In this document: piece by piece, positions 1 to 64,000 of the stretch | Position numbering within the stretch: position 1 is the first letter of the stretch | Layout of the letters: each line of letters begins with the position of its first letter | NCBI GenBank assembly: GCA_025934695.1 | Contig: JAICWS010000001.1 | Location: 1,021,301 to 1,085,300 of the forward strand | DNA length: 64,000 nt | Reading direction: 5' to 3' | From: Alphaproteobacteria bacterium | Lineage (GTDB): Bacteria > Pseudomonadota > Alphaproteobacteria > Micavibrionales > UBA2020 | Notes under the pieces: generated by a model | The model's input: only the letters and a program-made list of their open reading frames with translations | Told to the model about the DNA's origin: nothing | Database searches by the model: none | Translations under genes and position numbers: made by a program

Positions 1-80
1 TGAAAACAGCCTCGGTTGGGTTTGCCACGTTTTCAAGTAACTGAAAGAACGGGAAAATATTCCCCCGCCGCACGCTATGT

Positions 81-304
81 TTGACATAACGCAAAAGAAT
101 CTGCTATAAACTCCTCCACGCAAGGCGCTCCACCGCGGCAGCTCGATTTACGCCTGTTTCGCGACTGCCGGTATAGCCCTCCCGCCTTTGCAAAAACGGC
201 CAGGAACGACACTATTGTTCATGGCTGTTTTGCGCCTTTCCCTCACGCATTCGCAAACGCCCGGCATGGTTCGCTTCCGCCAACGCAGACGAAGGAGAGC
301 CGCC
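81..304 (+). promoter_or_regulatory. TTGACATAA promoter and structured leader (copy 1)
   Basis: The -35 TTGACA is at 81-86 and the -10 TATAAA at 105-110, with an 18-base spacer. The leader carries the blocks CACGCAAGGC, CGATTTACGCC and GTTTCGCGACTGCCGG seen in other copies. Hairpin 1 pairs GGCAG (137-141) with CTGCC (165-169). Hairpin 2 (190-233) pairs GCAAAA with TTTTGC and GCCA with TGGC. It drives the gene starting at 305. Confidence 0.75.
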
Positions 305-781
305 ATGAACCTGAAAGAAAAATTCGAAGACGCCGCCGTCGAGGGCGCGGCCAAAGCCGTGAGAAAATCGCTGAACAAAATCGACGCCGCGCTGGAAAGC
401 TTTGCCGAAATGCTTGACGTCCGCGTGGAACGCGCGCTGCAGGAAACGAAGCGCGGCGCCTTTGGGATCGCGCATGAGGTGCTCAAACAAGCGATGGGCT
501 GCAACGAGCATGATGACGCCCGCCTTTCCGACATGATCCCCTTCATCGGCAAGATCGAGGCGCTTCCCTCGTATAAGAAACTCATGAGCCTCTGCGCCGC
601 GCCCGAGCGCGATGTCTGCTGCACCGTCCATCTGTTCGAAGGCAAGGCATCTGTCCTGATGCTGAGCATCGGCATCGATCCCGCCAGGAGCGCCGCCGGC
701 AGCGGCCTGGCCGTGGCGGACGGTGCGGGAACGATCGAGCGGCGCGCGAGCCTGTTCCCCGGGCGCTCTGGCGCCTGCTGA
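305..781 (+). CDS. Hypothetical protein, 158 aa, charged/helical
   Basis: I do not recognise a family. Residues 1-60 are rich in Glu, Lys, Arg and Ala in a helix-like pattern. The second half is mixed and has a Cys-Cys pair near residue 105. No signal peptide or membrane segment is evident. ATG 305 is chosen because AAGGAG lies at 292-297; an in-frame start at 188 would fall inside the leader hairpin. The gene is expressed from the first TTGACATAA promoter and followed by a strong hairpin, so it is probably monocistronic. Membership of the shared-promoter gene set is the only functional hint. Confidence 0.7.
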   Translation: MNLKEKFEDAAVEGAAKAVRKSLNKIDAALESFAEMLDVRVERALQETKRGAFGIAHEVLKQAMGCNEHDDARLSDMIPFIGKIEALPSYKKLMSLCAAPERDVCCTVHLFEGKASVLMLSIGIDPARSAAGSGLAVADGAGTIERRASLFPGRSGAC

Positions 782-827
782 AAACATCTTTGTCAGTTGG
801 ATACGGTGCGGAAGGAGCGCCGCACCG

Positions 828-864
828 CAGCCGCCGCGGAGAAATCCGCGGCGGCTGAAATTTT
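828..864 (+). terminator. Rho-independent-like hairpin
   Basis: A perfect 13-bp stem with a GAAA loop (828-857) is followed by AAATTTT. It sits 46 bases after the stop of the 305-781 gene. Confidence 0.6.
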
Positions 865-938
865 AGCTCTCGCCTAAGTCCAGCGTTCCGGAAAACTGGA
901 CAGCCGTTTCAGGGCTGATTTTTCGGCACCGGCGGGTT

Positions 939-1862
939 ATGCTGGACCTTATGGGGATGAGTCAGGGGACAAAGACGTATCTGATTATCGCCGGGGCCGC
1001 TTTCGCGCTCTATTACGCGTCGGGCTTCGTGCAGGATTACTGCCACGACAGCGGCGCCACCACGCGCTTTTGCCGCCGCATGCATTTGTCGAGCGCGCCC
1101 GCGCCAGTGCAACCGCAGGTTTCTGCCACGCCAAAAGCGAGCCCAGCTGCCGTGGATCATGGCGATGAACTCTATAACAACATCGCAAAACAGTTCCCAA
1201 TAGGATCATCTGAAGCAGACTTGTTAGCTGCCCTGGCAGAACATCACTATGTAGATACGAATGATCACACCGCCAACTCGCATTGCCAGAACCCCCGCGC
1301 ATTTACGACAGGCTTGAAGCATGTTGCCGACTGGACGGCTGCTGAATACTTCATCAGTTGGTGCTCTGATGCAAATGGCAAGATAACATGGATAGGACTC
1401 GGAGGCAGTTCAGTAAGAGGAACTCCCATAGCTCCTGCAGCAGGCCAAACACTGTCGCTCCCCGTGACGCCGGAAACGCCCGCAAACGATCACCTGAAGG
1501 CCGAAACTACCAGCGATAACCGCCCGGTCATGCCCGACGCGAACCCGCCTGCGCCAGCGCCGGATGCCATCCCTTCTCCCTCGAGCCAACCTGCGCCGCC
1601 CGCGAAACCCGCGTCGCGCCTCCTCGTGCTGGGCGACGTCATGTATAAGAGCCCGTCGGACTGGACGATCTGGCTCGATGGCAAGCCCGTGACGCCCGCC
1701 GCGAAGCCCAAGGAACTGATCGAGATCAGCGTTGCACCGACCTCCGTGCGCCTGAAGTGGTTCGACATGGACTCCAGCCAGCTCATCGACGCCACGCTGC
1801 CGCCGCATGCGGCCTATGACATGGACCGGCATGTCGTCGTGCCTGCGCCGGCATCGAAATAA
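939..1862 (+). CDS. Membrane-anchored protein with BamE-like middle region, 307 aa
   Basis: An N-terminal hydrophobic segment (about residues 13-31) should anchor the protein in the inner membrane, with the rest in the periplasm. Next come a Cys-containing stretch, a region near residues 75-170 that looks like a BamE/SmpA-type small fold (GSSEADLLAAL), a proline-rich linker, and a C-terminal domain opening LLVLGDVMYKSPSDWTIWLDG. That opening resembles the periplasmic domain of some secretion or pilus assembly proteins, which is only a resemblance. Bases 1160-1440 are visibly AT-richer than the flanks. ATG 939 is used; ATG 957 is an alternative. The Sel1 gene follows 32 bases later and may be co-transcribed. 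Confidence 0.6.
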   Translation: MLDLMGMSQGTKTYLIIAGAAFALYYASGFVQDYCHDSGATTRFCRRMHLSSAPAPVQPQVSATPKASPAAVDHGDELYNNIAKQFPIGSSEADLLAALAEHHYVDTNDHTANSHCQNPRAFTTGLKHVADWTAAEYFISWCSDANGKITWIGLGGSSVRGTPIAPAAGQTLSLPVTPETPANDHLKAETTSDNRPVMPDANPPAPAPDAIPSPSSQPAPPAKPASRLLVLGDVMYKSPSDWTIWLDGKPVTPAAKPKELIEISVAPTSVRLKWFDMDSSQLIDATLPPHAAYDMDRHVVVPAPASK

Positions 1863-1894
1863 ACGGGCATTTTTTTATTTATTACGGACTTCGG

Positions 1895-3568
1895 ATGAAA
1901 TACTTTCCGCCCGCCCTCACCCTTGCCGCGCTACTGCTGCCCGCCGTCGCCTATGCGGAACACGCCACGGCGAACCCGGCGGAGCTGGAAAAGGAAATGC
2001 GGGACTACACGCGGGTTCCGCCGCCCATGACCGTGCTGACCGACCTTCGGGCGAAGGCCGAAGGCGGCGATGCGAAAAGCCAGTTCCTGATGGGCTATCT
2101 GACCGGCAACGGCCTGGGCCCCGACCGCGATTATGGCGATGCCTTCACCTGGTATCACAAGGCGGCGGCGCAAGGCTTTACGCCCGCCTATTATAAGATC
2201 GGCTATTATTATATGTCAGGCTGGTCGGTCGAGGCCGACCCTGAAGAGGCTGTCAGCTGGTACAAAAAGGGCGTCGATGCCGGCGATGACTTTTGCAAGA
2301 TGGGCCTGGGCCTCTATGACGTCAACGGTCCGAAAGACGCGGCGAAACCCGAAGAAGGCATCCGCCTGCTGACCGAGGCCGCGAATGACGGGCTGGTGGA
2401 AGCCGCGGCCGACCTCGCGATGCTCTATCACCGCGGGCTGGGCGTGACGGAAAACCCGCAGCAGGCCTTCGCCTGGTATGAAAAGGCGGCCGAAGCCGGC
2501 GACGACTGGGCCGAATTCAACCTCGGCGCCTATTACCGCGACGGCTACGGGACGGCGCGCGACTATGCGAAAGCGCTCGACTGGTTCAACAAATCCGCGG
2601 CGCAGGGAAATCCGCGCGCCGCCGCGTCGCTGGCCGCGCTCTACAATTCTGGCACGGGCGTGGCGAAGGACCCAGCGAAAGCGCACGAATGGCATTTGCG
2701 CAGCGCCGCCACGGGCGAGCGCGCGGAACAGTACAACGCCGGCAGCGATTACTGGTTCGCGCGCGGCACCGAACGCGACGCGGGCAAGGCCATCGAGCTG
2801 TGGACGAAGGCCGCCGAACAGGATGAGGCGCTGGCGCAGAACAACCTCGCCGTGTCTTACTTCCTCGGCAAGGGCGCGCCGCAGAATTACTTCAAGGCCT
2901 ATATGTGGTTTTCCGCCTCCGTCGCGAACGGCTTCGAGCATGCGCGCGAGCGCCGCGACGAGGCGCTGTCGCACCTGAACCCGCTGCAGGCCTCGGCCGC
3001 GCGCATCCTCGCGCTCGCCTTCATCGACGCCGAGGAAGACCGCGAGCAGATGGAATTCATGAACAAATGGGTCTACGGCAAGGAGCCGCGCGACGATCCG
3101 TCGGTGAAACTCTCGGCGGAGGAAGAGAATGCCGTTTCCGCCTATCGCCTCGGCAATACGTATTACGAGGGGGATTCCGTCGAGAAGGACGATGCCGAAG
3201 CCGTCACCTGGTGGCGCAAGGCCGCGGATCAGAACGTGCTGGCAGCCGATGTCGCGCTCGGCCGCGCCTATGAGAAGGGCGAAGGCGTGAAAAAAGACGA
3301 GGCGCAGGCCGCCAACTGGTATCGCAAGGGCGCCGAGCGCAACGACGGCGACGCGCAAAAGCATCTCGGCATGCTCTACGCCGCGGGCCGCGGCGTCGAG
3401 AAGGACCCGGTGCAGGCCTATATGTGGTACACGCTCGCCAACGACAAATACGGCGACGACGCCATCCAGCTTCGCGACAAGCTGGCCAAAATCATGTCGC
3501 CCGACGACATCGCCAAAGCCGAAACCCTCGCCACCCAGCGCCGCAAGGACTTGCCGCCGCCGGAGTGA
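1895..3568 (+). CDS. Secreted Sel1-repeat protein, 557 aa
   Basis: A cleavable signal peptide is evident (residues 1-21, hydrophobic core then AYA). The remainder is an array of Sel1-like repeats (TPR subclass, about 36 residues each) with signatures such as AxxxGxxxAxxxLGxxYxxGxGVxxD and AxxWYxKAAEAG. A less regular linker near residues 370-400 splits the array in two. Sel1 proteins act as protein-interaction scaffolds, often in envelope or signalling complexes; no catalytic residues are visible. The Shine-Dalgarno sequence is weak (CGGACTTCGG). The upstream membrane-anchored protein may be a partner. Confidence 0.85.
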   Translation: MKYFPPALTLAALLLPAVAYAEHATANPAELEKEMRDYTRVPPPMTVLTDLRAKAEGGDAKSQFLMGYLTGNGLGPDRDYGDAFTWYHKAAAQGFTPAYYKIGYYYMSGWSVEADPEEAVSWYKKGVDAGDDFCKMGLGLYDVNGPKDAAKPEEGIRLLTEAANDGLVEAAADLAMLYHRGLGVTENPQQAFAWYEKAAEAGDDWAEFNLGAYYRDGYGTARDYAKALDWFNKSAAQGNPRAAASLAALYNSGTGVAKDPAKAHEWHLRSAATGERAEQYNAGSDYWFARGTERDAGKAIELWTKAAEQDEALAQNNLAVSYFLGKGAPQNYFKAYMWFSASVANGFEHARERRDEALSHLNPLQASAARILALAFIDAEEDREQMEFMNKWVYGKEPRDDPSVKLSAEEENAVSAYRLGNTYYEGDSVEKDDAEAVTWWRKAADQNVLAADVALGRAYEKGEGVKKDEAQAANWYRKGAERNDGDAQKHLGMLYAAGRGVEKDPVQAYMWYTLANDKYGDDAIQLRDKLAKIMSPDDIAKAETLATQRRKDLPPPE

Positions 3569-3734
3569 TTTCCTTCATTTTCTGGATAGCGCGACGATAT
3601 TCGTTTGTTGCCAAGTGCGCCCAACACTCCCTACGCAACCCGACGAAAGCCGGGGTGGCACGTAAAAGATAAACACTGTTATTCCCGCAGGCGGAAATAA
3701 CGAGTTCTTTTTAACGACCGCTTTCTCCACAATC

Positions 3735-3832
3735 CCACCCCGGCGAAAGCCGGGGTCCAGTTTATACAACTTCTATCGCTAATTTATGAGGTAGAAGTCA
3801 AATGAACTGGACCCCGGCCTTCGCCGGGGTGG
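3735..3832. repeat. Long palindromic repeat, class 1
   Basis: The outer arms CCACCCCGGCG and CGCCGGGGTGG and an inner pair ACTTCTA/TAGAAGT make a nearly complete 98-base inverted repeat. Near-identical elements occur at 48019-48118 and 53156-53260. Confidence 0.85.
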
Positions 3833-3902
3833 TTCGATCTTGGCCTGTCGTCCCCGCGCAGGCGGAGGACGATGCGTTTCCCAGCGTGCGCCTCTGGCAG
3901 CG

Positions 3903-4415
3903 CTACTTTTTGGCGGGCTTTTTGGGCGGCTTCTGATCGGTGCCCCCATGTTTGGCGGGTTTCGTCTTTGTAAGGAACCTGCTCTTTTCGGGCAACGTTC
4001 TCTTGTGCTCTTCGCGCGGCGCTCTCTTGGTGTCGCTGTTCTTTTCAACCCAGGCAGCCAGTCCCCGCTCATCCAGTTCGCCACTGGCGACGGCCGTCAT
4101 TGTTTCGATGGCGTCGACCTGCGAAGCGGTAAGCCGCTTCCCGTTCAGGCCGAGCATCAGGCCGATGGCGAGAAAAGCGGCGCGCTTGTTTCCATCGACA
4201 AAGGGATGGTTTTTCGCGATCCCATGGGCGCAGGAAGCCGCCAGTTCCGACAGCGTGCTTTCAGGATTATAAGCAATCAGATTCAGCGGACGCGCCAAAG
4301 CAGAGTCGAGCAGTCCATCATCCCGCAGGCCTCTTTCCCCGCCGAATCCCGCGATGGCCTCCTCCTGAAGCAGGAGCATCGCCTTTTTGCTGATCCACCG
4401 AAGTTCCTTCTTCAT
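3903..4415 (-). CDS. doc: Doc/Fic-family toxin, 170 aa
   Basis: The core motif HPFVDGNKR (residues 70-78) matches the Fic/Doc active site HxFx(D/E)GNxR. In Doc the family transfers phosphate from ATP to elongation factor Tu and blocks translation. The N-terminal half follows the Doc pattern (GLRDDGLLDSALARP). The protein is about 45 residues longer than phage P1 Doc, with a Lys/Pro-rich basic tail of unknown role. It overlaps the upstream antitoxin gene by 4 bases (ATGA), so the pair is translationally coupled, and it is presumably repressed through the palindrome at 4667-4690. Confidence 0.88.
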   Translation of the reverse strand: MKKELRWISKKAMLLLQEEAIAGFGGERGLRDDGLLDSALARPLNLIAYNPESTLSELAASCAHGIAKNHPFVDGNKRAAFLAIGLMLGLNGKRLTASQVDAIETMTAVASGELDERGLAAWVEKNSDTKRAPREEHKRTLPEKSRFLTKTKPAKHGGTDQKPPKKPAKK

Positions 4416-4636
4416 TTCGCGAGCGCTTTAAAGGCATCGCGATATTCCTTCATGAACTTCCGCCCCTCTTCGAGTTCCTTCTCGATATCAGGATCATAAG
4501 GCGTCAGAAGATACCCGTCCTTTGTCTCGACGACATACAGAATGTCTCCCTTCTCGACGTTGAGGCGGGCGAGCATTTCTTTCGGGATAATCACTCCCGT
4601 CGATGTTCCGATCGAGGTCAGTTTCAAGCCGGTCAT
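4412..4636 (-). CDS. AbrB/MazE-fold antitoxin, 74 aa
   Basis: The swapped-hairpin AbrB DNA-binding pattern fills the first 45 residues (KLTSIGTSTGVIIPKEML, then GDILYVVE and GYLLTPYDP). An acidic helical tail (residues 48-74) should bind and neutralise the toxin. It is the first gene of the pair, has AGGAG upstream of ATG 4636, and overlaps the toxin by 4 bases. Doc is classically paired with Phd, so the AbrB-type partner is a different antitoxin class. Autorepression is likely because a perfect palindrome sits 31 bases upstream. Confidence 0.85.
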   Translation of the reverse strand: MTGLKLTSIGTSTGVIIPKEMLARLNVEKGDILYVVETKDGYLLTPYDPDIEKELEEGRKFMKEYRDAFKALAK

Positions 4637-4666
4637 GCAAAGCTCCTGCTTATCAGGATAAATAGG

Positions 4667-4690
4667 GCATTATAATAACTATTATAATGC
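4667..4690. promoter_or_regulatory. Toxin-antitoxin operator palindrome
   Basis: A perfect 11-bp inverted repeat, GCATTATAATA and TATTATAATGC, is separated by two bases. It contains TATAAT-like sequence, so it probably overlaps the promoter of the antitoxin-toxin operon and is bound by the AbrB-type antitoxin. Confidence 0.7.
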
Positions 4691-4786
4691 TTGTTTTGAT
4701 CCGGTTCAAGACGTTCGCTTAGTTCGTCGCCGCCATTTAGGGCAGGCAACTGAATTTCAAGAAGAATATCCTGCAGTGTTGCGATC

Positions 4787-4836
4787 CACCCTGGCGAAAG
4801 CCGAGGTCCAGTTACAACTTCGATCGCTCATTTATC
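4787..4836. repeat. Decayed half of a class 1 palindromic repeat
   Basis: CCACCCTGGCGAAAGCCGAGG followed by TCCAGTTACAACTTCGATCGC resembles the left arm of the element at 3735, but the right arm is missing. Confidence 0.6.
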
Positions 4837-5488
4837 CCGCGCGTCCCTGGCGGCACAGGACAACGTGGGTGGCCTTGTCCGACGGGACGAACTCGACACA
4901 TTCATATCCCAGCGCGCGCAGGTCGAGCCCTTCGAACAGCGGCTCGCCGCGGCCGAGCAGGACGGGCGCGATCGCGATGTGCAGCTCGTCGATAAGCCCC
5001 TCGCGTAAGTATTGCCGGATCGTGGCCGGGCCGCCGCCGATGCGCACGTCCTTGCCGGCGGCGGCCGTCCGCGCGCGGTCGAGCGCTTCGCGGATGCCGC
5101 CGGTCACGAAATGAAACACCGTGCCGCCCTCCATCTCGAGCGGCGGGCGCGCATGATGGGTCAGGACGAAGACCGGGACGTGATAGGGCGGATTGTCGCC
5201 CCACCAGCCTTTCCAGTTCAGATCCCACTCCCCGCGGATGGGGCCGAACATATTCCGTCCCAAAATCCACGCGCCGACATTGTGAAAGCCGCGGGCGGCG
5301 AAATCGTCGTTCACGCCGACCGTGCCGCCGTCCTTGCCGAACAAGGTCCGCTGGAAAGTGCGCGTCGTGACAAGCCACGGATGCAACTCCGTCCCGCCGA
5401 CGCCGAGAGGATTGTCGAGCCCCTGATCCGGCCCCGCGCCATATCCGTCAAGCGAAATGGTGAAAGCGTTAACGCGAATCCGTGTCAT
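4832..5488 (-). CDS. Dihydrofolate-reductase-fold (RibD C-terminal family) oxidoreductase, 218 aa
   Basis: The order of features matches the RibD_C/YwjB-type reductase family: an N-terminal strand with SLDGYGAGPDQ, the central GAWILGRNMFGP, then HFVTGGIREALDRA, VRIGGGPATIRQYL and LIDELHIAIAPVLLGRGEPLFEG. These proteins bind NADPH; their substrates are usually unknown. ATG 5488 has GGAGAAAAAC upstream and gives the usual family length. It stands alone between the toxin-antitoxin pair and the repeat gene, on the same strand as both. Confidence 0.85.
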   Translation of the reverse strand: MTRIRVNAFTISLDGYGAGPDQGLDNPLGVGGTELHPWLVTTRTFQRTLFGKDGGTVGVNDDFAARGFHNVGAWILGRNMFGPIRGEWDLNWKGWWGDNPPYHVPVFVLTHHARPPLEMEGGTVFHFVTGGIREALDRARTAAAGKDVRIGGGPATIRQYLREGLIDELHIAIAPVLLGRGEPLFEGLDLRALGYECVEFVPSDKATHVVLCRQGRAG

Positions 5489-5633
5489 TGTTTTTCTCCG
5501 TTGGAATGCCAATCTGTCACGTTTTTAAAAGTGCGACAGCGTGTCTTTTTCCGAAATTTGCCGCCATTTTAGTCCCATAATCAACCTTTAACAACCTGCT
5601 GATTTTCTGCATGCAGCGCGGTAGGCTGTTGCT

Positions 5634-5789
5634 ATGGAAGAATTAAGCACATGGGCTGAGCCTGTCGGCTCCGAATATGGTCTGACCGTCGCAGAAATAA
5701 AGGCCGACATTGTCGGGCTGAGTTATGTTCCGGATTTGCGTGTAATCGTCGACATCGACGCGCGGAAGCCACGAGCGCCTGTGGCTTGA
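5634..5789 (+). CDS. Possible small protein, 51 aa
   Basis: An open frame from ATG 5634 encodes a 51-residue acidic peptide (start MEELSTWAEP, end KPRAPVA) in an otherwise empty 400-base gap. The Shine-Dalgarno sequence is poor. Twenty bases upstream (5609-5628) match 62588-62607 at 19 positions, ahead of another small unknown gene, which hints at a shared control element. Existence is uncertain. Confidence 0.3.
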   Translation: MEELSTWAEPVGSEYGLTVAEIKADIVGLSYVPDLRVIVDIDARKPRAPVA

Positions 5790-5891
5790 ATATTACTTTT
5801 CGCACCCCAGAGGTTTCCGGCATAACGTGATAATTTATCTCTCGAAAAATAGTGTCAAATTTAGATAGAAACGTTCGCTATAGCTTTGACG

Positions 5892-6725
5892 CTACTTCCT
5901 GAAACTGATCGGCCGGGACACCCGGGTTGGTTCCTGGAGCACGGTTGCAGCATGGATGACTCTCGCTTTTGTTTCAGGAGATAGACGCAGTTCCTGGGGA
6001 ACTTCATCCCAAGATTCGAACGTGCCGAAGTCGCTCTGTAATATTTCGAAAATTTCGGGGGCACCCTCCAGCGATGTCAGTTGGGTCTCGTCGCAGGAAA
6101 AGATGCCGCCGATGGTGCGTGGCGCATGTTCGAGCGTCGTGAGTTGGTTGTAGGAACAGGAAAAATTGCCCGCGACGGACTGCGGCGCGTGCTCCAGCGT
6201 TTTGAGTTGGTTGTAGGAACAGTAGAAGTCCCCGTTGACGGTCTGGGGCGCGCCTAGAAGCGAAGTCAGCTGATTGTTGTGGCAGTAGAAGCCGCCGCCG
6301 ATGGTCATGGGAGCATGCACCAGCGAGGTCAGCTTGTTATCGGCGCAGAAAAAGATGCCGCCCACGGTCCGTGGCCCCCGCTCCAGCGTTGTAAGTTGAT
6401 TGTGGGAGCAGTAGAAATTGCGGCCTACGGAATGCGGCGCATGCTCCAGCGTAGCAAGTTGGTTGTTTTGGCAGCAAAAGCTGCCGCTGACGGAATGCGG
6501 CGCGCCTTCCAGCGAGGTCAATAGATTCTCGGAGCACCAGAAATCGCCGCTGACACTGACTTTGGAAAGATCAGGCAGTTTAGCCAAGTTCTTCCTGGAA
6601 ATGTCCAGATTCCCTGGTACAAGAATTGAGCCATCGTCTTGCTTGACGTATTTTACGCCCCACGCCTGCAGCGCCTGTTCGGCTTCACCAAGGGCACTGG
6701 CATTTTGATTGAAAGCGGCCTGCAC
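5892..6725 (-). CDS. LRR-like SLEGAP-repeat protein, 277 aa
   Basis: The N-terminal region reads GSILVPGNLDISRKNLAKLP and is followed by at least nine repeats of about 20 residues, of the form NNQLTSLEGAPxxVGGxFxC. These LRR-like repeats should build a solenoid binding surface. After the array comes QSDFGTFESWDEVPQEL, a block shared with the four paralogues in this window, and the tail VSRPISFRK. GTG 6725 is chosen because GAGG precedes it by nine bases; the 12-bp leader hairpin ends at this codon and covers part of that site. A TTG at 6734 is the alternative. It is driven by the promoter at 6860-6889. Confidence 0.8.
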   Translation of the reverse strand: MQAAFNQNASALGEAEQALQAWGVKYVKQDDGSILVPGNLDISRKNLAKLPDLSKVSVSGDFWCSENLLTSLEGAPHSVSGSFCCQNNQLATLEHAPHSVGRNFYCSHNQLTTLERGPRTVGGIFFCADNKLTSLVHAPMTIGGGFYCHNNQLTSLLGAPQTVNGDFYCSYNQLKTLEHAPQSVAGNFSCSYNQLTTLEHAPRTIGGIFSCDETQLTSLEGAPEIFEILQSDFGTFESWDEVPQELRLSPETKARVIHAATVLQEPTRVSRPISFRK

Positions 6726-6889
6726 GCAAAACAACCTCGAAAATTCGCTGATCTCGGTTGTTTTGCGGATCGTGCTGTGGAACCCGGATATGAAACCCTA
6801 AACCATCCGGCACATTCGCCCCGATGCTGAAAAGACAGAGGGAAGCACGCTGCATGCCTTTTATACCCGATTCTGATAGATTATGTCAA
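6726..6889 (-). promoter_or_regulatory. TTGACATAA promoter and structured leader (copy 2)
   Basis: On the minus strand the -35 TTGACA is 6889-6884 and the -10 TATAAA 6865-6860, with an 18-base spacer. Hairpin 1 (6784-6810) pairs CCGGAT with ATCCGG around the loop GTTTAGGGTTTC. Hairpin 2 (6725-6767) is a perfect 12-bp stem, CGCAAAACAACC with GGTTGTTTTGCG, ending at the proposed start codon, so it could gate translation. Confidence 0.75.
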
Positions 6890-6934
6890 ATACAATCTTC
6901 TTCCGAAAAGTTTTGCAAGCGGCAGCGCTGCTTT

Positions 6935-7795
6935 TTAATTGAACCTCCCCGCCTGGAAATCCGCGATGGCCTGGTGGATTTCTTCGGGGGTGTTCATGAC
7001 GAAGGGGCCGCGGCCGGCGATGGGTTCGTCGATGGGCTCGCCGCTCATGAGCAGCAGGGTCGCGTCCTCGTCCGCCGCCACCTCGATGCTGTCGCCCTCG
7101 GGCGCGAACAGGGCGATTTCCTTGCGCGCCAATGTTTCGCCGCTGTTGACCGTGGCCTTGCCGTGCAAAACGAGCAGCGCTGTGTTGTGCCCCTGCGGCA
7201 CCGGCAGCGTAACGCGCGCGCCTTTTTTCAGGCGCATGTCCCACAGGTTGACGGGCGTGAAGGTTTTCGCGGCCCCCTTCGTGGCGCCGAAAACGCCCGC
7301 GATGATGCGCGCCGTCCCCGCGCCGTTCGGCAGTTCGGCCACGGGGATGTTCTTGCTTAAAATCTCCTGGTAATGCGGCGCGCTCATCTTGTCTTTCGCG
7401 GGCAGGTTGACCCAGAGCTGGATCATCTCGAGCGTGCCGCCTGTCTTGGTGAACGCGCGGCTCTGGTATTCCTCGTGCAGGATGCCGCGCGCGGCTGTCA
7501 TCCACTGCACGTCGCCGGGGCCAATTTTGCCGGCATTGCCCGCGTTGTCGCGGTGCTCGACCTCGCCAGAATAAACGATGGTCACGGTCTCGAACCCGCG
7601 GTGCGGATGCTGGCCCACGCCGCGCGGCTCTTGAGTCGGCTTGAACTCCGCCGGCCCCGCATAGTCGAGCAGCAGGAACGGGCTGATCTCCGCGCCGTTC
7701 TCGCCGTAATAAAGCATGGTGCTGACGGGAAAGGCGTCGCCCACCCAATGGCTCTCGGTCTGGCGGTGAATGCTGGAAAGTTGTTTGGCGGGCAT
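6935..7795 (-). CDS. Pirin family protein, 286 aa
   Basis: This is a full-length bicupin. The N-terminal cupin has the metal-binding signature HPHRGFETVTIVYSGEVEHRD and the downstream LEMIQLWVNLP typical of pirins; the C-terminal cupin ends with the pirin-like PIAGRGPFVMNTPEEI. Bacterial pirins bind iron and some act as quercetin dioxygenases or modulate central enzymes. No partner is evident here. ATG 7795 is preceded by GGAGGCTTCCC. It is divergent from the ABC exporter operon, with 215 bases between the two start codons. Confidence 0.93.
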   Translation of the reverse strand: MPAKQLSSIHRQTESHWVGDAFPVSTMLYYGENGAEISPFLLLDYAGPAEFKPTQEPRGVGQHPHRGFETVTIVYSGEVEHRDNAGNAGKIGPGDVQWMTAARGILHEEYQSRAFTKTGGTLEMIQLWVNLPAKDKMSAPHYQEILSKNIPVAELPNGAGTARIIAGVFGATKGAAKTFTPVNLWDMRLKKGARVTLPVPQGHNTALLVLHGKATVNSGETLARKEIALFAPEGDSIEVAADEDATLLLMSGEPIDEPIAGRGPFVMNTPEEIHQAIADFQAGRFN

Positions 7796-7963
7796 GGGAA
7801 GCCTCCGTTCCGTTGTTCTTCTTTATACGCTAGCGGCGCAAGATGGATTTGCAAGGGCGCGGAAGGCTTGCATCCGCGAGGCAAGCCACATCAACTATCG
7901 CGCCCGCCTCGCGCGGGCGGCATCGCTCGGGAAGCACGCAGCAGGCTCTGCCATTGGTGTTTT

Positions 7964-7992
7964 TTGAAAATATATAATAGAAGAGATACTGT
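7964..7992 (+). promoter_or_regulatory. Probable sigma70 promoter of the ABC exporter operon
   Basis: TTGAAA (7964-7969), a 17-base spacer and TACTGT (7987-7992) precede the ATG at 8011. It lacks the TTGACATA extension of the accessory promoters. Confidence 0.4.
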
Positions 7993-8010
7993 AACGAGTG
8001 GAATTTATTT

Positions 8011-8748
8011 ATGTCAATTCCAGAGCCCACGTCCCCTGCGCAGACAGCCGCCGTTGAATGCCGAGGCGTGACCAAGACTTACGGCACGGGCGATGCGCAG
8101 GTCAAAGCGCTGCGCGGCGTCGACCTGGATGTCCGCTTTGGCGAAGTGCTGATGCTGGTGGGGCCGTCGGGTTGCGGCAAGACGACGCTGCTGTCGGTCA
8201 TTTCCTCCATCCTCGACCAGGACGAGGGCAGTTGCAAGGTGCTGGGCAGCGACCTGAAGGCCATGCCGCAGGAAGAGCGGCTGGAATTCCGCAAGAACTC
8301 CATCGGTTTCGTATTTCAGCTGTTCAACCTGTTCCCGACCATCACCGCCGCAGAAAACGTCGCTATTCCCCTTCTGCTGAAAAACATGGCGCCGAAAAAT
8401 GCCGAGAGCCGCGCGAAGGAAGCGCTCGACGGCGTGGGCCTCGGCGGCAAGACGGAATCTTTCCCCGCCCAGCTGAGCGGCGGGCAGCAGCAGCGCGTCG
8501 CCATCGCCCGTGCTCTCGCGCATGGCCCCAAGCTGATCTTGTGCGACGAGCCGACCAGCAGCCTCGATCACCAGACCGGGCATCAGGTGATGGAAACGCT
8601 CAAACGCGCGGCGAACAGCCCCGACCGCGCCGTCGTCGTCGTCACGCATGATGCGCGCATCTTCGAGTTTGCCGACCGCATCGCCTATATGGACGATGGC
8701 AGGATCACCGAAGTCGTCGAGGCCCGACAAGCAAGGAACGCCCCATGA
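8011..8748 (+). CDS. ABC transporter ATP-binding protein, 245 aa
   Basis: All nucleotide-binding motifs are present: Walker [11 protein letters not shown]-loop [10 protein letters not shown], signature LSGGQQQR, Walker B LILCDEP, and H-loop VVTHD. The sequence is of the LolD/MacB/DevA class, which powers FtsX-type permeases rather than importers. The next two genes encode the matching membrane fusion protein and permease, with stop/start overlaps of 4 bases and 1 base, so the three form one exporter. In DevBCA-type systems the complex exports a lipid or envelope component; the substrate here is unknown. Confidence 0.92.
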
Positions 8749-9653
8749 ACCGTGGTTACATTCTTCCGCTGTGCGCTTTTGCCGGGTTGATCCTGGCCGT
8801 GGCCACGATCACGCATGATGATGCGCCGGAAGCGAAAGCGGCCTATTCGTCGGTGCCGGTGTCATCGCCCTTCGCCGCATCCGTCGCGGGCGCCGGCATC
8901 ATCGAGGCCAGCACCGAGAATATCTCGGTCGGCACGCCGGTCGGGGGCATCGTCACCGACATCTACGCCAGGCCCGGCGACATGGTCAAAGCGGGCGATC
9001 CCTTGTTCAAGCTGGACGACCGCGATTTGCAGGGCCTGCTGTTGCCCGCGGAAGCCAAAGTGAAGGAAGCCGAAACCAGTTTAGATAAGGCGAAAAACCT
9101 GCTCGACATCGCCGAGACGGTGCAGAAAGAAGGCGGCGCGGCGATCAGCCGGCAGGACTATGATAACCGGAAGTTTGACGTCGCCATCGCCGAAACCGCG
9201 GTCGCCTCGGCGCAGGCCGCCGTCGACCAGCTGAAAATCGAGATCGACCGGCGCACCGTCCGCGCGCTGGTGGGCGGCAAGGTGCTGCAGGTCAAAATCA
9301 GGCCCGGGGAATATGCGCAGGCGGGCGATATCGACCCGCCGCCGATGCTGCTGGGCAACGACGCCAGCCTGCACGTGCGCGTCAACGTCGACGAGAACGA
9401 CGCCGGGCGCGTCAAACCCGGCGCCGCCGCGGTCGCCTTTGCGCGCGGCAGCCCGGCCACAAAAATTCCGCTCAAATTCGAGCGCATCGAGCCCTATGTG
9501 CTGCCGAAAGTTTCGTTGACCGGCGTCAGCACCGAGCGCGTCGACACGCGCGTCCTGCAGGTCATCTACAGCTTCGACCCCGGCGATATGCCGGTCTACG
9601 CGGGCGAGCAGATGGACGTGTTTATCGACGCCGGCGCGGGGAAAAAGAGCTGA
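8745..9653 (+). CDS. HlyD/DevB-type membrane fusion protein, 302 aa
   Basis: An N-terminal membrane anchor (about residues 5-22) precedes a lipoyl/barrel-sandwich half (GGIVTDIYARPGDMVKAGDP), a coiled-coil hairpin (about residues 100-160), the second lipoyl half (LQVKIRPGEYAQAGD) and a beta-barrel. This is the periplasmic adaptor that links an inner-membrane exporter to an outer-membrane channel; no TolC-like gene is in the window. It overlaps the ATPase gene by 4 bases and the permease gene by 1 base. Confidence 0.9.
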   Translation: MNRGYILPLCAFAGLILAVATITHDDAPEAKAAYSSVPVSSPFAASVAGAGIIEASTENISVGTPVGGIVTDIYARPGDMVKAGDPLFKLDDRDLQGLLLPAEAKVKEAETSLDKAKNLLDIAETVQKEGGAAISRQDYDNRKFDVAIAETAVASAQAAVDQLKIEIDRRTVRALVGGKVLQVKIRPGEYAQAGDIDPPPMLLGNDASLHVRVNVDENDAGRVKPGAAAVAFARGSPATKIPLKFERIEPYVLPKVSLTGVSTERVDTRVLQVIYSFDPGDMPVYAGEQMDVFIDAGAGKKS

Positions 9654-10846
9654 TGCTGCGCATCGCCGTGAAAATGCTGGTCGGCGACCGGGCCAAATAC
9701 ATCGGCCTACTGTTCGGCATTTCATTTACCGCTTTCCTGATCACCCTGGCTGCGTCCTATTTCTGCGGCTTCATGACGCGGGGCTTTGCGCTCATTTCAG
9801 AAAATCCGGCGGCGGACGTGTGGGTCATGGACCCGACGGTGAGTTCGGTCGAGCAGACGACGAACCTGCCCGACGACGCCCTGTGGCGCGTGCGCAGCGT
9901 CGCGGGCGTGGAATGGGCGGTGCCGCTGGCCCTGAGCACCGCCGAGGTGCGTTTCCCGAACGGCCAGTTCCAGTCGTTCCAGGTCATCGGCGTCGACGAC
10001 GGCAGTCTCGCGGGGGCCCCGCAGACCTGGGACGGAAAACCCTCCGATATCCTGCATGCGCCGGACGCCGTCATCGTGGACGAAGGCGGCTCCGAAGGAA
10101 AACTTGAAACGCCCAAAAGCGCGAAAGACCAGTGGCCGTCTGACGGCCCGCACCTCGACGCCAAAACGCGGCTTCTCGATACGGGTGATGAACTGCTGGT
10201 GAACGACCATCGCGTTCAGGTCGCGGGACGGTCGGCGAGCTTTTCGCGTTACCCGCCTCGCCCGCTGATGTATGCGACGATGTCGAATGCGAGCCATTTT
10301 TTGCTTCCCGAACGGCGCCGGTTGACGTTCGTGATGGTCAAGGCGAAACCCGGCGTTTCGCCGGATGCGCTGGCCAAACGCATCGAGGCGCAAACCCAGC
10401 TCAAGGCGCGCACACGGGACGAGTTCAAACAGGATACGGTCTATTGGTACCTGGAGAATTCGGAGGATGTCGGCGATATCGGCGCGATGCTGTCGGTCGC
10501 GATGCTGGTGGGCTTTGGCGTGACTGGCGTCATGCTTTTCATGTTCACGACCGATAACCTGCGCCAATATGCCGTCCTGAAGGCGATGGGCGCCTCGCCG
10601 CGCCTGCTCCTGGGCATGATCCTGGCGCAGGCGGGCTTGTGCGGCTTGCTCGGCACCGGTTTGGGTCTGGGCCTCTGCAGCATCGTGGGTGAATTCGCCG
10701 CCTCGACGGATCGCCCCTTCCGCATGATGTGGTTCACCCCCTTGCTGGGCGGGGTAATGGTCGTACTGGTCAGCGTCGTCGCAGCCGCCATCAGCGCCCG
10801 CCCGGTGTTCAAGCTGGAACCCGGCGCGGTTTTCGCCGGCCGCTAG
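9653..10846 (+). CDS. FtsX/DevC-type ABC permease, 397 aa
   Basis: The protein has one membrane segment near the N-terminus (about residues 20-42), a large MacB-like periplasmic domain, and three C-terminal segments (about residues 275-390). This is the arrangement of FtsX-domain permeases of the MacB/DevC class. The start ATG overlaps the previous stop (TGATG at 9651-9655). It ends at 10846 without a clear terminator. Confidence 0.9.
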   Translation: MLRIAVKMLVGDRAKYIGLLFGISFTAFLITLAASYFCGFMTRGFALISENPAADVWVMDPTVSSVEQTTNLPDDALWRVRSVAGVEWAVPLALSTAEVRFPNGQFQSFQVIGVDDGSLAGAPQTWDGKPSDILHAPDAVIVDEGGSEGKLETPKSAKDQWPSDGPHLDAKTRLLDTGDELLVNDHRVQVAGRSASFSRYPPRPLMYATMSNASHFLLPERRRLTFVMVKAKPGVSPDALAKRIEAQTQLKARTRDEFKQDTVYWYLENSEDVGDIGAMLSVAMLVGFGVTGVMLFMFTTDNLRQYAVLKAMGASPRLLLGMILAQAGLCGLLGTGLGLGLCSIVGEFAASTDRPFRMMWFTPLLGGVMVVLVSVVAAAISARPVFKLEPGAVFAGR

Positions 10847-11032
10847 CCGCGGATATCGCCCCGAAAAAGGTCAGTACGTCGTCGAGAGACCGCCGCACTC
10901 ACATATCCTCGACAATCTGGAACTCGCGCCGCCCGCGATACGTTGTTGGACACACTTTTTATGATGACGTTAGCCCTTCTGCGCCCTTACTGGACGCAGG
11001 AGGAGCGTAATTGCTTTGCCGGAGCCCTCAGG

Positions 11033-12166
11033 ATGCGCCTTTCCCAATTCATACAAAAAAATGCGCCCGAGATCATAAAGGACTGGGAATCATTTGCGCG
11101 CGACTGTCCCCCTTCTTCGGAATTGACGCTGGACGAATTGCGGGACGATATCGCGGGCATGCTCAGGTTTGTCATAGCCGACATGGAGAGTCCGCAAACG
11201 AAAACCGAGCAGGCCGAGAAAGGACAGGGGCACGGGCCCAATTCCCGCACCGTCACGGGGGAAAACGCCGCGGAGAAACATGCCGAGCAGCGCTTTGGGA
11301 AAGGTTTCGACAGCCTCGAAATGGCGGCGGAGTTCCGGAACCTCCGCGCCAGCGTCATCCGGCTTTGGCTGAAAGATCTCAAGAACCTGCCGCCCGAGAT
11401 GGAAGAGATGATCCGCTTCAACGAGGCGATCGACCAGATTGCAACCGAGTCGGTCAGCCGCTATATCGAGCGCGAAAGGCGGTCGCGCAGCCTGTTTCTC
11501 GGCATGCTCATCCATGACATCCGAAACCCCCTCAATGCGATCGTCCAGGCCGCGCAGGTGCTCGAGGCGCTCGGCGGCGTGGATGAGAAAAAAGCGAAGC
11601 TGTTCGCGCAAATCCGTCGCAGCGGGAACAAGATCGGCGAACTCGTCTCGCAGCTCATCGACGCCATCCGGCTGCGCCTGGGCAAGCCGATCCCGATTAC
11701 CCGGGCGCCGCTCGATGTCGTGCAGGCGGTGCGGCACGACGTCGACGAAATTCAGATCGCGCATCCCGGTCAGAAAATAACGATATCGGCGCCTGACAGG
11801 ATAACCGGCGAATGGGACAGAAGCCGCATCAGCCAGATCGTCTCGAATCTTGTCGGCAATGCCTTGAAACACGGCCAGCCCGAGAGCGACGTGACCGTCG
11901 CCATCTCAAAAGAGCCGGAGGAAGTCATCCTCTCCGTCCACAATGAAGGAGAGCCGATCCCGCCTGACGAACAGGAACTGATCTTCGATCCGCTGACGCA
12001 GGGGATCGGCACGGCCCACGAAAATCCCGACAAGATGAGCATGGGGCTGGGGCTTTACATCACCCGCCAGGTCGTCTTGGCGCACGGCGGAAAAATAAGC
12101 GTGGAATCGACCGCGGAAACCGGCACGACTTTCAAGGTCGAGCTGCCCTGCCATCCGCTGCATTGA
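11033..12166 (+). CDS. Soluble histidine kinase, 377 aa
   Basis: The N-terminal all-helical region (residues 1-150) resembles RsbRD_N-type sensory domains and has no membrane segment. The HisKA dimerisation helix has the phospho-acceptor motif LIHDIRNPLNAI, and the C-terminal HATPase_c domain has N-box NLVGNALKHG, VHNEGEPIPP and GLGLYITRQV. No response regulator is adjacent, so it is an orphan kinase. A paralogue with the same layout lies at 57769-58890. ATG 11033 has GGAG eight bases upstream and gives an N-terminus (MRLSQFIQKN) that aligns with the paralogue (MRLSEFIRQN). Confidence 0.9.
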   Translation: MRLSQFIQKNAPEIIKDWESFARDCPPSSELTLDELRDDIAGMLRFVIADMESPQTKTEQAEKGQGHGPNSRTVTGENAAEKHAEQRFGKGFDSLEMAAEFRNLRASVIRLWLKDLKNLPPEMEEMIRFNEAIDQIATESVSRYIERERRSRSLFLGMLIHDIRNPLNAIVQAAQVLEALGGVDEKKAKLFAQIRRSGNKIGELVSQLIDAIRLRLGKPIPITRAPLDVVQAVRHDVDEIQIAHPGQKITISAPDRITGEWDRSRISQIVSNLVGNALKHGQPESDVTVAISKEPEEVILSVHNEGEPIPPDEQELIFDPLTQGIGTAHENPDKMSMGLGLYITRQVVLAHGGKISVESTAETGTTFKVELPCHPLH

Positions 12167-12213
12167 ATTTTCGCCGGACGGGATGGTGGCGGAGAAGACT
12201 GCCACCGACTGAA

Positions 12214-12239
12214 CCACCCCGGACTTGTTCCGGGGACCG
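12214..12239. repeat. Short palindrome between convergent genes
   Basis: CCCCGG and CCGGGG pair around ACTTGTT between the kinase and zincin genes. It may act as a bidirectional terminator, but there is no T-run. Confidence 0.4.
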
Positions 12240-12243
12240 CCCC

Positions 12244-13251
12244 TTACGCCGCCGGCTTTTTCTGTCGTGTCTTTTGCTTGGGCGTATCTTTGACGCTGAT
12301 GTGGATATTGCGTTTTAACGCCGCGTCCATCAGTTCGGCGCGGCGCTGGGCCAGCGGCGAGAAATGCGCGGTCGCGGCGGCGAGGTCGTAGTTGCAATCT
12401 TTCCTCAAGCTGTCGACGGTTTTGCAGGGCGCGGGCAGCCCCGCCTTCTCGAGCGCCGCGCTCATCTGCCGCGAGATCTGGCTCTTCATCAGGGGAAGCT
12501 TCACCGCTTCGGCTTCCGCGTTCGCGGCGTCGATGGCTTCGGGCGACGGCACCGCGCGGTGGTTGAAAACGGCGTCGATATAAAGCGCGTCGTCATGCAG
12601 GCGGTCGTCAGGGCTGCCGTTCATCGCGCGCTCGTCGAGGAAGAACTGCTTCAGGTCCGGGCGCTTGGTCATCTTCGCCAGCGCCTCGATGGATTTGGCA
12701 TCCGCGTCGCCTTCGGCCGCCACGGTGTCGAAGATTCCGTACCGCAACAGCTTCACATTGTCCCGGCCGCAGTGGCGGATTTCGTGGAGCAGCGCCTGCT
12801 GGTACAGCAGCGGCTCGTTTTTATATTCGGAGGTGTGCAGATAGATCATGCAGACGCCGTAGCTGTTGGAGCTCAACAGGCCCGAGCGCGCATGACCGCC
12901 TTCGGATCCCTTGCGCAGACTGCTCCGCCAGTTGAAGGGAAGGCCGAGGATGCCGCGGTCGAGCAGCGCATGCGCCTTGCCGAGCGCATTGTCGGTGCGC
13001 ACATAGATGCGCTTGCCGGGCGCGAGTTCGGAGACGATTTTGGGATCAAGGCCCTGCTCCGCCGCCGCTTTTTCGGCGCGCGGAAACACGGCGGCCCCCA
13101 GCAGCGGCCAGACCAGGAACCAGGAGGCGAAGAACACGCCGATCTCTTTCCAGCTGCCCGGCAGCACCAGATTGTCGAAGACCCAGCGCAACCCGCGCTG
13201 CCACAGTGGCTTTTTCGCCTTGGCTTTGTTCGTGTCCGTCTCTTTTTCCAT
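12244..13251 (-). CDS. Membrane-anchored zincin-like metalloprotease, 335 aa
   Basis: A membrane segment at residues 37-56 is followed by a likely periplasmic domain. HEIRH (156-160) fits the zinc-protease motif HEXXH, and AAEGDAD (E180, about 20 residues on) could give the third ligand as in gluzincins. It is paralogous to 33418-34479; both share the blocks LAPGKRIYVRTD, QQALLHEIRHC and YIDAVFNHR or YLDAVFNHR. No named family is recognised. It is transcribed divergently from a three-gene ankyrin operon; its paralogue is followed directly by an ankyrin gene, so the two types travel together. The lysine-rich C-terminus is not membrane-spanning. Confidence 0.7.
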   Translation of the reverse strand: MEKETDTNKAKAKKPLWQRGLRWVFDNLVLPGSWKEIGVFFASWFLVWPLLGAAVFPRAEKAAAEQGLDPKIVSELAPGKRIYVRTDNALGKAHALLDRGILGLPFNWRSSLRKGSEGGHARSGLLSSNSYGVCMIYLHTSEYKNEPLLYQQALLHEIRHCGRDNVKLLRYGIFDTVAAEGDADAKSIEALAKMTKRPDLKQFFLDERAMNGSPDDRLHDDALYIDAVFNHRAVPSPEAIDAANAEAEAVKLPLMKSQISRQMSAALEKAGLPAPCKTVDSLRKDCNYDLAAATAHFSPLAQRRAELMDAALKRNIHISVKDTPKQKTRQKKPAA

Positions 13252-13287
13252 GGACGCCTTTATATAAGAGCGGAAGGAAAGTGTCTA
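13252..13287 (-). promoter_or_regulatory. Promoter of the zincin gene, divergent
   Basis: On the minus strand TAGACA (13287-13282), a 17-base spacer and TATAAA (13264-13259) lie just upstream of ATG 13251. The -35 is 12 bases from the opposing TTGACATAA promoter, so the two genes share one control region. Confidence 0.6.
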
Positions 13288-13299
13288 TGGAAAATGTAT

Positions 13300-13537
13300 T
13301 TGACATAATAGAAGAGAATCGGTATCGTCTTTCCCAAGCAGTGGGCACCACTCCTGCCGGAAGTGTTTAAGTCGGTTTCCCTTCCGGATATGACCCCGCC
13401 AATCTGCAAAACCAACCGTGAAGATCTGATTTTCAGGTTGGTTGTATTCCGGGCGGCTTAGCCCCTCTCCCCTGCAAATATGTCTTCGCCCGGTATCCAG
13501 GCGCGCCGCGAAACGCGCCGATCAACCGGGAGGACAC
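13300..13537 (+). promoter_or_regulatory. TTGACATAA promoter and structured leader (copy 3)
   Basis: TTGACA is 13300-13305 and TATCGT 13323-13328, with a 17-base spacer. The leader begins CCCAAGCAGTGGGCA, as in copy 9. Hairpin 1 (13357-13387) pairs CCGGAA with TTCCGG around GTGTTTAAGTCGGTTTC. Hairpin 2 (13411-13442) pairs ACCAACC with GGTTGGT after TGCAAA. It drives the three-gene ankyrin operon. Confidence 0.75.
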
Positions 13538-14269
13538 ATGTTCGACATCGCCCAAAAATTCAATACCCTCATGCTGCAGCGGCGCACCACCGCGCTCATG
13601 AACGAATTGCGCAAGCGCAAACCCGACCCCGAGAAATGCGAAGACCTCGTCAAAGAACATCCCGAGGTCCTGCTGCAGAAGGATTCTACCGGCATGACGC
13701 CCTGCATGCAGGCCGCCCGCCGGAACATCTTCTGGATCGTCGCTGCGGCGTTCGATGCCGGCGCTTCGGCCGCGTCCGAGGATATCTGGGGCCGCACGGT
13801 CCTTCATTACGCCGCGGAGGGCAGCAATTCACCTCTGCTTTTCCGCTACCTGCAGCGGCAAGGCGCAGACCTGGACGCGGCCGACGCGTCGCGCCTCACC
13901 CCGCTGCATTACGCGGCCGCTCTCAACGCCGAGCAGGCGGTCGAAGCGCTGCTCGCCCTCGGCGCCAATCCCAAAGCGCGCGACTGCCGCGGCGAAACAC
14001 CGCTTCAAATGGCCAAAAGATTGCAGCGGAAGCCCTCGATCCTGGCATTGCTGGCGAAGGACGACGCGGGCAAAGCCCCCGCCGCCGAGGCTTCCGCTGT
14101 TCCTTTTCCTGCCCCGCTGACGGCGGCGAAGACCGCGCTGACGACCGCCTTCCGCAAGATGAATGCGCCCGGGCCCATCAAGGACCGCGCCGCCCACGCG
14201 CAGGCCCTCAGCATGACCACCCAGGCGCTGCTCGCCGTCGACGCGCGGTTGCGCCGCCGCCGGCACTAA
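13538..14269 (+). CDS. Ankyrin-repeat protein, 243 aa (operon gene 1)
   Basis: After a helical N-terminus (residues 1-45) come about four ankyrin repeats with typical signatures (GMTPCMQAARRN, GRTVLHYAAEGSN, RLTPLHYAAALN, GETPLQMAKRL). The C-terminal helical region, ending QALLAVDARLRRRRH, resembles the end of the next gene (QALLEVDMRLRDF), so the two share a C-terminal domain besides the repeats. There is no signal peptide. ATG 13538 has GGGAGGACAC upstream. This is the first of three ankyrin genes separated by 18 and 28 bases and driven by the promoter at 13300. Confidence 0.85.
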   Translation: MFDIAQKFNTLMLQRRTTALMNELRKRKPDPEKCEDLVKEHPEVLLQKDSTGMTPCMQAARRNIFWIVAAAFDAGASAASEDIWGRTVLHYAAEGSNSPLLFRYLQRQGADLDAADASRLTPLHYAAALNAEQAVEALLALGANPKARDCRGETPLQMAKRLQRKPSILALLAKDDAGKAPAAEASAVPFPAPLTAAKTALTTAFRKMNAPGPIKDRAAHAQALSMTTQALLAVDARLRRRRH

Positions 14270-14287
14270 CATTTAAGGAGAGAGACC

Positions 14288-14956
14288 ATGCCGAAACAAA
14301 ATTTACCCGCTGACCTGATGGGAGAGCTGCGCAAGGAACGGCCGGACTTCGACAACTGCCGCAGCATCATCGAATGGGACAGCAACGCCATCAATTACAA
14401 GGACCCGGACGGCGTCACGCCGCTGATGGAGGCGGCGCGGTTCAATTACCTTGATATCGTGGAGCTGCTGGTCAAAAAAGGCGCCGACGTCAACGCGGCC
14501 GACGACAAGGGCAGCACGGCGCTTCATTATGCCGTCTATGGCCGCCGGCTGGCGGAACGCACCATCCGTCACCTCTGCCAGAACGGCGCCGACATCAACG
14601 CCCCCAACGGCACGGGCAGCACGCCATTGCATGCCGCCGTCGGCCACAACAACTTGCCGGCCCTGAAACTGCTGGTGTCCATGGGCGCCGATACGGAGGC
14701 GCTCGACGTCAACATGGGCACGCCCGCCGATTTCGCCCGGCGCGTGCACTCCGACCCGGCCTATCTCATGGCGCTGACGCCCGGGTCAGAGCCGCTGTCG
14801 CTGAAGGAACTGGCCGACATGAAGGCGGCGCTGTCAGCCGCCTTCCACGGCGCCGTCCTGCGCGGCACGAATGCGGAGACCCTCGCGCAAGCCGCCCAGG
14901 CGCTTCTCGAGGTCGATATGCGCCTGCGCGATTTCGCGAAGGGCCCAAGACCCTGA
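14288..14956 (+). CDS. Ankyrin-repeat protein, 222 aa (operon gene 2)
   Basis: Four ankyrin repeats fill residues 35-160 (GVTPLMEAARFN, GSTALHYAVYGR, GSTPLHAAVGHN, GTPADFARRV), each with the GADVNA-type loop. The C-terminal helix, ending AQALLEVDMRLRDFAKGPRP, is related to that of the previous gene. AAGGAGAGAGACC precedes ATG 14288. Ankyrin repeats bind proteins; in host-associated or predatory bacteria they are often effectors, but no target can be inferred here. Confidence 0.87.
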   Translation: MPKQNLPADLMGELRKERPDFDNCRSIIEWDSNAINYKDPDGVTPLMEAARFNYLDIVELLVKKGADVNAADDKGSTALHYAVYGRRLAERTIRHLCQNGADINAPNGTGSTPLHAAVGHNNLPALKLLVSMGADTEALDVNMGTPADFARRVHSDPAYLMALTPGSEPLSLKELADMKAALSAAFHGAVLRGTNAETLAQAAQALLEVDMRLRDFAKGPRP

Positions 14957-14984
14957 CATCATCGCATCCGCAGCGGAGGAAAAC

Positions 14985-15824
14985 ATGCTGAACATCCGGA
15001 AAATTTTTACCGAGGCAGCCGCGCAGCCTTCCTGGGAGCAGGAGCGCAACAGTTTCTTCAAGGCCGTGCAACATGATGACGCCGCGACTGTGCGGGCGAC
15101 GGGCGCAAAGTACCCCGATTGCGTTTCCTGGAGCAATGGCCAGATGCCGCTCGAAATTGCGATCCGTCGCGGCGCCCGGCAGTCCTTCGATGCGCTCATG
15201 GCCCTGAACGCGGACGTCAATGCCCGCTGCGGCAGCCAGGAGGTCTACCCGCTTCACGCGGCAATTGCCGCGAAGCGCGTCGATTTCGCTGAGAAACTGC
15301 TCGACGCGGGGGCGCGGACTGAAAAGAGGGGTTGGCGCGTTATGGGCGGCAATGGCGAAGAGTTTACCGCGCTGGCCGTCGCCATTGAGAAGAATGACAG
15401 CGCCGCGGTCGCCCTCCTCATCGACAAGGGCGCGAACCCCACGGCGCCCTGCCTGCTCAGGGAATATGCTCGCAAGTCCTTCACGCCTATTGCCTATGCA
15501 AGAGACCAAGGCAGGTTCGCGCTCGCCGACCTCGTCGCCAGCAAGATCGCCGCCAAAAAATGCAGGGAAGCCGCCCCCGCCGCAACGCAGCCCGAAGACG
15601 AGACTCCCGCCGATAGCGGGTCGCAAGCCATTACGGTGCGCTCGCCGCTGCGCCTGAATCCGGCCTTCCCCGGCCACCGGGGAAGCCATGAGCGCGCCCG
15701 CGAGGGGCCCCGCACCGTGAGGGCGGAACGACGCGTTCCTTCCGCCTTTTGTTTTTCGCCGGATCATGGGGGTGCAATGACGGGCGTTCCATCGGCACGC
15801 GGCCGTGCTTCAATTCCTATCTGA
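14985..15824 (+). CDS. Ankyrin-repeat protein with read-through tail, 279 aa (operon gene 3)
   Basis: Three to four ankyrin repeats are visible (MPLEIAIRRGARQSFDALM, VYPLHAAIAAKRVD, FTALAVAIEKNDSAAVALL). The shared tail motif TVRSPLRL appears near residue 220, where related proteins end. Here the frame stays open for about 60 more residues of low-complexity Arg/Gly/Pro sequence and crosses two GC-rich hairpins, including a terminator at 15720-15756, so the original stop was probably lost by mutation. CGGAGGAAAAC precedes ATG 14985. Confidence 0.75.
   Translation: MLNIRKIFTEAAAQPSWEQERNSFFKAVQHDDAATVRATGAKYPDCVSWSNGQMPLEIAIRRGARQSFDALMALNADVNARCGSQEVYPLHAAIAAKRVDFAEKLLDAGARTEKRGWRVMGGNGEEFTALAVAIEKNDSAAVALLIDKGANPTAPCLLREYARKSFTPIAYARDQGRFALADLVASKIAAKKCREAAPAATQPEDETPADSGSQAITVRSPLRLNPAFPGHRGSHERAREGPRTVRAERRVPSAFCFSPDHGGAMTGVPSARGRASIPI
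15666..15684. repeat. GC hairpin inside the 3' end of the third ankyrin gene
   Basis: TTCCCCGG and CCGGGGAA pair around CCA. It follows directly after the conserved TVRSPLRL tail, where an intergenic hairpin would be expected. Confidence 0.6.
15720..15756 (+). terminator. Rho-independent terminator inside the extended reading frame
   Basis: GGCGGAA (15722-15728) pairs with TTCCGCC (15740-15746), followed by TTTTGTTTTT. It terminates the ankyrin operon although the open frame runs on to 15824. Confidence 0.65.
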
Positions 15825-15838
15825 ATAGGAATAAATAT

Positions 15839-16035
15839 TTGACATAACGAAAAGGAATCATTATTATCTTTCGCAAAGCAATGAAGCGTCCTTCCGGCGC
15901 GCCACCGGTCCCCGGGGCGAACGCCGACCCGCTCCCCCTCGCGCCTGACCGTCCATGCGCCGGCGACCGTCGAACGGCGCCTGCGCGCCTGCGCCAAGGG
16001 ACCGGGCACGAAAAAATCATTTAAGGAGACCGGCC
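15839..16035 (+). promoter_or_regulatory. TTGACATAA promoter with long leader (copy 4)
   Basis: TTGACA is 15839-15844 and TATTAT 15862-15867, with a 17-base spacer. The 168-base GC-rich leader lacks the GCAAAAC hairpin of the other copies. It drives the 137-residue gene at 16036. Confidence 0.7.
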
Positions 16036-16449
16036 ATGACACAAGCCCCCAAGGAAATGAAATACTACGTCTACTACGGCAACTGCGTACCGGCGGGCGA
16101 CCCCGGCGGATCCACGACGAAAACGGCGATCAAAAAGCTGCAAACCGCCTTCAACAAGCAGTGGCCCGGCATGCTGACCGGCGCCATCGACACCTTGCGC
16201 CGTTATAAGCCCAACGTGGAGTTCACGCTTGTGGAAACCCATATGGCCCGGGGCATCTTCTTCGCCACGACGTCCGAGACGCTGCCCAAGGTGCTCGCGA
16301 AGCATCCGCTCTCCCGCGTCGATCAGATTCCGAGCCAGTATGAGTACGAACGCGCCCTCGCCTCCATGTCGCGCCCAAAACAGGCGCCGCTGCCCCCACC
16401 GCCGTTGAAACTGAAGCGCGGCGCCCCGGGCCGCCGGCTGAAACTCTGA
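16036..16449 (+). CDS. Hypothetical protein, 137 aa
   Basis: No family recognised. Residues 1-110 look like a compact alpha/beta domain (MKYYVYYGNCVPAGDPGG, then a helix KTAIKKLQTAFNKQW, then VEFTLVETHMARGIFFATT). A proline stretch follows, then a basic tail with PPLKLKR that loosely resembles the shared C-terminal tail of nearby ankyrin and LRR-like proteins. AAGGAGACCGGCC precedes ATG 16036. It is the only gene of its transcription unit and converges with the small gene at 16462. Confidence 0.7.
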   Translation: MTQAPKEMKYYVYYGNCVPAGDPGGSTTKTAIKKLQTAFNKQWPGMLTGAIDTLRRYKPNVEFTLVETHMARGIFFATTSETLPKVLAKHPLSRVDQIPSQYEYERALASMSRPKQAPLPPPPLKLKRGAPGRRLKL

Positions 16450-16461
16450 CCGGCGCGGCCC

Positions 16462-16641
16462 TCAAACCGCCTTCGGATCATTCCCGTCCGGATCGGGTTC
16501 GATGACGGGCGGAATCACGGGCGTGGCCTCGCGCCCGGGCCGGTTGTCCGGCGTTGGCGGCACCTGGAGGGGCGGGACGATTTTCTGCTCCGCGCGCGGG
16601 TGGCGCTCGGGCCGGGGCTCGCGGGACTTTCCCTTTACCAT
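16462..16641 (-). CDS. Small proline-rich protein, 59 aa
   Basis: A basic N-terminus (MVKGKSREPRPERHPRAEQK) is followed by a proline-rich stretch ending in acidic residues (EPDPDGNDPKAV). CAGGAG lies nine bases before ATG 16641. Similar small Pro-rich proteins are at 35694 and 35954. On the minus strand TTGACATA occurs at 16715-16722, about 75 bases upstream, but without a convincing -10. Moderately likely to be real. Confidence 0.45.
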   Translation of the reverse strand: MVKGKSREPRPERHPRAEQKIVPPLQVPPTPDNRPGREATPVIPPVIEPDPDGNDPKAV

Positions 16642-16864
16642 GTCTGATGCTCCTGCAATGTTCCAGCTTCGCAAATGGCCGTGCCGGGCCCCCGTTCCGC
16701 CCTTCCGCCCGCGCATATGTCAAGATGCGCATACTAAAATATGGGTAATCGCGCTTGCTCTCTCCGGAAAACTACCCGTTTGGGGGTGGAACAAAACCGC
16801 CCGCTCATCCGTTGTAGACCCGAAGCGGAGATTAAGGGCGATTTATTCATTCGTGGGGTAAGCC

Positions 16865-17158
16865 ATGATTGATGCAAGACTACGCGCGGGCCCGGCGCCG
16901 CGGCGCGTGACAAAGCCCTCGCTGCAAAAGCTGACGGAAGTCAGCGTTCGCCGCGCGTTCACCGGCGGCGACGATAAAAGCCTGATCTTGGAAGAGCTTT
17001 CCGCCCTCGTCATTTCCTATATCTGGGGCTTTTGCCATCATCCCGGCGAGATGGACCGTTTGCGCGTCCAGCCGCTGTGCCCCCTGGAAGAACTGGCCTG
17101 GAATATCGCTTCCGACGCGCTGCATCACGGCGCGGGCGTGGCAGCGGCCCCCGTATAA
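16865..17158 (+). CDS. Hypothetical protein, 97 aa
   Basis: No family recognised. A basic N-terminus (residues 1-30) is followed by a helical region with Trp, Cys and His (SYIWGFCHHPGEMD) and a C-terminal helix (LAWNIASDALHHG). GGGGTAA precedes ATG 16865. It ends 15 bases before the next TTGACATAA promoter. The intergenic stretch 16642-16864 holds no recognised element. Confidence 0.55.
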   Translation: MIDARLRAGPAPRRVTKPSLQKLTEVSVRRAFTGGDDKSLILEELSALVISYIWGFCHHPGEMDRLRVQPLCPLEELAWNIASDALHHGAGVAAAPV

Positions 17159-17173
17159 GACCCTATTTTATGT

Positions 17174-17408
17174 TTGACATAACTCTGAGGGGCTGCTAAT
17201 CTCATCCCGCAGTTTGCATATTGCGCCGGATGGTTTTGGTTTTTGTTTCACGTTCGGTTTCCCGCAGCAGGCTGGCAAAACAACCTTGGACCCTGACGAT
17301 TCAAGGTTGTTATATGCCGCATCCGCCTTCACATCCTCCGCCCTGTTCGATGCCCCCGCGGCATGCCTGCGCGTCTGGAATTCATTCCTCTAAACCGGAG
17401 AAACAAAG
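17174..17408 (+). promoter_or_regulatory. TTGACATAA promoter and structured leader (copy 5)
   Basis: TTGACA is 17174-17179 and TAATCT 17197-17202, with a 17-base spacer. The leader contains CGGTTTCCCGCAG and GGCAAAACAACC. Hairpin 2 (17279-17311) pairs AACAACCTTG perfectly with CAAGGTTGTT; the arms differ from other copies but still pair. It drives the gene at 17409. Confidence 0.75.
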
Positions 17409-17723
17409 ATGTCCCTGAAAGAAGACGTGCTGAAGCACAAGAACAAGCTGGATGCCCGCATGCGCATGAAGGTCCTGCGCCTGTCCGACGATACTAATCC
17501 TGACAAGCCGCTGTTCTCCGCCCTGCTGCAGTTCAGCGGCGCAGGCCCGCTCGCCGTGCCGGGCGCGGAAATTTCGGGGAGCAGCATCAACATCACGGGC
17601 GCGCACAATATAACCTTGCGCGGACTGTTCAATCTCGTGTCCAATGACCGCGTCAATTACATCGAGGCGAGCACGCCGATGTTCCCCGCCGCCGCGCCGC
17701 CGCCTTCACCGCCCAAGCCCTGA
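17409..17723 (+). CDS. Hypothetical protein, 104 aa
   Basis: No family recognised. A basic helical start (MSLKEDVLKHKNKLDARMR) is followed by a beta-rich region (AEISGSSINITGAHNITLRG) and a short Pro/Ala-rich tail. There is no signal peptide. The AACCGGAGAAACAAAG sequence upstream supplies the ribosome site. It ends 10 bases from a convergent Sel1 gene. Confidence 0.65.
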   Translation: MSLKEDVLKHKNKLDARMRMKVLRLSDDTNPDKPLFSALLQFSGAGPLAVPGAEISGSSINITGAHNITLRGLFNLVSNDRVNYIEASTPMFPAAAPPPSPPKP

Positions 17724-17733
17724 CTTGGCCGGT

Positions 17734-18384
17734 TCACCCCTTCGCCGCGCAGGCTTTCGGGTGCGTCGTTTTCCAGTCCTGCAGCCGCAGCTGCACGCGC
17801 GCCAGCGCAGGGACATTGAGCGTCGGGCAGGTCTTCGTCCAGGTGGCTGCGTCGGGTTGGGCGTCGACAGTGGCGAAGGACCAGAAGCAGGCATCTTCGG
17901 CGCTTTTTGCCACACCGCGGCCTTCGAGATAAAGCTGGACGAGGTCGGGCACGGCATTGCCGCCGCAACGGCCCTGCTCCAGCGCCTGCCGCAGGAATTT
18001 CGCGGCCTCCGCGTCGCTCTGCGCCACGCCGCCGCGGCCGTCGAAATATATTTCTCCCAGTTCCGGCGCGACCATGCCCTGCTCCGCCGCCTTGCGCAGC
18101 CAGATGACCGCGTTGGCATCATCGCCGAGACTGTGATAGCTGTCGCCCGCCATCATCTGCGCCTCGGCATCGCCCTGCTCCGCCGCGCGCAGGAACCATT
18201 TCAGCGCCTTGTCGGGATGAAGAATATTCATGCGGGCGACCGTCATCTCGGCCTGCACATCGCCCCGCTCGGCCCGGATGAGCAGCGGGAAATCGTAGTT
18301 CGCCTGCACGCCCCAGATAATCAGCACGATCCCCAGGCCGAAACCCAGCAGCCGGTAAACAGCGTCTTTCAGTTTAAAATTCAT
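17734..18384 (-). CDS. Membrane-anchored Sel1-repeat protein, 216 aa
   Basis: One hydrophobic segment (about residues 10-28) anchors the protein, followed by four or five Sel1-like repeats (ALKWFLRAAEQGDAEAQMMAGD, NAVIWLRKAAEQGMVAPELGEIYFDG, EAAKFLRQALEQG, DLVQLYLEGRGVAKSAED). Sel1 arrays are protein-interaction scaffolds. It is monocistronic, and no promoter of the TTGACATA type is present. Confidence 0.8.
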   Translation of the reverse strand: MNFKLKDAVYRLLGFGLGIVLIIWGVQANYDFPLLIRAERGDVQAEMTVARMNILHPDKALKWFLRAAEQGDAEAQMMAGDSYHSLGDDANAVIWLRKAAEQGMVAPELGEIYFDGRGGVAQSDAEAAKFLRQALEQGRCGGNAVPDLVQLYLEGRGVAKSAEDACFWSFATVDAQPDAATWTKTCPTLNVPALARVQLRLQDWKTTHPKACAAKG

Positions 18385-18489
18385 GCGGCAAAACCCCGAG
18401 AAATGATGGAATAACCCGTTACGGTAACTGCCGTTATTTTAGGGGCATGGTCGGCGTTTAACAACGGCGTGTTTTTTTTGGCACCGCTG

Positions 18490-20052
18490 TCAATGACGCG
18501 CGCGCGGATGGTCGATCGGACAGTTCTTGCCGGGGAATGAGGCGAGCAGGTCCTGGAGCGCCTGCAGGTCGATAGGCTTGACGAGGTGCTCGTCGAAACC
18601 GGCTTCCTGCGCCATGCGCTTTTGCTCGGGCAGGCTCCAGCCGGTCTGGGCCACGATTTTCGTGCCGCGCAGCGAGGGTTCGCGGCGCAGCATGCGGCAG
18701 ACTTCATAGCCGTCGATTTCGGGCAGGCCGATGTCGAGCAGGACGAGATCGGGCTTCATTTTCACGGCCATGCGCACGGCGTCGCGCCCGTTACGGGCGA
18801 CCTGGACCTCGTTGCCGACGGCTTCCAGCATCATGGCCAGCGTTTCCGCCGAAGCTTCGTTGTCGTCGACGATCAGGATACAGTGATGCGGCTTGTCGTT
18901 GAGGAGCCGGCTGTGCGATTTTTCCGGCATCACCTCGGGCGCGCGGATCAGCGGCAGCTCGACCTCGAAGGTGCTGCCCATATGCAACCCCGGGCTGCGC
19001 GCGGCCACATGCCCGCCGTGCAGTTCGGTCAGGCGCTTGACGAGGTTGAGTCCGATGCCCAGCCCCCCCTGCGCCTGCGTCAGCGACGAGTCTGCCTGCA
19101 CATAAAGATCGAAGATCTTCGGCAGGATGTTCGGCGCGATGCCGATGCCGTTGTCGGCGATACACACTTTCGCGCTGTCGCCTTCCTGCGCGAGCCGGAT
19201 CCAGATCGAGCCCTTGGGCTCGGTATATTTCGTCGCGTTGGCGATGATGTTCATGAAGATCTGCATGAGACGCGTGGGATCGCCGTTGACCCACAGCGGC
19301 TCCTTCGGCAACTGCAGCGTCAGCGCATGGCCGCGTCCGTCGATGAGCGGGCGGACACCTTCGATGGAGCGGCGGATAACCTCGGCCAGTTCCAGCGGCT
19401 CTTTCTTCAGTTCGATCTTGTTCGCGGAAATCCGCGCCGCTTCGGTCAGGTCGTTGATGAGGTTCTTCATCTGCTCGGCCTGGCGCTCGATGATGCCGGC
19501 CGCGCTGAGGCGCGTCTTCTCGTCCGCCAGGCGGATGAGCTGGGCGGCATTGGCGATGGCCCCTAACGGGCTGCGCAGCTCGTGCGCCAGCGCGGCCAGG
19601 AAATCGTTCTTCTTCTTGTCGGATTCCACCAGCGACTGCTGCGCCTTGTGGCGCTGCGCGATTTCCATCTCCAGCAGCTGGCGCTTATACATGACCCGCT
19701 TGCGGTCGAAGTGCATGGTCTCGAACAACAGGCTGAAGATCATGCCCGAGAGGATGAACAGGACGACCTGCACCTGCGCGCTCAAATGATCAAAAAAGCC
19801 CGGGACCTTGAAGGTATAGCCGATGGCGGCCAGCGCGCCGCAGAGCGTGGCGAACATGCCCGGCCCAAACCCTCCGTACCAGGCAGAGAGCCCCGCCGAT
19901 ATATAGAAAAACAGGAACGGCACCTGCGCCTGCAGGATATCCGTGAAGAACAGGCATCGAACCCCGAAAGCGATCCCGCTCGCAATCAGGGCAAAAGTAT
20001 AGCCCTGCCAGCGCTTCCGGGCCCGAATATGTAAGATACGGTCGAGATTCAA
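18490..20052 (-). CDS. Hybrid histidine kinase with four-helix membrane sensor and receiver, 520 aa
   Basis: The order is a KdpD-like (DUF4118) bundle of four membrane helices (residues 18-115), a coiled coil, HisKA with ALAHELRSPLGAI, HATPase_c with NIIANATKY, DNGIGI and GLGIGLNLVKRL, and a C-terminal receiver domain with the phospho-acceptor in LVLLDIGLPEIDG. Such proteins autophosphorylate and pass phosphate to their own receiver; an output protein is not encoded nearby. The start appears to be TTG 20052 with a weak ribosome site. It lies downstream of cyoD on the same strand, 117 bases apart. Confidence 0.9.
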   Translation of the reverse strand: MNLDRILHIRARKRWQGYTFALIASGIAFGVRCLFFTDILQAQVPFLFFYISAGLSAWYGGFGPGMFATLCGALAAIGYTFKVPGFFDHLSAQVQVVLFILSGMIFSLLFETMHFDRKRVMYKRQLLEMEIAQRHKAQQSLVESDKKKNDFLAALAHELRSPLGAIANAAQLIRLADEKTRLSAAGIIERQAEQMKNLINDLTEAARISANKIELKKEPLELAEVIRRSIEGVRPLIDGRGHALTLQLPKEPLWVNGDPTRLMQIFMNIIANATKYTEPKGSIWIRLAQEGDSAKVCIADNGIGIAPNILPKIFDLYVQADSSLTQAQGGLGIGLNLVKRLTELHGGHVAARSPGLHMGSTFEVELPLIRAPEVMPEKSHSRLLNDKPHHCILIVDDNEASAETLAMMLEAVGNEVQVARNGRDAVRMAVKMKPDLVLLDIGLPEIDGYEVCRMLRREPSLRGTKIVAQTGWSLPEQKRMAQEAGFDEHLVKPIDLQALQDLLASFPGKNCPIDHPRARH

Positions 20053-20169
20053 GAATTTCCGTTTACTGTCGCTTCAGCGGTTTCTTTTTCTTCAGAAATA
20101 AGACTTAGGGAGTAACGCCCAAAGCCGCAACCCGTTCCCTTGAAATATATGCTGCAGCGAGACGAAGCT

Positions 20170-20562
20170 TTAGAACTGCATCGCCTTCATCTGTTCCATC
20201 GGCATCATGTTCTCGTTCAGATGCGCCATGATCCAGATCGAGCCCGCGAAGATAAGAAAGACGACCATCAATCCGAAGGCGAGCGCCAATACGTTATTGG
20301 TATTGTCGGGCCCCGTCGTCACATGCAGGAAAAACACCAGGTGAACCCCCATCTGGGCGATGGCGAGGACGACAAGCGCGACGGGCACATCGGGCCCCCA
20401 GATCGGATGCGCAAGCGCAGTCCAGAAAGAAGCAATGGTCAGGAGCGTAGCAAAGCCTAAGCCGACCAGGTAGCTGATGACCCAGCCGCCGGCGCCTTCC
20501 GACGCCGGCTCGTCGCCGGGCGCGCGGTCCGCTTCGCCATTCGCAGACATCTCGACTGTCAT
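20170..20562 (-). CDS. cyoD: Cytochrome bo3 ubiquinol oxidase subunit IV
   Basis: The protein is 130 residues with three membrane helices, in the CyoD/COX4 pattern (WVISYLVGLGFATLLTIASF, then LVVLAIAQMGVHLVFFLHV). The subunit stabilises the CuB site during assembly. It is the last gene of cyoABCD and overlaps cyoC by 4 bases. No cyoE (haem O synthase) follows; a hybrid kinase does. Confidence 0.93.
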   Translation of the reverse strand: MTVEMSANGEADRAPGDEPASEGAGGWVISYLVGLGFATLLTIASFWTALAHPIWGPDVPVALVVLAIAQMGVHLVFFLHVTTGPDNTNNVLALAFGLMVVFLIFAGSIWIMAHLNENMMPMEQMKAMQF

Positions 20563-21248
20563 TGTATCGCCCCCATCAGGTAAACCATGGTGAAAATACC
20601 GACCCAGACGATGTCCAGCGCGTGCCAGAACAGGTTGAAGCAGATGAGGCGGTGGATGATCTCATGCCGGAAACCCTTGACCTGCACCTGGGCCAGCATG
20701 GTGCCCAGCCACAGCAGTCCCACCGAGACGTGAAGCCCGTGCACGCCGACCAGCGTGAAAAATCCGGTCAGGAACCCGCTGCGCTGCGGCACCGCGCCCT
20801 GCCGGGCGAGGCCGATGAATTCATCGAGCTCGAGCAGGACGAAGGCGAAGCCCAGCAGGCCGGTAATGACCAGGAACACTTGCGTCCACAATTTATTGCG
20901 CACGTTGGTCGCGGCGAACGACATGCCGCAGGTGAAGCTGGAGGCCAACAGGCAGGCGGTTTCCCATCCGACGCGGTGCAGGTCGACGATCTGCTTGATC
21001 GCGGGGCCGCCCGCGGTCGCATCCTGCAGTACCGCGTAGGTCGCGAAGAAGCAGGAGAACATGACGATGTCGCTCAGCAGGAAAATCCAGAAGCCGTAGC
21101 CGACGATGATGCGCTTCGAGGCCGGGCCGGTCTCGCCATGGCCTGCGCCTTTCACCGGCCCGTGGCCGTGATGGTGGCCGACCTTGTTCGGATCATCGCG
21201 CCGGACGCGGATGGCCTCGATGGTCGCTGGAAACAGCGCGTCGGTCAT
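20559..21248 (-). CDS. cyoC: Cytochrome bo3 ubiquinol oxidase subunit III
   Basis: The protein is 229 residues with five predicted membrane helices, the typical CyoC arrangement. Recognisable stretches are [40 protein letters not shown] and [21 protein letters not shown] His/Gly-rich cytoplasmic N-terminus ([13 protein letters not shown]) precedes the first helix. It overlaps cyoB and cyoD by 4 bases on each side. Confidence 0.95.
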
Positions 21249-23260
21249 GGCCTGGCTTCCCCTTTATGTCCCAGCTGCCGGAGGAACGCTTCCTCCACCG
21301 CCCGGCGCGTGCGTTCGATCTTCGCGACGGTGTCGGCCGGGATTTCGTATTCATGCACGTCGCGCCAGGCAAGCACGACGAAACCCGCGAAGGCGCCGAC
21401 AAACCCTAAGCCCGCCATCCACCAGATGTGCCAGATCAGCGCAAAGCCGATGATGCTGGCGAAGAAGCCGGTGAAGATGCCAACCGGGCTGTTGATGGGC
21501 ATTTCGATCGGCGCATATTTGGGTTCGGGCCCCAGCTTCTGGCTTTCGATGGCCTTCTGCTTGATACCCCAATAGGCCTCCTCGCCTTCGACATTGGGCG
21601 TCACGGCGAAATTATAAAGCGGCGCCGGCGACGGCGTGGCCCATTCCAGCGAGCGCCCGTCCCACGGATCGCCCGTCACGTCGCGCAGCTTGTCGCGCTG
21701 CGCGATGCTGACGAGCAGCTGCGTCACCTGGCATAGCGCGCTGAGGATGAGGATCCCCGTGCCCACGGCGGCGATCTCCATATAGGGTTTCCACAATTCG
21801 AAGTCGATGTGCTGCAGGCGGCGCGTCATCCCCAGCATGCCCACGATGTAAAGCGGCGTGAAAGTCACCCAGAAGCCGATGAAGGCGAACCAGAAGGCGG
21901 CCTTGCCCCAGCCGGGATGCAGCCGGAAGCCGAAGGCCTTGGGGAACCAGTATTCGAGCCCGGCGAAGAGCGCGAAGACAACGCCGCCCACGATCACATT
22001 GTGAAAATGCGCGACGAGGAACATTGAATTATGCGTCAGGAAGTCGGCCGGCGGCACCGCGAGCAGCACGCCGGTCATGCCGCCGATCACGAAGGTGAAG
22101 ATAAAGCCCATCGACCAGAGCATGGGCGTCTCGAACCGCACGCGCCCGCCGTACATTGTGAAGATCCAGTTGTAGATCTTCACGCCCGTTCCCACCGCGA
22201 TGATGCTGGTCGAGATGCCGAAGGCCGTGTTCACGGCCGCGCCCGCGCCCATGGTGAAGAAATGATGCAGCCAGGTCATCATCGACACGATGCAGATGAA
22301 CAGCGTCGCCGCGACCATCGAACGGTAACCGAACAAGGGCTTGCCCGAGAAAGTGGCGAAAACTTCCGAAAAGATGCCGAAGGCCGGCAGGACGAGGATA
22401 TAGACTTCCGGGTGCCCCCAGGCCCAGATGAGGTTCATGAACATCATCGGGTTGCCACCCGCATCACCCGTGAAAAAATGGAAGCCGAAATAGCGGTCGA
22501 GCGTCAGCATCGCGAGCGTCGCGCTCAGGATCGGGAACACGGCCACGATGATCAGGCTCGAGGCCAGCACCGTCCAGCAGAACATGGGCATGCGCAGGTA
22601 GCTCATGCCCGGGCAGCGCATCTTGAGCACCGTGGTCACGAAGTTGATCCCCGTCATCAGCGAGCCGATGCCGGATATCTGCACGGCCCACAGGTAATAA
22701 TCGACGCCGACGCCGGGCGAATAGGTCGTCTCGCTCAGCGGCGGATAAGGCAGCCAGCCCGTGCGCGCGAATTCGCCCACGAATAGCGAGATGTTGACGA
22801 GCAGGGCGCCTGCCGCCGTCAGCCAGAAACTGATGGAATTCATCGTCGGAAAGGCGACATCGCGCACGCCGAGCTGCAGCGGCGTCACGAAATTCATGAA
22901 GCCGATGACAAGCGGCATGGCGGCGAAGAAGATCATGATCGTGCCGTGCGCGCTGAAGATCTGGTCGTAATGCTCGGGCGGCAGATAGCCGGGACCCTTG
23001 ATCGCGACGGCCTGCTGCGCGCGCATCATGATGGCGTCGGCGAAGCCGCGGATTAGCATGAGGACGCCCAGCAATATGTACATGATGCCGATGCGCTTGT
23101 GATCGACGGTCGTGATCCATTCGCGCCAGATATAGGGCCACCAGCCTTTCGCGACGACGGTGACGAGCACGCCCAGCGCGAGAGCGATAATGATGATCGA
23201 GGTGATCAGCGGGATCGGCTGGTCGAAGGGGATCGCGGACCAATTGAGCTTGCCAAACAT
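21245..23260 (-). CDS. cyoB: Cytochrome bo3 ubiquinol oxidase subunit I
   Basis: The protein is 671 residues with about 15 membrane helices. The haem-copper signature is present: the CuB and cross-linked Tyr motif [15 protein letters not shown], the HH pair in [11 protein letters not shown], and the haem-ligand helix [12 protein letters not shown]. It reduces O2 to water at the haem o3-CuB centre using electrons from ubiquinol and pumps protons. GGGAGGCCGTAAC precedes ATG 23260. One base separates it from cyoA, and it overlaps cyoC by 4 bases. Confidence 0.97.
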
Positions 23261-23261
23261 G

Positions 23262-24194
23262 TTACGGCCTCCCTGCGCCGGTGTCTTCGCGGCCCGCGTG
23301 GGCCCCTTCCGGCAAAGGCCCGGGCGCGGGGCCGGTTTTTCCCATCGCGATGTCGTGGAACAGCGTCGCGTCGATGGCCTTGTAGCCGTAAGGCTTCACG
23401 CCGCGGCTCTGCTCCGCGAGCTCGCCGTAACTGTCATGGTTCAGCGCGCCCGCGCTGGCGCGGATCTTGCCGACCCAGGCCTCGAAATCCTTGTCAGCCA
23501 CGGCCGCGACCTGGAAGTTCATGTCGGAAAAACCGTCGCCGCTGAAGTGCGCGGATTCGCCCAGGAAAGTGCCCGGCTTGTCCGCCTGCAGGTACAGTTG
23601 CGATGTCATGCCCGGCATGGCGTAGATCATCGAGCCCAGTTGCGGGATGAAAAAGGCGTTGAACACGCTGGCCGAGGTGATGGAGAAATGCACCGGCCGT
23701 CCCGAGGGAATGGTCAGCTCGTTCACCGCCGCGATATTCTGCTTCGGATAGATGAAGAGCCATTTCCAGTCGAGCGCCACGACCTGCACCTCGAGCGCCG
23801 GTTCTTTCGAGGGGAGCGGCTTGAATGGGTCGAGCCGGACGCAGCCGATCCAGATGACGCCGCCCAGGAACATGATGGTCAGGATCGGGATCGACCAGAC
23901 CACGGCCTCGATGCGGCCCGAGTAAGCCCATTGCGGACGATAGGTCGCGGAGGTGTTCGACGCGCGGTAGCGCCAAGCCATCCAGAAGGCCAGCAATATG
24001 GTGGGCACCACGATGACCAGCATGATCGCGACCGCATTCATCAGGATGGTGGCATCGCCCTCGCCCACCGGGCCTTTCGGGTCGAGCACACCGGTCTCGC
24101 ATCCGCCCAGCGCCAGCGTAAGAATGGCGGCGGAAACGGTGATGAAATATGTGCTGACAGAGCGCCGGCACGGCGCGCGCGAGCGGATGGTCAT
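23262..24194 (-). CDS. cyoA: Cytochrome bo3 ubiquinol oxidase subunit II (lipoprotein)
   Basis: The protein is 310 residues with a lipoprotein signal ending LALGGC (Cys32), two membrane helices (about 45-68 and 87-110) and a periplasmic cupredoxin-fold domain ([34 protein letters not shown]). The CuA ligands of cytochrome c oxidases are absent, consistent with a quinol oxidase. It is the first gene of cyoABCD. An FNR/FixK-like palindrome lies 87 bases upstream of the start, so oxygen-responsive control is likely. Confidence 0.95.
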
Positions 24195-24280
24195 GGATGG
24201 CCTCTCGAGTTGGCCGGGAGTATCTACCCTTTTTTTCCGGCTGCCAATCCTGACTCTTGCGGAAAAAAAGCGCAGCCACC

Positions 24281-24294
24281 TTGATTAAAATCAA
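24281..24294. promoter_or_regulatory. FNR/FixK-type box upstream of cyoA
   Basis: TTGAT-TAAA-ATCAA is a perfect match to the FNR/Anr/FixK consensus TTGAT-N4-ATCAA. It lies 87 bases upstream of the cyoA start and 36 bases from the end of the neighbouring ankyrin gene. Confidence 0.65.
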
Positions 24295-24329
24295 GAATTA
24301 CGCTGGACAAGCGCCTGCATTCGGGGATT

Positions 24330-24986
24330 TTACGAAAAATTGCGGCGGAAGCGCAGGGCGCGGAATACCTGCGTATCCTTCTGAAGGATGGTGCTGTCTT
24401 GGGCCTGCCTGTCCGCGTCGTTGAGGCGCGCGGCGCGCGTCGCCGCTTCGCGGGCCGCGATGACTGACTCGATCCGCTCCGCGATACAGTGGGCATCCCT
24501 CGCGCGCGCGAGCTCCGCCGCCGTTTCGCCTTTGAGGGTGCGCAGGGCCGGGTTCGCGCCCCGCTCGAGCAGCAGGTCCACGACATCTTCGCATCCCCGG
24601 CTCGCCGCCGTCATCAGCGCGGTCCAGCCGTCATTGTCCGCGGCATCGATGTCGGCGCCGTGGTCGAGCAGCAATTCCACCGCGCCATAGGTCGGCGTCA
24701 CGAACTGCAGCGCGGTCCAGCCCTGCTCGTTGCGCCAATTCACGTCGGCGCCCAGGCCGATCAATTTTTTGCATATGCCGAAAGAGCCGCGCACCCCCGC
24801 CCACATCAGCGCGGAATAGCCGTCGCGCGGACCCGGCAGGTCGAGCGCCGCGCGTCCGAATTTTTCAGCATAGGCCAGCACCTCTCCTTCCTCGTCGTGG
24901 GCGGCCGCGTCGACGAACTTCTGGATCTCCTTGCGCGACGGTTTCGTCTTCGCAAAAAATTTTTTATTGAACAGTTTTTTCAGCAT
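24330..24986 (-). CDS. Ankyrin-repeat protein, 218 aa
   Basis: A basic N-terminus (MLKKLFNKKFFAKTKPSRKE) precedes about four ankyrin repeats (GYSALMWAGVRGS, GWTALQFVTPTYG, GWTALMTAASRGCEDVVDLL, GETAAELARARD). The C-terminal block DSTILQKDTQVFRALRFRR is nearly the same as in the ankyrin gene at 25931 and related to that at 32220. ATG 24986 is supported by the MLKKLF/MFSLKKLF/MLSLKKIF similarity of these paralogues. It is the last gene of a three-gene unit from the promoter at 25875-25904. Confidence 0.85.
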   Translation of the reverse strand: MLKKLFNKKFFAKTKPSRKEIQKFVDAAAHDEEGEVLAYAEKFGRAALDLPGPRDGYSALMWAGVRGSFGICKKLIGLGADVNWRNEQGWTALQFVTPTYGAVELLLDHGADIDAADNDGWTALMTAASRGCEDVVDLLLERGANPALRTLKGETAAELARARDAHCIAERIESVIAAREAATRAARLNDADRQAQDSTILQKDTQVFRALRFRRNFS

Positions 24987-25003
24987 GGCGCTTGTTCTTT
25001 CGG

Positions 25004-25522
25004 TCAGGGGACGATTGTCTTGCGGATCAGCGTTTCGAGCGGGGTTTGCGTCCGCCGTGACATGCCTTCGAAATGTTTGAGGAAAGCCTTGCCGTGCGCC
25101 GTCCCCTGCTCCACTTCCGCCAGCAGCTCCGCGCGGCTCATTTTCCGGCCGAACAGTTTCGCGTCGTCCTGCGGCTTGGCGGCGGCCCATTTGCGCAGTT
25201 GCGAGAGGGCCAGCGCCTTCTTGTAAGGGTCGAAGGAATAAACCGCGGCCTGCGCCATTTCGCCGGTGTAGAGAAGGTAGCGGCGCATAACCCGCAGGGA
25301 TTTCGGGTCGAACCCTTCCGGCGCCGCGGCCTTGTCGAAGGCGAGAATGTCCAGCTTGTTCCGCTCCGCGGCCTTTTTGAATTGCGCGTAAAGGCCGAGA
25401 TCGAAGTCGCGCTGCCCCGGCGTTCTCAGCGTTACGCCCCAGCGCCCGCAGAGGAACGGCCCGGCGCGGGTCTGGTCGATGTATTTCACGGCGAGCCAGG
25501 CTTTTTTCAATGCATCCATCAT
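25004..25522 (-). CDS. Hypothetical protein, 172 aa
   Basis: No family recognised. The protein is basic and mostly helical, with a start MMDALKKAWLAVKYIDQTRA and a middle rich in Lys/Arg/Leu (SLRVMRRYLLYTGEMAQAAV). There is no signal or membrane helix. It sits between a 58-residue gene (14 bases upstream) and an ankyrin gene (17 bases downstream), so the three are one operon. A start three bases later (25519) is equally possible. Confidence 0.7.
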   Translation of the reverse strand: MMDALKKAWLAVKYIDQTRAGPFLCGRWGVTLRTPGQRDFDLGLYAQFKKAAERNKLDILAFDKAAAPEGFDPKSLRVMRRYLLYTGEMAQAAVYSFDPYKKALALSQLRKWAAAKPQDDAKLFGRKMSRAELLAEVEQGTAHGKAFLKHFEGMSRRTQTPLETLIRKTIVP

Positions 25523-25536
25523 GGTCTGTCGATCCC

Positions 25537-25713
25537 TTATAGCGCTCCAGGGCCCCTTCGTTTCTCGGCTTCGATGCGCGCGGTCTCCGCCTTGTTCTCG
25601 GGCCGGCCGGGGCCGGCCGAACAGACAGAATGATGGGGAAAGGCGTGGCCGAGGCCTTTTGCTTTCAGGCCTTCGATCCGCGCGGTCCTGGCTTTATCTT
25701 CAAATCCAGACAT
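25537..25713 (-). CDS. Small protein with an internally repeated motif, 58 aa
   Basis: Two similar segments, EDKARTARIEGLKAKG and ENKAETARIEAEKRRG, flank a GHAFPHHSVCSAGPG linker. The gene starts at ATG 25713 after GACGGAGGATATGC, a strong ribosome site. It is the first gene after the long leader of copy 6, upstream of the 172-residue and ankyrin genes. Function unknown. Confidence 0.65.
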   Translation of the reverse strand: MSGFEDKARTARIEGLKAKGLGHAFPHHSVCSAGPGRPENKAETARIEAEKRRGPGAL

Positions 25714-25904
25714 GCATATCCTCCGTCTTAAAAAAAACGCTGTCATGCTGTCTTCGGAATTTTGGGAACAGCCATGACGGTGAAGCGTCGCGGCCATTTT
25801 TGCAGGTTGCACGTTTAACCGGCTGTCGCGAAAGGCGAAATCGACAAGGCCGTGGTCATGCATTGCGTGGAAGAACTATAGCAGCTTTGCTATTATTATG
25901 TCAA
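25714..25904 (-). promoter_or_regulatory. TTGACATAA promoter and structured leader (copy 6)
   Basis: On the minus strand TTGACA is 25904-25899 and TATAGT 25880-25875, with an 18-base spacer. The leader carries CACGCAATGCATGACCACGGC, TCGATTTCGCC and TTTCGCGACAGCCGGTT, as in copies 1, 10 and 13. Hairpin 2 (25767-25798) pairs AATGGCC with GGCTGTT and has an inner CGTC/GACG stem. Confidence 0.75.
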
Positions 25905-25930
25905 TAGAATTCGCGCAGGGCCTTGGGAAT

Positions 25931-27130
25931 TCAAACGGGGTTCGCCGACAAATGCCGCAACCGCAGCGCATGGGTGACCTGCGTGTCCTTTTGGAGGATG
26001 GTGCTGTCCTCGGCCTGCTTGTCGGCTTCGTCGCGCTGACGCTCGGCCCAGGCGGCCTGCGCGTCGCGGATCATATCGACAACGACGGGGTTGACCGGCG
26101 GAGCCTCGCTGCCGGGCTTGGGCTCGGTCGCGGCATATTCATAGGCGCTGTAGCCGCTGGCGTCGCGCAAGGATGGATCGGCGCCCGCGTCCAGCAGCCT
26201 GCGCACGCGGCTTTCCATGCCGCGGCCCGCCGCCCACATCAGCGCGGTCTGCCCTTTCGCGTCCTGCGCGTCGAGCCAGGCGCCTGCGTCGATCAGCGCG
26301 TCGAGCGTTTTTTCGTGCATCTCCCCCACCGCCGCCCACATGAGCGGCGTGCGTCCGCCGTTGTCGGCGAGGTCGGGATCGGCGCCGGCGGCGATCAGTT
26401 TTGCCGCGCTGTCGGCGCCGCGGATGTAATGGCAGGCGATATAGAGCGGCGTCTCGCCTTGCCTGTTGCGCAAATTCAACGCCGCATGCGCATCCACCAG
26501 CAGGCCCACCGACGCCTCGTTCAGCGCCATGACGGCGCAGTGCAGCGCGCAGTTGCCTTCCTTGTCCTGCGTGTCGATCGCGGCGCCTTTTTGCAGCAGC
26601 AGCCGCACGGCCTCGCCCGCGTCGCGATCGCAGCTGGCCGCCCAGATGAGCGGCGTGCGCTCCGTCCCCGGCGGTTTTTCGAGCGCTGCCCCCTTGGCGA
26701 GCAGCGCCGCGATGATGTCGGTATGATTATTCTGCGATGCCGCGTCGAGCGGCGTATATTCCGGCTTGCCGCCGTCATTGGGATCGGCGCCTTTAGCGAG
26801 CAGCGCCTGCGCGATCTCGGTGTCGCCCCAGCCCGCCGCGGTGCAGAGCGGCGTAACGCCATCGGGGTTGCGGCGGCTGACCGCGGCGCCGCAGGCGATG
26901 AATTTCAGCGCCGGCGCTTTCTTGTGCCAGTTGAGGCAGTATTCGAGCGGCGTCTCGCGGTTGCTGTTGATGGGCTGGTTGTAATCCTTGCCGGGCACGA
27001 TAAGCGGCAGCGCCTCGGCCTCGCCCTTCATGACCAGCGCATGGTCGAAGGCGGCCCAGTCAAAAGGCGCGGGCTGTTCCGGCGCGGATGTGCCGCTCTT
27101 CGTTCCAAACAGCTTTTTCAACGAAAACAT
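25931..27130 (-). CDS. Ankyrin-repeat protein, 399 aa
   Basis: About nine ankyrin repeats span residues 55-350 (for example GVTPLCTAAGWGDTEIAQAL, RTPLIWAASCDRDAGEAVRL, GNCALHCAVMALN, GRTPLMWAAVGEMH, GQTALMWAAGRGMESRVRRL). The N-terminus MFSLKKLFGTKSG and the C-terminal block DSTILQKDTQVTHALRLRH mark it as a paralogue of the genes at 24330 and 32220. There is no signal peptide or membrane helix. It is monocistronic from the promoter at 27154-27182 with a short 23-base leader. Confidence 0.9.
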   Translation of the reverse strand: MFSLKKLFGTKSGTSAPEQPAPFDWAAFDHALVMKGEAEALPLIVPGKDYNQPINSNRETPLEYCLNWHKKAPALKFIACGAAVSRRNPDGVTPLCTAAGWGDTEIAQALLAKGADPNDGGKPEYTPLDAASQNNHTDIIAALLAKGAALEKPPGTERTPLIWAASCDRDAGEAVRLLLQKGAAIDTQDKEGNCALHCAVMALNEASVGLLVDAHAALNLRNRQGETPLYIACHYIRGADSAAKLIAAGADPDLADNGGRTPLMWAAVGEMHEKTLDALIDAGAWLDAQDAKGQTALMWAAGRGMESRVRRLLDAGADPSLRDASGYSAYEYAATEPKPGSEAPPVNPVVVDMIRDAQAAWAERQRDEADKQAEDSTILQKDTQVTHALRLRHLSANPV

Positions 27131-27182
27131 GGGGATCCTTTAGCAGATTCAGCACTATAGCGAATATTATGGAATATGTCAA
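27131..27182 (-). promoter_or_regulatory. TTGACATAT promoter, short leader (copy 7)
   Basis: On the minus strand TTGACA is 27182-27177 and TATAGT 27159-27154, with a 17-base spacer. ATG 27130 follows 23 bases after the -10, preceded by AAAGGATCCCC. No leader hairpins. Confidence 0.75.
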
Positions 27183-27224
27183 GACATCGCCCAGTCGTCC
27201 GTCCCCGCGCTCATGAAAACACAC

Positions 27225-27252
27225 TGCAACCCCGGCTTGCGCCGGGGTTGCA
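27225..27252. repeat. Short class 1 palindrome
   Basis: TGCAACCCCGGC and GCCGGGGTTGCA form a perfect 12-bp stem with a TTGC loop. Confidence 0.8.
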
Positions 27253-27336
27253 AGTGGTGAGGTGCGGTGAAAATAGACGCGGGAAAACTCTAGCGTCGCA
27301 TGAGCGTCCCGCGCTTTAAATCCGGATGCGGCTGTG

Positions 27337-28125
27337 TCAGGCCGTGCTGGGCCGCGGGCCTGACTTGGCGGGTGCGGTGGCCGGTGCGGGGTTGTAGTAA
27401 GGCTTGCGGTCGGATCCGTCTTCCCAGTTCATGGTATTGTCCAGGCGCTTGCCCTTGGCCAGATCGACCGTGTACATGACGTTATCAGGATGGCCTGCAT
27501 GGGCGAGCACGGTGCCGAGCGTCGTCCCGCGCGGCACGGTTTGCGAGCCGTCCGGCGCCGTCGTGACGAGGTGGCTTGAAATTTCCTCGCAGTAGGAGAA
27601 GGCGACGATTAACGTTTCAATTGTCCGCTGGGCAGAAAAAGGCACTCCCGCCTCCGCGTTGGCCCTTGCGCCATTCGCGAGAAACCCGTTGATCGTATTG
27701 GCGGCGCCGCCCTTATCCGACTGCGCCGCATACTGGATGCCCGCCGCGGCAAGGTTTTCTTTCAACTTGTCGTTGATCTCTTCGGGACCGGCAAGTACCG
27801 CCTTTCCGCCGTGCGAGATCGCATAGAGGTGCACCGGATCTATTCCTTTGCGTTCAGCCGTGAAAATGCTGAGGCCGAAGCGCGTGTTGTCCGATTGATC
27901 CTTGTCGACCCTCAGCGCTTCCCGCGTCTCCGGGCGCGCATTGACCTCTTTCCAGCATTCGTCGGTCAGCGTCCCGCCGCAATTGAAGCCATCGTCCCAG
28001 AAAAGTTGCGGGCGCTTGTCCGAATCCCAGACCTCCAGGAAAGCGGTTGCCGCCTCCTCGGATGGATTGAGCTGTTTTGCGGCGTTGGCGGCGAAACTTG
28101 CGGCGGGCTTTTTCTTATGCGCCAT
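27337..28125 (-). CDS. Hypothetical protein, 262 aa
   Basis: No family recognised. After a basic N-terminus (MAHKKKPAASFAANAAKQ) comes a globular region with Trp and Cys (FWDDGFNCGGTLTDECWKEV), then HLYAISHGGKAVLAGPEEIND and SYCEEISSHLVTT. The last 25 residues are Pro/Ala-rich. There is no signal peptide. It is probably co-transcribed with the 44-residue gene 47 bases upstream. AAGGGAGTCCGAC precedes ATG 28125. Confidence 0.7.
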   Translation of the reverse strand: MAHKKKPAASFAANAAKQLNPSEEAATAFLEVWDSDKRPQLFWDDGFNCGGTLTDECWKEVNARPETREALRVDKDQSDNTRFGLSIFTAERKGIDPVHLYAISHGGKAVLAGPEEINDKLKENLAAAGIQYAAQSDKGGAANTINGFLANGARANAEAGVPFSAQRTIETLIVAFSYCEEISSHLVTTAPDGSQTVPRGTTLGTVLAHAGHPDNVMYTVDLAKGKRLDNTMNWEDGSDRKPYYNPAPATAPAKSGPRPSTA

Positions 28126-28172
28126 GTCGGACTCCCTTGAAAAATTTATCGAACGTCGAAAATGCTTAAGCG

Positions 28173-28307
28173 TCAGGCCGGAGACTTCCGGATCCTGACC
28201 AGGCGCGGGAGAACAAGATCTTTCTCGAGCGCGATGCCAGGCTCATCCGATTTCCGGACGTCTTTGGGAAAACTCTTTTTCGCGGATTTCTTGTCTTTCT
28301 TCGCCAT
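28173..28307 (-). CDS. Small basic protein, 44 aa
   Basis: A very basic peptide (start MAKKDKKSAKKSFPKDVRKS, end VLPRLVRIRKSPA) has a good ribosome site, CCGGAGGGCCC, before ATG 28307. The alternation of hydrophobic and basic residues at its end loosely resembles the tails of the ankyrin and LRR-like proteins. It is the first gene of a likely two-gene unit. Confidence 0.6.
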   Translation of the reverse strand: MAKKDKKSAKKSFPKDVRKSDEPGIALEKDLVLPRLVRIRKSPA

Positions 28308-28414
28308 GGGCCCTCCGGAATCGGATTGAACAGATATGGCTTTATGATAGGGCAAAGTCTTTAAAGGACGATTAACATAACCCACGGTCGCTGTTTGTTC
28401 CGGAATAAACACAG

Positions 28415-28532
28415 CGCAACCCCCGCGAAAGCCGGGGTCTGGCATCTATCAGTCCGTTTGGCGGCTCCGTCTATAGAACGGCGCTGCCACGATTGCTGAA
28501 ATATTCTAGACCCCGGCTTTCGCCGGGGTTGC
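28415..28532. repeat. Long palindromic repeat, class 1
   Basis: The arms GCAACCCCCGCGAAAGCCGGGG and CCCCGGCTTTCGCCGGGGTTGC enclose a core with GGCGGCTCCGT. The same core type occurs at 30146, 56361 and 58900. Confidence 0.8.
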
Positions 28533-28571
28533 CAGTGGTGAACGGGTGAAAATAGACGCAGCCGCTGCCTG

Positions 28572-29156
28572 TCAGGGCGCAAGCCTGCGGGCGACGGTGA
28601 CGAGGCGCGTGGCGGCGTTCTCCACGTTTTTGGCGACCTTGGGGTCTTTGAGTTTTCCGGCCTCGTTGAAGGCGCTGGTGATCGAGCCGACGGCGACGAC
28701 TTCCGGCAGCACCATGACCTGCAGCGTGTCCAGTAGGTCGTGCAGCTTTTCAAGCCCGCGCAAGCCACCCATGCCGCCCGGCGAGGCCGACATGATCGCC
28801 GCGATCTTGCCCTTGAAGGGTTCGGGCGGCGCCTCGCTGTCGCGGTCCTTGCGCGACAGCCAGTCGATCATGTTCTTCAAAACGCCACTGTAGCTGCCGT
28901 TGTAATCGGGCGAGGCGATCAGGAATCCGTCATGCTCGGCGAAAAGCTTTTGCAGTTTCTTGGCGTTCTCCGGCAGCCCCTGCGCCGCATCGAGATCGCC
29001 GTCGTACAGCGGCAACGGATAATCGGCGAGATCGATGACCGTCACCTCCGCCCCCGCCCCATGCGCCGCCTCGGCCGCTTCTTTCAGCAGCTTTTTATTC
29101 CACGAGTCCTTGCGGGTGCTGCCCGCAAAGGCGAGTATCTTCGGCGTGTTTGACAT
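28572..29156 (-). CDS. NADPH-dependent FMN reductase, 194 aa
   Basis: This is a flavodoxin-like fold protein of the ChrR/YieF-type family. The FMN phosphate loop AGSTRKDSWNKKL is at residues 11-23, the isoalloxazine loop ASPDYNGSYSGVLKNMIDWL near residue 81, and SASPGGMGGLRGLEKL near residue 123. Members reduce quinones, chromate or flavins with NAD(P)H and protect against oxidative stress. The length is typical. It stands alone between a palindromic repeat and the accessory gene at 29251. Confidence 0.92.
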   Translation of the reverse strand: MSNTPKILAFAGSTRKDSWNKKLLKEAAEAAHGAGAEVTVIDLADYPLPLYDGDLDAAQGLPENAKKLQKLFAEHDGFLIASPDYNGSYSGVLKNMIDWLSRKDRDSEAPPEPFKGKIAAIMSASPGGMGGLRGLEKLHDLLDTLQVMVLPEVVAVGSITSAFNEAGKLKDPKVAKNVENAATRLVTVARRLAP

Positions 29157-29250
29157 GGGCGCAGCATAGCCGAGATTTGGGGGCGCACCAAGGGCATGTT
29201 CGTTCTTTCTTTTTCAGTGCCCAAAGCAAAAATCGCACCCTCTCCCGCAC

Positions 29251-29883
29251 TCACGGCGCGAATGCGGGCGGCCCCGGGTCCGGGGACGGCCCGGCCGGAC
29301 CGGGCGCGGGCGCCGCCGCCAGCGCCTTGCGGGCGACTGTCTTGCTGACGGCCTTGTTGAAGGTGTCGCGCACCTCGGGGAACGTGTCATAGATGGAATC
29401 GAACTTCGCCGAGGCCGCGATCTCGGCAGTGCGGCTATTTAGCAACTCCTTCGCGTCTTTCGCGGCTGCGCGGTTCACCTCGTAAACTTTCTTCTGGTGA
29501 TAACCCAGCTCGTCGAAGATGGATTGCTCGACCGCATCCCGCATCCTGCCGGTCACCAGCGTGTAAAAGCCGACCGTCCCGCCGATCACGAGCAGCGGCA
29601 GGCCGATAACGGGCGCGACGGTCGCGGCAAGTATGCCGCCGCCCAGAATGCTGCCGATCATTTCGGGCAGCATGACGCCCATTTCGATGTTGGCGGCGCG
29701 GCTGCGGCATTCATAGCGCAGCCAGTCGTTGTAGCGCCGGGTGCTGTCCTCGATGCGCAGCATGGCGTCGAGCCGCTCGGCGGGGTCGGTCAGCTTTTGC
29801 GCGGTCGCCAGGTCGCCGGCAAAACCGCGCGCGGTGTCTTCGAGTTTTTTTTCATTACGATAGTTTTTGGGAACGAGAAACAT
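29251..29883 (-). CDS. Membrane protein of unknown function, 210 aa
   Basis: A charged N-terminal region (residues 1-65) precedes two adjacent hydrophobic helices (about 66-105, with GSILGGGILAATVAPVIGLP and LLVIGGTVGFYTLV), then a helical region with a likely coiled coil and a Pro/Ala/Gly-rich tail. No family recognised. AACAGGAGCCCGC precedes ATG 29883. It is the only gene after a leader of the shared type (copy 8). A similar layout, a pair of Gly-rich helices and a Pro-rich tail, is seen at 31335. Confidence 0.65.
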   Translation of the reverse strand: MFLVPKNYRNEKKLEDTARGFAGDLATAQKLTDPAERLDAMLRIEDSTRRYNDWLRYECRSRAANIEMGVMLPEMIGSILGGGILAATVAPVIGLPLLVIGGTVGFYTLVTGRMRDAVEQSIFDELGYHQKKVYEVNRAAAKDAKELLNSRTAEIAASAKFDSIYDTFPEVRDTFNKAVSKTVARKALAAAPAPGPAGPSPDPGPPAFAP

Positions 29884-30035
29884 GCGGGCTCCTGTTAGGT
29901 CATGACCCGGCTGTTTTACAGGGGGCGGAGGCGGACAGGCGGGAAACGATGCCGAAGCAAAAGCGCTCTGTCCCTGATTGTATCCCTGCTTGATGGCGTA
30001 AGGATAGCCTACTGAAGTAATATGGATTGCGTCAA
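29884..30035 (-). promoter_or_regulatory. Divergent TTGACGCAA promoter and degenerate leader (copy 8)
   Basis: On the minus strand TTGACG is 30035-30030 and TAGGCT 30011-30006, with an 18-base spacer. The leader keeps CCTTACGC, TCGTTTCCCGCCTGTCCG and TGTAAAACAGCC, related to the blocks of other copies. It is the most diverged member. Confidence 0.5.
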
Positions 30036-30145
30036 CCCGCCGCGTCATAATATTAAAAGTTGCTCTTGTGTTTCAGCGGGTTATGGCGGGTTTCCGATTT
30101 AACGTAACTCTAGCGCCCGTCCGAAGAGCCGCATCAAAAAATGGT

Positions 30146-30262
30146 GCTACCCCGGCAAAAGCCGGGGTCCAGAATATTTCAGCAAGCGTGGCGGCTCCGT
30201 TCCATGAGCGGTGCCGCCAAACATATGGATAGATACTGGACCCCGGCTTTCGCCGGGGTGGC
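30146..30262. repeat. Long palindromic repeat, class 1
   Basis: GCTACCCCGGCAAAAGCCGGGG and CCCCGGCTTTCGCCGGGGTGGC flank a core containing GTGGCGGCTCCGTTC and GGTGCCGCCA. Confidence 0.8.
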
Positions 30263-30328
30263 AAGTTTGTGGTGAAGGAAAATGGATCCAGCGGAAATGA
30301 TAGACGGGGCAATTTTCCGAAAAACGAC

Positions 30329-30547
30329 TTGACATATTATGCCAGCCCGCTATGATCGCGCCCAAGCAGTGGGCATTCCGCCGCCGGGTGTGTTTAAGAG
30401 GTTTCCCGCCCGTCCCCTTCCGCCAACCTGCAAAACCAATTTGAACGCGCTTTGTTCTGATTGGTCTTGCGATGAAACTTCCTGAAAAGTTTCCAGCCAT
30501 CCATTGAACGGCGCCCGCGTCTAAAACTTTTACAATGGAGAAATGCG
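30329..30547 (+). promoter_or_regulatory. TTGACATAT promoter and structured leader (copy 9)
   Basis: TTGACA is 30329-30334 and TATGAT 30351-30356, with a 16-base spacer. The leader opens CCCAAGCAGTGGGCA, as copy 3, and has GTGTTTAAGAGGTTTCCCG. Hairpin 2 (30435-30465) pairs ACCAAT with ATTGGT after CTGCAAA. It drives the genes at 30548 and 30885. Confidence 0.75.
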
Positions 30548-30799
30548 ATGGAAAGCAAATATATTCGTGGTCAATTCGTCAAGGTCGCCGGCTCGGAACA
30601 GGAGCAGGAAGTCACCGGCTTCAAGGCCGCCGCCAATGACGTGCTTTACACCCTGCGCGACAGCGCGGGTGCCGAGACGAAAGACGTCAGCCAGGACAGC
30701 CTGACCGGGCTCAACAAGTTCAACGCCGAAAGCTGGACCGGCGAGCCGTGGAAAATCGCGCTGTTCGACAAGCTGAAGTGCAAGCTCAGCATCGGCTAA
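30548..30799 (+). CDS. Hypothetical small protein, 83 aa
   Basis: No family recognised. The composition suggests a small beta-rich domain (YIRGQFVKVAGSEQEQEVTG, NDVLYTLRDSAG) ending in KLKCKLSIG. TGGAGAAATGCG provides the ribosome site for ATG 30548. It is the first gene of a two-gene unit, 85 bases ahead of the next. Confidence 0.65.
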   Translation: MESKYIRGQFVKVAGSEQEQEVTGFKAAANDVLYTLRDSAGAETKDVSQDSLTGLNKFNAESWTGEPWKIALFDKLKCKLSIG

Positions 30800-30884
30800 A
30801 TCAAAGACACACACTCTCTTTTCCGTCACGGTGTCACAGGGCGCCGTGACGGATCTATTCACACGTCATCAAAGGAAAATTCAT

Positions 30885-31319
30885 ATGGGCCAGAAACCTT
30901 CGGTACCGGTAAGCGCGGGAGACCTCGAAAAACTCAAAACCGTCGAAGACACGCTCAGCCGGAACGTGCTGGCGAGCCAGAGCAACGCCATGACGGTCTT
31001 CCGCAAGAATGCGCGCCTCAGCGACATCTTCAAACTGGTCACGCGCCGCCGGAAATGGCTGTCGAAAGAGGCTAAAAATGCGCCCGCCGACGTGCAGGCG
31101 CAGGCGCTGCTGGCCTATTGCAGCGCGGCGCTGCCGGTCATGAAAAGATCATTCGGCGAAGATGTGCTCGTGAAATCCTTACCGGAGGTGGCGAAAGAAC
31201 AAGGAGTCATCGACCTGTGCCGCAAGCTCGGCGCGGATGGCATCGCCGACCTGTGCGAAAAAGCCCGCCAGACGCCGTCCGCGACGCCTGCCGCGCCGGG
31301 TCCGGGTCCGACAGCGTAA
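30885..31319 (+). CDS. Hypothetical protein, 144 aa
   Basis: No family recognised. Mostly helical, with a Lys/Arg cluster (LVTRRRKWLSKEAKN) in the middle and an Ala/Pro/Gly-rich tail. Two cysteines flank KLGADGIADL near the C-terminus. AAAGGAAAATTCAT precedes ATG 30885. It converges with 31335-31877, with 15 bases between the stops. Confidence 0.65.
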   Translation: MGQKPSVPVSAGDLEKLKTVEDTLSRNVLASQSNAMTVFRKNARLSDIFKLVTRRRKWLSKEAKNAPADVQAQALLAYCSAALPVMKRSFGEDVLVKSLPEVAKEQGVIDLCRKLGADGIADLCEKARQTPSATPAAPGPGPTA

Positions 31320-31334
31320 CCCGAGCCGTTTTTT

Positions 31335-31877
31335 TTAAGGCGTCCCCGACGGTCCTTTCGGCGCAGGCGCGTTTGCGGCGGGCTGCGGCGATGCGCCCTG
31401 TTTTGCCTGGGCGGACGAAAAGCGCACGCCCAGCTTGGCGGCTTCGAGTTTCCACGCGTCGAACTCGGCTTGCCAGGCGGGCGAGATTGCGGGCCACGCG
31501 GCGGACGCAGCTTGGGCGGCGGGCGGCTGCTTGTCATTCTTCTTCCCGGTCAGGAAACAATAAGCATCGTGAATCGCGTTCCGCGCGCCGCCGGCAAGAT
31601 TGGTAACTGCTTTCATCGCTTCTCCCGCAACAAAAAGGGCCGGCATACCGAACAGGCCGATCGCGGCGCCCGCGCCGATACCCCAGAGCGGAGCCGCCGC
31701 GAGACCCGCGAGCGTCGTCGCGCACAGGGCCACACCGGCACCGACGACAAGACCGATGACGCCGCCCGCGATCAGGCCCAGCGGCATCGCCATCGCCATG
31801 ACCTGCATGGCGGCTCTGACGTCGCCGCTTTCGAATACGGGTTTTTTCTCGTAGCGTTTATATGGTGACGAAAACAT
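31335..31877 (-). CDS. Membrane protein with glycine-rich helices, 180 aa
   Basis: Residues 25-110 hold three hydrophobic, Gly/Ala-rich helices (GLIAGGVIGLVVGAGVAL, LAGLAAAPLWGIGAGAAIGL, GMPALFVAGEAMKAV). The C-terminal third is Ala/Pro-rich with a WQAEFDAWKLEAAKLG helix. No family recognised; such Gly-zipper hairpins are found in some membrane-inserting proteins. GGGGAGATCAGGA precedes ATG 31877. It is monocistronic from copy 10 of the shared promoter. Confidence 0.65.
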   Translation of the reverse strand: MFSSPYKRYEKKPVFESGDVRAAMQVMAMAMPLGLIAGGVIGLVVGAGVALCATTLAGLAAAPLWGIGAGAAIGLFGMPALFVAGEAMKAVTNLAGGARNAIHDAYCFLTGKKNDKQPPAAQAASAAWPAISPAWQAEFDAWKLEAAKLGVRFSSAQAKQGASPQPAANAPAPKGPSGTP

Positions 31878-32098
31878 TCCTGATCTCCCCTGTCACGGTT
31901 GGATGTCCGGATGTTCGCCTTTGGAAGAGGATCACAGCCTGGACACCTGTCTCCTGCCCCAATGGCGGCGACATATGTTCGGCTGTTTTTGCGGGAAGCA
32001 CATGATAACCGGCGGTCGCGAAACAAGCGGAAAATCGACTGGCCGTGGTTGTGCCTTGCGTGAGTACGACATTACATGGATTCTATGTATTATGTCAA
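31878..32098 (-). promoter_or_regulatory. TTGACATAA promoter and structured leader (copy 10)
   Basis: On the minus strand TTGACA is 32098-32093 and TAATGT 32074-32069, with an 18-base spacer. The leader has CACGCAAGGCACAACCACGGC, GTCGATTTTCCGCTTGTTTC and GCGACCGCCGGTT. In hairpin 1 GTCG and GGC pair with CGAC and GCC. CGCAAAAACAGCC follows. Confidence 0.75.
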
Positions 32099-32126
32099 AT
32101 GAAATCCTTCGCGTATTCTCTATAAG

Positions 32127-32148
32127 GAGGTCAAACCCTCCGTTGCGA
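32127..32148 (-). terminator. Weak terminator after the ankyrin gene
   Basis: On the minus strand GGAGG and CCTCC pair around GTTTGA, followed by TTAT. It lies between the ankyrin gene at 32220 and promoter copy 10. Confidence 0.35.
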
Positions 32149-32219
32149 TGCCACGCGCTCTTCGTGAATTAACGCTTGAAAATAAAAGACTTAACGGAAT
32201 TTACCGACCATCAGCGTCT

Positions 32220-33401
32220 TCACGCCAGCGGCTTCATCGCTCCGCGCAGCCGCAGCGCCCGGCCCACCCGCACGTCGGCCTGCAGGACCGTGCTTGCGTC
32301 CGCCTCCGCGCTCAACCGCACATTCCTTTTCGCAGCCCAGCCGGCTTCGGCTTCCGTCAGCATCTGCGCGAGGGCGGGATTCTTTTTGAGATCGTTGGCG
32401 TGGCGGGCACGGGCACGGTCGCAGGCCGTCTTGCCTTCTTCGTCGCGCAAGGTCGGGTCGGCGCCAAAGTCGAGCAGTTTGCGCGCAACCGCAACGGTCC
32501 CCAGGCGCGCGGCCCAGATCAGCGCCGTCCGCCCATCGGCGTCCTGTGCGTCGAGCAGCGCCTTCTTTGCCACCAGCGCGTCAATATTGGCGTCGCCGCC
32601 CCGCGCCGCCGCCAGCATGAGGGGCATGATGCCAGTGTTGTCCGCGGCATTCGGGTCGGCGCCGGCATCCAGCAGGGCCCCGATGACCGGCGTGTCGCTC
32701 CGCGCGACGTTGCAGGCGATGAAGAGCGCCGTCTGGCCGCGCCCGTCGCGCAGGCCGAGATCCGCGCCGCCGGCGATCATCGCCTCGACGGCCTTTTCAC
32801 GCAAGCCCTTTGCGGCGTTCATCAGCGCGGTTTCGCCGTGCTTGTTCGGGACGTCGGGATCGGCGCCTTTTTGCAGCAGCAGTCTCACCAGGGCGCCGTC
32901 ATCGTCCGCGGCCGTGGCGCTGGTCAGCGGCGAGCCTTCGCTATCCGGCTTCCCGTCGAGCGCTGCGCCCTTCTCGACCAGGACGTCGATGATCTCCCTC
33001 TGGTTATTGAGCACGGCCGTGCGCAGCGGCGTGAAATCATTCGGGCCGCCGTCGTCGGGGTCGGCACCCTTGTCGATCAGCGCGCGCACGAAACCGGCGT
33101 AGCCGCGCGTTACCGCTTCGCACAGCAGCGCCCGCCCGCGGTCGTCCCGGGTGAAAGACGCGCCGCAGTCGAGCAGTTTCTGCGCCGCCGCGGGATTTCC
33201 CATGAGCAGGCAGTATTCTATCGGCTTCATGCCGAAACGGGGGTTGGGCTGCTCGTAATCGCGGCCGGGCTCGATCAGCGCCAGCGCGGCGTGACTGTCT
33301 TTGGCGTTCAGGCAGCGCTCGAACCGGCGCCAGTTGAAAGGCTTGAGCGGCGCGGGATCCTTCCCGCTGGCCATCCCGAATATTTTTTTCAGTGACAGCA
33401 C
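32220..33401 (-). CDS. Ankyrin-repeat protein, 393 aa
   Basis: About nine ankyrin repeats occupy residues 55-340 (FTPLRTAVLNNQREIIDVLV, GSPLTSATAADDDGALVRLL, GETALMNAAKGLREKAVEAM, GQTALFIACNVAR, GIMPLMLAAARGGDANIDAL, GRTALIWAARLGTVAVARKL). The N-terminus MLSLKKIFGMASG and the C-terminal block ASTVLQADVRVGRALRLRG match the ankyrin paralogues at 24330 and 25931. Start GTG 33401 has AAGGGGAAG upstream. It lies 16 bases after the zincin gene and forms an operon with it. Confidence 0.9.
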   Translation of the reverse strand: MLSLKKIFGMASGKDPAPLKPFNWRRFERCLNAKDSHAALALIEPGRDYEQPNPRFGMKPIEYCLLMGNPAAAQKLLDCGASFTRDDRGRALLCEAVTRGYAGFVRALIDKGADPDDGGPNDFTPLRTAVLNNQREIIDVLVEKGAALDGKPDSEGSPLTSATAADDDGALVRLLLQKGADPDVPNKHGETALMNAAKGLREKAVEAMIAGGADLGLRDGRGQTALFIACNVARSDTPVIGALLDAGADPNAADNTGIMPLMLAAARGGDANIDALVAKKALLDAQDADGRTALIWAARLGTVAVARKLLDFGADPTLRDEEGKTACDRARARHANDLKKNPALAQMLTEAEAGWAAKRNVRLSAEADASTVLQADVRVGRALRLRGAMKPLA

Positions 33402-33417
33402 GGTCGCTTCCCCTTTG

Positions 33418-34479
33418 TCAGACGGCGGCAGGTTTCGCTTTCGGCTTCGCGGGCGCGGCCGCGACTTTCACGGGTGCGGGCGAAGATGGATGCGGCATGG
33501 CGTTTTCATACAATTGCGCCCGGCGCAGCCCTAAGGGAGAGAGCCCCTGCTGCGTCAGATCGAAATTGCAGATCTTCTGCTTGTCGGGATCGTCGCAGTC
33601 GGCGCGCTTGCCTGCGGCGCGCTGCGCGTCGCTGAGCGCGCGCTCGGCATCGCGCAGGACGAGGGAAATCTGGAGCCCGTCGGCTTCCTTGTTGGCGGCC
33701 TGCATCTGCGCCGCCGTCGGAATGGGCCGGTGATTGAAAACCGCGTCGAGGTAAAGCACGTCGTCATGGTCCGTGTCGCCGGGCGAACGGGCTTTGGCGT
33801 TGATGAAAAGCTGCGCGAGGCCCGGCATTTTCCGCGCGGCGGAAAGCACTTCGATCGACGCCGCATCCGCATCGGCCTCGGCCATCAGCCCCGTGAATTT
33901 CGCATTCGCGTCGCTGCAGTGGCGTATTTCGTGCAGCAGTGCCTGCTGTATATTCTGCGCCTGCTTGTGGGCGTAGTTGGCGGTATGCAGGTAGATGCCG
34001 CAGGAATAGCCGTGCGGCCCCTGGATGCGGTGCGTATAAGCGCCGATGTTGGGGTTGTGCAGACGGTAGCGCCAGTTGCCCCAGGCGCCCTGCACGCCCG
34101 TGTCGAACAGCGCATGCGCCGTCCCCGGCAGCGTGTCGGTGCGCACATAGATGCGCTTGCCGGGCGCCAGCTCCTGCACGAGCTTCGGGTCGAGGCCCTC
34201 TTTCGCCACCATCTGTTCGGCGGTCGGAAACGCCGCCTCGCCGATCTTCGGCCAGGCCTGCGCGGCGAACGACGACGTGCTGCCATAGGCCTGCCCCACG
34301 GCGGCGGTCAGCGCGGCAAAAAGGACGAGTTTCTTGAGCCTGAAGTGGCGCACCGCGCGGCCCCAGCGCGCGTGCCGCTCCTTGCGCCGCGCTTTCGCCT
34401 CGATGGCGTTCGCTTCCTCGGCTTCATCGCGCGCGGGTTGGTGTTTTTTCGAAATGGTATCGGATTCTGCTTCATTCAT
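33418..34479 (-). CDS. Membrane-anchored zincin-like metalloprotease, 353 aa
   Basis: A cytoplasmic charged region (residues 1-48) and a membrane helix (about 50-66) precede a likely periplasmic domain. HEIRH (183-187) matches HEXXH and MAEADAD (E201) may give the third zinc ligand. Shared blocks with 12244-13251 include LAPGKRIYVRTD, LLHEIRHC and AVFNHRPIP. The Pro/Ala/Lys-rich C-terminus is variable. ATG 34479 is preceded by GGAGG, part of which is covered by a leader hairpin (34483-34513). An ankyrin gene follows in the same operon. Confidence 0.72.
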   Translation of the reverse strand: MNEAESDTISKKHQPARDEAEEANAIEAKARRKERHARWGRAVRHFRLKKLVLFAALTAAVGQAYGSTSSFAAQAWPKIGEAAFPTAEQMVAKEGLDPKLVQELAPGKRIYVRTDTLPGTAHALFDTGVQGAWGNWRYRLHNPNIGAYTHRIQGPHGYSCGIYLHTANYAHKQAQNIQQALLHEIRHCSDANAKFTGLMAEADADAASIEVLSAARKMPGLAQLFINAKARSPGDTDHDDVLYLDAVFNHRPIPTAAQMQAANKEADGLQISLVLRDAERALSDAQRAAGKRADCDDPDKQKICNFDLTQQGLSPLGLRRAQLYENAMPHPSSPAPVKVAAAPAKPKAKPAAV

Positions 34480-34626
34480 TGCAAGCAACCTCCATTGGCG
34501 TTGGCGGTTGCTTTCCCAGGCTTGCGTATCAGGCCAGAAGTCGGAGTGAAGCGTAACGAAAAACGCCGGGCCGCAAAGGTGCATCCTGTACCCGGATTTT
34601 ATAACCCATTCCGCGCACTATGTCAA
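34480..34626 (-). promoter_or_regulatory. TTGACATAG promoter and leader hairpin (copy 11)
   Basis: On the minus strand TTGACA is 34626-34621 and TATAAA 34603-34598, with a 17-base spacer. A leader hairpin (34513-34483) pairs AAGCAACC with GGTTGCTT; its 3' arm overlaps the GGAGG ribosome site (34493-34489) of the zincin gene. It is divergent from copy 12, with 64 bases between the -35 boxes. Confidence 0.7.
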
Positions 34627-34690
34627 ATGCGTTTCTTCTACAATCCTGACTTTATTGGATAAAGCCAGATTCGTTTGGCGTGGAAAATGT

Positions 34691-34746
34691 TTGACATAAC
34701 GCAAGCGATTGGGGTAGATTCCCTGAAAACACGAGGAGCTCCGACG
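34691..34746 (+). promoter_or_regulatory. TTGACATAA promoter, short leader (copy 12)
   Basis: TTGACA is 34691-34696 and TAGATT 34715-34720, with an 18-base spacer. The leader is only 26 bases and contains GAGGAGCTCC before ATG 34747. Confidence 0.7.
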
Positions 34747-35013
34747 ATGAAACCCAGCCAATGGAATGGCGACGATATCGCCGCCCTTTTCAACAAGCAC
34801 GCGGCCGGCATCGGCGCGGTGTACAAGGACCTGGGCAAAGATATCCGCGGCTGCGGCATCTATGTCGATGAAAAGACCGACACGCCCTACGTCAACTTCA
34901 TTTTCAAAAGCGGCTCGCGCCCGGACTTAAGCAAACTCCCCGCGGCGATCACGACCGATGGCGAAACGCTCCCCGTGAAGCACGAGTTCCGCGGGCCCGC
35001 GTTCCTGGCCTGA
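34747..35013 (+). CDS. Hypothetical small protein, 88 aa
   Basis: No family recognised. A compact alpha/beta pattern: helix DDIAALFNKHAAGIGAVYKD, strands GCGIYVDEKTDTPYVNFIFK, then a loop and the end KHEFRGPAFLA. Pattern and length suggest a small globular domain. GAGGAGCTCCGACG precedes ATG 34747. It is followed 29 bases later by the 201-residue gene, probably one operon. Confidence 0.65.
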   Translation: MKPSQWNGDDIAALFNKHAAGIGAVYKDLGKDIRGCGIYVDEKTDTPYVNFIFKSGSRPDLSKLPAAITTDGETLPVKHEFRGPAFLA

Positions 35014-35042
35014 CCGCATTTTTGGCGAAAGGTTCCTCGACA

Positions 35043-35648
35043 ATGGGCGGCTCTCCACAACAGGATTTCGCCGATGCAGCGCCGCGCCGCACCACGAACG
35101 CGCAGGACGCCTGCGCCTTTGAAGCCGCGACCGGCATGACCGGCATCGCCGGCACCTATGTTTTCCCGCGCGGCATGTCGGCGGATGAATACCAGGACTA
35201 TACGGCCTATTCGTACGATGTCTACGCGCTCGACAGCGTTTACGATCCGGCGCGCGGCTGGACAAAACAGCCCGCCACGCCCGCGCTTGACGCCCTGAAG
35301 GAGCGCCTGCGCGCCGACTGGGACGAACTCGCCGCGCTCAATCCCGAACTGAAGAAAATCGATGTGAACCGCGACGACGGCCTCGAGCTGCATGTCGCGC
35401 TCAACGGCGCCGTGTCGCGCTACAGCGTGAGGGACATCAATTTCGTCCTGCACGCGCCGCCAGAAAAATTCGGCGACGATTTCTACGACGCTGCCGCGAA
35501 AGCGCTGAAAGAGAAAATCGAATGCGCCTCAGGCCGCACCCTCCAATGGGCCGCCTCCCCCGCCACCCTGCGCGAGATGGAACGGCAGCTGCAAGCGCGG
35601 ACCGCGACGGCAACAAGCCACAAATTCATCGCCAGCCCGGACAAGTGA
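35043..35648 (+). CDS. Hypothetical protein, 201 aa
   Basis: No family recognised. It is rich in Asp, Tyr and Ala (GMSADEYQDYTAYSYDVYAL) with a helical middle (ALDALKERLRADWDELAALN) and a C-terminal half with FVLHAPPEKFGDDFYDAA. No signal or membrane helix is seen. ATG 35043 is used; a TTG at 35022 is possible. It converges with the small genes at 35694 and 35954. Confidence 0.65.
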   Translation: MGGSPQQDFADAAPRRTTNAQDACAFEAATGMTGIAGTYVFPRGMSADEYQDYTAYSYDVYALDSVYDPARGWTKQPATPALDALKERLRADWDELAALNPELKKIDVNRDDGLELHVALNGAVSRYSVRDINFVLHAPPEKFGDDFYDAAAKALKEKIECASGRTLQWAASPATLREMERQLQARTATATSHKFIASPDK

Positions 35649-35693
35649 GGCGCACCTCGCGAACGCTGACCCGGGAGACGATTTAGTTCGAAA

Positions 35694-35951
35694 TCAGTTC
35701 TGCGCGCGCTTGTATGTTAGCGGCGCACGCACGGTAAATTTATGTTCGACCGACAGAGGAATATCCGCGGGCGGCGCGGCGATTTGGGGCGCGGCTGGTG
35801 CTTGCGGCCGGCTCAAGGGAATTGGCGTGCCGGTTTGCGGATTGCGCATGGATAGGGGCTTCGCGACCCCGATGGGCGCCGGCAGCTCACTCAGCTCCGC
35901 CTGCGCGGGCATGCCGGCCGCGGCATTGAAAATGTTTTTCAGCCAGCCCAT
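35694..35951 (-). CDS. Small proline-rich protein with shared C-terminal tail, 85 aa
   Basis: A short amphipathic start (MGWLKNIFNAAAG) leads into a Pro/Ala-rich region and the end FTVRAPLTYKRAQN. That end matches the V-x-x-[AP]-[LI]-x-[LFY] tail found in ankyrin and LRR-like proteins of this window. It is the second gene of a pair, two bases after the 76-residue gene. Function unknown. Confidence 0.6.
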   Translation of the reverse strand: MGWLKNIFNAAAGMPAQAELSELPAPIGVAKPLSMRNPQTGTPIPLSRPQAPAAPQIAAPPADIPLSVEHKFTVRAPLTYKRAQN

Positions 35952-35953
35952 TC

Positions 35954-36184
35954 TCAGCCGCCCTTTTTGCCGGGCCCGGGGAAGACGATAAGCTTGCCCT
36001 TCTTGAACGGCGGATAGACGGGCGCGGGCATTGGTCTCGTCCCGGCGGAGATCGGTATGATCACGGCCTTGGGCATCGCGACGGCGACAGGTGTTGCGGG
36101 CGCCTGGGCGCGCGGACCGAACAGTTTGCGCAGCCAGTTGGGCACCAGCGGCTCTTCATTGATTTTTCGTTTCACGTAAGGCAT
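35954..36184 (-). CDS. Small basic proline-rich protein, 76 aa
   Basis: The start MPYVKRKINEEPLVPNWLRK resembles the amphipathic N-termini of the neighbouring small protein and the ankyrin proteins (KxLF-type). The rest is Pro/Ala-rich and ends in KKGKLIVFPGPGKKGG. GGAAGGAGAAAACGCG precedes ATG 36184. It is the first gene after leader copy 13. Confidence 0.6.
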   Translation of the reverse strand: MPYVKRKINEEPLVPNWLRKLFGPRAQAPATPVAVAMPKAVIIPISAGTRPMPAPVYPPFKKGKLIVFPGPGKKGG

Positions 36185-36410
36185 CTCGCGTTTTCTCCTT
36201 CCGGCGCTACAAAATCTTCGGGATGTCCTGAGGCTGAAAACGAAAGCGAAAGCTTTCCAAACAGAAAAACAGCCACGGACATATTTTAAGTCCCGGCCGT
36301 TTTTGCGGATTGCACGTTATACCGGGCGCCGCGAAACATGCGGAAAATCGGCGCGCCGTGGTCGTGCATCGCGTAAGGAAAACTATAGCGGATTTTAAGT
36401 ATTATGTCAA
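36185..36410 (-). promoter_or_regulatory. TTGACATAA promoter and structured leader (copy 13)
   Basis: On the minus strand TTGACA is 36410-36405 and TATAGT 36387-36382, with a 17-base spacer. The leader has TTACGCGATGCACGACCACGG, CCGATTTTCCGCATGTTTCG and CGGCGCCCGGTATAACGTGC. Hairpin 1 arms are GGCGC and GCGCC, different from copies 1 and 6 but still paired. Hairpin 2 (36265-36304) pairs AAAAACGGCC with GGCTGTTTTT plus an inner GGAC/GTCC. Confidence 0.78.
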
Positions 36411-36508
36411 TGTTTTAAGGCGGGCCCTCATTTGACTTTTCGCAAACCCGTTGCGACAGTAAGCGGTCATCGCGCGTTGGGCATAAGCCCCAGAAAAGGG
36501 AGATATCC

Positions 36509-36877
36509 ATGAAAAAGCTCGCCGTCTTCGCCGCCGCCTGCGCGCTCAGCCTGTCGCTGACGGGCTGCTATGATTACGGGCCGCCCGCTTACGGTCCCGG
36601 CCCCGCCGCCTATGCCTATCCGGCCTATGCGCCCTATCCCGGTTACTACGCGCCCTATGGCGTCTATGGCTATGGCCCGGCCTGGTCGGTCAATTACATT
36701 TACTTCGGCGGCCATTATTACGACCGGCACTATTACTATTACGGCCCGCACGGTCCCCGGCCCATTTCGCGTTCCGGCACCGCGCCGCGTCCGCTCGACC
36801 GTCCGCCCGCGCATGAAACGTTCCACTCCGGCGCGCCGCGCGAGACCTTCCACGCCGAGCATCATCAGCGCCCGTAA
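36509..36877 (+). CDS. Tyr/Gly/Pro-rich lipoprotein, 122 aa
   Basis: A lipoprotein signal peptide ends LSLTGC (Cys20), so the mature protein is lipidated and envelope-bound. The mature part is low-complexity, rich in Tyr, Gly, Pro and His (YYAPYGVYGYGPAW, YYDRHYYYYGPHGPRP). Such Tyr/Pro-rich lipoproteins are common in Proteobacteria without known function. AAAAGGGAGATATCC precedes ATG 36509. Confidence 0.8.
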   Translation: MKKLAVFAAACALSLSLTGCYDYGPPAYGPGPAAYAYPAYAPYPGYYAPYGVYGYGPAWSVNYIYFGGHYYDRHYYYYGPHGPRPISRSGTAPRPLDRPPAHETFHSGAPRETFHAEHHQRP

Positions 36878-37105
36878 TTTTCGTTCGCGGGGTTCACTTC
36901 CTTCCGGCGGCGGTTAACGGCGAAGCTGCGCGAATTTTTAACCCGGAGGCCCGGAGCCTTTCTGCGGCGCGCAGCGCCTAATAATCCCTTTGGCGCTCCG
37001 ACATTCGTTTGAATGCGCGACGCCCGGTCGCCAAGACGCTCCGGATCTCCGGGTCTCCGCGTTAAATTTTATTGGTAAAATATGCTCCGTCGCGGATCTT
37101 TGCCG

Positions 37106-37834
37106 TCACCCCGGCCCGGGCGGCACGTTCCGCGCCGCGAGCAGCGTGGCTTTCGGCTTGGAGCACGGCAGCGCGGCGAGGTAATCGTGCGAGGGCCAGT
37201 AGCGCACGCGGCCCACGTCGACATGGACGAATTTGTCTTCCGCGTAAAATCCTACGCCGCCGCCTTTCAGGCAGGTGGCGAGGTTGCGCAGTTCAGCGGT
37301 CGAAATGCCGCTCACGCGAATATCCATCGCCTTGCCCAGCATGTGCTGCGAATGTTCGGCCTGCGTGCCGCCCGCTTCGCGCAGCGCCTCGTTCGTGGCG
37401 GGCGTGCGGTAGGAGGAGACGACCTGGAAGGTGACCGCCAGTTTCGGATGCGCCTTGACGATCGACGTCTGCAATCTGCCGAGCAGGTCGAAGAGGCGCG
37501 GATCCATCTTGATCTCCGTGCCGCGCCGGTAATCGCGCATGAACCATTCGGCCCTGGCGTCCAGCGGCTCGCCCGCATGCCGCGTCAGCGTGAGGCTTTC
37601 GTTCGTATGCACGTTGAAGAAACGCAGGGTCATCGTGGGCGCGCTATCATCCGGCTTTTTCGCGGACGGCTTATGCACGCCGGGTTTGTGCCCGCGCGCG
37701 TGGTGATGTTGTTGTGCCGCCGCCGCATGCGGCGTATGCGGAGCCGCCGCCTGCGCCGCGACCGGCTGGGCCGCGAGACTGAAGGAGGCGCATAATGTCA
37801 GGGCCTTGCAAACAGCCGCCTGGAAAGAATTCAT
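37106..37834 (-). CDS. DUF882/M15-family peptidase-like protein, 242 aa
   Basis: A signal peptide (residues 1-27) and a His/Ala/Lys-rich linker precede a DUF882 (Peptidase_M15_2, YcbK-like) domain with TMTLRFFNVHTNESL at its start. Likely zinc ligands are in HSQHMLGKAMDIRV and KFVHVDVGRVRYW, matching the HxxxxxxD and HxD pattern of D,D-carboxypeptidases, so it probably acts on peptidoglycan peptides in the periplasm. ATG 37834 follows GGATGGAAACCC. It is driven by shared promoter copy 14. Confidence 0.87.
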   Translation of the reverse strand: MNSFQAAVCKALTLCASFSLAAQPVAAQAAAPHTPHAAAAQQHHHARGHKPGVHKPSAKKPDDSAPTMTLRFFNVHTNESLTLTRHAGEPLDARAEWFMRDYRRGTEIKMDPRLFDLLGRLQTSIVKAHPKLAVTFQVVSSYRTPATNEALREAGGTQAEHSQHMLGKAMDIRVSGISTAELRNLATCLKGGGVGFYAEDKFVHVDVGRVRYWPSHDYLAALPCSKPKATLLAARNVPPGPG

Positions 37835-38002
37835 GGGTTTCCATCCAAATTGTCCGTGGCTGTTTTGTGGCGCGCGCACAAGCCGCAAGGGGCTTATCCC
37901 GAGGCGGGAAACACTCCACTTTCATGGAAAACCGCGCTCGTCTTAAAAATTTGCGTCCGACTTTAAGGGTACAGTTATATCCTATCTGGATTAATATGTC
38001 AA
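37835..38002 (-). promoter_or_regulatory. TTGACATAT promoter and leader (copy 14)
   Basis: On the minus strand TTGACA is 38002-37997 and TATAAC 37979-37974, with a 17-base spacer. The leader keeps GAGTGTTTCCCGCCTCGGG and CACAAAACAGCCACGGAC, related to the hairpin 1 loop and hairpin 2 of other copies. Confidence 0.65.
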
Positions 38003-38031
38003 ATGAAAATTCGGACGTACGAGAAACAGGC

Positions 38032-38143
38032 TCATCCCGGCGCACGCCGGGATCCAGAAGGCTGTCCAGCCGTCATATGAATCAGCCATCGCCGTCATGT
38101 GACGCGCAGACGCGCTTCTGGACCCCGGCGTGCGCCGGGGTGG
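38032..38143. repeat. Long palindromic repeat, class 1 variant
   Basis: TCATCCCGGCGCACGCCGGGATCC and CCCCGGCGTGCGCCGGGGTGG enclose a less symmetric core. Confidence 0.75.
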
Positions 38144-38244
38144 GGCGTATTTATACTTCGTTTCAGGTTCTGGCGCATCTGCACCTGTCCCGGCCTCTTG
38201 ACCTCCATCGCCAACTGACCTCTCATGAACCCAAAGGAGACCCA

Positions 38245-38571
38245 TTGGACGCGACGCCCGAAAACAGCGCCGGCTCGAAAGCCATCTTCGCCGCCAAGGC
38301 GCTCGCGGCCCTGCTCGCGCAGCCGGCGGGCGCGATGCTGCTGAGCTATGAGGCCGCGGGACACCTGGATGGCTTCTGGATATTGATCTCCCATGTTTTC
38401 CTCTCGCTGCTGACCGTGATCGCGGCGATCATCCTGCGGCTTTTCGCCCGCGGCTGGTGGGCGCGCTTAAGGATCTATTTCTTCCTCGCCTGGATGGTCG
38501 CGGTTCCCGTCGCGATCTTTTTCGGCATGGGCGTCAACGCCCTTCTCCACTGGGGCGGCCCGCCGAGCTGA
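38245..38571 (+). CDS. Small membrane protein, 108 aa
   Basis: Two clear membrane helices (about residues 45-68 and 78-100), with a preceding amphipathic region, make it an inner-membrane protein. No family recognised. The start is TTG 38245 with AAAGGAGACCCA directly upstream; the ATG at 38225 is in another frame. It converges with the terminase gene (13 bases between stops). Confidence 0.6.
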   Translation: MDATPENSAGSKAIFAAKALAALLAQPAGAMLLSYEAAGHLDGFWILISHVFLSLLTVIAAIILRLFARGWWARLRIYFFLAWMVAVPVAIFFGMGVNALLHWGGPPS

Positions 38572-38584
38572 CGGCCTGTAGGAA

Positions 38585-40090
38585 TCACTCCTCCCCCATC
38601 TCCGCGAACTTCGGGCGGTTGGCGTATTCGCGCGCGAGGCTCGCGGGGCGCTTGAGGGTTTCGCGGCCAAGCCCCAGGCCGAGCGCGGCATATTGCAGCG
38701 CCTCGCAGACGTGGCTGGTCGGGGATTTGACGGGCTTGTCTTCATAGCGCTCGTCGGAGACGAGCTTCACACGGCGGAAGTGATAGCCGCCGGCCATGCC
38801 CTTGCGCAAGTGTCTGCAGCCGGGCGCGACGATCAACCCCGGCTGGCCGTCGATGAGGGTGGAGAGCGGCGTCGCCACCGCCTCGCGCCGCAGGGTGAAG
38901 TCATTTGTCGGCGCGGGCTTGGCGGCAACGCCTTCGGAGAGCAGCATCTGGAACACGGTCGTCTCGTCCGTCTGCGCCGCCGCCTCGCCCGCCGGGTCGC
39001 CGGTGATGCTGCCGAGTGTCGCGTTGGGATAATATTCCGCCAGATGCGCGCGGATTTCGCGGGCGAAGTTCTTGGCGCCGAGGCGGGTGGCGACCAGCTC
39101 GGAGAGCACGCGGATCTGCCCGTTCAGGGAACGCTGCAGGAACACAGCGGCGGGCGTCAGGCCGAAGTCGAGCCCGATATGGAGGCCCAACTGCGGCGCG
39201 GCGGAAACCGGCATGCAATGCAAACTGTCGCGGTATTCCGGCCACACCGGCTTGCCATCGAGCACGAAGCCATATTCATTGCGCACATAGACGGCGACCC
39301 ATTCCGGCGATTTGCCGGCCTTGGCCTTCACGTAGTAGCCGGGCGGCAATTGCGCGAGGTTCTCGGCCTGAGGATTTTGCTTGCCGTCCGCGCCTTCCGC
39401 CGGCGCCTGCGTGAAAAACTCGACCAGTTTTTGTTTTTCGTGCAGCGCGCCCATGGTGCGCAGTTCGGCCTCGAGCGCGCTGAGTTCCTGCGCGGTCCTG
39501 TCGTCCGCCATGTCAGACATCTTCGGCCACCAGTGATCGGCGTCGGGCGCGTTAGTGTCCATGATGACTCCAGCCCTCACCGCGCCGCCGTCGCGCACGG
39601 ACGGATAACGCCCGACGCGCACGGTCAGGTGATCGAGCACGGCTTTGGGCACCTCGCGCGCCTCGTTGATCCAGCCTTGGGTGACTTCCAGCGACAGGAG
39701 CTTGCGCACATGTTCGGGCCGGTCGAGGGCGAGAAACAGGAATTCCATGTCGAGGATATTTCCCTCGCCGTCGGGCATTTCGATGCGGTGCTCGATCGGC
39801 GTCGTCTTAACGAACCGCCCGAGCGTTTCCGGGATCCACATGTGGAAGCTTTTGATCGTCGTTGTCTCTAATTCTCCATAGGTGTTGCGGATGATGACGC
39901 CGCGATACCGCCTGCGTCCGCCCGTAGCCTTCTGCAGCTGCGCGGTTTTGAGCATGTCCATGATGCACAGCGTCGACTTGCCCGAGCCCACCGGCCCGCG
40001 TATGCCGCGCAGGAACGCATCGGATTTGAGGAATGCCGCGCCGACGGGACCGGGCGGGTGATAGGTGAAGCCGTTGGGGGTGTTGGTCAT
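38585..40090 (-). CDS. Phage terminase large subunit, 501 aa
   Basis: The packaging ATPase has Walker A GPVGSGKST (residues 32-40) and the ATPase region continues through ITGDPAG. The nuclease half includes HIGLDFGLTPAAVFLQ, an RNase H-like metal site with Asp. It would cut and pump DNA into a capsid. AGAGAGAAAGAC precedes ATG 40090. A terminase small subunit lies upstream, but no portal, protease or capsid gene follows, only a cellular membrane-protein gene on the other strand. It is probably part of a prophage remnant. Confidence 0.88.
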   Translation of the reverse strand: MTNTPNGFTYHPPGPVGAAFLKSDAFLRGIRGPVGSGKSTLCIMDMLKTAQLQKATGGRRRYRGVIIRNTYGELETTTIKSFHMWIPETLGRFVKTTPIEHRIEMPDGEGNILDMEFLFLALDRPEHVRKLLSLEVTQGWINEAREVPKAVLDHLTVRVGRYPSVRDGGAVRAGVIMDTNAPDADHWWPKMSDMADDRTAQELSALEAELRTMGALHEKQKLVEFFTQAPAEGADGKQNPQAENLAQLPPGYYVKAKAGKSPEWVAVYVRNEYGFVLDGKPVWPEYRDSLHCMPVSAAPQLGLHIGLDFGLTPAAVFLQRSLNGQIRVLSELVATRLGAKNFAREIRAHLAEYYPNATLGSITGDPAGEAAAQTDETTVFQMLLSEGVAAKPAPTNDFTLRREAVATPLSTLIDGQPGLIVAPGCRHLRKGMAGGYHFRRVKLVSDERYEDKPVKSPTSHVCEALQYAALGLGLGRETLKRPASLAREYANRPKFAEMGEE

Positions 40091-40129
40091 GTCTTTCTCT
40101 CTCCTTTTCTCGTCATTTGCACGCGGGAA

Positions 40130-40182
40130 TCCCGGCGTTTTCTCAAATCCCACGGGATCCCCGCGTGCGCGGGGATGACGTT
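40130..40182. repeat. Palindromic repeat between the terminase genes
   Basis: GGGAATCCCGGCG and GGGATCCCCGCGTGCGCGGGG form imperfect inverted arms. Confidence 0.55.
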
Positions 40183-40210
40183 GAAAATGCGGGACCGGGT
40201 TCTCCCTTAA

Positions 40211-40239
40211 TCCCCTCCCCCGCCCTGCGGGGGAGGGGA
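40211..40239. repeat. GC-rich palindrome
   Basis: TCCCCTCCCCC and GGGGGAGGGGA pair perfectly around GCCCTGC. Confidence 0.7.
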
Positions 40240-40272
40240 CTCCTTTCATTCCTTCTCGATGGCCGCGGCTAA

Positions 40273-40386
40273 CTCCCTCTCCCAACGCATGTTGGGAGAG
40301 GGCTGGGGAGAGGGATTGCCCCGCACGTCGAATTCGGGACAATCCCCCTCCCTAACCCTCCCCCGCGACAAGCGCGGGAGAGGGGA
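40273..40386. repeat. Palindromic repeat, class 3
   Basis: CTCCCTCTCCCAACGCATG, TTGGGAGAGGGCTGGGGAGAG and CCCTCCCCCGCGACAAGCGC blocks. A near-identical copy is at 41585-41698. Confidence 0.75.
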
Positions 40387-40394
40387 CGATCTCA

Positions 40395-40907
40395 TCACTT
40401 CTCCCCCTCATGAATCCGGATCACGAAGGGGCGTTCTTCCGTGGCGGGGCGGTCGCGGAAGGCGCCGAGCAGTTTGCCGATCATCTCGAGCACTTTGGCG
40501 GCGAGCGCGCCGTCGAAGGTGTATTCGCCGGTCTCAATGCGCGTCTTCGTCGCCGCATCATATTTCGTGACGGGCACAGCCGCGGTCGCCATGTCGTAGA
40601 TCTTGAGCGCGCGCAACAGCACATCGTCGGCGTCGATGCCGAGACGCGCCACGCGCTCCTTGACGGCGGCGCGCACGGCCGCCGCGACATAGGGTTTCGA
40701 CATCAGCCGCCAGGCGGTGTGGCGCGCGTATTTTTCGCCGTAACCCGCGCGGATCGCCGCCTGCGTCGCGTTGAAGTCAGTCAGGTACTCCGCGATGAAG
40801 ATCGCTTGCCGCCGGTTCGGCTCTTGCGGCTTTTTTGCGGCTTTTCTGCTTCGCGGCGTCGCGCATTTGCTCCTTGAGCAGTCGTTCATTGAATTTGCGT
40901 CGGACAT
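40395..40907 (-). CDS. Phage terminase small subunit, 170 aa
   Basis: The N-terminal DNA-binding region has the Terminase_2/XtmA signature RRQAIFIAEYLTDFNATQAA followed by IRAGYGEKYARHTAWRLM. A helical oligomerisation part (ERVARLGIDADDVLLRALK) and a C-terminal tail follow. It recognises the packaging start site and recruits the large subunit. GGAGCCCGACT precedes ATG 40907. Its first 131 bases overlap the end of the upstream 113-residue gene in another frame. Confidence 0.87.
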   Translation of the reverse strand: MSDANSMNDCSRSKCATPRSRKAAKKPQEPNRRQAIFIAEYLTDFNATQAAIRAGYGEKYARHTAWRLMSKPYVAAAVRAAVKERVARLGIDADDVLLRALKIYDMATAAVPVTKYDAATKTRIETGEYTFDGALAAKVLEMIGKLLGAFRDRPATEERPFVIRIHEGEK

Positions 40908-41118
40908 AGTCGGGCTCCAATCCCAATGTGTCGCAGATGATTTCGAAGCTTTCGGTTTCGAACATGCGGCCCTGTTTCAGGTCCATCAGGCCCTGCACCA
41001 GGACCGCATGCCAGAGGTGCATCTCGGGCGGCCAGTCGGGTTCGGGCGGCGGAAGGCCGACCGAGCGGGCCATCAGCCCGCGGTTGCCGCGCTTGACCGA
41101 TCCTTTCCTATTGCCCAT
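40777..41118 (-). CDS. Phage-associated hypothetical protein, 113 aa, overlapping terS
   Basis: The first 85 residues look like a genuine protein (EMHLWHAVLVQGLMDLKQGR, ETESFEIICDTLGLEPDYVR), consistent with a small helical phage protein. The last 44 residues are encoded in the 131-base overlap with the terminase small subunit. AAGGAGGCGCGCGCG before ATG 41118 is a strong ribosome site. The long overlap may indicate translational coupling or a lost stop codon. No family named. Confidence 0.65.
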   Translation of the reverse strand: MGNRKGSVKRGNRGLMARSVGLPPPEPDWPPEMHLWHAVLVQGLMDLKQGRMFETESFEIICDTLGLEPDYVRRKFNERLLKEQMRDAAKQKSRKKAARAEPAASDLHRGVPD

Positions 41119-41131
41119 CGCGCGCGCCTCC

Positions 41132-41524
41132 TTACACGAAGCTTTTCAGGCGCGCGGCGAGCTCGCCCGTCACCTCGTCGAGCAGGTCTTTGCCGACGGT
41201 AAAGAAGGCCTGCGGCACATGCTCGCGCACGAGCGACAGGCGCCCGTCCGGCTCGCGGTAGATCGCGATGGAGGCGAGCAGCGCGGGGCTGTCCGCGGTC
41301 GAGGGCAGCTTTTCGCCGGGCGAGGCGACCGCTGCGCCGGGGTTTCCTTCCGCGTCGGTGAACTGCTCGATGCGGCTGCCCTGCCAGCCCTCCTCCGCAT
41401 CGTCGAGATCATGCAGCGGCGGCGCGGGCGGGGCCGAAGATTTGTCATCCGTCGTCGCCGGCACCGGCTTCGGCGTCGGATCGGGGAGCGTTGAGTCTTT
41501 CGAAGTGCGTCGTGAGGCGTTCAT
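41132..41524 (-). CDS. Hypothetical protein, 130 aa, phage segment
   Basis: No family recognised. A Pro/Thr/Ser-rich N-terminal half precedes a globular C-terminal part (SPALLASIAIYREPDGRLSL, EHVPQAFFTVGKDLLDEVTG). AAAGGAACCTCAACCC precedes ATG 41524. It is transcribed with the terminase genes and may be a regulator or assembly factor. Confidence 0.6.
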   Translation of the reverse strand: MNASRRTSKDSTLPDPTPKPVPATTDDKSSAPPAPPLHDLDDAEEGWQGSRIEQFTDAEGNPGAAVASPGEKLPSTADSPALLASIAIYREPDGRLSLVREHVPQAFFTVGKDLLDEVTGELAARLKSFV

Positions 41525-41584
41525 GGGTTGAGGTTCCTTTCGTTTGGGAGTTGAGAATTCCACTTGCAGGGAGACTTCCACTCG

Positions 41585-41698
41585 CTCCCTCTCCCGGCGC
41601 ATGCCGGGAGAGGGTTGGGGAGAGGGATTGTCCCGAGCTCGACGTGCAGGACAATCCCCCTCCCTAACCCTCCCCCGCGACAAGCGCGGGAGAGGGGA
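41585..41698. repeat. Palindromic repeat, class 3
   Basis: CTCCCTCTCCCGGCGCATGC and the CCCTCCCCCGCGACAAGCGC arm match the copy at 40273. Both lie within the phage-derived segment. Confidence 0.75.
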
Positions 41699-41726
41699 CT
41701 TCTTTCGGCGGCGCGTTCGGGAACTT

Positions 41727-42374
41727 TCACAGCCCCTTCCCTTCCGTGAATTTTTCCAGCCAGCCGAGGAAGGCGGCGTCGGCGTCGCCGGGGATGCCGC
41801 GGCTGTCGACGAAGGAGTTGTAGAGCGCGCAGAGCGTGCGGAAATCGCGGTTGAGTTCGGACGCTCGTTTCTTCGCCTTCAGCAGCGCGGTATAGTGCAC
41901 GGCCCGCTCGACGTCGTAGGGCTGCCGGGAGCCTTGCGCGGAAGAATCCCTTTCTTCAGGGTTAAAAACCTTATCGGTTTTTGGTTTTTGGTTGGGATTG
42001 CCGCGGCATTCCCGCGGCAATGCCGCGGCATCGGGTGCGTTCCATCTTTTCAAGGATTTGGCTTGCTGGCTGGAATTCCTTTCGCTCACCCGCAGGAGAA
42101 CGTTACGAACTCTTTTGTGCCGCCAAAAGCCATCCTCTACGGAAAATTTGCGCTCCAGCGCGGGACGGATTTTCCTCCACATCTTCGGGTTGACGCGGGC
42201 GATGCGCGCCAGCTGCACGTCATCATCGGGCAGCCCCTGCTCGCCCGCCTGGTAATGGGCGACGCAGAGCATCCAGTAAGCGCCGGTCTCGGTCGCGTCC
42301 ATGTGCATGGTTCCGGACAGAAAGTCGCCAATATGAAACGGCACCTCGATGATGCGCGGAACGGGCGCGAACAT
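41727..42374 (-). CDS. DUF1376 (YdaU-like) phage replication protein, 215 aa
   Basis: The N-terminal DUF1376 domain is clear: PFHIGDFLSGTMHMDATETG, AYWMLCVAHYQAGEQGLPDD, then IARVNPKMWRKIRPALERKF. The linker is low in GC and rich in Asn/Lys; the C-terminal helix resembles replication-initiator tails. DUF1376 proteins are usually encoded in the early region of lambdoid-type prophages. GGGAAGGAGTAAGC before ATG 42374 overlaps the end of the small gene upstream. Confidence 0.82.
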   Translation of the reverse strand: MFAPVPRIIEVPFHIGDFLSGTMHMDATETGAYWMLCVAHYQAGEQGLPDDDVQLARIARVNPKMWRKIRPALERKFSVEDGFWRHKRVRNVLLRVSERNSSQQAKSLKRWNAPDAAALPRECRGNPNQKPKTDKVFNPEERDSSAQGSRQPYDVERAVHYTALLKAKKRASELNRDFRTLCALYNSFVDSRGIPGDADAAFLGWLEKFTEGKGL

Positions 42375-42376
42375 GC

Positions 42377-42514
42377 TTACTCCTTCCCGGCCAGCGTGGC
42401 GGCGGCATCCAGCAGGTGCCCGGCCGCGCGCGCAGCCAGGTCGCCCAGCATCAGGATCGGCCAGGCCGTGAACATCAGCGCGAAGGCGGCGATTTTCTTG
42501 AGTTGGGGGGTCAT
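42377..42514 (-). CDS. Small membrane protein, 45 aa
   Basis: ATG 42514 follows AAGAAGGAGAACCACC, an excellent ribosome site. The product starts MTPQLKKIAAFALMFTAWPI and has one hydrophobic helix, then an amphipathic helix ending AATLAGKE. It ends two bases before the DUF1376 gene and is the first gene of the leftward phage-type operon. Function unknown. Confidence 0.6.
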   Translation of the reverse strand: MTPQLKKIAAFALMFTAWPILMLGDLAARAAGHLLDAAATLAGKE

Positions 42515-42609
42515 GGTGGTTCTCCTTCTTGAGAGCAAAGTTGGGGTGTCGGCGGAAAGCGGTTTTCGCCGCGGGATTGTAGACGGGGTTTGTCGATTAA
42601 TTTCTCAGC

Positions 42610-42701
42610 GTCATCCTGAGCGCAGCGAAGGATCCTCCTTCACCGAAAACGGATGGGGAGGCCGCCAGCAAAGGGAGATCCTTCGCTTCGCTCAGGATGA
42701 C
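42610..42701. repeat. Long palindromic repeat, class 2
   Basis: GTCATCCTGAGCGCAGCGAAGGATC and GATCCTTCGCTTCGCTCAGGATGAC are the arms. It lies between the divergent phage operons. Confidence 0.8.
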
Positions 42702-42802
42702 GGAGCTATAAAAAAAGGCCGCCAGTTTGCGCGAATTTCAACAATATCGCCACTGACAGCCGCTGATTTCACGATTCCATGTATTCTGGATCGTATCCAA
42801 TT

Positions 42803-42833
42803 TGGAAACTTTTGTCAACCACCAAAGTTTCCA
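42803..42833. promoter_or_regulatory. Probable repressor operator
   Basis: TGGAAACTTT (42803-42812) and AAAGTTTCCA (42824-42833) are a 10-bp inverted repeat with an 11-base spacer, just upstream of a likely -35/-10 (TTTCCG, 17 bases, TACTAT at 42857-42862) for the repressor gene. Confidence 0.6.
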
Positions 42834-42887
42834 TTTCCGTCAACGTCCGATTTTGCTACTATTGCCCTAAGAACGAACGAGGGAATC

Positions 42888-43535
42888 ATGAAAAACCGCA
42901 TCCGCGAACTGCGCATCGCCCGCGGCCTCAGCCAGGAAGACCTGGCGCAGGCCATCGGCCGGCAAAAGGCGCTGGTCAGCAAGCTGGAAAACGGCAAGAT
43001 CAAGCTGAACCAGCAATACATGGAGCTGCTGGCCGAGGCGCTGTCCTGCGCGCTGGCCGACCTGCTGGTGCCCGCGGCCGCGAAGGGCGGCAAGTCCCTG
43101 GCCAAACACCCCGTCAAGCTGCCGCGCGGCGCGGCGCACCCGACGGCGCGGCCTTTCGTGCCCGTCTATGGCCCGGCCGCCGCGTCGAAACCCGACAAGG
43201 TGCTCATCACCGAAGAATTCATCGTCGACCGCAAGCCCACGCCGCAGGAGCTCGACAACGTGCGCGACGCCTTCATCATGTACGTGGCGGGCGACAGCAT
43301 GTTCCCGCGTTACAAATACGGCGAGATGGTCTCCGTCCACCCTTACCGCCCGCCCTCGATCGGCCACGACTGCGTGCTCGTCTACGCCGACGGCAACGCC
43401 ATCGTGAAGGAATTCATGGGCGAGACCGAGGACAAGGCGGGCTGGAAACTGCGCCAGTACAACCCGGAAAAAATCCTGCGCGTGAAAAAGGCCGACGCGC
43501 GCGCGATCTACGCCGTGGTGGGGCGTCCGTCATGA
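42888..43535 (+). CDS. CI-like transcriptional repressor (HTH plus S24 domain), 215 aa
   Basis: The N-terminal HTH_3 domain (residues 3-60) reads IRELRIARGLSQEDLAQAIG then SKLENGKIKLNQQYMELLAE. The C-terminal LexA/CI peptidase-fold domain keeps a Ser-Lys dyad, S137 in VAGDSMFPRY and K174 in AIVKEF. I see no obvious Ala-Gly cleavage site in the linker, so RecA-driven self-cleavage is uncertain. CGAGGGAATC precedes ATG 42888. It is divergent from the phage genes as in a lysogeny switch, and its stop overlaps the start of a PDZ gene by 4 bases. Confidence 0.9.
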   Translation: MKNRIRELRIARGLSQEDLAQAIGRQKALVSKLENGKIKLNQQYMELLAEALSCALADLLVPAAAKGGKSLAKHPVKLPRGAAHPTARPFVPVYGPAAASKPDKVLITEEFIVDRKPTPQELDNVRDAFIMYVAGDSMFPRYKYGEMVSVHPYRPPSIGHDCVLVYADGNAIVKEFMGETEDKAGWKLRQYNPEKILRVKKADARAIYAVVGRPS

Positions 43536-44008
43536 GCGGCAATCAGCCCGAAAATCCGCCGAATGTGACTGTCAAGAAACGCTGGCTGAACAAAAACCCC
43601 GCGATGTTTTTATACTCCCTGCTCGGCGCGGCGATCGGCCTCGGCTATGCCATCTACACCGACCCGAACCGCCAGCCGCCGCCTCCGCCGCCGGAAGTGC
43701 AGGCGATGTCGTCGCACCCGGCGGCCGCGGTCTTCAGCGGCATCGGCCTCGACCTGCGCCCCGCGATCGGCGGCGCCACCGTCTATCGCCTCTTCCCCGG
43801 CACCACCGCCGCCCAGTCGGGATTGCGGCCCGGCGACCTCATCACCGCCGTGGACGGCTTGAATGTCGCGCAGAAAACCGTCGCCGATATTTATGGCCGC
43901 CTGCGCGGCCCCGCCGGCTCAGGAGTCACGATTACCTTTACCCGCAACGGCGGCGCGCCGCAGCACGTGACGCTGAAGCGCGAGCTGCTGCGGACGGGGG
44001 AGAAGTGA
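43532..44008 (+). CDS. Membrane-anchored PDZ-domain protein, 158 aa
   Basis: One membrane helix (about residues 25-43) and a Pro-rich linker precede a PDZ domain with the carboxylate loop GIGLDLRPAIGG and the signature SGLRPGDLITAVDGLNVAQK. There is no protease domain. PDZ domains bind C-terminal tails or feed substrates to proteases. The start overlaps the repressor stop (ATGA at 43532), so the two are translated together. A paralogue follows 13 bases downstream. Confidence 0.85.
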   Translation: MSGNQPENPPNVTVKKRWLNKNPAMFLYSLLGAAIGLGYAIYTDPNRQPPPPPPEVQAMSSHPAAAVFSGIGLDLRPAIGGATVYRLFPGTTAAQSGLRPGDLITAVDGLNVAQKTVADIYGRLRGPAGSGVTITFTRNGGAPQHVTLKRELLRTGEK

Positions 44009-44021
44009 TGCGGATGCGGTC

Positions 44022-44540
44022 ATGAGCGACAGCAGCGGTTCAGACCAGGAGCCGAAAAACCAGCGGGAAAACCCGCAGGACCACGCGCCCAAAGTCGTTA
44101 TCCGGCCCGCGCGGCGGCGCCTGTCCCTGCCCGTGGCGCAGGTGCTGCCCGTGATCATCGTCATGCTCGTGGGCTCCCTTTTCCTGCACTGGGATTTTGT
44201 CCAGACCTGGATCCAGCCGCTGCTCTCGATGCGCACCGTCAACACCGCGAAAACGAAACCCGCCCGCACCTTCGGCGGTGTCGGCCTCGCGCTCAAGTCC
44301 GCCGCTGGCGGCGCCGAAGTCGTCCGTGCCTTTCCCAACACCCCCGCCGCCCTCGCCGGATTGCAGCCCGGCGACCTCATCACCGCCATCGACGGCATCA
44401 GCCTCGCCCAAAAAACCCTCCCCGACATCTCCGCCCGCCTCCGCGGGCCCGAGGGGTCGGGCGTGACGATCAGCTATAGTCGGGGTGGTGGAGCGCCGAG
44501 GGAGGTGACGTTAATGAGGGTGATGCTGATGGCGAAATAG
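44022..44540 (+). CDS. Membrane-anchored PDZ-domain protein, 172 aa
   Basis: It has the same layout as the preceding gene: a charged N-terminus, a membrane helix (about residues 36-56), a linker, and a PDZ domain (VGLALKSAAGGAEVVRAFPN, AGLQPGDLITAIDGISLAQK). The two PDZ domains are close paralogues, so this is a tandem duplication. No peptidase domain is attached. It is the last gene of the repressor-PDZ-PDZ unit. Confidence 0.85.
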   Translation: MSDSSGSDQEPKNQRENPQDHAPKVVIRPARRRLSLPVAQVLPVIIVMLVGSLFLHWDFVQTWIQPLLSMRTVNTAKTKPARTFGGVGLALKSAAGGAEVVRAFPNTPAALAGLQPGDLITAIDGISLAQKTLPDISARLRGPEGSGVTISYSRGGGAPREVTLMRVMLMAK

Positions 44541-44615
44541 GTCAACATAAGGGAAAATATTAGCGGTTGGGCTGCAAGCGACCGCAATCATCTTGCGCAT
44601 GAGAGGATTTTTGAG

Positions 44616-46307
44616 ATGTCAGTTGAAAGCATAAAAAATGAAGTCCTTCACTTCTTAAAGCAAAACAGTAAAGACGTGAGGGTGCTCGTCATTAAAGGTA
44701 AATGGGGAATTGGAAAAACCTTTGCTTGGAATGCCTGGTCGAAAGAAGCTGCGAACTCCAATGAAATCAGTTCAACTAACTATTCTTATGTTTCGCTATT
44801 TGGCGTCAATAGCCTTGAAGAACTTAAAGCCTTAATTTTTATGCAGGCAATCCCCGCTTCTTGGGTTGGAAAAGACGCCGCTCAACGGAAAGCCTTGGAA
44901 AGCAAGCCAGATAAATTAATTCAATTTCTCAAAGGTAATCGCGCCGCCAAAGTGGCCTCTTCAAACTTTAGCACTGCCAAAAATATTGTTTCGAGCTTTG
45001 AAATGTATGGCTGGCTTAACGTCCAGGATTATTTGGTATGCATTGATGATTTTGAGAGAAAAAGCAAACAGCTAAATGCTCGGGATGTTCTAGGCTTGCT
45101 ATCAACATTGAAGGAGCAACGGAACTGCAAAATTGTTCTCATTCTCAACGATACCGAACTTTCCGAGGAGGATTCGATTGCTTACTCTAGTTATCGTGAA
45201 AAGATTGTCGATGTCGATATGGCGTTCGTCGCTGAGACCTCCGACTTGGTACCTCTTGTTTTTGATAAGCAAAGCGACAAAAATTTCGAGGCAGTCCTAA
45301 AGTACTCTAACGCCTTCGACATAAAAAACATCCGGACCCTTCAAAGGGTTAAGCGCTATCTTACCGATCTCAAAGACATTCTCGATACGCATGATGAAAC
45401 AACTCGCCACCTTTCCATCCACTCAATTGTCCGTCTTTGTGCACGCGGTTGGGAAGGTAAACGCCACATGGATCCTCAAGGCCTTCCGGAAAAACTTTTT
45501 GGCGCACCGGATATCAACCTTGACCATTTGTTTGACTCCTTCGTTCGCGAAGGCTTCTTCGATTCAGAAAAGATAAATAACGGCCTAACCAGCGCTTCAA
45601 GACAGATATCTAAAGATATGCAAAACAAATCCAGGATGACGGAATGGGAAGCGGTTTGGAAGAAGTTGCATGGCAGCTTTAGCAATAATCTGAATGAGAT
45701 TGTCGAAGATTTCAAAAACTATTTTAAAAAGGACGCTCCACTACATCATTTGGATTCGGCGACCGCGCGGCTAAAGGCCTTGGACGAGAACGACGCCGCA
45801 GATGATATCATTCGTGAATTCATAGAGGTCGGCAGGAAGGGCGGAGATCCCACTTATTTTTATGCCGATGCCTCTTTTGGAAATATTGCTTCTGACTTAG
45901 AAAATCGTCTCGCCGCTGTTGGTAACGAAATTGAGCTGTCAAAACATGCCAATACCAACTGGACGGCGGAATTGGAAAGAATAGTAAACGGAGATGAGCA
46001 GAAACCGCTCACACGCGAAGATATTAAACTTTTGGCCTTGATAGGCGAAGAAGACATGTATAACTTTCTCAAAAGTCAGCAATTGACAAATGTTACTCGA
46101 GACTTCTTGAAGGTTTGCCTGCGCCCGAAAAGCCGGGGCTGGTATAGCGAAATGGAACCTCAATATAACAAAATTTCTGAAACTATGCGCCGCGTGCTTG
46201 AACGCCTGGCGCATGAATCGAAAATTAATAGTTTCAGACTGCGGACATTATGGCAGCTAATACCTTTTCCGTCCCCTGAGTATTCTATGAGAAAAGATAC
46301 GGTTTAA
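44616..46307 (+). CDS. KAP-type P-loop NTPase, defence candidate, 563 aa
   Basis: Walker A GKWGIGKT (residues 28-35) and Walker B YLVCIDDFER (139-148) place it in the KAP/STAND-like P-loop group. After the ATPase come helical regions without recognised domains (a long acidic C-terminal half). Base composition is clearly AT-richer than the flanks, with many AAA, ATT and GAA codons, which indicates recent transfer. KAP-type NTPases are frequent in anti-phage islands; here it sits next to phage repressor genes. GAGAGGA lies upstream of ATG 44616. No effector partner gene is adjacent. Confidence 0.8.
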   Translation: MSVESIKNEVLHFLKQNSKDVRVLVIKGKWGIGKTFAWNAWSKEAANSNEISSTNYSYVSLFGVNSLEELKALIFMQAIPASWVGKDAAQRKALESKPDKLIQFLKGNRAAKVASSNFSTAKNIVSSFEMYGWLNVQDYLVCIDDFERKSKQLNARDVLGLLSTLKEQRNCKIVLILNDTELSEEDSIAYSSYREKIVDVDMAFVAETSDLVPLVFDKQSDKNFEAVLKYSNAFDIKNIRTLQRVKRYLTDLKDILDTHDETTRHLSIHSIVRLCARGWEGKRHMDPQGLPEKLFGAPDINLDHLFDSFVREGFFDSEKINNGLTSASRQISKDMQNKSRMTEWEAVWKKLHGSFSNNLNEIVEDFKNYFKKDAPLHHLDSATARLKALDENDAADDIIREFIEVGRKGGDPTYFYADASFGNIASDLENRLAAVGNEIELSKHANTNWTAELERIVNGDEQKPLTREDIKLLALIGEEDMYNFLKSQQLTNVTRDFLKVCLRPKSRGWYSEMEPQYNKISETMRRVLERLAHESKINSFRLRTLWQLIPFPSPEYSMRKDTV

Positions 46308-46597
46308 GTGGCGATGGGTCGCATTGGTTGAATGCACGTCTGATTTTCCGAACGACATACAATAGAGGTAAGTTGATCGCGCTTTTCGAAGAAAATTTTT
46401 CTCAGCGAAAGGTAACAACTTTTGTTCAATGGCATCACGCTCAAGTCTGAGCAATTTAGTGGCCGCCTTCAAATTGTAGCGATAATACTGCGCTCCTTTG
46501 CACGCCTATTTACAGCCGACGACTTAGGGGTAGCGAGCACCTATCAATAAAAGGCTTCAAAAAGAGACGAAGTAAGTTAAAAATATTTGTGCTTCCG
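46308..46597. other. AT-rich gap without recognised gene
   Basis: The stretch between the KAP NTPase and the convergent lipoprotein gene shares the low GC of the NTPase gene. I see no convincing ORF, repeat or terminator. It may be the edge of the transferred segment. Confidence 0.4.
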
Positions 46598-47191
46598 CTA
46601 AAACATTGGCCCCGTGCATTGTCCATTTAGCATCTGACCGTGGCAAACCGGATGATATGCTGCGTTCGGCAGGATACTGCCATGACATACACCCGCGACT
46701 ACCGCGCCAACGCATTCGCTGGAAGAGTAAACAGGCTGGTTGCCGCCGCTACCAACTATGCTTCCGGCATCCATTTGCTCTTCCTCTTCCTGAAAGGCCC
46801 GGGCCCGTCCGATTGAGCACTTCAACGCTTCCGACCGCCGCTCTACTTCGACGCACGAGAGCATTTGGGACGTCCCCTTCTTGAAGCCTTGCTCCATGCA
46901 GTAGTGTATAGTTGGATCACACTCGATGCTTCTGCGCTTGACTTCAGCGCTTACGACAGATGAACGAAATCTTGTGGAGTTGTGATCCGGGCGACAACCG
47001 GTCGAACCCTCTTGATAGCCGTCAGCCATAGCCGTCAGGACATTCGGAGCATGGCCGTTATATGCTTCGCATAACTGGACATCTGGCACAGACCTAATTT
47101 GACTTCGATCCATCCGCGCAACGACGTATGGAGAATTAGCGCAACCTGCTAAAATCAAAATTGCGGCGGTGATAAAGAAGCTTCTTATCAA
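46598..47191 (-). CDS. Cys-rich lipoprotein, 197 aa
   Basis: A lipoprotein signal ends LILAGC. The mature region has about ten more cysteines (CEAYNG, CRPDHNS, IECDPTIHYCMEQG, CVGAVVAGVCHG, CHGQMLNGQCTG) that could form disulfides in the periplasm. The last 60 residues are Gly/Cys repeats. Start TTG 47191 is preferred because AGAGGCACC precedes it and gives a short signal peptide; TTG 47221 is the alternative. Composition is lower in GC than most neighbours. No family recognised. Confidence 0.65.
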   Translation of the reverse strand: MIRSFFITAAILILAGCANSPYVVARMDRSQIRSVPDVQLCEAYNGHAPNVLTAMADGYQEGSTGCRPDHNSTRFRSSVVSAEVKRRSIECDPTIHYCMEQGFKKGTSQMLSCVEVERRSEALKCSIGRARAFQEEEEQMDAGSIVGSGGNQPVYSSSECVGAVVAGVCHGSILPNAAYHPVCHGQMLNGQCTGPMF

Positions 47192-47280
47192 GGTGCCTCT
47201 GAAATTTCCTGAAAGCGTCAATCGTTGTGAACCTTTCGGATCAAATGGAGCGGGTTAATTGACCAGCTGCCCCTTCCAAA

Positions 47281-47742
47281 TCAATCATTCGTCGTCTTCT
47301 TCTGTCCCGTGGCCGCCGGCGCCTGTTGCGGGGCCAGGGTGATGTTCTTGCCCATCGAGACGGTAAGGTTGGTGGGATAGTCGAAGCCCGCGCCGGAGGA
47401 GGCGTCGACCGCGTAGCCGATCAGGCCGCCCGCGATGATATTGCCCCAGACGCCGCCGTTGGAGGCGGATTTGACCGACAGGGTGCCGGGCTTATAGCCG
47501 GTCTTTTTGCAGACGACCACGAGGTCGCCGTAGCTTTTCTGCACCATGACGCTGCCGGGCGTGTTGGCGTACCAGGTGCCCTTGTCGTTGGTCAGCGCGC
47601 ATTTGGCGTTGTCGACGTCCTCGCCGCCCTTGACCGCGGCGACGGAGAGCGGCTGGAACTTGCCGCTGGTGACGGAAGCGCATCCCGACAGAAGGCAGGC
47701 AACGAGGCACGGCGCGGCGAGCGCGAGTTTGAAACGATTCAT
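47281..47742 (-). CDS. Lipoprotein, 153 aa
   Basis: The signal peptide ends CLLSGC (Cys21). The mature part has a PEGA-like beta pattern (NTPGSVMVQKSYGDLVVVCK, KTGYKPGTLSVKS), then a Gly-rich hydrophobic stretch (GGVWGNIIAGGLIGYAVDAS) and a conserved-looking YPTNLTVSM. This matches the general architecture of many proteobacterial envelope lipoproteins of unknown role. GTCAGGGAGAATTTTC precedes ATG 47742. Confidence 0.8.
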   Translation of the reverse strand: MNRFKLALAAPCLVACLLSGCASVTSGKFQPLSVAAVKGGEDVDNAKCALTNDKGTWYANTPGSVMVQKSYGDLVVVCKKTGYKPGTLSVKSASNGGVWGNIIAGGLIGYAVDASSGAGFDYPTNLTVSMGKNITLAPQQAPAATGQKKTTND

Positions 47743-47852
47743 GAAAATTCTCCCTGACGGATTGAATGCCGATTTTATGCCACGGCATGTCGTTGTATGC
47801 AACCGGAAACTGGCAGGCGGTATTATGCTAACGCCGCCACGCCCTCAACCGC

Positions 47853-47952
47853 CATCCCGAGCGCCAGCGAGGATCTTCCCAAGGATCGGCGACGCCGTGC
47901 GTCTGGTATTACTACACATTGGAAAGATTCCTCGGCTGCGCCTCGGAATGAC
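47853..47952. repeat. Palindromic repeat, class 2
   Basis: CATCCCGAGCGCCAGCGAGG and GATTCCTCGGCTGCGCCTCG are the paired arms. The same class occurs at 48138 and 51356. Confidence 0.75.
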
Positions 47953-47968
47953 ATTGTATTCGGATGAG

Positions 47969-47988
47969 ATTCCCGCTTTCGCGGGAAT
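47969..47988. repeat. Short palindrome
   Basis: ATTCCCGC and GCGGGAAT pair around TTTC, between two larger repeats. Confidence 0.6.
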
Positions 47989-48018
47989 GACGATTGAAGG
48001 TTGGCCGCGCACACAAGC

Positions 48019-48118
48019 CCACTCCAGCGAAAGCCGGAGTCCAGTTTATTGAACTTCTATCTCATGAATATTGAGGTAGAAAGAGTCGATGACTGGACTC
48101 CGGCTTTCGCCGGAGTGG
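48019..48118. repeat. Long palindromic repeat, class 1
   Basis: CCACTCCAGCGAAAGCCGGAGT and the matching CTCCGGCTTTCGCCGGAGTGG arms; inner CTTCTATCTCA and TGAGGTAGAA pair as in the 3735 copy. Compensating changes (CTCC/GGAG in place of CCCC/GGGG) keep the stem. Confidence 0.85.
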
Positions 48119-48137
48119 AAAAGAGCGCACCCTTGCT

Positions 48138-48239
48138 GTCATCCCGAGCGCCAGCGAGGGATCTTCCCAAGGATCGGCAATACCGGTATCCGTCATTATT
48201 GCACGCGGGAAAGATTCCTCGGCTGCGCCTCGGAATGAC
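48138..48239. repeat. Palindromic repeat, class 2
   Basis: GTCATCCCGAGCGCCAGCG and CCTCGGCTGCGCCTCGGAATGAC; near-identical to 47853-47952. Confidence 0.75.
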
Positions 48240-48254
48240 AATGATCGATAAAAT

Positions 48255-48938
48255 TTACGCCGGCTTCGGCGCGGCGCGCTTTGACGGTTTCGGGAACTTG
48301 CAGTCCCTGAACAGCGCGGTCAGGTCGTCGCGGCAGGTGGCGGAAATGGTGCGGGCCATGTCGCCGGAGTGATTGACGATGTACTGGCGCTGCTTGGGCG
48401 ACAACGTCCCCATCAGTTCGGTCAGCAGGTCGCCGCGGCCGTAGGACGAGAGCCACCAGGCGGCGCCGGGTGCGGAGAATAGTTTCGTGCACTGCGCGCC
48501 GTCGAGCCCGCGCAGCATTTTGGCGAGGCGCTCCTGCAACTGCGGGTCCTTCTCCGCGGCCAGCGTCTGCAGCACGGTCGCGTTCGGCGCGCCGTAATTT
48601 TCGCTTTCGGTCGCGCTTAAAATTCTTGCCTGCTGCGATTTGCCCAGCGTCTCGAGCACGTCGAACAGCGCCGCCGCCTGGCCGCGTTCGGCCAGCGTTT
48701 CGACGCGGCGCGGGTCGGAAGCGAGGAAGGCTTCGACCTTGTCGGCCTCGTCCCGCGCGACCAGTTTCGCCATCGCCTTCACGACCAGGTCGGACTTGTG
48801 GAGCAAATAGTAACCGGTCAAAAATTCGGCCTGCGGGTTGCGCACGGCGTTCAGGATGCGGCCCTTTTCCTTGGCGGCGGCGATCTCGAAAGCCTTGGCG
48901 GCTTCGGGGGTCATGGCTTGCGGGTCTTCCTGGTCCAT
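48255..48938 (-). CDS. Hypothetical protein, 227 aa
   Basis: No family recognised. The protein appears entirely helical, with HEAT/ARM-like spacing (AEFLTGYYLLHKSDLVVKAM, VEAFLASDPRRVETLAERGQ, TVLQTLAAEKDPQLQERLAK, LTELMGTLSPKQRQYIVNHS). The C-terminal CRDDLTALFRDCKF contains two cysteines, and the very end is basic (KPSKRAAPKPA). There is no signal peptide. It is monocistronic from shared promoter copy 15 with a short leader. Confidence 0.7.
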   Translation of the reverse strand: MDQEDPQAMTPEAAKAFEIAAAKEKGRILNAVRNPQAEFLTGYYLLHKSDLVVKAMAKLVARDEADKVEAFLASDPRRVETLAERGQAAALFDVLETLGKSQQARILSATESENYGAPNATVLQTLAAEKDPQLQERLAKMLRGLDGAQCTKLFSAPGAAWWLSSYGRGDLLTELMGTLSPKQRQYIVNHSGDMARTISATCRDDLTALFRDCKFPKPSKRAAPKPA

Positions 48939-49020
48939 GGCGATGAAATCCTTATTCGTCCTGTCAAAATGCGCGCGGTGATTTGGCGGCTATCATAGGG
49001 TCTTTGGCTTATTATGTCAA
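48939..49020 (-). promoter_or_regulatory. TTGACATAA promoter, short leader (copy 15)
   Basis: On the minus strand TTGACA is 49020-49015 and TATGAT 48997-48992, with a 17-base spacer. The 53-base leader lacks the hairpins. Confidence 0.75.
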
Positions 49021-49047
49021 ATTTTGTTATACGTCAATCCAACAACG

Positions 49048-49167
49048 AGTGCCACCCCGGCGAAGGCCGGGGTCCACGGACTTGAACCCATCCGCATGAC
49101 AACCAACCGACTGTTCTAAAACGTTCTTTCTCGTCCGTGGACCCCCGGCGTTCGCCGGGGTGGCACT
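49048..49167. repeat. Long palindromic repeat, class 1
   Basis: AGTGCCACCCCGGCG and CGCCGGGGTGGCACT outer arms, with an inner GTCCACGGAC/GTCCGTGGAC pair. Confidence 0.85.
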
Positions 49168-49219
49168 AAAAACAAACCACTGAAAATATAGTCAAATTAA
49201 GGGAACCTCATATTTTTAT

Positions 49220-49354
49220 TTGACATAATCACCACGTTTCTGCTATAAACTCTTCAGGCCAATGCAGTCCACGGCGGCGCGTGTTTAGGGTTTCCCGCGT
49301 CCCGGTAAAGCAAGGTTAAAACATCCGCCAGATTTTTCATGGAGGGTGTTCGAC
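49220..49354 (+). promoter_or_regulatory. TTGACATAA promoter and leader (copy 16)
   Basis: TTGACA is 49220-49225 and TATAAA 49244-49249, with an 18-base spacer. The leader has CCACGGCGGCGCGTGTTTAGG followed by GTTTCCCGCGTCCCGG (hairpin 1, GCGCG/CGCG arms); hairpin 2 is not evident. GGAGG precedes ATG 49355. Confidence 0.7.
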
Positions 49355-50056
49355 ATGCTTGGCATTTTCAAAAAAGTCGCCGGTAAATTCGGCAAGGAAA
49401 AAAATCCGCAGCTCGCGGAAATCAAAAAGCTCAAACTGCCCTACGACGTTGCGGCAGACGGTACGATCACCGTTCACGGCGATGTCGACCTGTCGCGCCG
49501 CGGGCTTTATTCCCTGCCCAACCTGTCGGACGTGACTGTCGAGGGCAATTTTTCCTGCGAAGGCAATCACCTGATGACGCTGCACGGCGCGCCGGCGAAA
49601 ATCACGGGCCGGTTCGATTGCTCGGGCAGCGAACTGGTCAACCTCGACGGCGGGCCCAAGGAAGTCGGCGGGCTATATGACTGTTCGCGCAACGAACTGG
49701 GGGACCTGCGGGGCGCCCCGCGCGAAGTTGCGGCGTTCGATTGCAGCAGCAACAGCGGTTACATGAGCCTTTATGGCGCACCGAAAAAAGTCACCGGCGA
49801 CTTCCGCTGCAACTATTGCTCGATCTCGACGCTGATGGATGCGCCGCAGGACGTCACCGGCACTTTCGCCGTCGTCGGGGCGGAACTGCAAACGCTCCAC
49901 GGCGTGCCGCAAAACTGCGCCCGCGTCGTCAGCGACTTCGGCAATTTCGACTCGCCGAAAGACATACCTTCCAATCTCGGCGGCCCCGCGCCCGCGCGCG
50001 AGATCGCGCCGCGCCAAACTTATCCTCAGCCCCCGGCCCCGCTGGGCGGTCCCTGA
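49355..50056 (+). CDS. LRR-like repeat protein, 233 aa (tandem gene 1)
   Basis: The N-terminal region has LPYDVAADGTITVHGDVDLS then SLPNLSDVTVEGNFSCEGNH, followed by repeats of about 20 residues (LMTLHGAPAKITGRFDCSGS, LVNLDGGPKEVGGLYDCSRN, GYMSLYGAPKKVTGDFRCNY). The array ends with VVSDFGNFDSPKDIPSNL, the block shared with all paralogues. The tail is Pro-rich. It is the first of three tandem LRR-like genes from promoter copy 16. GGAGGGTGTTCGAC precedes ATG 49355. Confidence 0.82.
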   Translation: MLGIFKKVAGKFGKEKNPQLAEIKKLKLPYDVAADGTITVHGDVDLSRRGLYSLPNLSDVTVEGNFSCEGNHLMTLHGAPAKITGRFDCSGSELVNLDGGPKEVGGLYDCSRNELGDLRGAPREVAAFDCSSNSGYMSLYGAPKKVTGDFRCNYCSISTLMDAPQDVTGTFAVVGAELQTLHGVPQNCARVVSDFGNFDSPKDIPSNLGGPAPAREIAPRQTYPQPPAPLGGP

Positions 50057-50087
50057 GAAACCATCGCTGACGCTCAGGAGGCAACGC

Positions 50088-50603
50088 ATGTTCGATCTGT
50101 TCAACAAAAAATCCGCGCCGAAACAAGCAGCCGGCAAACCCGTGGACCTGCGCAAGAAAGAAACGCTGCTGCATCATGTGAGCGCCGTCGCGGTCTGGCC
50201 TGACGGCACGCTGGTGGCGCAGCATGGCATCGACCTCTCCAACCGCGGCATCCAGGCGCTGCCGGATCTGTCGGGCGTGACGGTGCTGGGCGATTTCAAC
50301 TGTTCCGGCAACAAGCTGACATCACTCAAAGGCGCACCGAAAAAAGTGTACGGCAAGTTCGATTGCAGCAACAACGATCTCACCAGCCTGGAGCATGGCC
50401 CCGAAATGGTCGAGGGCGACTACATCAGTCACGGCAATAAACTTCCCGAGCCGGACCCGTTAAGCCTGCCGCCCGCCGCCCTCCGCGAGGAGCTGGCGCA
50501 ATTCTTGCGCGACGCCGCGGCGCAGGAGGCCGTGACGCTCGGCAAGCCGCTCGCCGTCAGCCGTCCCTTGTCACTTGTCTCGAGGAGAATGCCCGATGCT
50601 TGA
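50088..50603 (+). CDS. LRR-like repeat protein, 171 aa (tandem gene 2)
   Basis: The same N-terminal layout (VWPDGTLVAQHGIDLSNRG, ALPDLSGVTVLGDFNCSGNK) is followed by only two complete repeats (LTSLKGAPKKVYGKFDCSNN, LTSLEHGPEMVEGDYISHGN). The SDFG block is missing. It ends in the shared tail motif VSRPLSLVSRR. This is a shortened member of the family. CAGGAGGCAACGC precedes ATG 50088; it overlaps the next gene by 8 bases. Confidence 0.82.
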   Translation: MFDLFNKKSAPKQAAGKPVDLRKKETLLHHVSAVAVWPDGTLVAQHGIDLSNRGIQALPDLSGVTVLGDFNCSGNKLTSLKGAPKKVYGKFDCSNNDLTSLEHGPEMVEGDYISHGNKLPEPDPLSLPPAALREELAQFLRDAAAQEAVTLGKPLAVSRPLSLVSRRMPDA

Positions 50604-51348
50604 TATCTTCAGCAATGCCGCCCTGACAAGCCAGGAACGCCTCACGAAGCGGTGCACGGCCGAGGTGAAAAAACTGGGCGTGCCCTACGACGTCGAAAGG
50701 AACGGCACGGTCACCGTGCATGGCAGCCTGGATCTCCGGAACCGCAAGCTGCGGCGCCTGCCCGAGTTGTCGGGCTGCGTCGTCGAGGGCGACTTCCTGT
50801 GCGGCGACAATCAACTGACCTCGCTCAAAGGCGCGCCCAAAGCGGTCAAGGGCAATTTCGATTGCAGCGGCAACAATCTGACCAGCCTGAGCGGCGGCCC
50901 CGAAGAAGTGGGCGGCGGCTACGGCTGCGCCCGCAATTTCCTGGCCGACCTCAAGAGCACGCCGCGCGTGGTCGCATCGATGGATTGCAGCGGCAATAAT
51001 CTTCTCACTCTCGCGGGCGCGCCGGAAATCGTGCACGGCGACTTCACCTGCGACAAGACACCTATTTGCAATCTGGCGCTGGGGCCGGATGAGGTTGGGG
51101 GAATTTTCTCCGTCACCGGCGGCCATCTTGAAACGCTTAAATATGCGCCGGAAAAATTCGGCTGCCTCGTAACCGACTTCGGCACCTTCCATGCGGCGGA
51201 TGAAATTCCCGAACAGCTGGGCGGCAAGCCGCCTCAGCCCGCGGCACCGCCGGCGTCCCCGCCCTCCAAGGAGGACGCGGAGTCCGGCGTCGCCCTCGAC
51301 ACCGCCATCCACGTCCGGCACCCTTTGTCGCTGGTGAGGAAGAAATAG
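50596..51348 (+). CDS. LRR-like repeat protein, 250 aa (tandem gene 3)
   Basis: N-terminal LGVPYDVERNGTVTVHGSLD and about six repeats (LTSLKGAPKAVKGNFDCSGN, LTSLSGGPEEVGGGYGCARN, LLTLAGAPEIVHGDFTCDKT), then LVTDFGTFHAADEIPEQL, a Pro-rich linker and the tail HVRHPLSLVRKK. The tail is of the same type as in ankyrin proteins of this window. GAGGAGAATGCCCG precedes ATG 50596, inside the end of the previous gene. Confidence 0.83.
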   Translation: MLDIFSNAALTSQERLTKRCTAEVKKLGVPYDVERNGTVTVHGSLDLRNRKLRRLPELSGCVVEGDFLCGDNQLTSLKGAPKAVKGNFDCSGNNLTSLSGGPEEVGGGYGCARNFLADLKSTPRVVASMDCSGNNLLTLAGAPEIVHGDFTCDKTPICNLALGPDEVGGIFSVTGGHLETLKYAPEKFGCLVTDFGTFHAADEIPEQLGGKPPQPAAPPASPPSKEDAESGVALDTAIHVRHPLSLVRKK

Positions 51349-51355
51349 ATACTTT

Positions 51356-51449
51356 GTCATCCCGGGACGCAGCCGCGGGATCTTCCCAAGCTTCAACGAG
51401 CCCGATGGTTGACAATGCGAAGATTCCTCGGCTTCGCCTCGGAATGACA
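51356..51449. repeat. Palindromic repeat, class 2
   Basis: GTCATCCCGGGACGCAGCCGCG and CCTCGGCTTCGCCTCGGAATGAC arms. Confidence 0.75.
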
Positions 51450-51475
51450 ATGTTTGCTGGTGTTGCAGGCCGCAA

Positions 51476-51510
51476 TTGAATTCCCGTTCCGCCCGCGATA
51501 CATTATCCCC
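51476..51510 (+). promoter_or_regulatory. Promoter giving a likely leaderless mRNA
   Basis: TTGAAT (51476-51481), a 17-base spacer and TACATT (51499-51504) put the transcription start at about the ATG of 51511. No Shine-Dalgarno sequence is present. Confidence 0.55.
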
Positions 51511-52518
51511 ATGTCAGGGGTTCGTCTTTTTATTTCCGTTTTGGTCATTGCCGCGCTGTCGGGCTGCGTGGCCGCGCCGCCGCCGCAACCGGCGGGGCCG
51601 CCGGTGTCGATCTATTTCGCGACCGACCGCGACGAGACCACGCCCGACAAGGGATTTTTCGGCCCCGGCCGCCGCGACAATGCGGGCGGCACCGGCACCG
51701 TCACCTACGGCCGCGCCGATATCAGCGATCCGGTCCTCAAAAAACCGATGGCGGTGACCCTGCTGCCGCAGGACGCCTTCTTCAAACAGGTAAACGCGGC
51801 GCGCGAAGCGGCAGGCGGACACCGGGCGCTCATCTTCATCCACGGCTATCGCAACAGCTTCGCGCGGGCGATCGGCCGCACGGCGCAGATCGCGCGCGAC
51901 CTGCATTACCCGGGCCCCATCCTCGCCTTCAGCTGGCCGTCGCGCGGAACGACGGTCGGTTACCCGCGCGACGCGGCCAACGCGCGCTGGGCCACCGACG
52001 ACATCGAGGACTTCCTGCTCGACACCGCCGAAAAATCCGGCGCCTGGCGCGTCGACCTGCTGGCGCACAGCATGGGCAACCAGCCGCTGCTCGACGCGCT
52101 GCAGGACATCGCGCAATCGCACAAGCGCGCCTTGTTCGGCCAGGTCATCATGGCCGCGCCCGACGTCGACGCCGATATCTTTTTGCAGGAGGCGCCCGAC
52201 ATCGTGCCGCTGGCCAGCCGCGTAACGCTTTATACCTCGGCGAAGGACGAGGCCCTGCGCGCCTCGAAAGACTTCAACGGCTTTCGCCGCGCGGGCGACG
52301 CCAGCGCCGGCATCGTGATCGTCAAGGGCGTCGACACCATCGACGTGACCTCCGCCGGCGCGGATCCGCTCGGTCATTCCTATTACAGGGACGCGAAGAC
52401 CGTGCTGCTTGACATCGACGAGCTGCTGCAGGAAGGCGCGCCGCCCGCTCAGCGCCGCCATATCCGTCCCGTTGACGATATGGGCTATTGGCGGTTCGTG
52501 GCCGAAGGCGAAAAATAG
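51511..52518 (+). CDS. DUF900 alpha/beta-hydrolase lipoprotein, 335 aa
   Basis: A lipoprotein signal ends AALSGC (Cys18). The DUF900 domain shows VSIYFATDRDETTP near its start, the oxyanion-loop region ALIFIHGYRNSFARA, SWPSRGTTVGYPRD, and the nucleophile elbow LLAHSMGNQ, with the catalytic His probably in DPLGHSYY. The family is thought to have esterase or lipase-like activity in the periplasm or outer membrane. The mRNA appears leaderless. Confidence 0.87.
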   Translation: MSGVRLFISVLVIAALSGCVAAPPPQPAGPPVSIYFATDRDETTPDKGFFGPGRRDNAGGTGTVTYGRADISDPVLKKPMAVTLLPQDAFFKQVNAAREAAGGHRALIFIHGYRNSFARAIGRTAQIARDLHYPGPILAFSWPSRGTTVGYPRDAANARWATDDIEDFLLDTAEKSGAWRVDLLAHSMGNQPLLDALQDIAQSHKRALFGQVIMAAPDVDADIFLQEAPDIVPLASRVTLYTSAKDEALRASKDFNGFRRAGDASAGIVIVKGVDTIDVTSAGADPLGHSYYRDAKTVLLDIDELLQEGAPPAQRRHIRPVDDMGYWRFVAEGEK

Positions 52519-52593
52519 GCCGGGAGCGCAGCGGCCTCTGTTGGAAATCTAAGGCCGCGACTATATAATAAGCTGGCTGAAGAGGACCGCGCC

Positions 52594-52932
52594 ATGAACC
52601 TGCCTGAAAAATACCGCCCCACCGCCGTTTATGTCGTTTGCGCCTGTATTGTCTTCGCCTTCGCGGCTTTCGCGAAGTTCCTGTTCGGCGCCTTTGGCTT
52701 GGCGGATACGCTCGCGGCGCGCGTCCTGATCGGCTTTGCGGCCTGTTATCTCTGGCTCGCCGTGGCGCGCAAGGCGCAGCAGCTGACCACGCCCTTCTGC
52801 GACATCTGCCGCACCCGCCCCTGCCTTGCGCCCGCCTGCAAGATCTGCGGCAAGTACCAGGAACCCGTCCACGCCGACCATTCGCACCAGGACCTCTGCC
52901 GCTGCAACGAAAAGCGGCAGGCGGCGGCGTAA
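52594..52932 (+). CDS. Small membrane protein with Cys-rich zinc-ribbon-like tail, 112 aa
   Basis: Two membrane helices (about residues 10-32 and 38-58) precede a cytoplasmic tail with CDICRTRPC, CKICG, HADHSHQD and CRC motifs that could bind one or two zinc ions. No family recognised. GAAGAGGACCGCGCC precedes ATG 52594. TATAAT at 52563-52568 is the likely -10. The gene is monocistronic. Confidence 0.7.
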   Translation: MNLPEKYRPTAVYVVCACIVFAFAAFAKFLFGAFGLADTLAARVLIGFAACYLWLAVARKAQQLTTPFCDICRTRPCLAPACKICGKYQEPVHADHSHQDLCRCNEKRQAAA

Positions 52933-52938
52933 GCTTGC

Positions 52939-53069
52939 CGTAACCCCGGCGAAAGCCGGGGTCCAGGAAGTCTCAGACAGCGTGGTCGCTCCGTTTTAAG
53001 CACCGCACATAAACGTAACCACCGCCCCCACGGATATAATGTCAGACCCCGGCTTGTGCCGGGGTTACG
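52939..53069. repeat. Long palindromic repeat, class 1
   Basis: CGTAACCCCGGCGAAAGCCGGGG and CCCCGGCTTGTGCCGGGGTTACG arms; a partial copy follows at 53116-53140. Confidence 0.8.
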
Positions 53070-53155
53070 TCTCTTTGGGGCAGTTTTGGTTCTCATTTTA
53101 AAAACATCCCTCAACCCGTAACCCCGGCGAAAGCCGATGACAAGTCAGACAGCAG

Positions 53156-53260
53156 AACCACCCCGACGAAAGTCGGGGTCCAGTTTATAAAACCTCTACC
53201 TCGAAATTTTTGATGAGATAGAAGTTAAATAACTGGACCCCGACTTTCGTCGGGGTGGTT
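53156..53260. repeat. Long palindromic repeat, class 1
   Basis: AACCACCCCGACGAAAGTCGGGG and CCCCGACTTTCGTCGGGGTGGTT; inner CCTCTACCTC and GAGATAGAAG arms. The stem keeps complementarity with GAC/GTC in place of GGC/GCC. Confidence 0.85.
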
Positions 53261-53359
53261 TTGCCTTAAGGTTCGACTCCCCCCGTTTTCCCGGCGCAAT
53301 GCCCCAAAAGATGCCTCCCCGCCGCGGAACATTTGGCCGCTTGCGCCATTATCGTCGAC

Positions 53360-54262
53360 ATGGCAGTCTCTCCCGCCCATATCGCCGCGGCGGCGGCATC
53401 CGGCGCGGCCGCGGCCGACACCAATACCATCGACAAGGCGCTGACGGCGCCGGTGAGCCTGCTTGACCGCGTGATCGAGCATTTTTCGCGCGACCATTCG
53501 GGCCTCACGGCGCTTGTCATTACCGTGGGCCTGCGCATCGTGATCGCGGTGCTGATCCTGACCATCGGCGGGTTCCTGGGCGGCTGGCTGAACCACCGGT
53601 TGCGCCACATGCATCACCTCGACCCGACGCTGCGCAGCTTTTTGGGCCGCGGGCTGAAATATTTGATCGTCGCGGTCGCGATCATCACCGTCATCGGGCT
53701 GTTCGGCATTCCCATGGCTTCGCTCCTCGCCGTGATGGGGGCGGCTGGCCTCGCCATCGGTCTCGCGCTGCAGGGCACGCTCTCGAACGTCGCGGCGGGC
53801 GTGATGATCCTGATCCTGCGGCCGTTCAAGGTCGGCGACTATATCGACTATGCCTCAGGCGCGGGCCCCGCCCAGGTGCAGTCGCTGGGCCTGTTCGGCA
53901 GCGAGCTCGTCACCGCCGAGAATATCTTCATCTATACGCCCAACAGCAAGATCTGGGGCGGCAACGACATCCGCAACTACTCGCGCAACGCCGCGCGGCG
54001 GCAGGAGGTGAAGGTCGCGCTGAAATCCGATACCGATATCGACGCCGCGATCCGCGCCATCCGCGAGGCCCTCCGACACGACCCGCGCTTCGTCAACGAC
54101 GGCAAGACCGCGCCCGAAGTGTCGATCGACAGCGTCTCCGCCGCTTCAGTTACACTGCTCGCGCGCTTCTGGGCCAAAAGCGAGGATTTTTCGCCGCTCA
54201 CCGGCGAAGCCCTGCGCACCATCCGCGCCACGCTGGAAAAGCACGGCATCGCGCTGGCGTAA
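53360..54262 (+). CDS. Small-conductance mechanosensitive channel (MscS family), 300 aa
   Basis: Three membrane segments are present. The pore helix and following beta domain show AAGLAIGLALQGTLSNVAAG then LILRPFKVGDYIDY, the MscS signature, and the vestibule has IPNSxIW-like YTPNSKIWGGNDIRNYSR. It opens on membrane tension to release solutes during hypo-osmotic shock. No clear ribosome site precedes ATG 53360. It ends near a long inverted repeat. Confidence 0.93.
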   Translation: MAVSPAHIAAAAASGAAAADTNTIDKALTAPVSLLDRVIEHFSRDHSGLTALVITVGLRIVIAVLILTIGGFLGGWLNHRLRHMHHLDPTLRSFLGRGLKYLIVAVAIITVIGLFGIPMASLLAVMGAAGLAIGLALQGTLSNVAAGVMILILRPFKVGDYIDYASGAGPAQVQSLGLFGSELVTAENIFIYTPNSKIWGGNDIRNYSRNAARRQEVKVALKSDTDIDAAIRAIREALRHDPRFVNDGKTAPEVSIDSVSAASVTLLARFWAKSEDFSPLTGEALRTIRATLEKHGIALA

Positions 54263-54288
54263 GCGATATTTGATCCGGCGTTTCCGCA

Positions 54289-54427
54289 AGCTCCTTTCGC
54301 ACGGAGTTACGGAGGAACGGTATCTTTCTTAATGGAGAGAGAAGCGCCGCAGGCATTTAATCGAATTGCGCGCTCCGCGCGCGACAAGCGAGAACTCCGT
54401 TCCTCCGTAACTCCGTGCGAAAGAGCT
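54289..54427. repeat. Long inverted repeat with 31-base arms
   Basis: The arms AGCTCCTTTCGCACGGAG (continued through TTACGGAGGAACGG) and CCGTTCCTCCGTAACTCC (continued to AGAGCT) are separated by about 77 bases. It may act as a terminator for both convergent genes. Confidence 0.75.
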
Positions 54428-54453
54428 CGTGAAGAACGTCCGGTTAAAAACCC

Positions 54454-54939
54454 TTAAGCGATCTTCAGGTGCGCGGGGATCTCGTGCCAGGACTGGAAGA
54501 TGCCGAAATCGGACTTCATCTGCTTGAAGCTTTTCGGCGCGCCTTCGAGGGAGACGAGCGGGTTATCGTTGCAATGGAAGTTCGATCCCACCGACGCGGG
54601 CGCATGGACGAGGAAGGACAGCTGGTTCACGTCGCACCAGAATTCGCCGCCCACGCTGTGGGGCGCGCCTTTCAGCGATTTCAGACTGTTGCTGTAGCAG
54701 TAAAAGCCCTTGCCGACGGAATGCGGCGCCCCTTCGAGCGAGGTCAGGAAATTATTGTAACAGTAAAAATTTCCGGCCACGGCGACGGGCAGCAGGTTCG
54801 GCAGCCGATGCAGCTGGCGCCCGGAAAGATCGAGATCGCCGGGCACATACAAAGTGCCGTCCGCCTTTTCGGTGTACATCACCGAATATTGCATCAGCGC
54901 GCGCTCGGCTTCGGCAATCGCGGCTTTCGAAAACTGCAT
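54454..54939 (-). CDS. LRR-like repeat protein, 161 aa
   Basis: N-terminal YTEKADGTLYVPGDLDLSG then RLPNLLPVAVAGNFYCYNN, four repeats (LTSLEGAPHSVGKGFYCYSN, LKSLKGAPHSVGGEFWCDVN, LSFLVHAPASVGSNFHCNDN) and the end block MKSDFGIFQSWHEIPAHL. It lacks the tail seen in some paralogues. It resembles the gene at 5892 most closely. ATG 54939 follows CGGAGAGAGTATTG. It is monocistronic from promoter copy 17. Confidence 0.83.
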   Translation of the reverse strand: MQFSKAAIAEAERALMQYSVMYTEKADGTLYVPGDLDLSGRQLHRLPNLLPVAVAGNFYCYNNFLTSLEGAPHSVGKGFYCYSNSLKSLKGAPHSVGGEFWCDVNQLSFLVHAPASVGSNFHCNDNPLVSLEGAPKSFKQMKSDFGIFQSWHEIPAHLKIA

Positions 54940-55003
54940 CAATACTCTCTCCGAGAATAAAAATGGTTGCGTCGACTATAACCCAGGTGTATAGTTATGT
55001 CAA
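54940..55003 (-). promoter_or_regulatory. TTGACATAA promoter, short leader (copy 17)
   Basis: On the minus strand TTGACA is 55003-54998 and TATAGT 54980-54975, with a 17-base spacer. The 35-base leader has only the ribosome site GGAGAGAG. Confidence 0.75.
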
Positions 55004-55030
55004 ATAATTTCCGGCCCGTGCCCCTTCTCT

Positions 55031-55056
55031 GCAACCCCGGCGAAGGCCGGGGTTGC
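55031..55056. repeat. Short class 1 palindrome
   Basis: GCAACCCCGGC and GCCGGGGTTGC pair around GAAG, upstream of pyk. Confidence 0.8.
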
Positions 55057-55156
55057 GGATAGAAAAGTACCAATATCAGGTAGTTAATTTCCAAAATTTG
55101 ACGAATTCCTATTATTTCAGTATGATAAAGCCATCACACAGGAAAAGGCCGCACAT

Positions 55157-56338
55157 TTGACCGACCAGAAACCCGACCCGCAGGACCGCGAATGCCGGAC
55201 GAAGATTGTCGCCACGCTCGGCCCCGCCACCAACACGTATGAAACGATCTACGCGCTCTACAAGGCGGGCGCGGATTGTTTCCGGCTGAACTTCAGCCAC
55301 GGCAGCCACGAGGACCACGCGAAAAGCGCCGCGATCATCCGCAAGATCCAGGCCGACACGGGCGCGGACATCGGCATCATGGCCGACATGCAGGGGCCCA
55401 AGCTGCGCATCGGCGCTTTTGAAGGCGACAAGAAGATCAAGCTCTCGCCCGGAATGAAGATTCGCTTCGACCTCGACCCCACGCCGGGCGATGCGACGCG
55501 CGTTTCCTTCCCGCATCCGGATATTCTGCAGGCGCTCGAGCCGGGCGCCCGCTTCCTCATGGACGATGGCAACATCGGCATGACGGTCGCGGAAAAAGGC
55601 GACGGTTATATCGTGGCCGAAGTGAAATACGGGCAGGAACTCTCTTCCCGCAAGGGGGTCAACGTGCCCGACCTCTCGCGCCATGTCGACGCGCTGACGC
55701 CCAAGGACCGCGATGACCTGGCCTTCGCTCTCTCGCTCGGCGTCGACTGGATCGCGCAAAGCTTCGTGCAGTCGGCCGAAGACGTGAAGGAAGCCCGCGA
55801 CATTATCAACGGCCGCGCCAAACTGATCGCCAAGATCGAAAAGCCCGCTGCCGTCGCGAACTTCGGCGAGATCCTGCCCTATATCGACGCGGCCATGGTC
55901 GCGCGCGGGGACTTGGGCGTTGAAATCCCGTTCGAGGAAGTGCCGGGCGTGCAGAAATACCTGATCCACGCATGCCGCGCGGCCGGCAAGCCCGTCGTCG
56001 TGGCGACTCAGATGCTCGATTCCATGCGCGACAATCCGCGCCCCACCCGCGCGGAAGTGAGCGATGTGGCGCAGGCGGTGTACGACGGCGCCTCCGCCGT
56101 GATGCTGTCGGGCGAAACCTCGGTCGGCAAATACCCCGCGCTCGCGGTCGAGGCGATGGACAAGATCTGCTACACCGTCGAGCACGGCGGGGCCTACACC
56201 AAGGGCTACGACCTCCCCGAAATCACGCCGCGCACCGCGACCCTCTTCAACCAGGCCGCGAAAAAGCCGGAACCCGCCGGCGATCCCGCTCTGCCCATCA
56301 TCTGGGCGCCGAAACCGGCAACGCCAGGAATGAAGTAG
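55157..56338 (+). CDS. pyk: Pyruvate kinase without the C-terminal domain, 393 aa
   Basis: It converts phosphoenolpyruvate and ADP to pyruvate and ATP. Active-site stretches are intact: [64 protein letters not shown] and [20 protein letters not shown]. The frame stops about 80-100 residues earlier than in usual pyruvate kinases, so the C-terminal regulatory domain is missing, with no sign of it in other frames before the repeat at 56361. Start TTG 55157 follows CAGGAAAAGGCCGCACAT. Confidence 0.92.
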
Positions 56339-56360
56339 ATCAACTTTACACCGAAGAGTA

Positions 56361-56480
56361 TGCAACCCCGGCGAAAGCCGGGGTCCGGCCTGTATCCGTG
56401 CGTTTGGCGGCTCCGCCCTGCAGAACGGAGCCGCCACGCATGCTGATATATTCTAGACCCCGGCGTTCGCCGGGGTTGCA
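56361..56480. repeat. Long palindromic repeat, class 1
   Basis: TGCAACCCCGGCGAAAGCC and GGCGTTCGCCGGGGTTGCA with a perfect inner pair GGCGGCTCCG/CGGAGCCGCC. Confidence 0.85.
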
Positions 56481-56516
56481 AATTGTGGGTGCGGCGGAAA
56501 AACAGACGCGGGCGGC

Positions 56517-56852
56517 CTACTTCGCCACCACGTCGATTTCGGCTTTCATGTTGGGATGGAATTTGCAGTAGTAGTCGAAATGGCCGGCTTTCTTGAGCAC
56601 GGTCGAGCCCGTTTTGCCGGCGGGCAGCGCGACGTCGAAGCTGCCGTCTTTCGCGGTCGCGGTGTGGGCGACGAAGTCGGCGTTGGTCCATTCGACCGTG
56701 TCGCCGACATGGGCGGTGAGCTTGGCAGGCGCGAAGACGAGATTGTCGATCTTCACCTGCAGCTTCCCCGCGGCGGCGGTTGGAGCCGCCGCCGCGAGGA
56801 TAAGCGCAAGCCCTGCCGTTGCGGCGAGGGCGTATCGTGCCGGACGCAGCAT
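56517..56852 (-). CDS. Secreted cupredoxin (amicyanin-like), 111 aa
   Basis: A signal peptide (residues 1-28) is followed by a plastocyanin-fold domain with all four type 1 copper ligands: H63 (VAHTATA), then C96, H99 and M102 in DYYCKFHPNM. It should carry single electrons in the periplasm. The gene overlaps the end of the DUF4142 gene by one base and is the second gene of that pair. Confidence 0.9.
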   Translation of the reverse strand: MLRPARYALAATAGLALILAAAAPTAAAGKLQVKIDNLVFAPAKLTAHVGDTVEWTNADFVAHTATAKDGSFDVALPAGKTGSTVLKKAGHFDYYCKFHPNMKAEIDVVAK

Positions 56853-57382
56853 TACTTCAGCTTGGCGTCCAGGGTCTTGGCGTGCTCTTCATGGCCCTGG
56901 AAGATCTTCAGGCCGGTTTCGAGCAGGTCTTTCAGTTCCTTGTTGCTGGTGTTCGGGATCAGCGTCTTTTCCAGCGCGGTGTTCACGGCGTCGTGATAGG
57001 CGACTTCGTTATCCGCGTAGGCCTTGTCGAAGGCGGCGCCGTCGAGCTTCTCCAGCTTCGCGCGCGCTTCGTCCTGGCCTTTTACGAGAGACTTCGACGT
57101 ATCGTTGTCTTCCGGGGTGACGCCCAGCTTCTTGCACAGGGCGAGCGCCTTTTCGTTCACGGCCTTGTGATCTTTTTCCATGTCTTCGGCGAAGGCCTTG
57201 ACGTCGGCGTTCTTCGTCTTCTTCTCCGCCAGTTCGGCGTTCTTGAGGTCGATGACGCCGGCGGTGTAAGCGATGTGCGCGATCTGCGCATCGTTCAGCT
57301 TGGGCGCGTCGGCAGCCTGGGCGGAAAAGCCCCATGCGAGCGCGATAACCGCGGCACCCGCCGTCAGGATAACTTTATTCAT
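56852..57382 (-). CDS. DUF4142 periplasmic protein, 176 aa
   Basis: A signal peptide ends FSAQA (about residue 23). The mature protein is a four-helix bundle of the DUF4142 type (AQIAHIAYTAGVIDLKNAEL, VKAFAEDMEKDHKAVNEKAL, FDKAYADNEVAYHDAV, HEEHAKTLDAKLK), with His residues in the positions typical of this ferritin-like family. The function is uncertain; the family is often found with envelope-stress or metal-related genes, here with a cupredoxin. AACAAGGAGAAAAAC precedes ATG 57382. Confidence 0.9.
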   Translation of the reverse strand: MNKVILTAGAAVIALAWGFSAQAADAPKLNDAQIAHIAYTAGVIDLKNAELAEKKTKNADVKAFAEDMEKDHKAVNEKALALCKKLGVTPEDNDTSKSLVKGQDEARAKLEKLDGAAFDKAYADNEVAYHDAVNTALEKTLIPNTSNKELKDLLETGLKIFQGHEEHAKTLDAKLK

Positions 57383-57487
57383 GTTTTTCTCCTTGTTGAA
57401 TGAACCGGAATCGGTCACGACGAGACTAAAACAACTAATTACTTTGTAAAGGGGGAATGATTAGACATATTGCCGGAAAGGGGAAAA

Positions 57488-57605
57488 TATGTCCTCCCGA
57501 GCGCAGCGAGTGACCTTCCCCACGTGCGTTCTGACCGGATACCCCTATCCTTCCGCGCCTTTGAAGATTCCTTCAGGCGCTGGCGCAGCTTCGGATGACA
57601 AAGAA
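57488..57605. repeat. Palindromic repeat, class 2 (diverged)
   Basis: CCTCCCGAGCGCAGCGAGTG and the AGATTCCTTCAGGCGCTGGCG arm match class 2 ends but are decayed. A short class 1 palindrome follows at 57616-57643. Confidence 0.6.
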
Positions 57606-57768
57606 AAAAAACCAATGCAACTTCGGCGAAAGCCGGGGTTGCAATTTGTGAATGGGCGCTTAAAAACGCCCGCGGTATTCCAGCATGCGTACCCCCAACC
57701 CGCCGCGCAACCACCTGTGAAAGGCAGGCGTTTTACATGGCGATGTGATCTTTTCCTTGAGGGCGTCG

Positions 57769-58890
57769 ATGCGGTTATCCGAATTCATCCGGCAGAATAC
57801 GCCCGAGATCATGGCGCGATGGGAGGATTATGCTCGCGAGTTCCTCCCCCCTGAACAGGCGATCGACAAATCCTCACTCCGCGACAACATTGCGGCCTTT
57901 CTCAAGCTGCTCGAGGAACGTCTTGATAAAGCACAGCATCCGCCGTCGGATTCCGCGACGTCCTGCGGCGACGCCGCCCAGGTCCATGCCGAACACCGGT
58001 TCCTGTCGGGTTTCGACAGCCTGGAGGTACTCTCGGAATTCGTCGCGCTTCGTGAACGCCTGCTCAACAGCTGGCTCGGCGACCGTGTGCCCGACAAGGA
58101 CGAGATCGTCGACGTGCGCAATTTCAACCGCGTTATGGACGAGCTGATTTCGGAAGCGCTCACCAAATACAGCGAGACGGAAACCAAGGCGCGCACGCTC
58201 TTTCTGGGCACGCTGATCCACGACCTGAAGAACCCGCTGAACGCGATATCACAGGCGGCGCAGACGCTGCCCGCGGTCGGCGGGCTCAACGACAAGCAAA
58301 AGCACCTGGCCTGCCAGATCGGCAAGAGCAGCGCGCGCATCAACGAGCTCGTGACCGCCCTCATCGACGCCACGCGCTTTCGCCTCGGCAAGGGCATGCC
58401 GCTGAATTGCGCCTTGATCGGCCTGGGTGACATTGCCAGGGACGCGATCGAGGAGCTTCGCTCGGCCTACCCGCACAAGGAAATCCGGCTCAGCATCGAG
58501 GGCGACACCTCCGGCTACTGGGATCCGGTGCGCTGCGCCGAAGTGGTGTCGAACCTCACTGCGAATGCGATCCAGCACGGCGACGAGGCGCCGGTCGAGG
58601 TGCGGGTGACGGGGAGCGGCGAAGAGGTGATGATCGCCGTGCACAACAAGGGCGAGCCGATCCCGCCCGAGGCGCTGGTCCATATCTTCGACCCGCTGAA
58701 AAGTCCGCCGCCCAAGGCGAAGGCGGACAAGATGAGCCTGGGCCTCGGCCTGTTCATCGCGCGCGCGGTCATGATGGCGCACGGGGGCGCCCTCAGCGTT
58801 ACCTCCACCGCTGAAGCGGGAACGACTTTCTGCGCCAGCTTCCCGCGCTCCGGCGCCGGCCAGCACGCCGGCGCGGCGTCGGTGCATTGA
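57769..58890 (+). CDS. Soluble histidine kinase, 373 aa
   Basis: This is a paralogue of 11033-12166. The RsbRD_N-like helical N-terminus (MRLSEFIRQNTPEIMARWED) is followed by HisKA with TLIHDLKNPLNAISQAAQTL and HATPase_c with NLTANAIQHGDEAPVEVRV, VHNKGEPIPPEALVHIFDPL and LGLGLFIARAVMM. There is no membrane helix and no adjacent regulator. ATG 57769 with TTGAGGGCGTCG upstream gives the same N-terminus as the paralogue. The short Ala/Gly tail is different. Confidence 0.9.
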   Translation: MRLSEFIRQNTPEIMARWEDYAREFLPPEQAIDKSSLRDNIAAFLKLLEERLDKAQHPPSDSATSCGDAAQVHAEHRFLSGFDSLEVLSEFVALRERLLNSWLGDRVPDKDEIVDVRNFNRVMDELISEALTKYSETETKARTLFLGTLIHDLKNPLNAISQAAQTLPAVGGLNDKQKHLACQIGKSSARINELVTALIDATRFRLGKGMPLNCALIGLGDIARDAIEELRSAYPHKEIRLSIEGDTSGYWDPVRCAEVVSNLTANAIQHGDEAPVEVRVTGSGEEVMIAVHNKGEPIPPEALVHIFDPLKSPPPKAKADKMSLGLGLFIARAVMMAHGGALSVTSTAEAGTTFCASFPRSGAGQHAGAASVH

Positions 58891-58899
58891 AAGAACAGC

Positions 58900-59019
58900 C
58901 GCAACCCCCGGCGCAAGCCGGGGTCTAAAATATTTCCGTCGGCTGGGTGGCTCCGTTCTTGGAATGGAACCGCCATACATACGGATACATGCAAGACCCC
59001 GGCTTTCGCCGGGGTTGCG
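58900..59019. repeat. Long palindromic repeat, class 1
   Basis: CGCAACCCCCGGCGCAAGCCGGGG and CCCCGGCTTTCGCCGGGGTTGCG with a GGTGGCTCCGTTCT core, between convergent genes. Confidence 0.8.
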
Positions 59020-59037
59020 TAACAAGGGTGCGGGCGC

Positions 59038-60558
59038 TTACGCCTTTTCGCTTTCCTTCTTCTTGTCCTTGCGGTGGACCAGCGCGTCGATCAGGTCCTG
59101 CGGCGCCGTCGCGGCCGCCTTGCCGGAGGGCATGGGCGTCGCGAATGTGCCGGATGGCGTCACCGAGGGAATCGTGCCGAGACGGCGGCTCGCTTCGGCG
59201 CTGCCGCCTTCGGCTGCCTTGGCGTACCATTTGCGGCGCTCAGACAGGTCCGCGGCCGCCTCGCCCAGTTTCATTTGGGCGAAAGTGGAACCGGCTTCGG
59301 CGGCCTTGACGAGCCAGCGCTGCGATTCCTCCGGATCCTTCGCAAGGCCGTGACCGTCGGCATAGGCTTCGGAGAGACGGTACATGCTGAAATGATCGCC
59401 CGCGGCGGCGGCGCGTTTGTACCAGTCGACGGCCAGCGCGTCGTTGCGCGCCGTGCCTTCGCCGAAATAATAGCATTCGGCCACGCCCGCCATGCCGCCC
59501 TTGTTTCCCTGGTCCGCCGCGAGACGGTACCAGCGGAAGGCCTCGCCGAAATTCTTGGGAACGCCCGCGCCCGTGCGATAGCAGTAGCCGAGCCAGCACT
59601 GGGCGTCGGCATACTGGCGCTGCGCGGACTCGAGGAACCAGTGCACGGCGCGCGCCTGGTCCTGCTTCACCTTGCCGCCCCTGAAAAACATCTTGCCCAC
59701 GGCGAATTTATCGGCCGCGCCGCCGTTGCGCGCCTTGTCCTCGTAATATTTTTCTTCCGTCCCCTCGCCGGCCGCGCCGTCGCCCAGGTCGCGCGCGCGG
59801 CGCCATATTTCCTTCGCCTGCGCGGGCGTCAGCGCATAATGCTGGGCGATATGGTCCGCCATGTCGATCGTCTCTTTGGGCCCGAGGTTTTCGAACTGGA
59901 CCGAGGGCTCATCCTTTACGACATGCGCGATGACCTGCGTCGTCATATGCTCCCAGTCGCCAGTGTAGCGCGACGCCGCCTTGAGCAGGACGAGCGCGCG
60001 GTCGGCCGCCTTTTCGCTCATCAGCCGCACGCCCTGCTGGGGCCCGAAGCGCTGGATGCAGCGGATGGCCCCGAAAGCGTCGGCCGCGGACTCGCCGTGC
60101 AGCACGCCGTCGTCGCCCCTGTAATAGCCCTCGGGCACGAGCTGGTGACCCAGCTCATGGTCGAGGCTGAAGACCCGGTCGACATGGTGGCGCTGGCGGT
60201 CGAGGTTGATGACGACGTACCAGAGGTCCGGATAATCGGCGCTGCGCACCGCGCAGCTGGAGCCGCCGGAAAGCGACCTAAGCACCGACTGGCGCACGCA
60301 TTTGACGCGGCCGGCATCGTTCTTGTGCTTGTCCCAGGCGGGGCCGTGGCAGACAAGCTCGGCGCTGGCGTTCCGGTCCGCGGGACCGGCGCTCACGAAA
60401 AACACCGTGTCGCGCAATTGCGGGAACATCACCAGAGCGGCATCGGCTTCCCGGCCCAGGTCGAACACATAGTCCTTGATCGCGATATAGGTCAGGCTTC
60501 CCTCCCCCGGTTCGGCGGCGCTCCTCCCATCATAGGAACTTGGCGTTAAAAATCGCAT
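59038..60558 (-). CDS. Zincin-like domain fused to Sel1 repeats, 506 aa
   Basis: Residues 30-230 form a likely metalloprotease domain: HELGH (134-138) matches HEXXH and GESAADAFGAI (E156) provides a possible third ligand. It shares the HEXXH logic, but not obvious sequence, with the two membrane zincins in this window. Residues 260-460 hold at least five Sel1 repeats (AVHWFLESAQRQYADAQCWL, AFRWYRLAADQGNKGGMAGV, AVDWYKRAAAAGDHFSMYRL, RWLVKAAEAGSTFAQMKL). There is no signal peptide, so it may be cytoplasmic or exported by a non-Sec route. The tail is Lys-rich. Confidence 0.75.
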   Translation of the reverse strand: MRFLTPSSYDGRSAAEPGEGSLTYIAIKDYVFDLGREADAALVMFPQLRDTVFFVSAGPADRNASAELVCHGPAWDKHKNDAGRVKCVRQSVLRSLSGGSSCAVRSADYPDLWYVVINLDRQRHHVDRVFSLDHELGHQLVPEGYYRGDDGVLHGESAADAFGAIRCIQRFGPQQGVRLMSEKAADRALVLLKAASRYTGDWEHMTTQVIAHVVKDEPSVQFENLGPKETIDMADHIAQHYALTPAQAKEIWRRARDLGDGAAGEGTEEKYYEDKARNGGAADKFAVGKMFFRGGKVKQDQARAVHWFLESAQRQYADAQCWLGYCYRTGAGVPKNFGEAFRWYRLAADQGNKGGMAGVAECYYFGEGTARNDALAVDWYKRAAAAGDHFSMYRLSEAYADGHGLAKDPEESQRWLVKAAEAGSTFAQMKLGEAAADLSERRKWYAKAAEGGSAEASRRLGTIPSVTPSGTFATPMPSGKAAATAPQDLIDALVHRKDKKKESEKA

Positions 60559-60638
60559 AACCCCGCTGCCTTAGGCAAAAAAAGGCTATTTTTTCAGGTC
60601 ATTAGGGCCGGTTTCCAAAAGGCTGGGACAAAAGCACA

Positions 60639-60754
60639 CGCAACCCCGGCGAAGGCCGGGGTCCACGGACTACTTCATCGATCTCGTAACCGGTGGATGT
60701 CAGTTCTACACGGTCGTCCAAGTCCGTGAACCCCGGCCTTCGCCGGGGTTACGC
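60639..60754. repeat. Long palindromic repeat, class 1
   Basis: CGCAACCCCGGCGAAGGCCGGGG and CCCCGGCCTTCGCCGGGGTTACG, with an inner GTCCACGGACT/AGTCCGTGAAC pair. Confidence 0.8.
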
Positions 60755-60805
60755 TGGTTTTTATTTGACGCGCTTTTTGGCCGAAACACGCACCCATCCA
60801 AAGCA

Positions 60806-60840
60806 AATCCCCCCGGATGCGGAAAGCACCCGGGGGGATT
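60806..60840 (-). terminator. Terminator of the YflT-like gene
   Basis: AATCCCCCCGG and CCGGGGGGATT form an 11-bp stem 18 bases after the stop at 60858, read on the minus strand and followed by TGCTTT. Confidence 0.6.
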
Positions 60841-60857
60841 AAGCAAGAACCAGAAAT

Positions 60858-61427
60858 TTACAGCGTGCCGGGGCGGCTGTCCATTTCGGACAGCTTGATC
60901 GTATTGATCGAGGATTCGCCCGCGGAGGAAATATCCTGCGCGCCGGTTTCTTCCAGCAGGTCTTTATAGTTGGAGACTTCTTCCGACGTATCGCAATGGA
61001 CGGACAACAGCACGCCGCCGTCTTTCACGTAGCCTTCGTAGCGCTTGGCTTCATATTCCGGAACGCCCATGCCGGACAGCGCGCCGATCAGGCCGCCGAC
61101 CACGCCGCCCGTCCCGACGCCGGCCAGCAGCGCCATGATCGGGCCCGCGGCGATGAAGGGGCCGAGGCCCGGAATGGAGAGCGAGCCGATCCCCGCGAGC
61201 AGACCGATCGCGCCGCCGATGACGCCGCCGGTGGTCGCGCCGGTCGTCGTGCCTTCAGGCGCCTTGGTGTTTTTCTCGACCGCGAACTGCCGCGTGCTGT
61301 CGTTGTCGGGCAGCAGCACGGAGATGTCGTTTTCGGGAAGGCCCGTGGCGAGGAGCTTGTCCACCGCCAGTTCCGCCTGCGCGATGGTTTTATAGATCCC
61401 GAAGACCGCTGTGTTTTTACCAGCCAT
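60858..61427 (-). CDS. General stress protein with YflT-like domain, 189 aa
   Basis: The N-terminal region (TAVFGIYKTIAQAELAVDKL, NDISVLLPDND) resembles the YflT/GSP17M domain. A Gly-rich membrane-like hairpin (residues 62-115, with GGVIGGAIGLLAGIGSLSIP and GGVVGGLIGALSGMGVP) is followed by a second alpha/beta segment (GYVKDGGVLLSVHCDTSEEV). Proteins of this type are induced by general stress. It sits beside a BON protein and a cold-shock protein, a plausible stress cluster. Confidence 0.82.
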   Translation of the reverse strand: MAGKNTAVFGIYKTIAQAELAVDKLLATGLPENDISVLLPDNDSTRQFAVEKNTKAPEGTTTGATTGGVIGGAIGLLAGIGSLSIPGLGPFIAAGPIMALLAGVGTGGVVGGLIGALSGMGVPEYEAKRYEGYVKDGGVLLSVHCDTSEEVSNYKDLLEETGAQDISSAGESSINTIKLSEMDSRPGTL

Positions 61428-61447
61428 GATTTTATTCCTTTCAAAAA

Positions 61448-61834
61448 TTAGCGTGTGACGGACATTTCATCGGTGACGGAAGCGCCGCCGGTGACGGTGT
61501 TGGCCCGGTTCAGGATATCCATCTTCTCGCGTTCGGACTTGACGGGCCCTTTCAGGGTCACCACGCCGTCGCGCGTGATGATCTTGATGTTGTGCCCGTA
61601 AGAAGACAGCGCTTTATCGGAGACGACCGATTTGCGGATCAGCCGGGTGATTTCGCGGTCGCTTTTCGACGAACCCTGCTGGTCCGCCGTGACTGCGCCC
61701 CGGCTGCCGTCCAGCTTGTTCATCCCGGTATTGTCGGACTTGATGGTGTCGGCTGCCTGCGCCAGCGAAGCGCCGGCCAGAAGCGATATCGTCAGCGCGC
61801 AAAGGAATGAGCGTATTTCTGTGTGATGTTTCAT
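61448..61834 (-). CDS. Periplasmic BON-domain protein, 128 aa
   Basis: A signal peptide ends SLAQA (about residue 27). A single BON domain fills residues 55-125 (SDREITRLIRKSVVSDKALS, NIKIITRDGVVTLKGPVKSE, RANTVTGGASVTDEMSV). BON domains bind phospholipid or other envelope components, as in OsmY. GAAATGGAGGCATGCA precedes ATG 61834. Confidence 0.9.
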   Translation of the reverse strand: MKHHTEIRSFLCALTISLLAGASLAQAADTIKSDNTGMNKLDGSRGAVTADQQGSSKSDREITRLIRKSVVSDKALSSYGHNIKIITRDGVVTLKGPVKSEREKMDILNRANTVTGGASVTDEMSVTR

Positions 61835-61927
61835 TGCATGCCTCCATTTCTTAGGCGCAAACGCCTTTGTTGTGCAGGCGTTCCCCGAATGGACGATGCG
61901 CAACCGCAGGGCATTCCCGCGGCGCAA

Positions 61928-61972
61928 AAAAAAAGGAGACACGAAGAACCGAGGTCCTTGTGTCTCCCGCCT
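61928..61972 (-). terminator. Strong Rho-independent terminator, possible sRNA end
   Basis: On the minus strand GGAGACAC pairs with GTGTCTCC and is followed by nine T. It lies 66 bases downstream of another complete terminator for the cold-shock gene, so it may end an unannotated short transcript. Confidence 0.65.
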
Positions 61973-62037
61973 TGCCAATGACTGATTGCGAAGGTAGTTC
62001 CCGCGTTCCCGTCACCGCTTCGCTTGCCCGTCAAATA

Positions 62038-62078
62038 GAAATCGCCGGAAAACGCGGGTTGCGCTTTCCGGCGATCGA
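62038..62078 (-). terminator. Terminator of the cold-shock gene
   Basis: On the minus strand CGCCGGAAAGCGC and GCGTTTTCCGGCG form a long stem followed by ATTTCTATTT, 14 bases after the cold-shock stop. Confidence 0.75.
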
Positions 62079-62091
62079 AGAAAAGATCGGG

Positions 62092-62298
62092 TTAGGCCGC
62101 CGCGCGGATGTTCGTCGCAGCGTCTTTGCCTCTTTCGTTCGCGATGTCGAAAGTCACTTTCTGACCTTCGTTCAGACCGCTCAGGCCGGCTGCCTGGACG
62201 GCGCTGATGTGAACGAACACATCTTTGCCGCCGTCTTCAGGCTGGATGAAGCCGAAGCCTTTTTGAGGGTTGAACCATTTCACTGTACCTTTAGCCAT
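62092..62298 (-). CDS. Cold-shock protein (CspA family), 68 aa
   Basis: A complete cold-shock domain with both RNA-binding motifs, KGFGFIQ (RNP1) and VFVHIS (RNP2), the start [12 protein letters not shown] and typical length. It binds single-stranded RNA or DNA and prevents secondary structure. AAGGAGGCCAAT precedes ATG 62298. The gap of nearly 400 bases upstream suggests a long 5' leader, as is common for cold-shock genes. Confidence 0.95.
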
Positions 62299-62694
62299 AT
62301 TGGCCTCCTTTAAGAAACGCACTTTTCGTGCAATTGAGCCATCCGCAACGATTGCGTCGGTCTCTATTCGAAAGCAGCGATGTCTTGGGAAAGCCTTTAC
62401 TGGCGAACAAACAAGCAAAACTAAGTAATTCGAATGCAGATAATATAAGCCTGTTTTGCAAGATTTACAATGTTTTTGGGCATAATCCGGAATTTCCCAA
62501 TGAATCCCGGTGCATGCGGCTTTTTTGCCCCCTCACCGGCCGGCGGTGCGGGACGCGTCTGGTCAGGATGATAAGAGATGTTTTTGCGCATGCAGCGCGC
62601 TAGGCTGGGTGGGTGGCGTGGACATATGCGCGACCGGCCCCTCAATCGTCCCAGCCCCCTCGGAGATCTTCATGACATTAAATGGAATTCGGCC
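62299..62694. other. Intergenic region between the cold-shock gene and the divergent gene
   Basis: It probably contains the long leader of the cold-shock gene and promoters in both directions. GCATGCAGCGCGCTAGGCTG at 62588-62607 matches 5609-5628 at 19 of 20 positions. No open frame with a ribosome site was found. Confidence 0.4.
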
Positions 62695-63099
62695 ATGGCG
62701 ATGACGGAAGAGCAGTATCAAGCCCGCATCGCCTTTCTGAAGGGCCAGGTGGCCAAGGTCGCTTTTCCCCGCGACGTCTTCGACAAGATCAAATGGCTCG
62801 TCGGACAGGCGGCGACGCATTTCGACGACATCGACCCTGTCATGTTCGACCTCGCGGAAGATCGGGTGAAGTCCATCCATGCGGCATTGAATGCGGCGGC
62901 GGAGGCGCGGGTGACCTTGTCGTTGCTCGACATGTTCGACCTCGAGCGCCTGAGCCTTGTGGCCGAGCGCGATATTTCCGCGTTTACCGGCGGCAAGCCC
63001 GCCCCCTGGAACAAGCAGGAAATCGTCGCGCTCACCGCCGCGCTCGAAACCTTGCGCAAAACATTCTTCCCGCCAAATCAGGAGGCGCAGCAGGGCTGA
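62695..63099 (+). CDS. Hypothetical protein, 134 aa
   Basis: No family recognised. Helical and acidic (YQARIAFLKGQVAKVAFPRD, FDKIKWLVGQAATHFDDIDP), with a C-terminal helix (KQEIVALTAALETLRKTFFP). ATG 62695 follows GGAATTCGGCC; ATG 62701 is an alternative. There is no signal peptide. It converges with 63135-63512, with 35 bases between stops. Confidence 0.65.
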   Translation: MAMTEEQYQARIAFLKGQVAKVAFPRDVFDKIKWLVGQAATHFDDIDPVMFDLAEDRVKSIHAALNAAAEARVTLSLLDMFDLERLSLVAERDISAFTGGKPAPWNKQEIVALTAALETLRKTFFPPNQEAQQG

Positions 63100-63134
63100 T
63101 CGCTGACCGCCGCTCCTGGCAGGTCTTTTTGGCG

Positions 63135-63512
63135 CTAAGGCTGCGGATGGCTGGACAGGTACCGCTGATAGGCCGCGCGCTCTTCTCTTCCCAGGATCCA
63201 GTCGAACGCATGGAGGATGTTAGCGTCGATTTCGGAATGGTCGAGCTCGCGCGTCGGTCCTTCAAGATATTCCGTGGACAAATAACCCTGCGTCGCAACC
63301 GATGAAGAACCTTCGCGGAAAAAAACGCCGTCGGTGGTATAGCTTTTAACCGTCACGCAATCAAGACCGGTACTGTCTTTTGCGGCGGCTGCCGTGAATG
63401 TATTTCGCACACCGGCCTGTTTTAAGGCTTCGGTAATTTCGTTTACCTGCGCCAGCGCATATTGTTGGGACAGGCTGACGAATTGGCTGTTAAATGCGGT
63501 CAGGGCGCTCAA
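63135..63512 (-). CDS. Hypothetical protein, 125 aa
   Basis: No family recognised. A helical N-terminus (QFVSLSQQYALAQVNEITEA) is followed by a beta-rich middle (TGLDCVTVKSYTTDGVFF) and an acidic helix (DHSEIDANILHAFDWILGRE). AAGGAGAGCAGC precedes ATG 63512. It lies 45 bases after the partial gene at 63558 on the same strand, so the two may form an operon. Confidence 0.65.
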   Translation of the reverse strand: MSALTAFNSQFVSLSQQYALAQVNEITEALKQAGVRNTFTAAAAKDSTGLDCVTVKSYTTDGVFFREGSSSVATQGYLSTEYLEGPTRELDHSEIDANILHAFDWILGREERAAYQRYLSSHPQP

Positions 63513-63557
63513 TGCTGCTCTCCTTTTGTTGCTGTGGGCATGCGGTGGCTCCGGCGA

Positions 63558-64000
63558 TCAGAACTGAGATCCCGCATGGAATGACGGCCCCCAATCGCCC
63601 TGGCAGGTGTCGGGAACGTTTTTAAACGTATCGTCACGCGTGGGAAAAAAGGCGGCCGGCCGCATATATGCTTCCGCAGCGGCAAGAAATTCCTGCCGGA
63701 ATTTCTCTTGCGGATCGCCCGTCTGCTGCGCGGGTCTAGCGGATGCGCCCTTGGGTCCGCGCCTGACGCTTACCGCGCCCGGCGCCGAAATCACAAGATG
63801 TTTGTCGGCGGCGCGTTCGATCATCACGCCATTCAGGACCACCGTATTAAAATCGGGGCTGATGTTGACGCCCGGCGCGAGGCTGCCGTATCGGGTTTTG
63901 ACTTCAACGGCATCATAGGTGTATGCCGTGACCCTGTGGCTTCTGGGGCCGACTTCAATCCGGTCGCCGCCCATGATGACGAAGTTTTTCCCGACCGTGA
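63558..64000 (-). CDS. Hypothetical protein, incomplete at the window edge
   Basis: The frame is open to the end of the window; an internal ATG at 63974 would give 138 residues, but TVGKNFVIMGGD upstream reads like coding sequence, so the true start is probably outside. Beta-rich N-terminal part (RVTAYTYDAVEVKTRYGSLA, FNTVVLNGVMIERAADKHLV) and a helical C-terminal part ending with two Cys/Trp-containing segments. No family recognised. Confidence 0.6.
   Translation of the reverse strand, partial: TVGKNFVIMGGDRIEVGPRSHRVTAYTYDAVEVKTRYGSLAPGVNISPDFNTVVLNGVMIERAADKHLVISAPGAVSVRRGPKGASARPAQQTGDPQEKFRQEFLAAAEAYMRPAAFFPTRDDTFKNVPDTCQGDWGPSFHAGSQF

Follow-up and report, generated by a model that had tools for sequence, protein, structure and literature searches.

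A lineage-restricted two-hairpin leader RNA whose second hairpin ends at the start codon of an LRR-like gene and of other genes: a candidate translation gate

The LRR-like gene at 5892 is preceded by an RNA leader of two hairpins, H1 and H2, and the second hairpin ends at the GTG start codon of the gene. The hairpin is the second half of an element (H1, a linker and H2) that is repeated through the genome and occurs 11 times, the focal copy included, in the window, by which we mean the whole 64-kb stretch of DNA that was analysed. We predict this element to be a lineage-specific 5′ leader, in which a common promoter would be followed by H1 with its GUUUC loop and then by H2, and which would precede many accessory genes that are mostly unrelated to one another. 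The anatomy of the leader, its family, the covariation of its helices, the position of the start codon and the predicted burial of the Shine-Dalgarno (SD) region were established computationally. Control of translation, the pseudoknot described below and its trigger are what we infer from them. The reading we favour, with a little more confidence than doubt, is that H2 acts as a gate at the translation start and is opened by pairing between GUUU in the H1 loop and AAAC in H2. For the focal gene such a gate is plausible, though it would not be peculiar to that gene. The coordinates of the features are collected in Table 1.

Table 1. Features of the focal leader and gene, and three other leader copies within the window (positions are those of the window)
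Feature	Position	Strand	Remark
Extended -35 box TTTGACATAAT of the common promoter	6880..6890	-	TTGACA starts at 6889
-10 box TATAAA	6860..6865	-	inferred transcript start near 6853
H1-H2 element, focal copy	6725..6821	-	62.3 bits, E 2.6e-12 (copy also in the model alignment); second model 60.1 bits
H1 5′ arm CCGGAT	6805..6810	-	double-sided changes at all 9 H1 model pairs
H1 loop, first U tract UUU	6800..6802	-	aligned to positions 20-22, gap at 23
H1 loop, GUUUC	6792..6796	-	GUUU complementary to AAAC in the H2 5′ arm; possible pseudoknot
H1 3′ arm AUCCGG	6784..6789	-	covarying H1 helix
H2 5′ arm CGCAAAACAACC	6756..6767	-	perfect pairing with 6736-6725; near-invariant AAAAC at 6764-6760
H2 3′ arm GGTTGTTTTGCG	6725..6736	-	bridges the SD-to-start gap; H2 helices covary
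Shine-Dalgarno GAGG	6735..6738	-	half buried in H2; SD-like strings enriched in start-adjacent H2s
LRR-like gene, 277-aa protein with 21-residue repeats	5892..6725 (stop included)	-	starts at GTG 6725
Start-adjacent copy	49262..49355	+	before an LRR-like gene, ATG 49355
Start-adjacent copy, H1 loop GCUU compensated by AAAGC in H2	34479..34582	-	gene starts at ATG 34479
Distal copy	13345..13447	+	ankyrin-repeat gene starts at 13538

The 12-bp stem that the first-pass annotation described in front of this gene is real. On the minus strand its two arms are perfect complements and enclose a loop of 19 nt. The isolated hairpin has a computed energy of −20 kcal/mol, compared with −9.3 ± 2.6 kcal/mol for 200 dinucleotide shuffles, none of which was as low (z −4.1). 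The start codon occupies 6725-6723, and its first G doubles as the last base of the stem. The GAGG lies 9 nt ahead of the GTG, and only its GG is paired in H2. The stem contains these two bases, the entire spacer and the first base of the start codon, which agrees with the earlier description of a 3′ arm that ends at the GTG and takes in part of the ribosome site. The stability of the leader with the start region as a whole (169 nt) is ordinary (z −0.81, with 41 of 200 shuffles equally low), thus the signal lies in the hairpin and its conservation and not in the overall folding energy.

The reading frame upstream of the GTG is open only as far as a TAG at 6800-6798. The sole alternative ATG, GTG or TTG in this stretch is a TTG at 6734, which touches the GAGG. 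The start that had been proposed at 6725 is supported by homology, since this is the column at which paralogous proteins start (MQAAFN, MQKNFN and MRNAFK).

A covariance model was built from an alignment of 34 copies. At E ≤ 0.01 it gave 66 matches in the genome itself, 3 of which are antisense mirrors of the palindromic H2. At the same threshold five further members of the genus had 5 to 14 matches apiece, and 3 of the 12 genomes sampled from the rest of the family had 1 to 4. Outside the family, neither model matched any of the 17 genomes of the order that were searched. Overall, 9 of 35 genomes carried matches to the first model. The second model gave 70 matches in the own genome (antisense mirrors counted), 6-18 for each member of the genus and at least one in 8 of the 12 family genomes. 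A class-wide search of 289 genomes, with stricter filters and 14 candidates scored per genome, returned besides the own genome two others with one weak match each (E 5e-4 and 8e-4), which are probably due to chance. From the 117 matches, 2 duplicates due to an overlapping locus and 4 antisense-mirror rows were removed. The 111 copies analysed comprise 64 from the own genome and 47 from relatives; of the 50 matches in relatives, 1 was left out and 2 failed E ≤ 0.001.

The leader is a lineage-restricted structured RNA without a match in Rfam release 15 at the loci searched. That release gave no match at the gathering threshold in the 64-kb window and nothing at E ≤ 10 for 6650-6920. At 12 further loci there were 7 matches at E ≤ 1, all of which score under the gathering thresholds and lie outside the element. 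A literature search by terms, covering titles and abstract openings and only thinly the subscription journals, found no description of the leader. Searched as DNA, the focal leader matched the genome at 8 sites, at 7 of which the match was partial. A phage origin was considered and rejected; the pattern GTTTCNCG..AGC..AAAACARCC matched 59 viral stretches, none of which fit the model at E ≤ 0.1. A mobile repeat as the whole explanation is also not favoured. What is conserved is a promoter box, a loop, an A tract and pairing, the stems differ with compensating changes, and the downstream proteins are diverse. The copies in the window that are not in Table 1 are at 127-234 (+), 17214-17316 (+), 25762-25861 (-), 29874-29983 (-), 30371-30470 (+), 31931-32054 (-) and 36263-36367 (-). 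The ten non-focal copies in the window precede mostly uncharacterised small genes.

Compensating changes are found in both hairpins. In alignment A2, which was fitted to the model structure and favours it, 79.3% of the model-pair cells are paired across 114 distinct rows (drawn from all 117 rows, with 3 antisense mirrors among them). The number of cells changed on both sides is 264, compared with 103 ± 11 in shuffled alignments, a control that ignores relatedness (0 of 500 as high). The 111 cleaned rows give nearly the same picture, with 79.1% paired and 254 of 2322 cells changed on both sides. When the pairing partners are slid by 1-3 columns, every pairing measure drops. The five column pairs that covary most strongly are all helix pairs of the model. 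Alignment A1, made from sequence alone, already has 14 double changes at one H2 pair. Judged from these alignments, H1-H2 can be regarded as a structured leader, with a conserved structure and compensating changes.

The common promoter is marked by an 11-base box, TTTGACATAAT, which was found with at least 8 of 11 matches before 105 of the 111 copies (62 of the 64 in the own genome); random windows score as well in 8.2% of cases. The median distance from box to element is 44 nt, and in 64 of the 105 copies the best -10 match lies 24-25 nt from where the box begins. A generic promoter scan missed the focal promoter because it accepts a -10 hexamer only if this ends in T. The inferred transcript start would thus lie just before H1 in most copies, with about 30 extra bases between them in the focal copy. 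By eye, an extra small hairpin is seen between the -10 box and H1 at 6811-6859, where it is weak, and likewise at L096, L097, L099 and L003. A frame of at least 45 codons starts between −12 and +250 nt from the element end in 109 of the 111 copies (raw count). The element therefore has a promoter box ahead of it and a coding frame behind it, all on one strand, as is expected for a cis-acting leader.

Within the leader the order is H1, whose loop carries a near-invariant UUU and GUUUC, then the linker, then AAAAC and the remainder of H2. Consensus positions 21-23 in the H1 loop are U in 97, 110 and 104 of the 111 copies, and the bases of GUUUC are conserved in 106 (G), 108, 110 and 110 (U) and 109 (C) copies. 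A 5′ end of this kind could be protective, with the two hairpins shielding the mRNA from decay and the closeness of the start codon being incidental. The transcript start that the box places just ahead of H1 in most copies would suit such a role, as would retention of the element where the assigned start is 20-130 nt or more downstream. We consider it unlikely. Start codons and ATGs cluster at the H2 end, SD-like strings occur in start-adjacent H2s, and the near-invariant loop and A tract surpass what a plain protective stem needs.

The genes behind the leader have little in common. Clustering of the 107 downstream proteins yields 79 groups, and 68 of these have one member. A Pfam search with 30 of the 61 proteins from the own genome (LRR members excluded) left 24 without a match at E ≤ 0.01; the remaining matches are to ankyrin (3), a weak TPR, a weak MORN_2/DUF6745 (both under the cut-off) and a NAMPT-like enzyme. 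No common pathway was found among the downstream proteins examined. The assignment of the NAMPT-like gene to its leader is doubtful, because a promoter box of its own lies between them. At this locus (L162:309-423) the leader has an 11-bp perfect H2 that ends at the ATG of a 35-codon frame, and the second box, TTGACATAAT, follows the leader ahead of the NAMPT-like gene.

An element shared by dozens of mostly unrelated genes, with loop bases and an A tract that are near-invariant beyond the requirements of pairing, could be a binding site for a protein or a small molecule. The position of H2 would then turn binding into different outputs. This is possible, though we hold it with reserve; no ligand or binding gene is indicated, and the examined downstream proteins give no shared pathway.

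The first-pass annotation had stated that in other copies the hairpin lies well upstream of the start. This holds for 83 of 109 copies, in which the start is more than 14 nt past the H2 end (distal), but not for 18 of 109, the focal copy included, in which it lies −5 to +4 nt from that end (start-adjacent; 9 of 63 in the own genome and 9 of 46 in relatives). In these counts the starts were chosen by a simple score and not individually inspected, and the one assigned to L107 is probably too far upstream. Six copies, with starts at +5 to +14, fall between the two classes. L106 and the window copy at 29874 (both at −10) were excluded from the class tests, and 2 of the 111 copies have no candidate start.

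The layout with the start at the hairpin end is associated with the ribosome site. Of the 18 start-adjacent copies, 13 have an SD-like string within H2, compared with 7 of the 83 distal ones (Fisher p = 5.5e-8). The predicted probability that the SD region is unpaired is 0.19 in the 18 start-adjacent copies versus 0.46 in 57 control genes (p = 6.5e-7). SD accessibility in the 83 distal copies is not significantly different from the controls (p = 0.18). The SD is predicted to be more paired than in ordinary genes in the start-adjacent copies only, which is the pattern of an SD-sequestering gate. The suggestion that the focal hairpin could act directly on translation gains from this burial and from the SD-like strings in H2. 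The burial does not extend to the start codons as a class, which are not significantly less accessible in the 18 start-adjacent copies than in the controls (0.44 versus 0.51, p = 0.32), nor is the layout unique to the focal gene. On average, the H2s of the start-adjacent copies are weaker (−12.6 kcal/mol) than those of the 51 distal copies whose H2 end has no ATG (−16.1 kcal/mol, p = 0.008).

Among the 18 start-adjacent copies, the focal one has the most stable H2 and the most buried start codon (0.03 unpaired, computed). Between 10 and 50 °C the calculated accessibility of its SD stays level, and with an H2 of −20 kcal/mol the gate would need active opening. The ROSE and FourU RNA thermometers are leader hairpins that sequester the SD. 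The focal hairpin resembles them in that it overlaps the SD and ends at the start codon. The leader differs from them in having two hairpins, a near-invariant loop and A tract, mostly unrelated genes and, for the focal copy, no computed melting. An H2 that melts on warming and frees the SD would be consistent with the paired SD region of the start-adjacent copies, but we regard a thermometer as highly improbable for the family and reject it for the focal copy, since no melting is computed between 10 and 50 °C. Strong sequence conservation of a loop and an A tract is not known as a thermometer trait.

Potential start codons are also found at the H2 end of distal copies. ATG is enriched 3.2-fold there (34 of 764 positions, p = 8e-9), and ATA, ATC and ATT are not enriched. 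GTG and TTG are enriched as well, with TTG being confounded by the GTTTTG composition of the arm. In 32 of the 83 distal copies (21 of 50 in the own genome, 11 of 33 in relatives) the ATG at the H2 end opens a short upstream frame; in windows of equal size further down, an ATG is present in 14%. SD-like strings are scarce in the H2 of these copies (3 of 32). The TGA of the upstream frame overlaps the main ATG (ATGA) in 8 of the 32, compared with 2.6 expected (0 of 1000 simulations). This overlap is similar to translational coupling through a leader peptide. The short frames differ from a leader peptide in having no common sequence by eye.

The remaining 51 of 109 copies have a distal main start and no ATG at the H2 end, so that H2 must act otherwise there or use other starts. 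Most copies retain the hairpin with the main start elsewhere, and thus gating of the main start is not the only role of H2. The adjacent and distal layouts interchange, as is shown by apparent orthologs in two genomes of the genus, where the start is at the H2 end in L138 and 61 nt later in L157.

We propose that H2 is tied to a translation start, its 3′ arm often bearing or abutting the SD and ending at the start codon. For the focal gene and 17 others the start at the H2 end would be that of the main gene. For the 32 further copies it would be that of the short upstream frame, which may sometimes be coupled to the main gene. A closed H2 would keep the ribosome site shut. Opening would take place when GUUU of the H1 loop captures AAAC of the H2 5′ arm, perhaps during RNA synthesis or through a helper factor.

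The complementarity of these two segments is well kept. At the four positions, 105 of 109, 106 of 110, 110 of 110 and 108 of 110 rows can pair. The A tract is conserved in 100, 107, 110 and 102 of the 111 copies and its partners in H2 in 57, 77, 93 and 94. The A tract is better conserved than its H2 partners, hence pairing within H2 alone cannot explain it. The H1 loop reads GCUU in two copies, and both carry AAAGC in H2. In one of these two, L185, the change in the H1 loop is matched, but the H2 partner is unchanged and the pairing there is only a wobble. L113 has AAAGC in H2 beside an unchanged H1 loop. In the alignment, 97.7% of the pseudoknot cells are paired, compared with 97.3% in shuffles and at most 75.2% in slid versions. 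Cells changed on both sides number 2, versus 0.1 in shuffles (1 of 500 has as many), a count that was computed on all 117 rows and depends on two sequences; slides of +1 and +2 give 3 and 4. The GUUU/AAAC pairing, on thin covariation, is suggestive of a switch between the H1 loop and H2.

The SAM-II and preQ1-II riboswitches and the ribosomal protein S15 leaders are translational systems based on pseudoknots. The leader described here shares with them its shortness and a possible pairing of a loop with a flanking segment that would compete with pairing of the SD region. It differs in that it has no Rfam match at E ≤ 10 and in that the examined downstream proteins do not belong to one pathway.

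In the computed fold, freeing the A tract costs approximately 12 kcal/mol (−54.2 to −42.4), which in this model is likely to exceed what a 4-bp pseudoknot would repay. With the closed H2 favoured to this extent, the open state would have to be kinetic or assisted. One version of a kinetic opening is a lineage-wide timer. On the nascent RNA the H1 loop would grab the A tract, perhaps by building a small U-A.U triple helix that includes the second U tract; the start at the H2 end would stay open until the H2 3′ arm emerges and refolds. We consider this quite unlikely. If it were true, dozens of accessory repeat and orphan proteins would be translated only from transcripts that are young or bound by a factor. 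Near-invariance of the first U tract would be compatible with a U-A.U triple helix, which is speculation. Such a triple helix is formed by ENE-type elements (MALAT1), and the leader is similar to these in having two U tracts in the loop of a stem and an A tract downstream. It differs in that few triples are possible and in that its A tract also pairs in H2. ENE-type triple helices are not known from bacteria, and a literature search by terms found none there.

An A tract, a stem and a U tract also look like an intrinsic terminator. H2 could then attenuate transcription, terminating unless the H1 loop, as a possible antiterminator, holds the A tract. We judge this very unlikely. The conservation of the U residues declines along the arm (94, 93, 77 and 57 of 111), the focal stem is A-T rich, and H2 was not called by a terminator scan, which allows loops of up to 8 nt and so could not have reported one of 19 nt.

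With H2 as a gate, the leader at about 64 loci, mostly uncharacterised genes that include LRR-like and ankyrin-repeat ones, would be a common post-transcriptional switch for an accessory gene set. One trigger would give access to the roles of many uncharacterised genes. The adjacent, upstream-frame and distal layouts form a natural series in which the leader would move between direct gating and coupled translation.

The protein encoded by the focal gene scores 24.9 bits against Pfam LRR_4, under the cut-off of 27 bits. It gave 34 protein matches in its own genome, in places several per gene. Ten members of the LRR group carry the leader, and 6 of these are start-adjacent. The paralogs L041, L042 and L046/L053 have the same promoter box (TTGACATAAT or TTGACATAAC) and a short 5′ leader that lacks H1-H2. 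The closest named LRR relative, with 49% identity, is in one Alphaproteobacteria MAG, where no H1-H2 element was found in the stretch examined. Vibrio phages and 735-kb records of uncultured phages also contain relatives of the focal protein; those in large phages (PP083314.1, PP083315.1, LR756501.1 and LR756503.1) have 31-52% identity. The window also contains long imperfect palindromes on CCCCGGCGAAAGCCGGGGT, which are MITE- or REP-like, at 28416-28532, 30145-30263, 56361-56480, 58906-59014 and other places.
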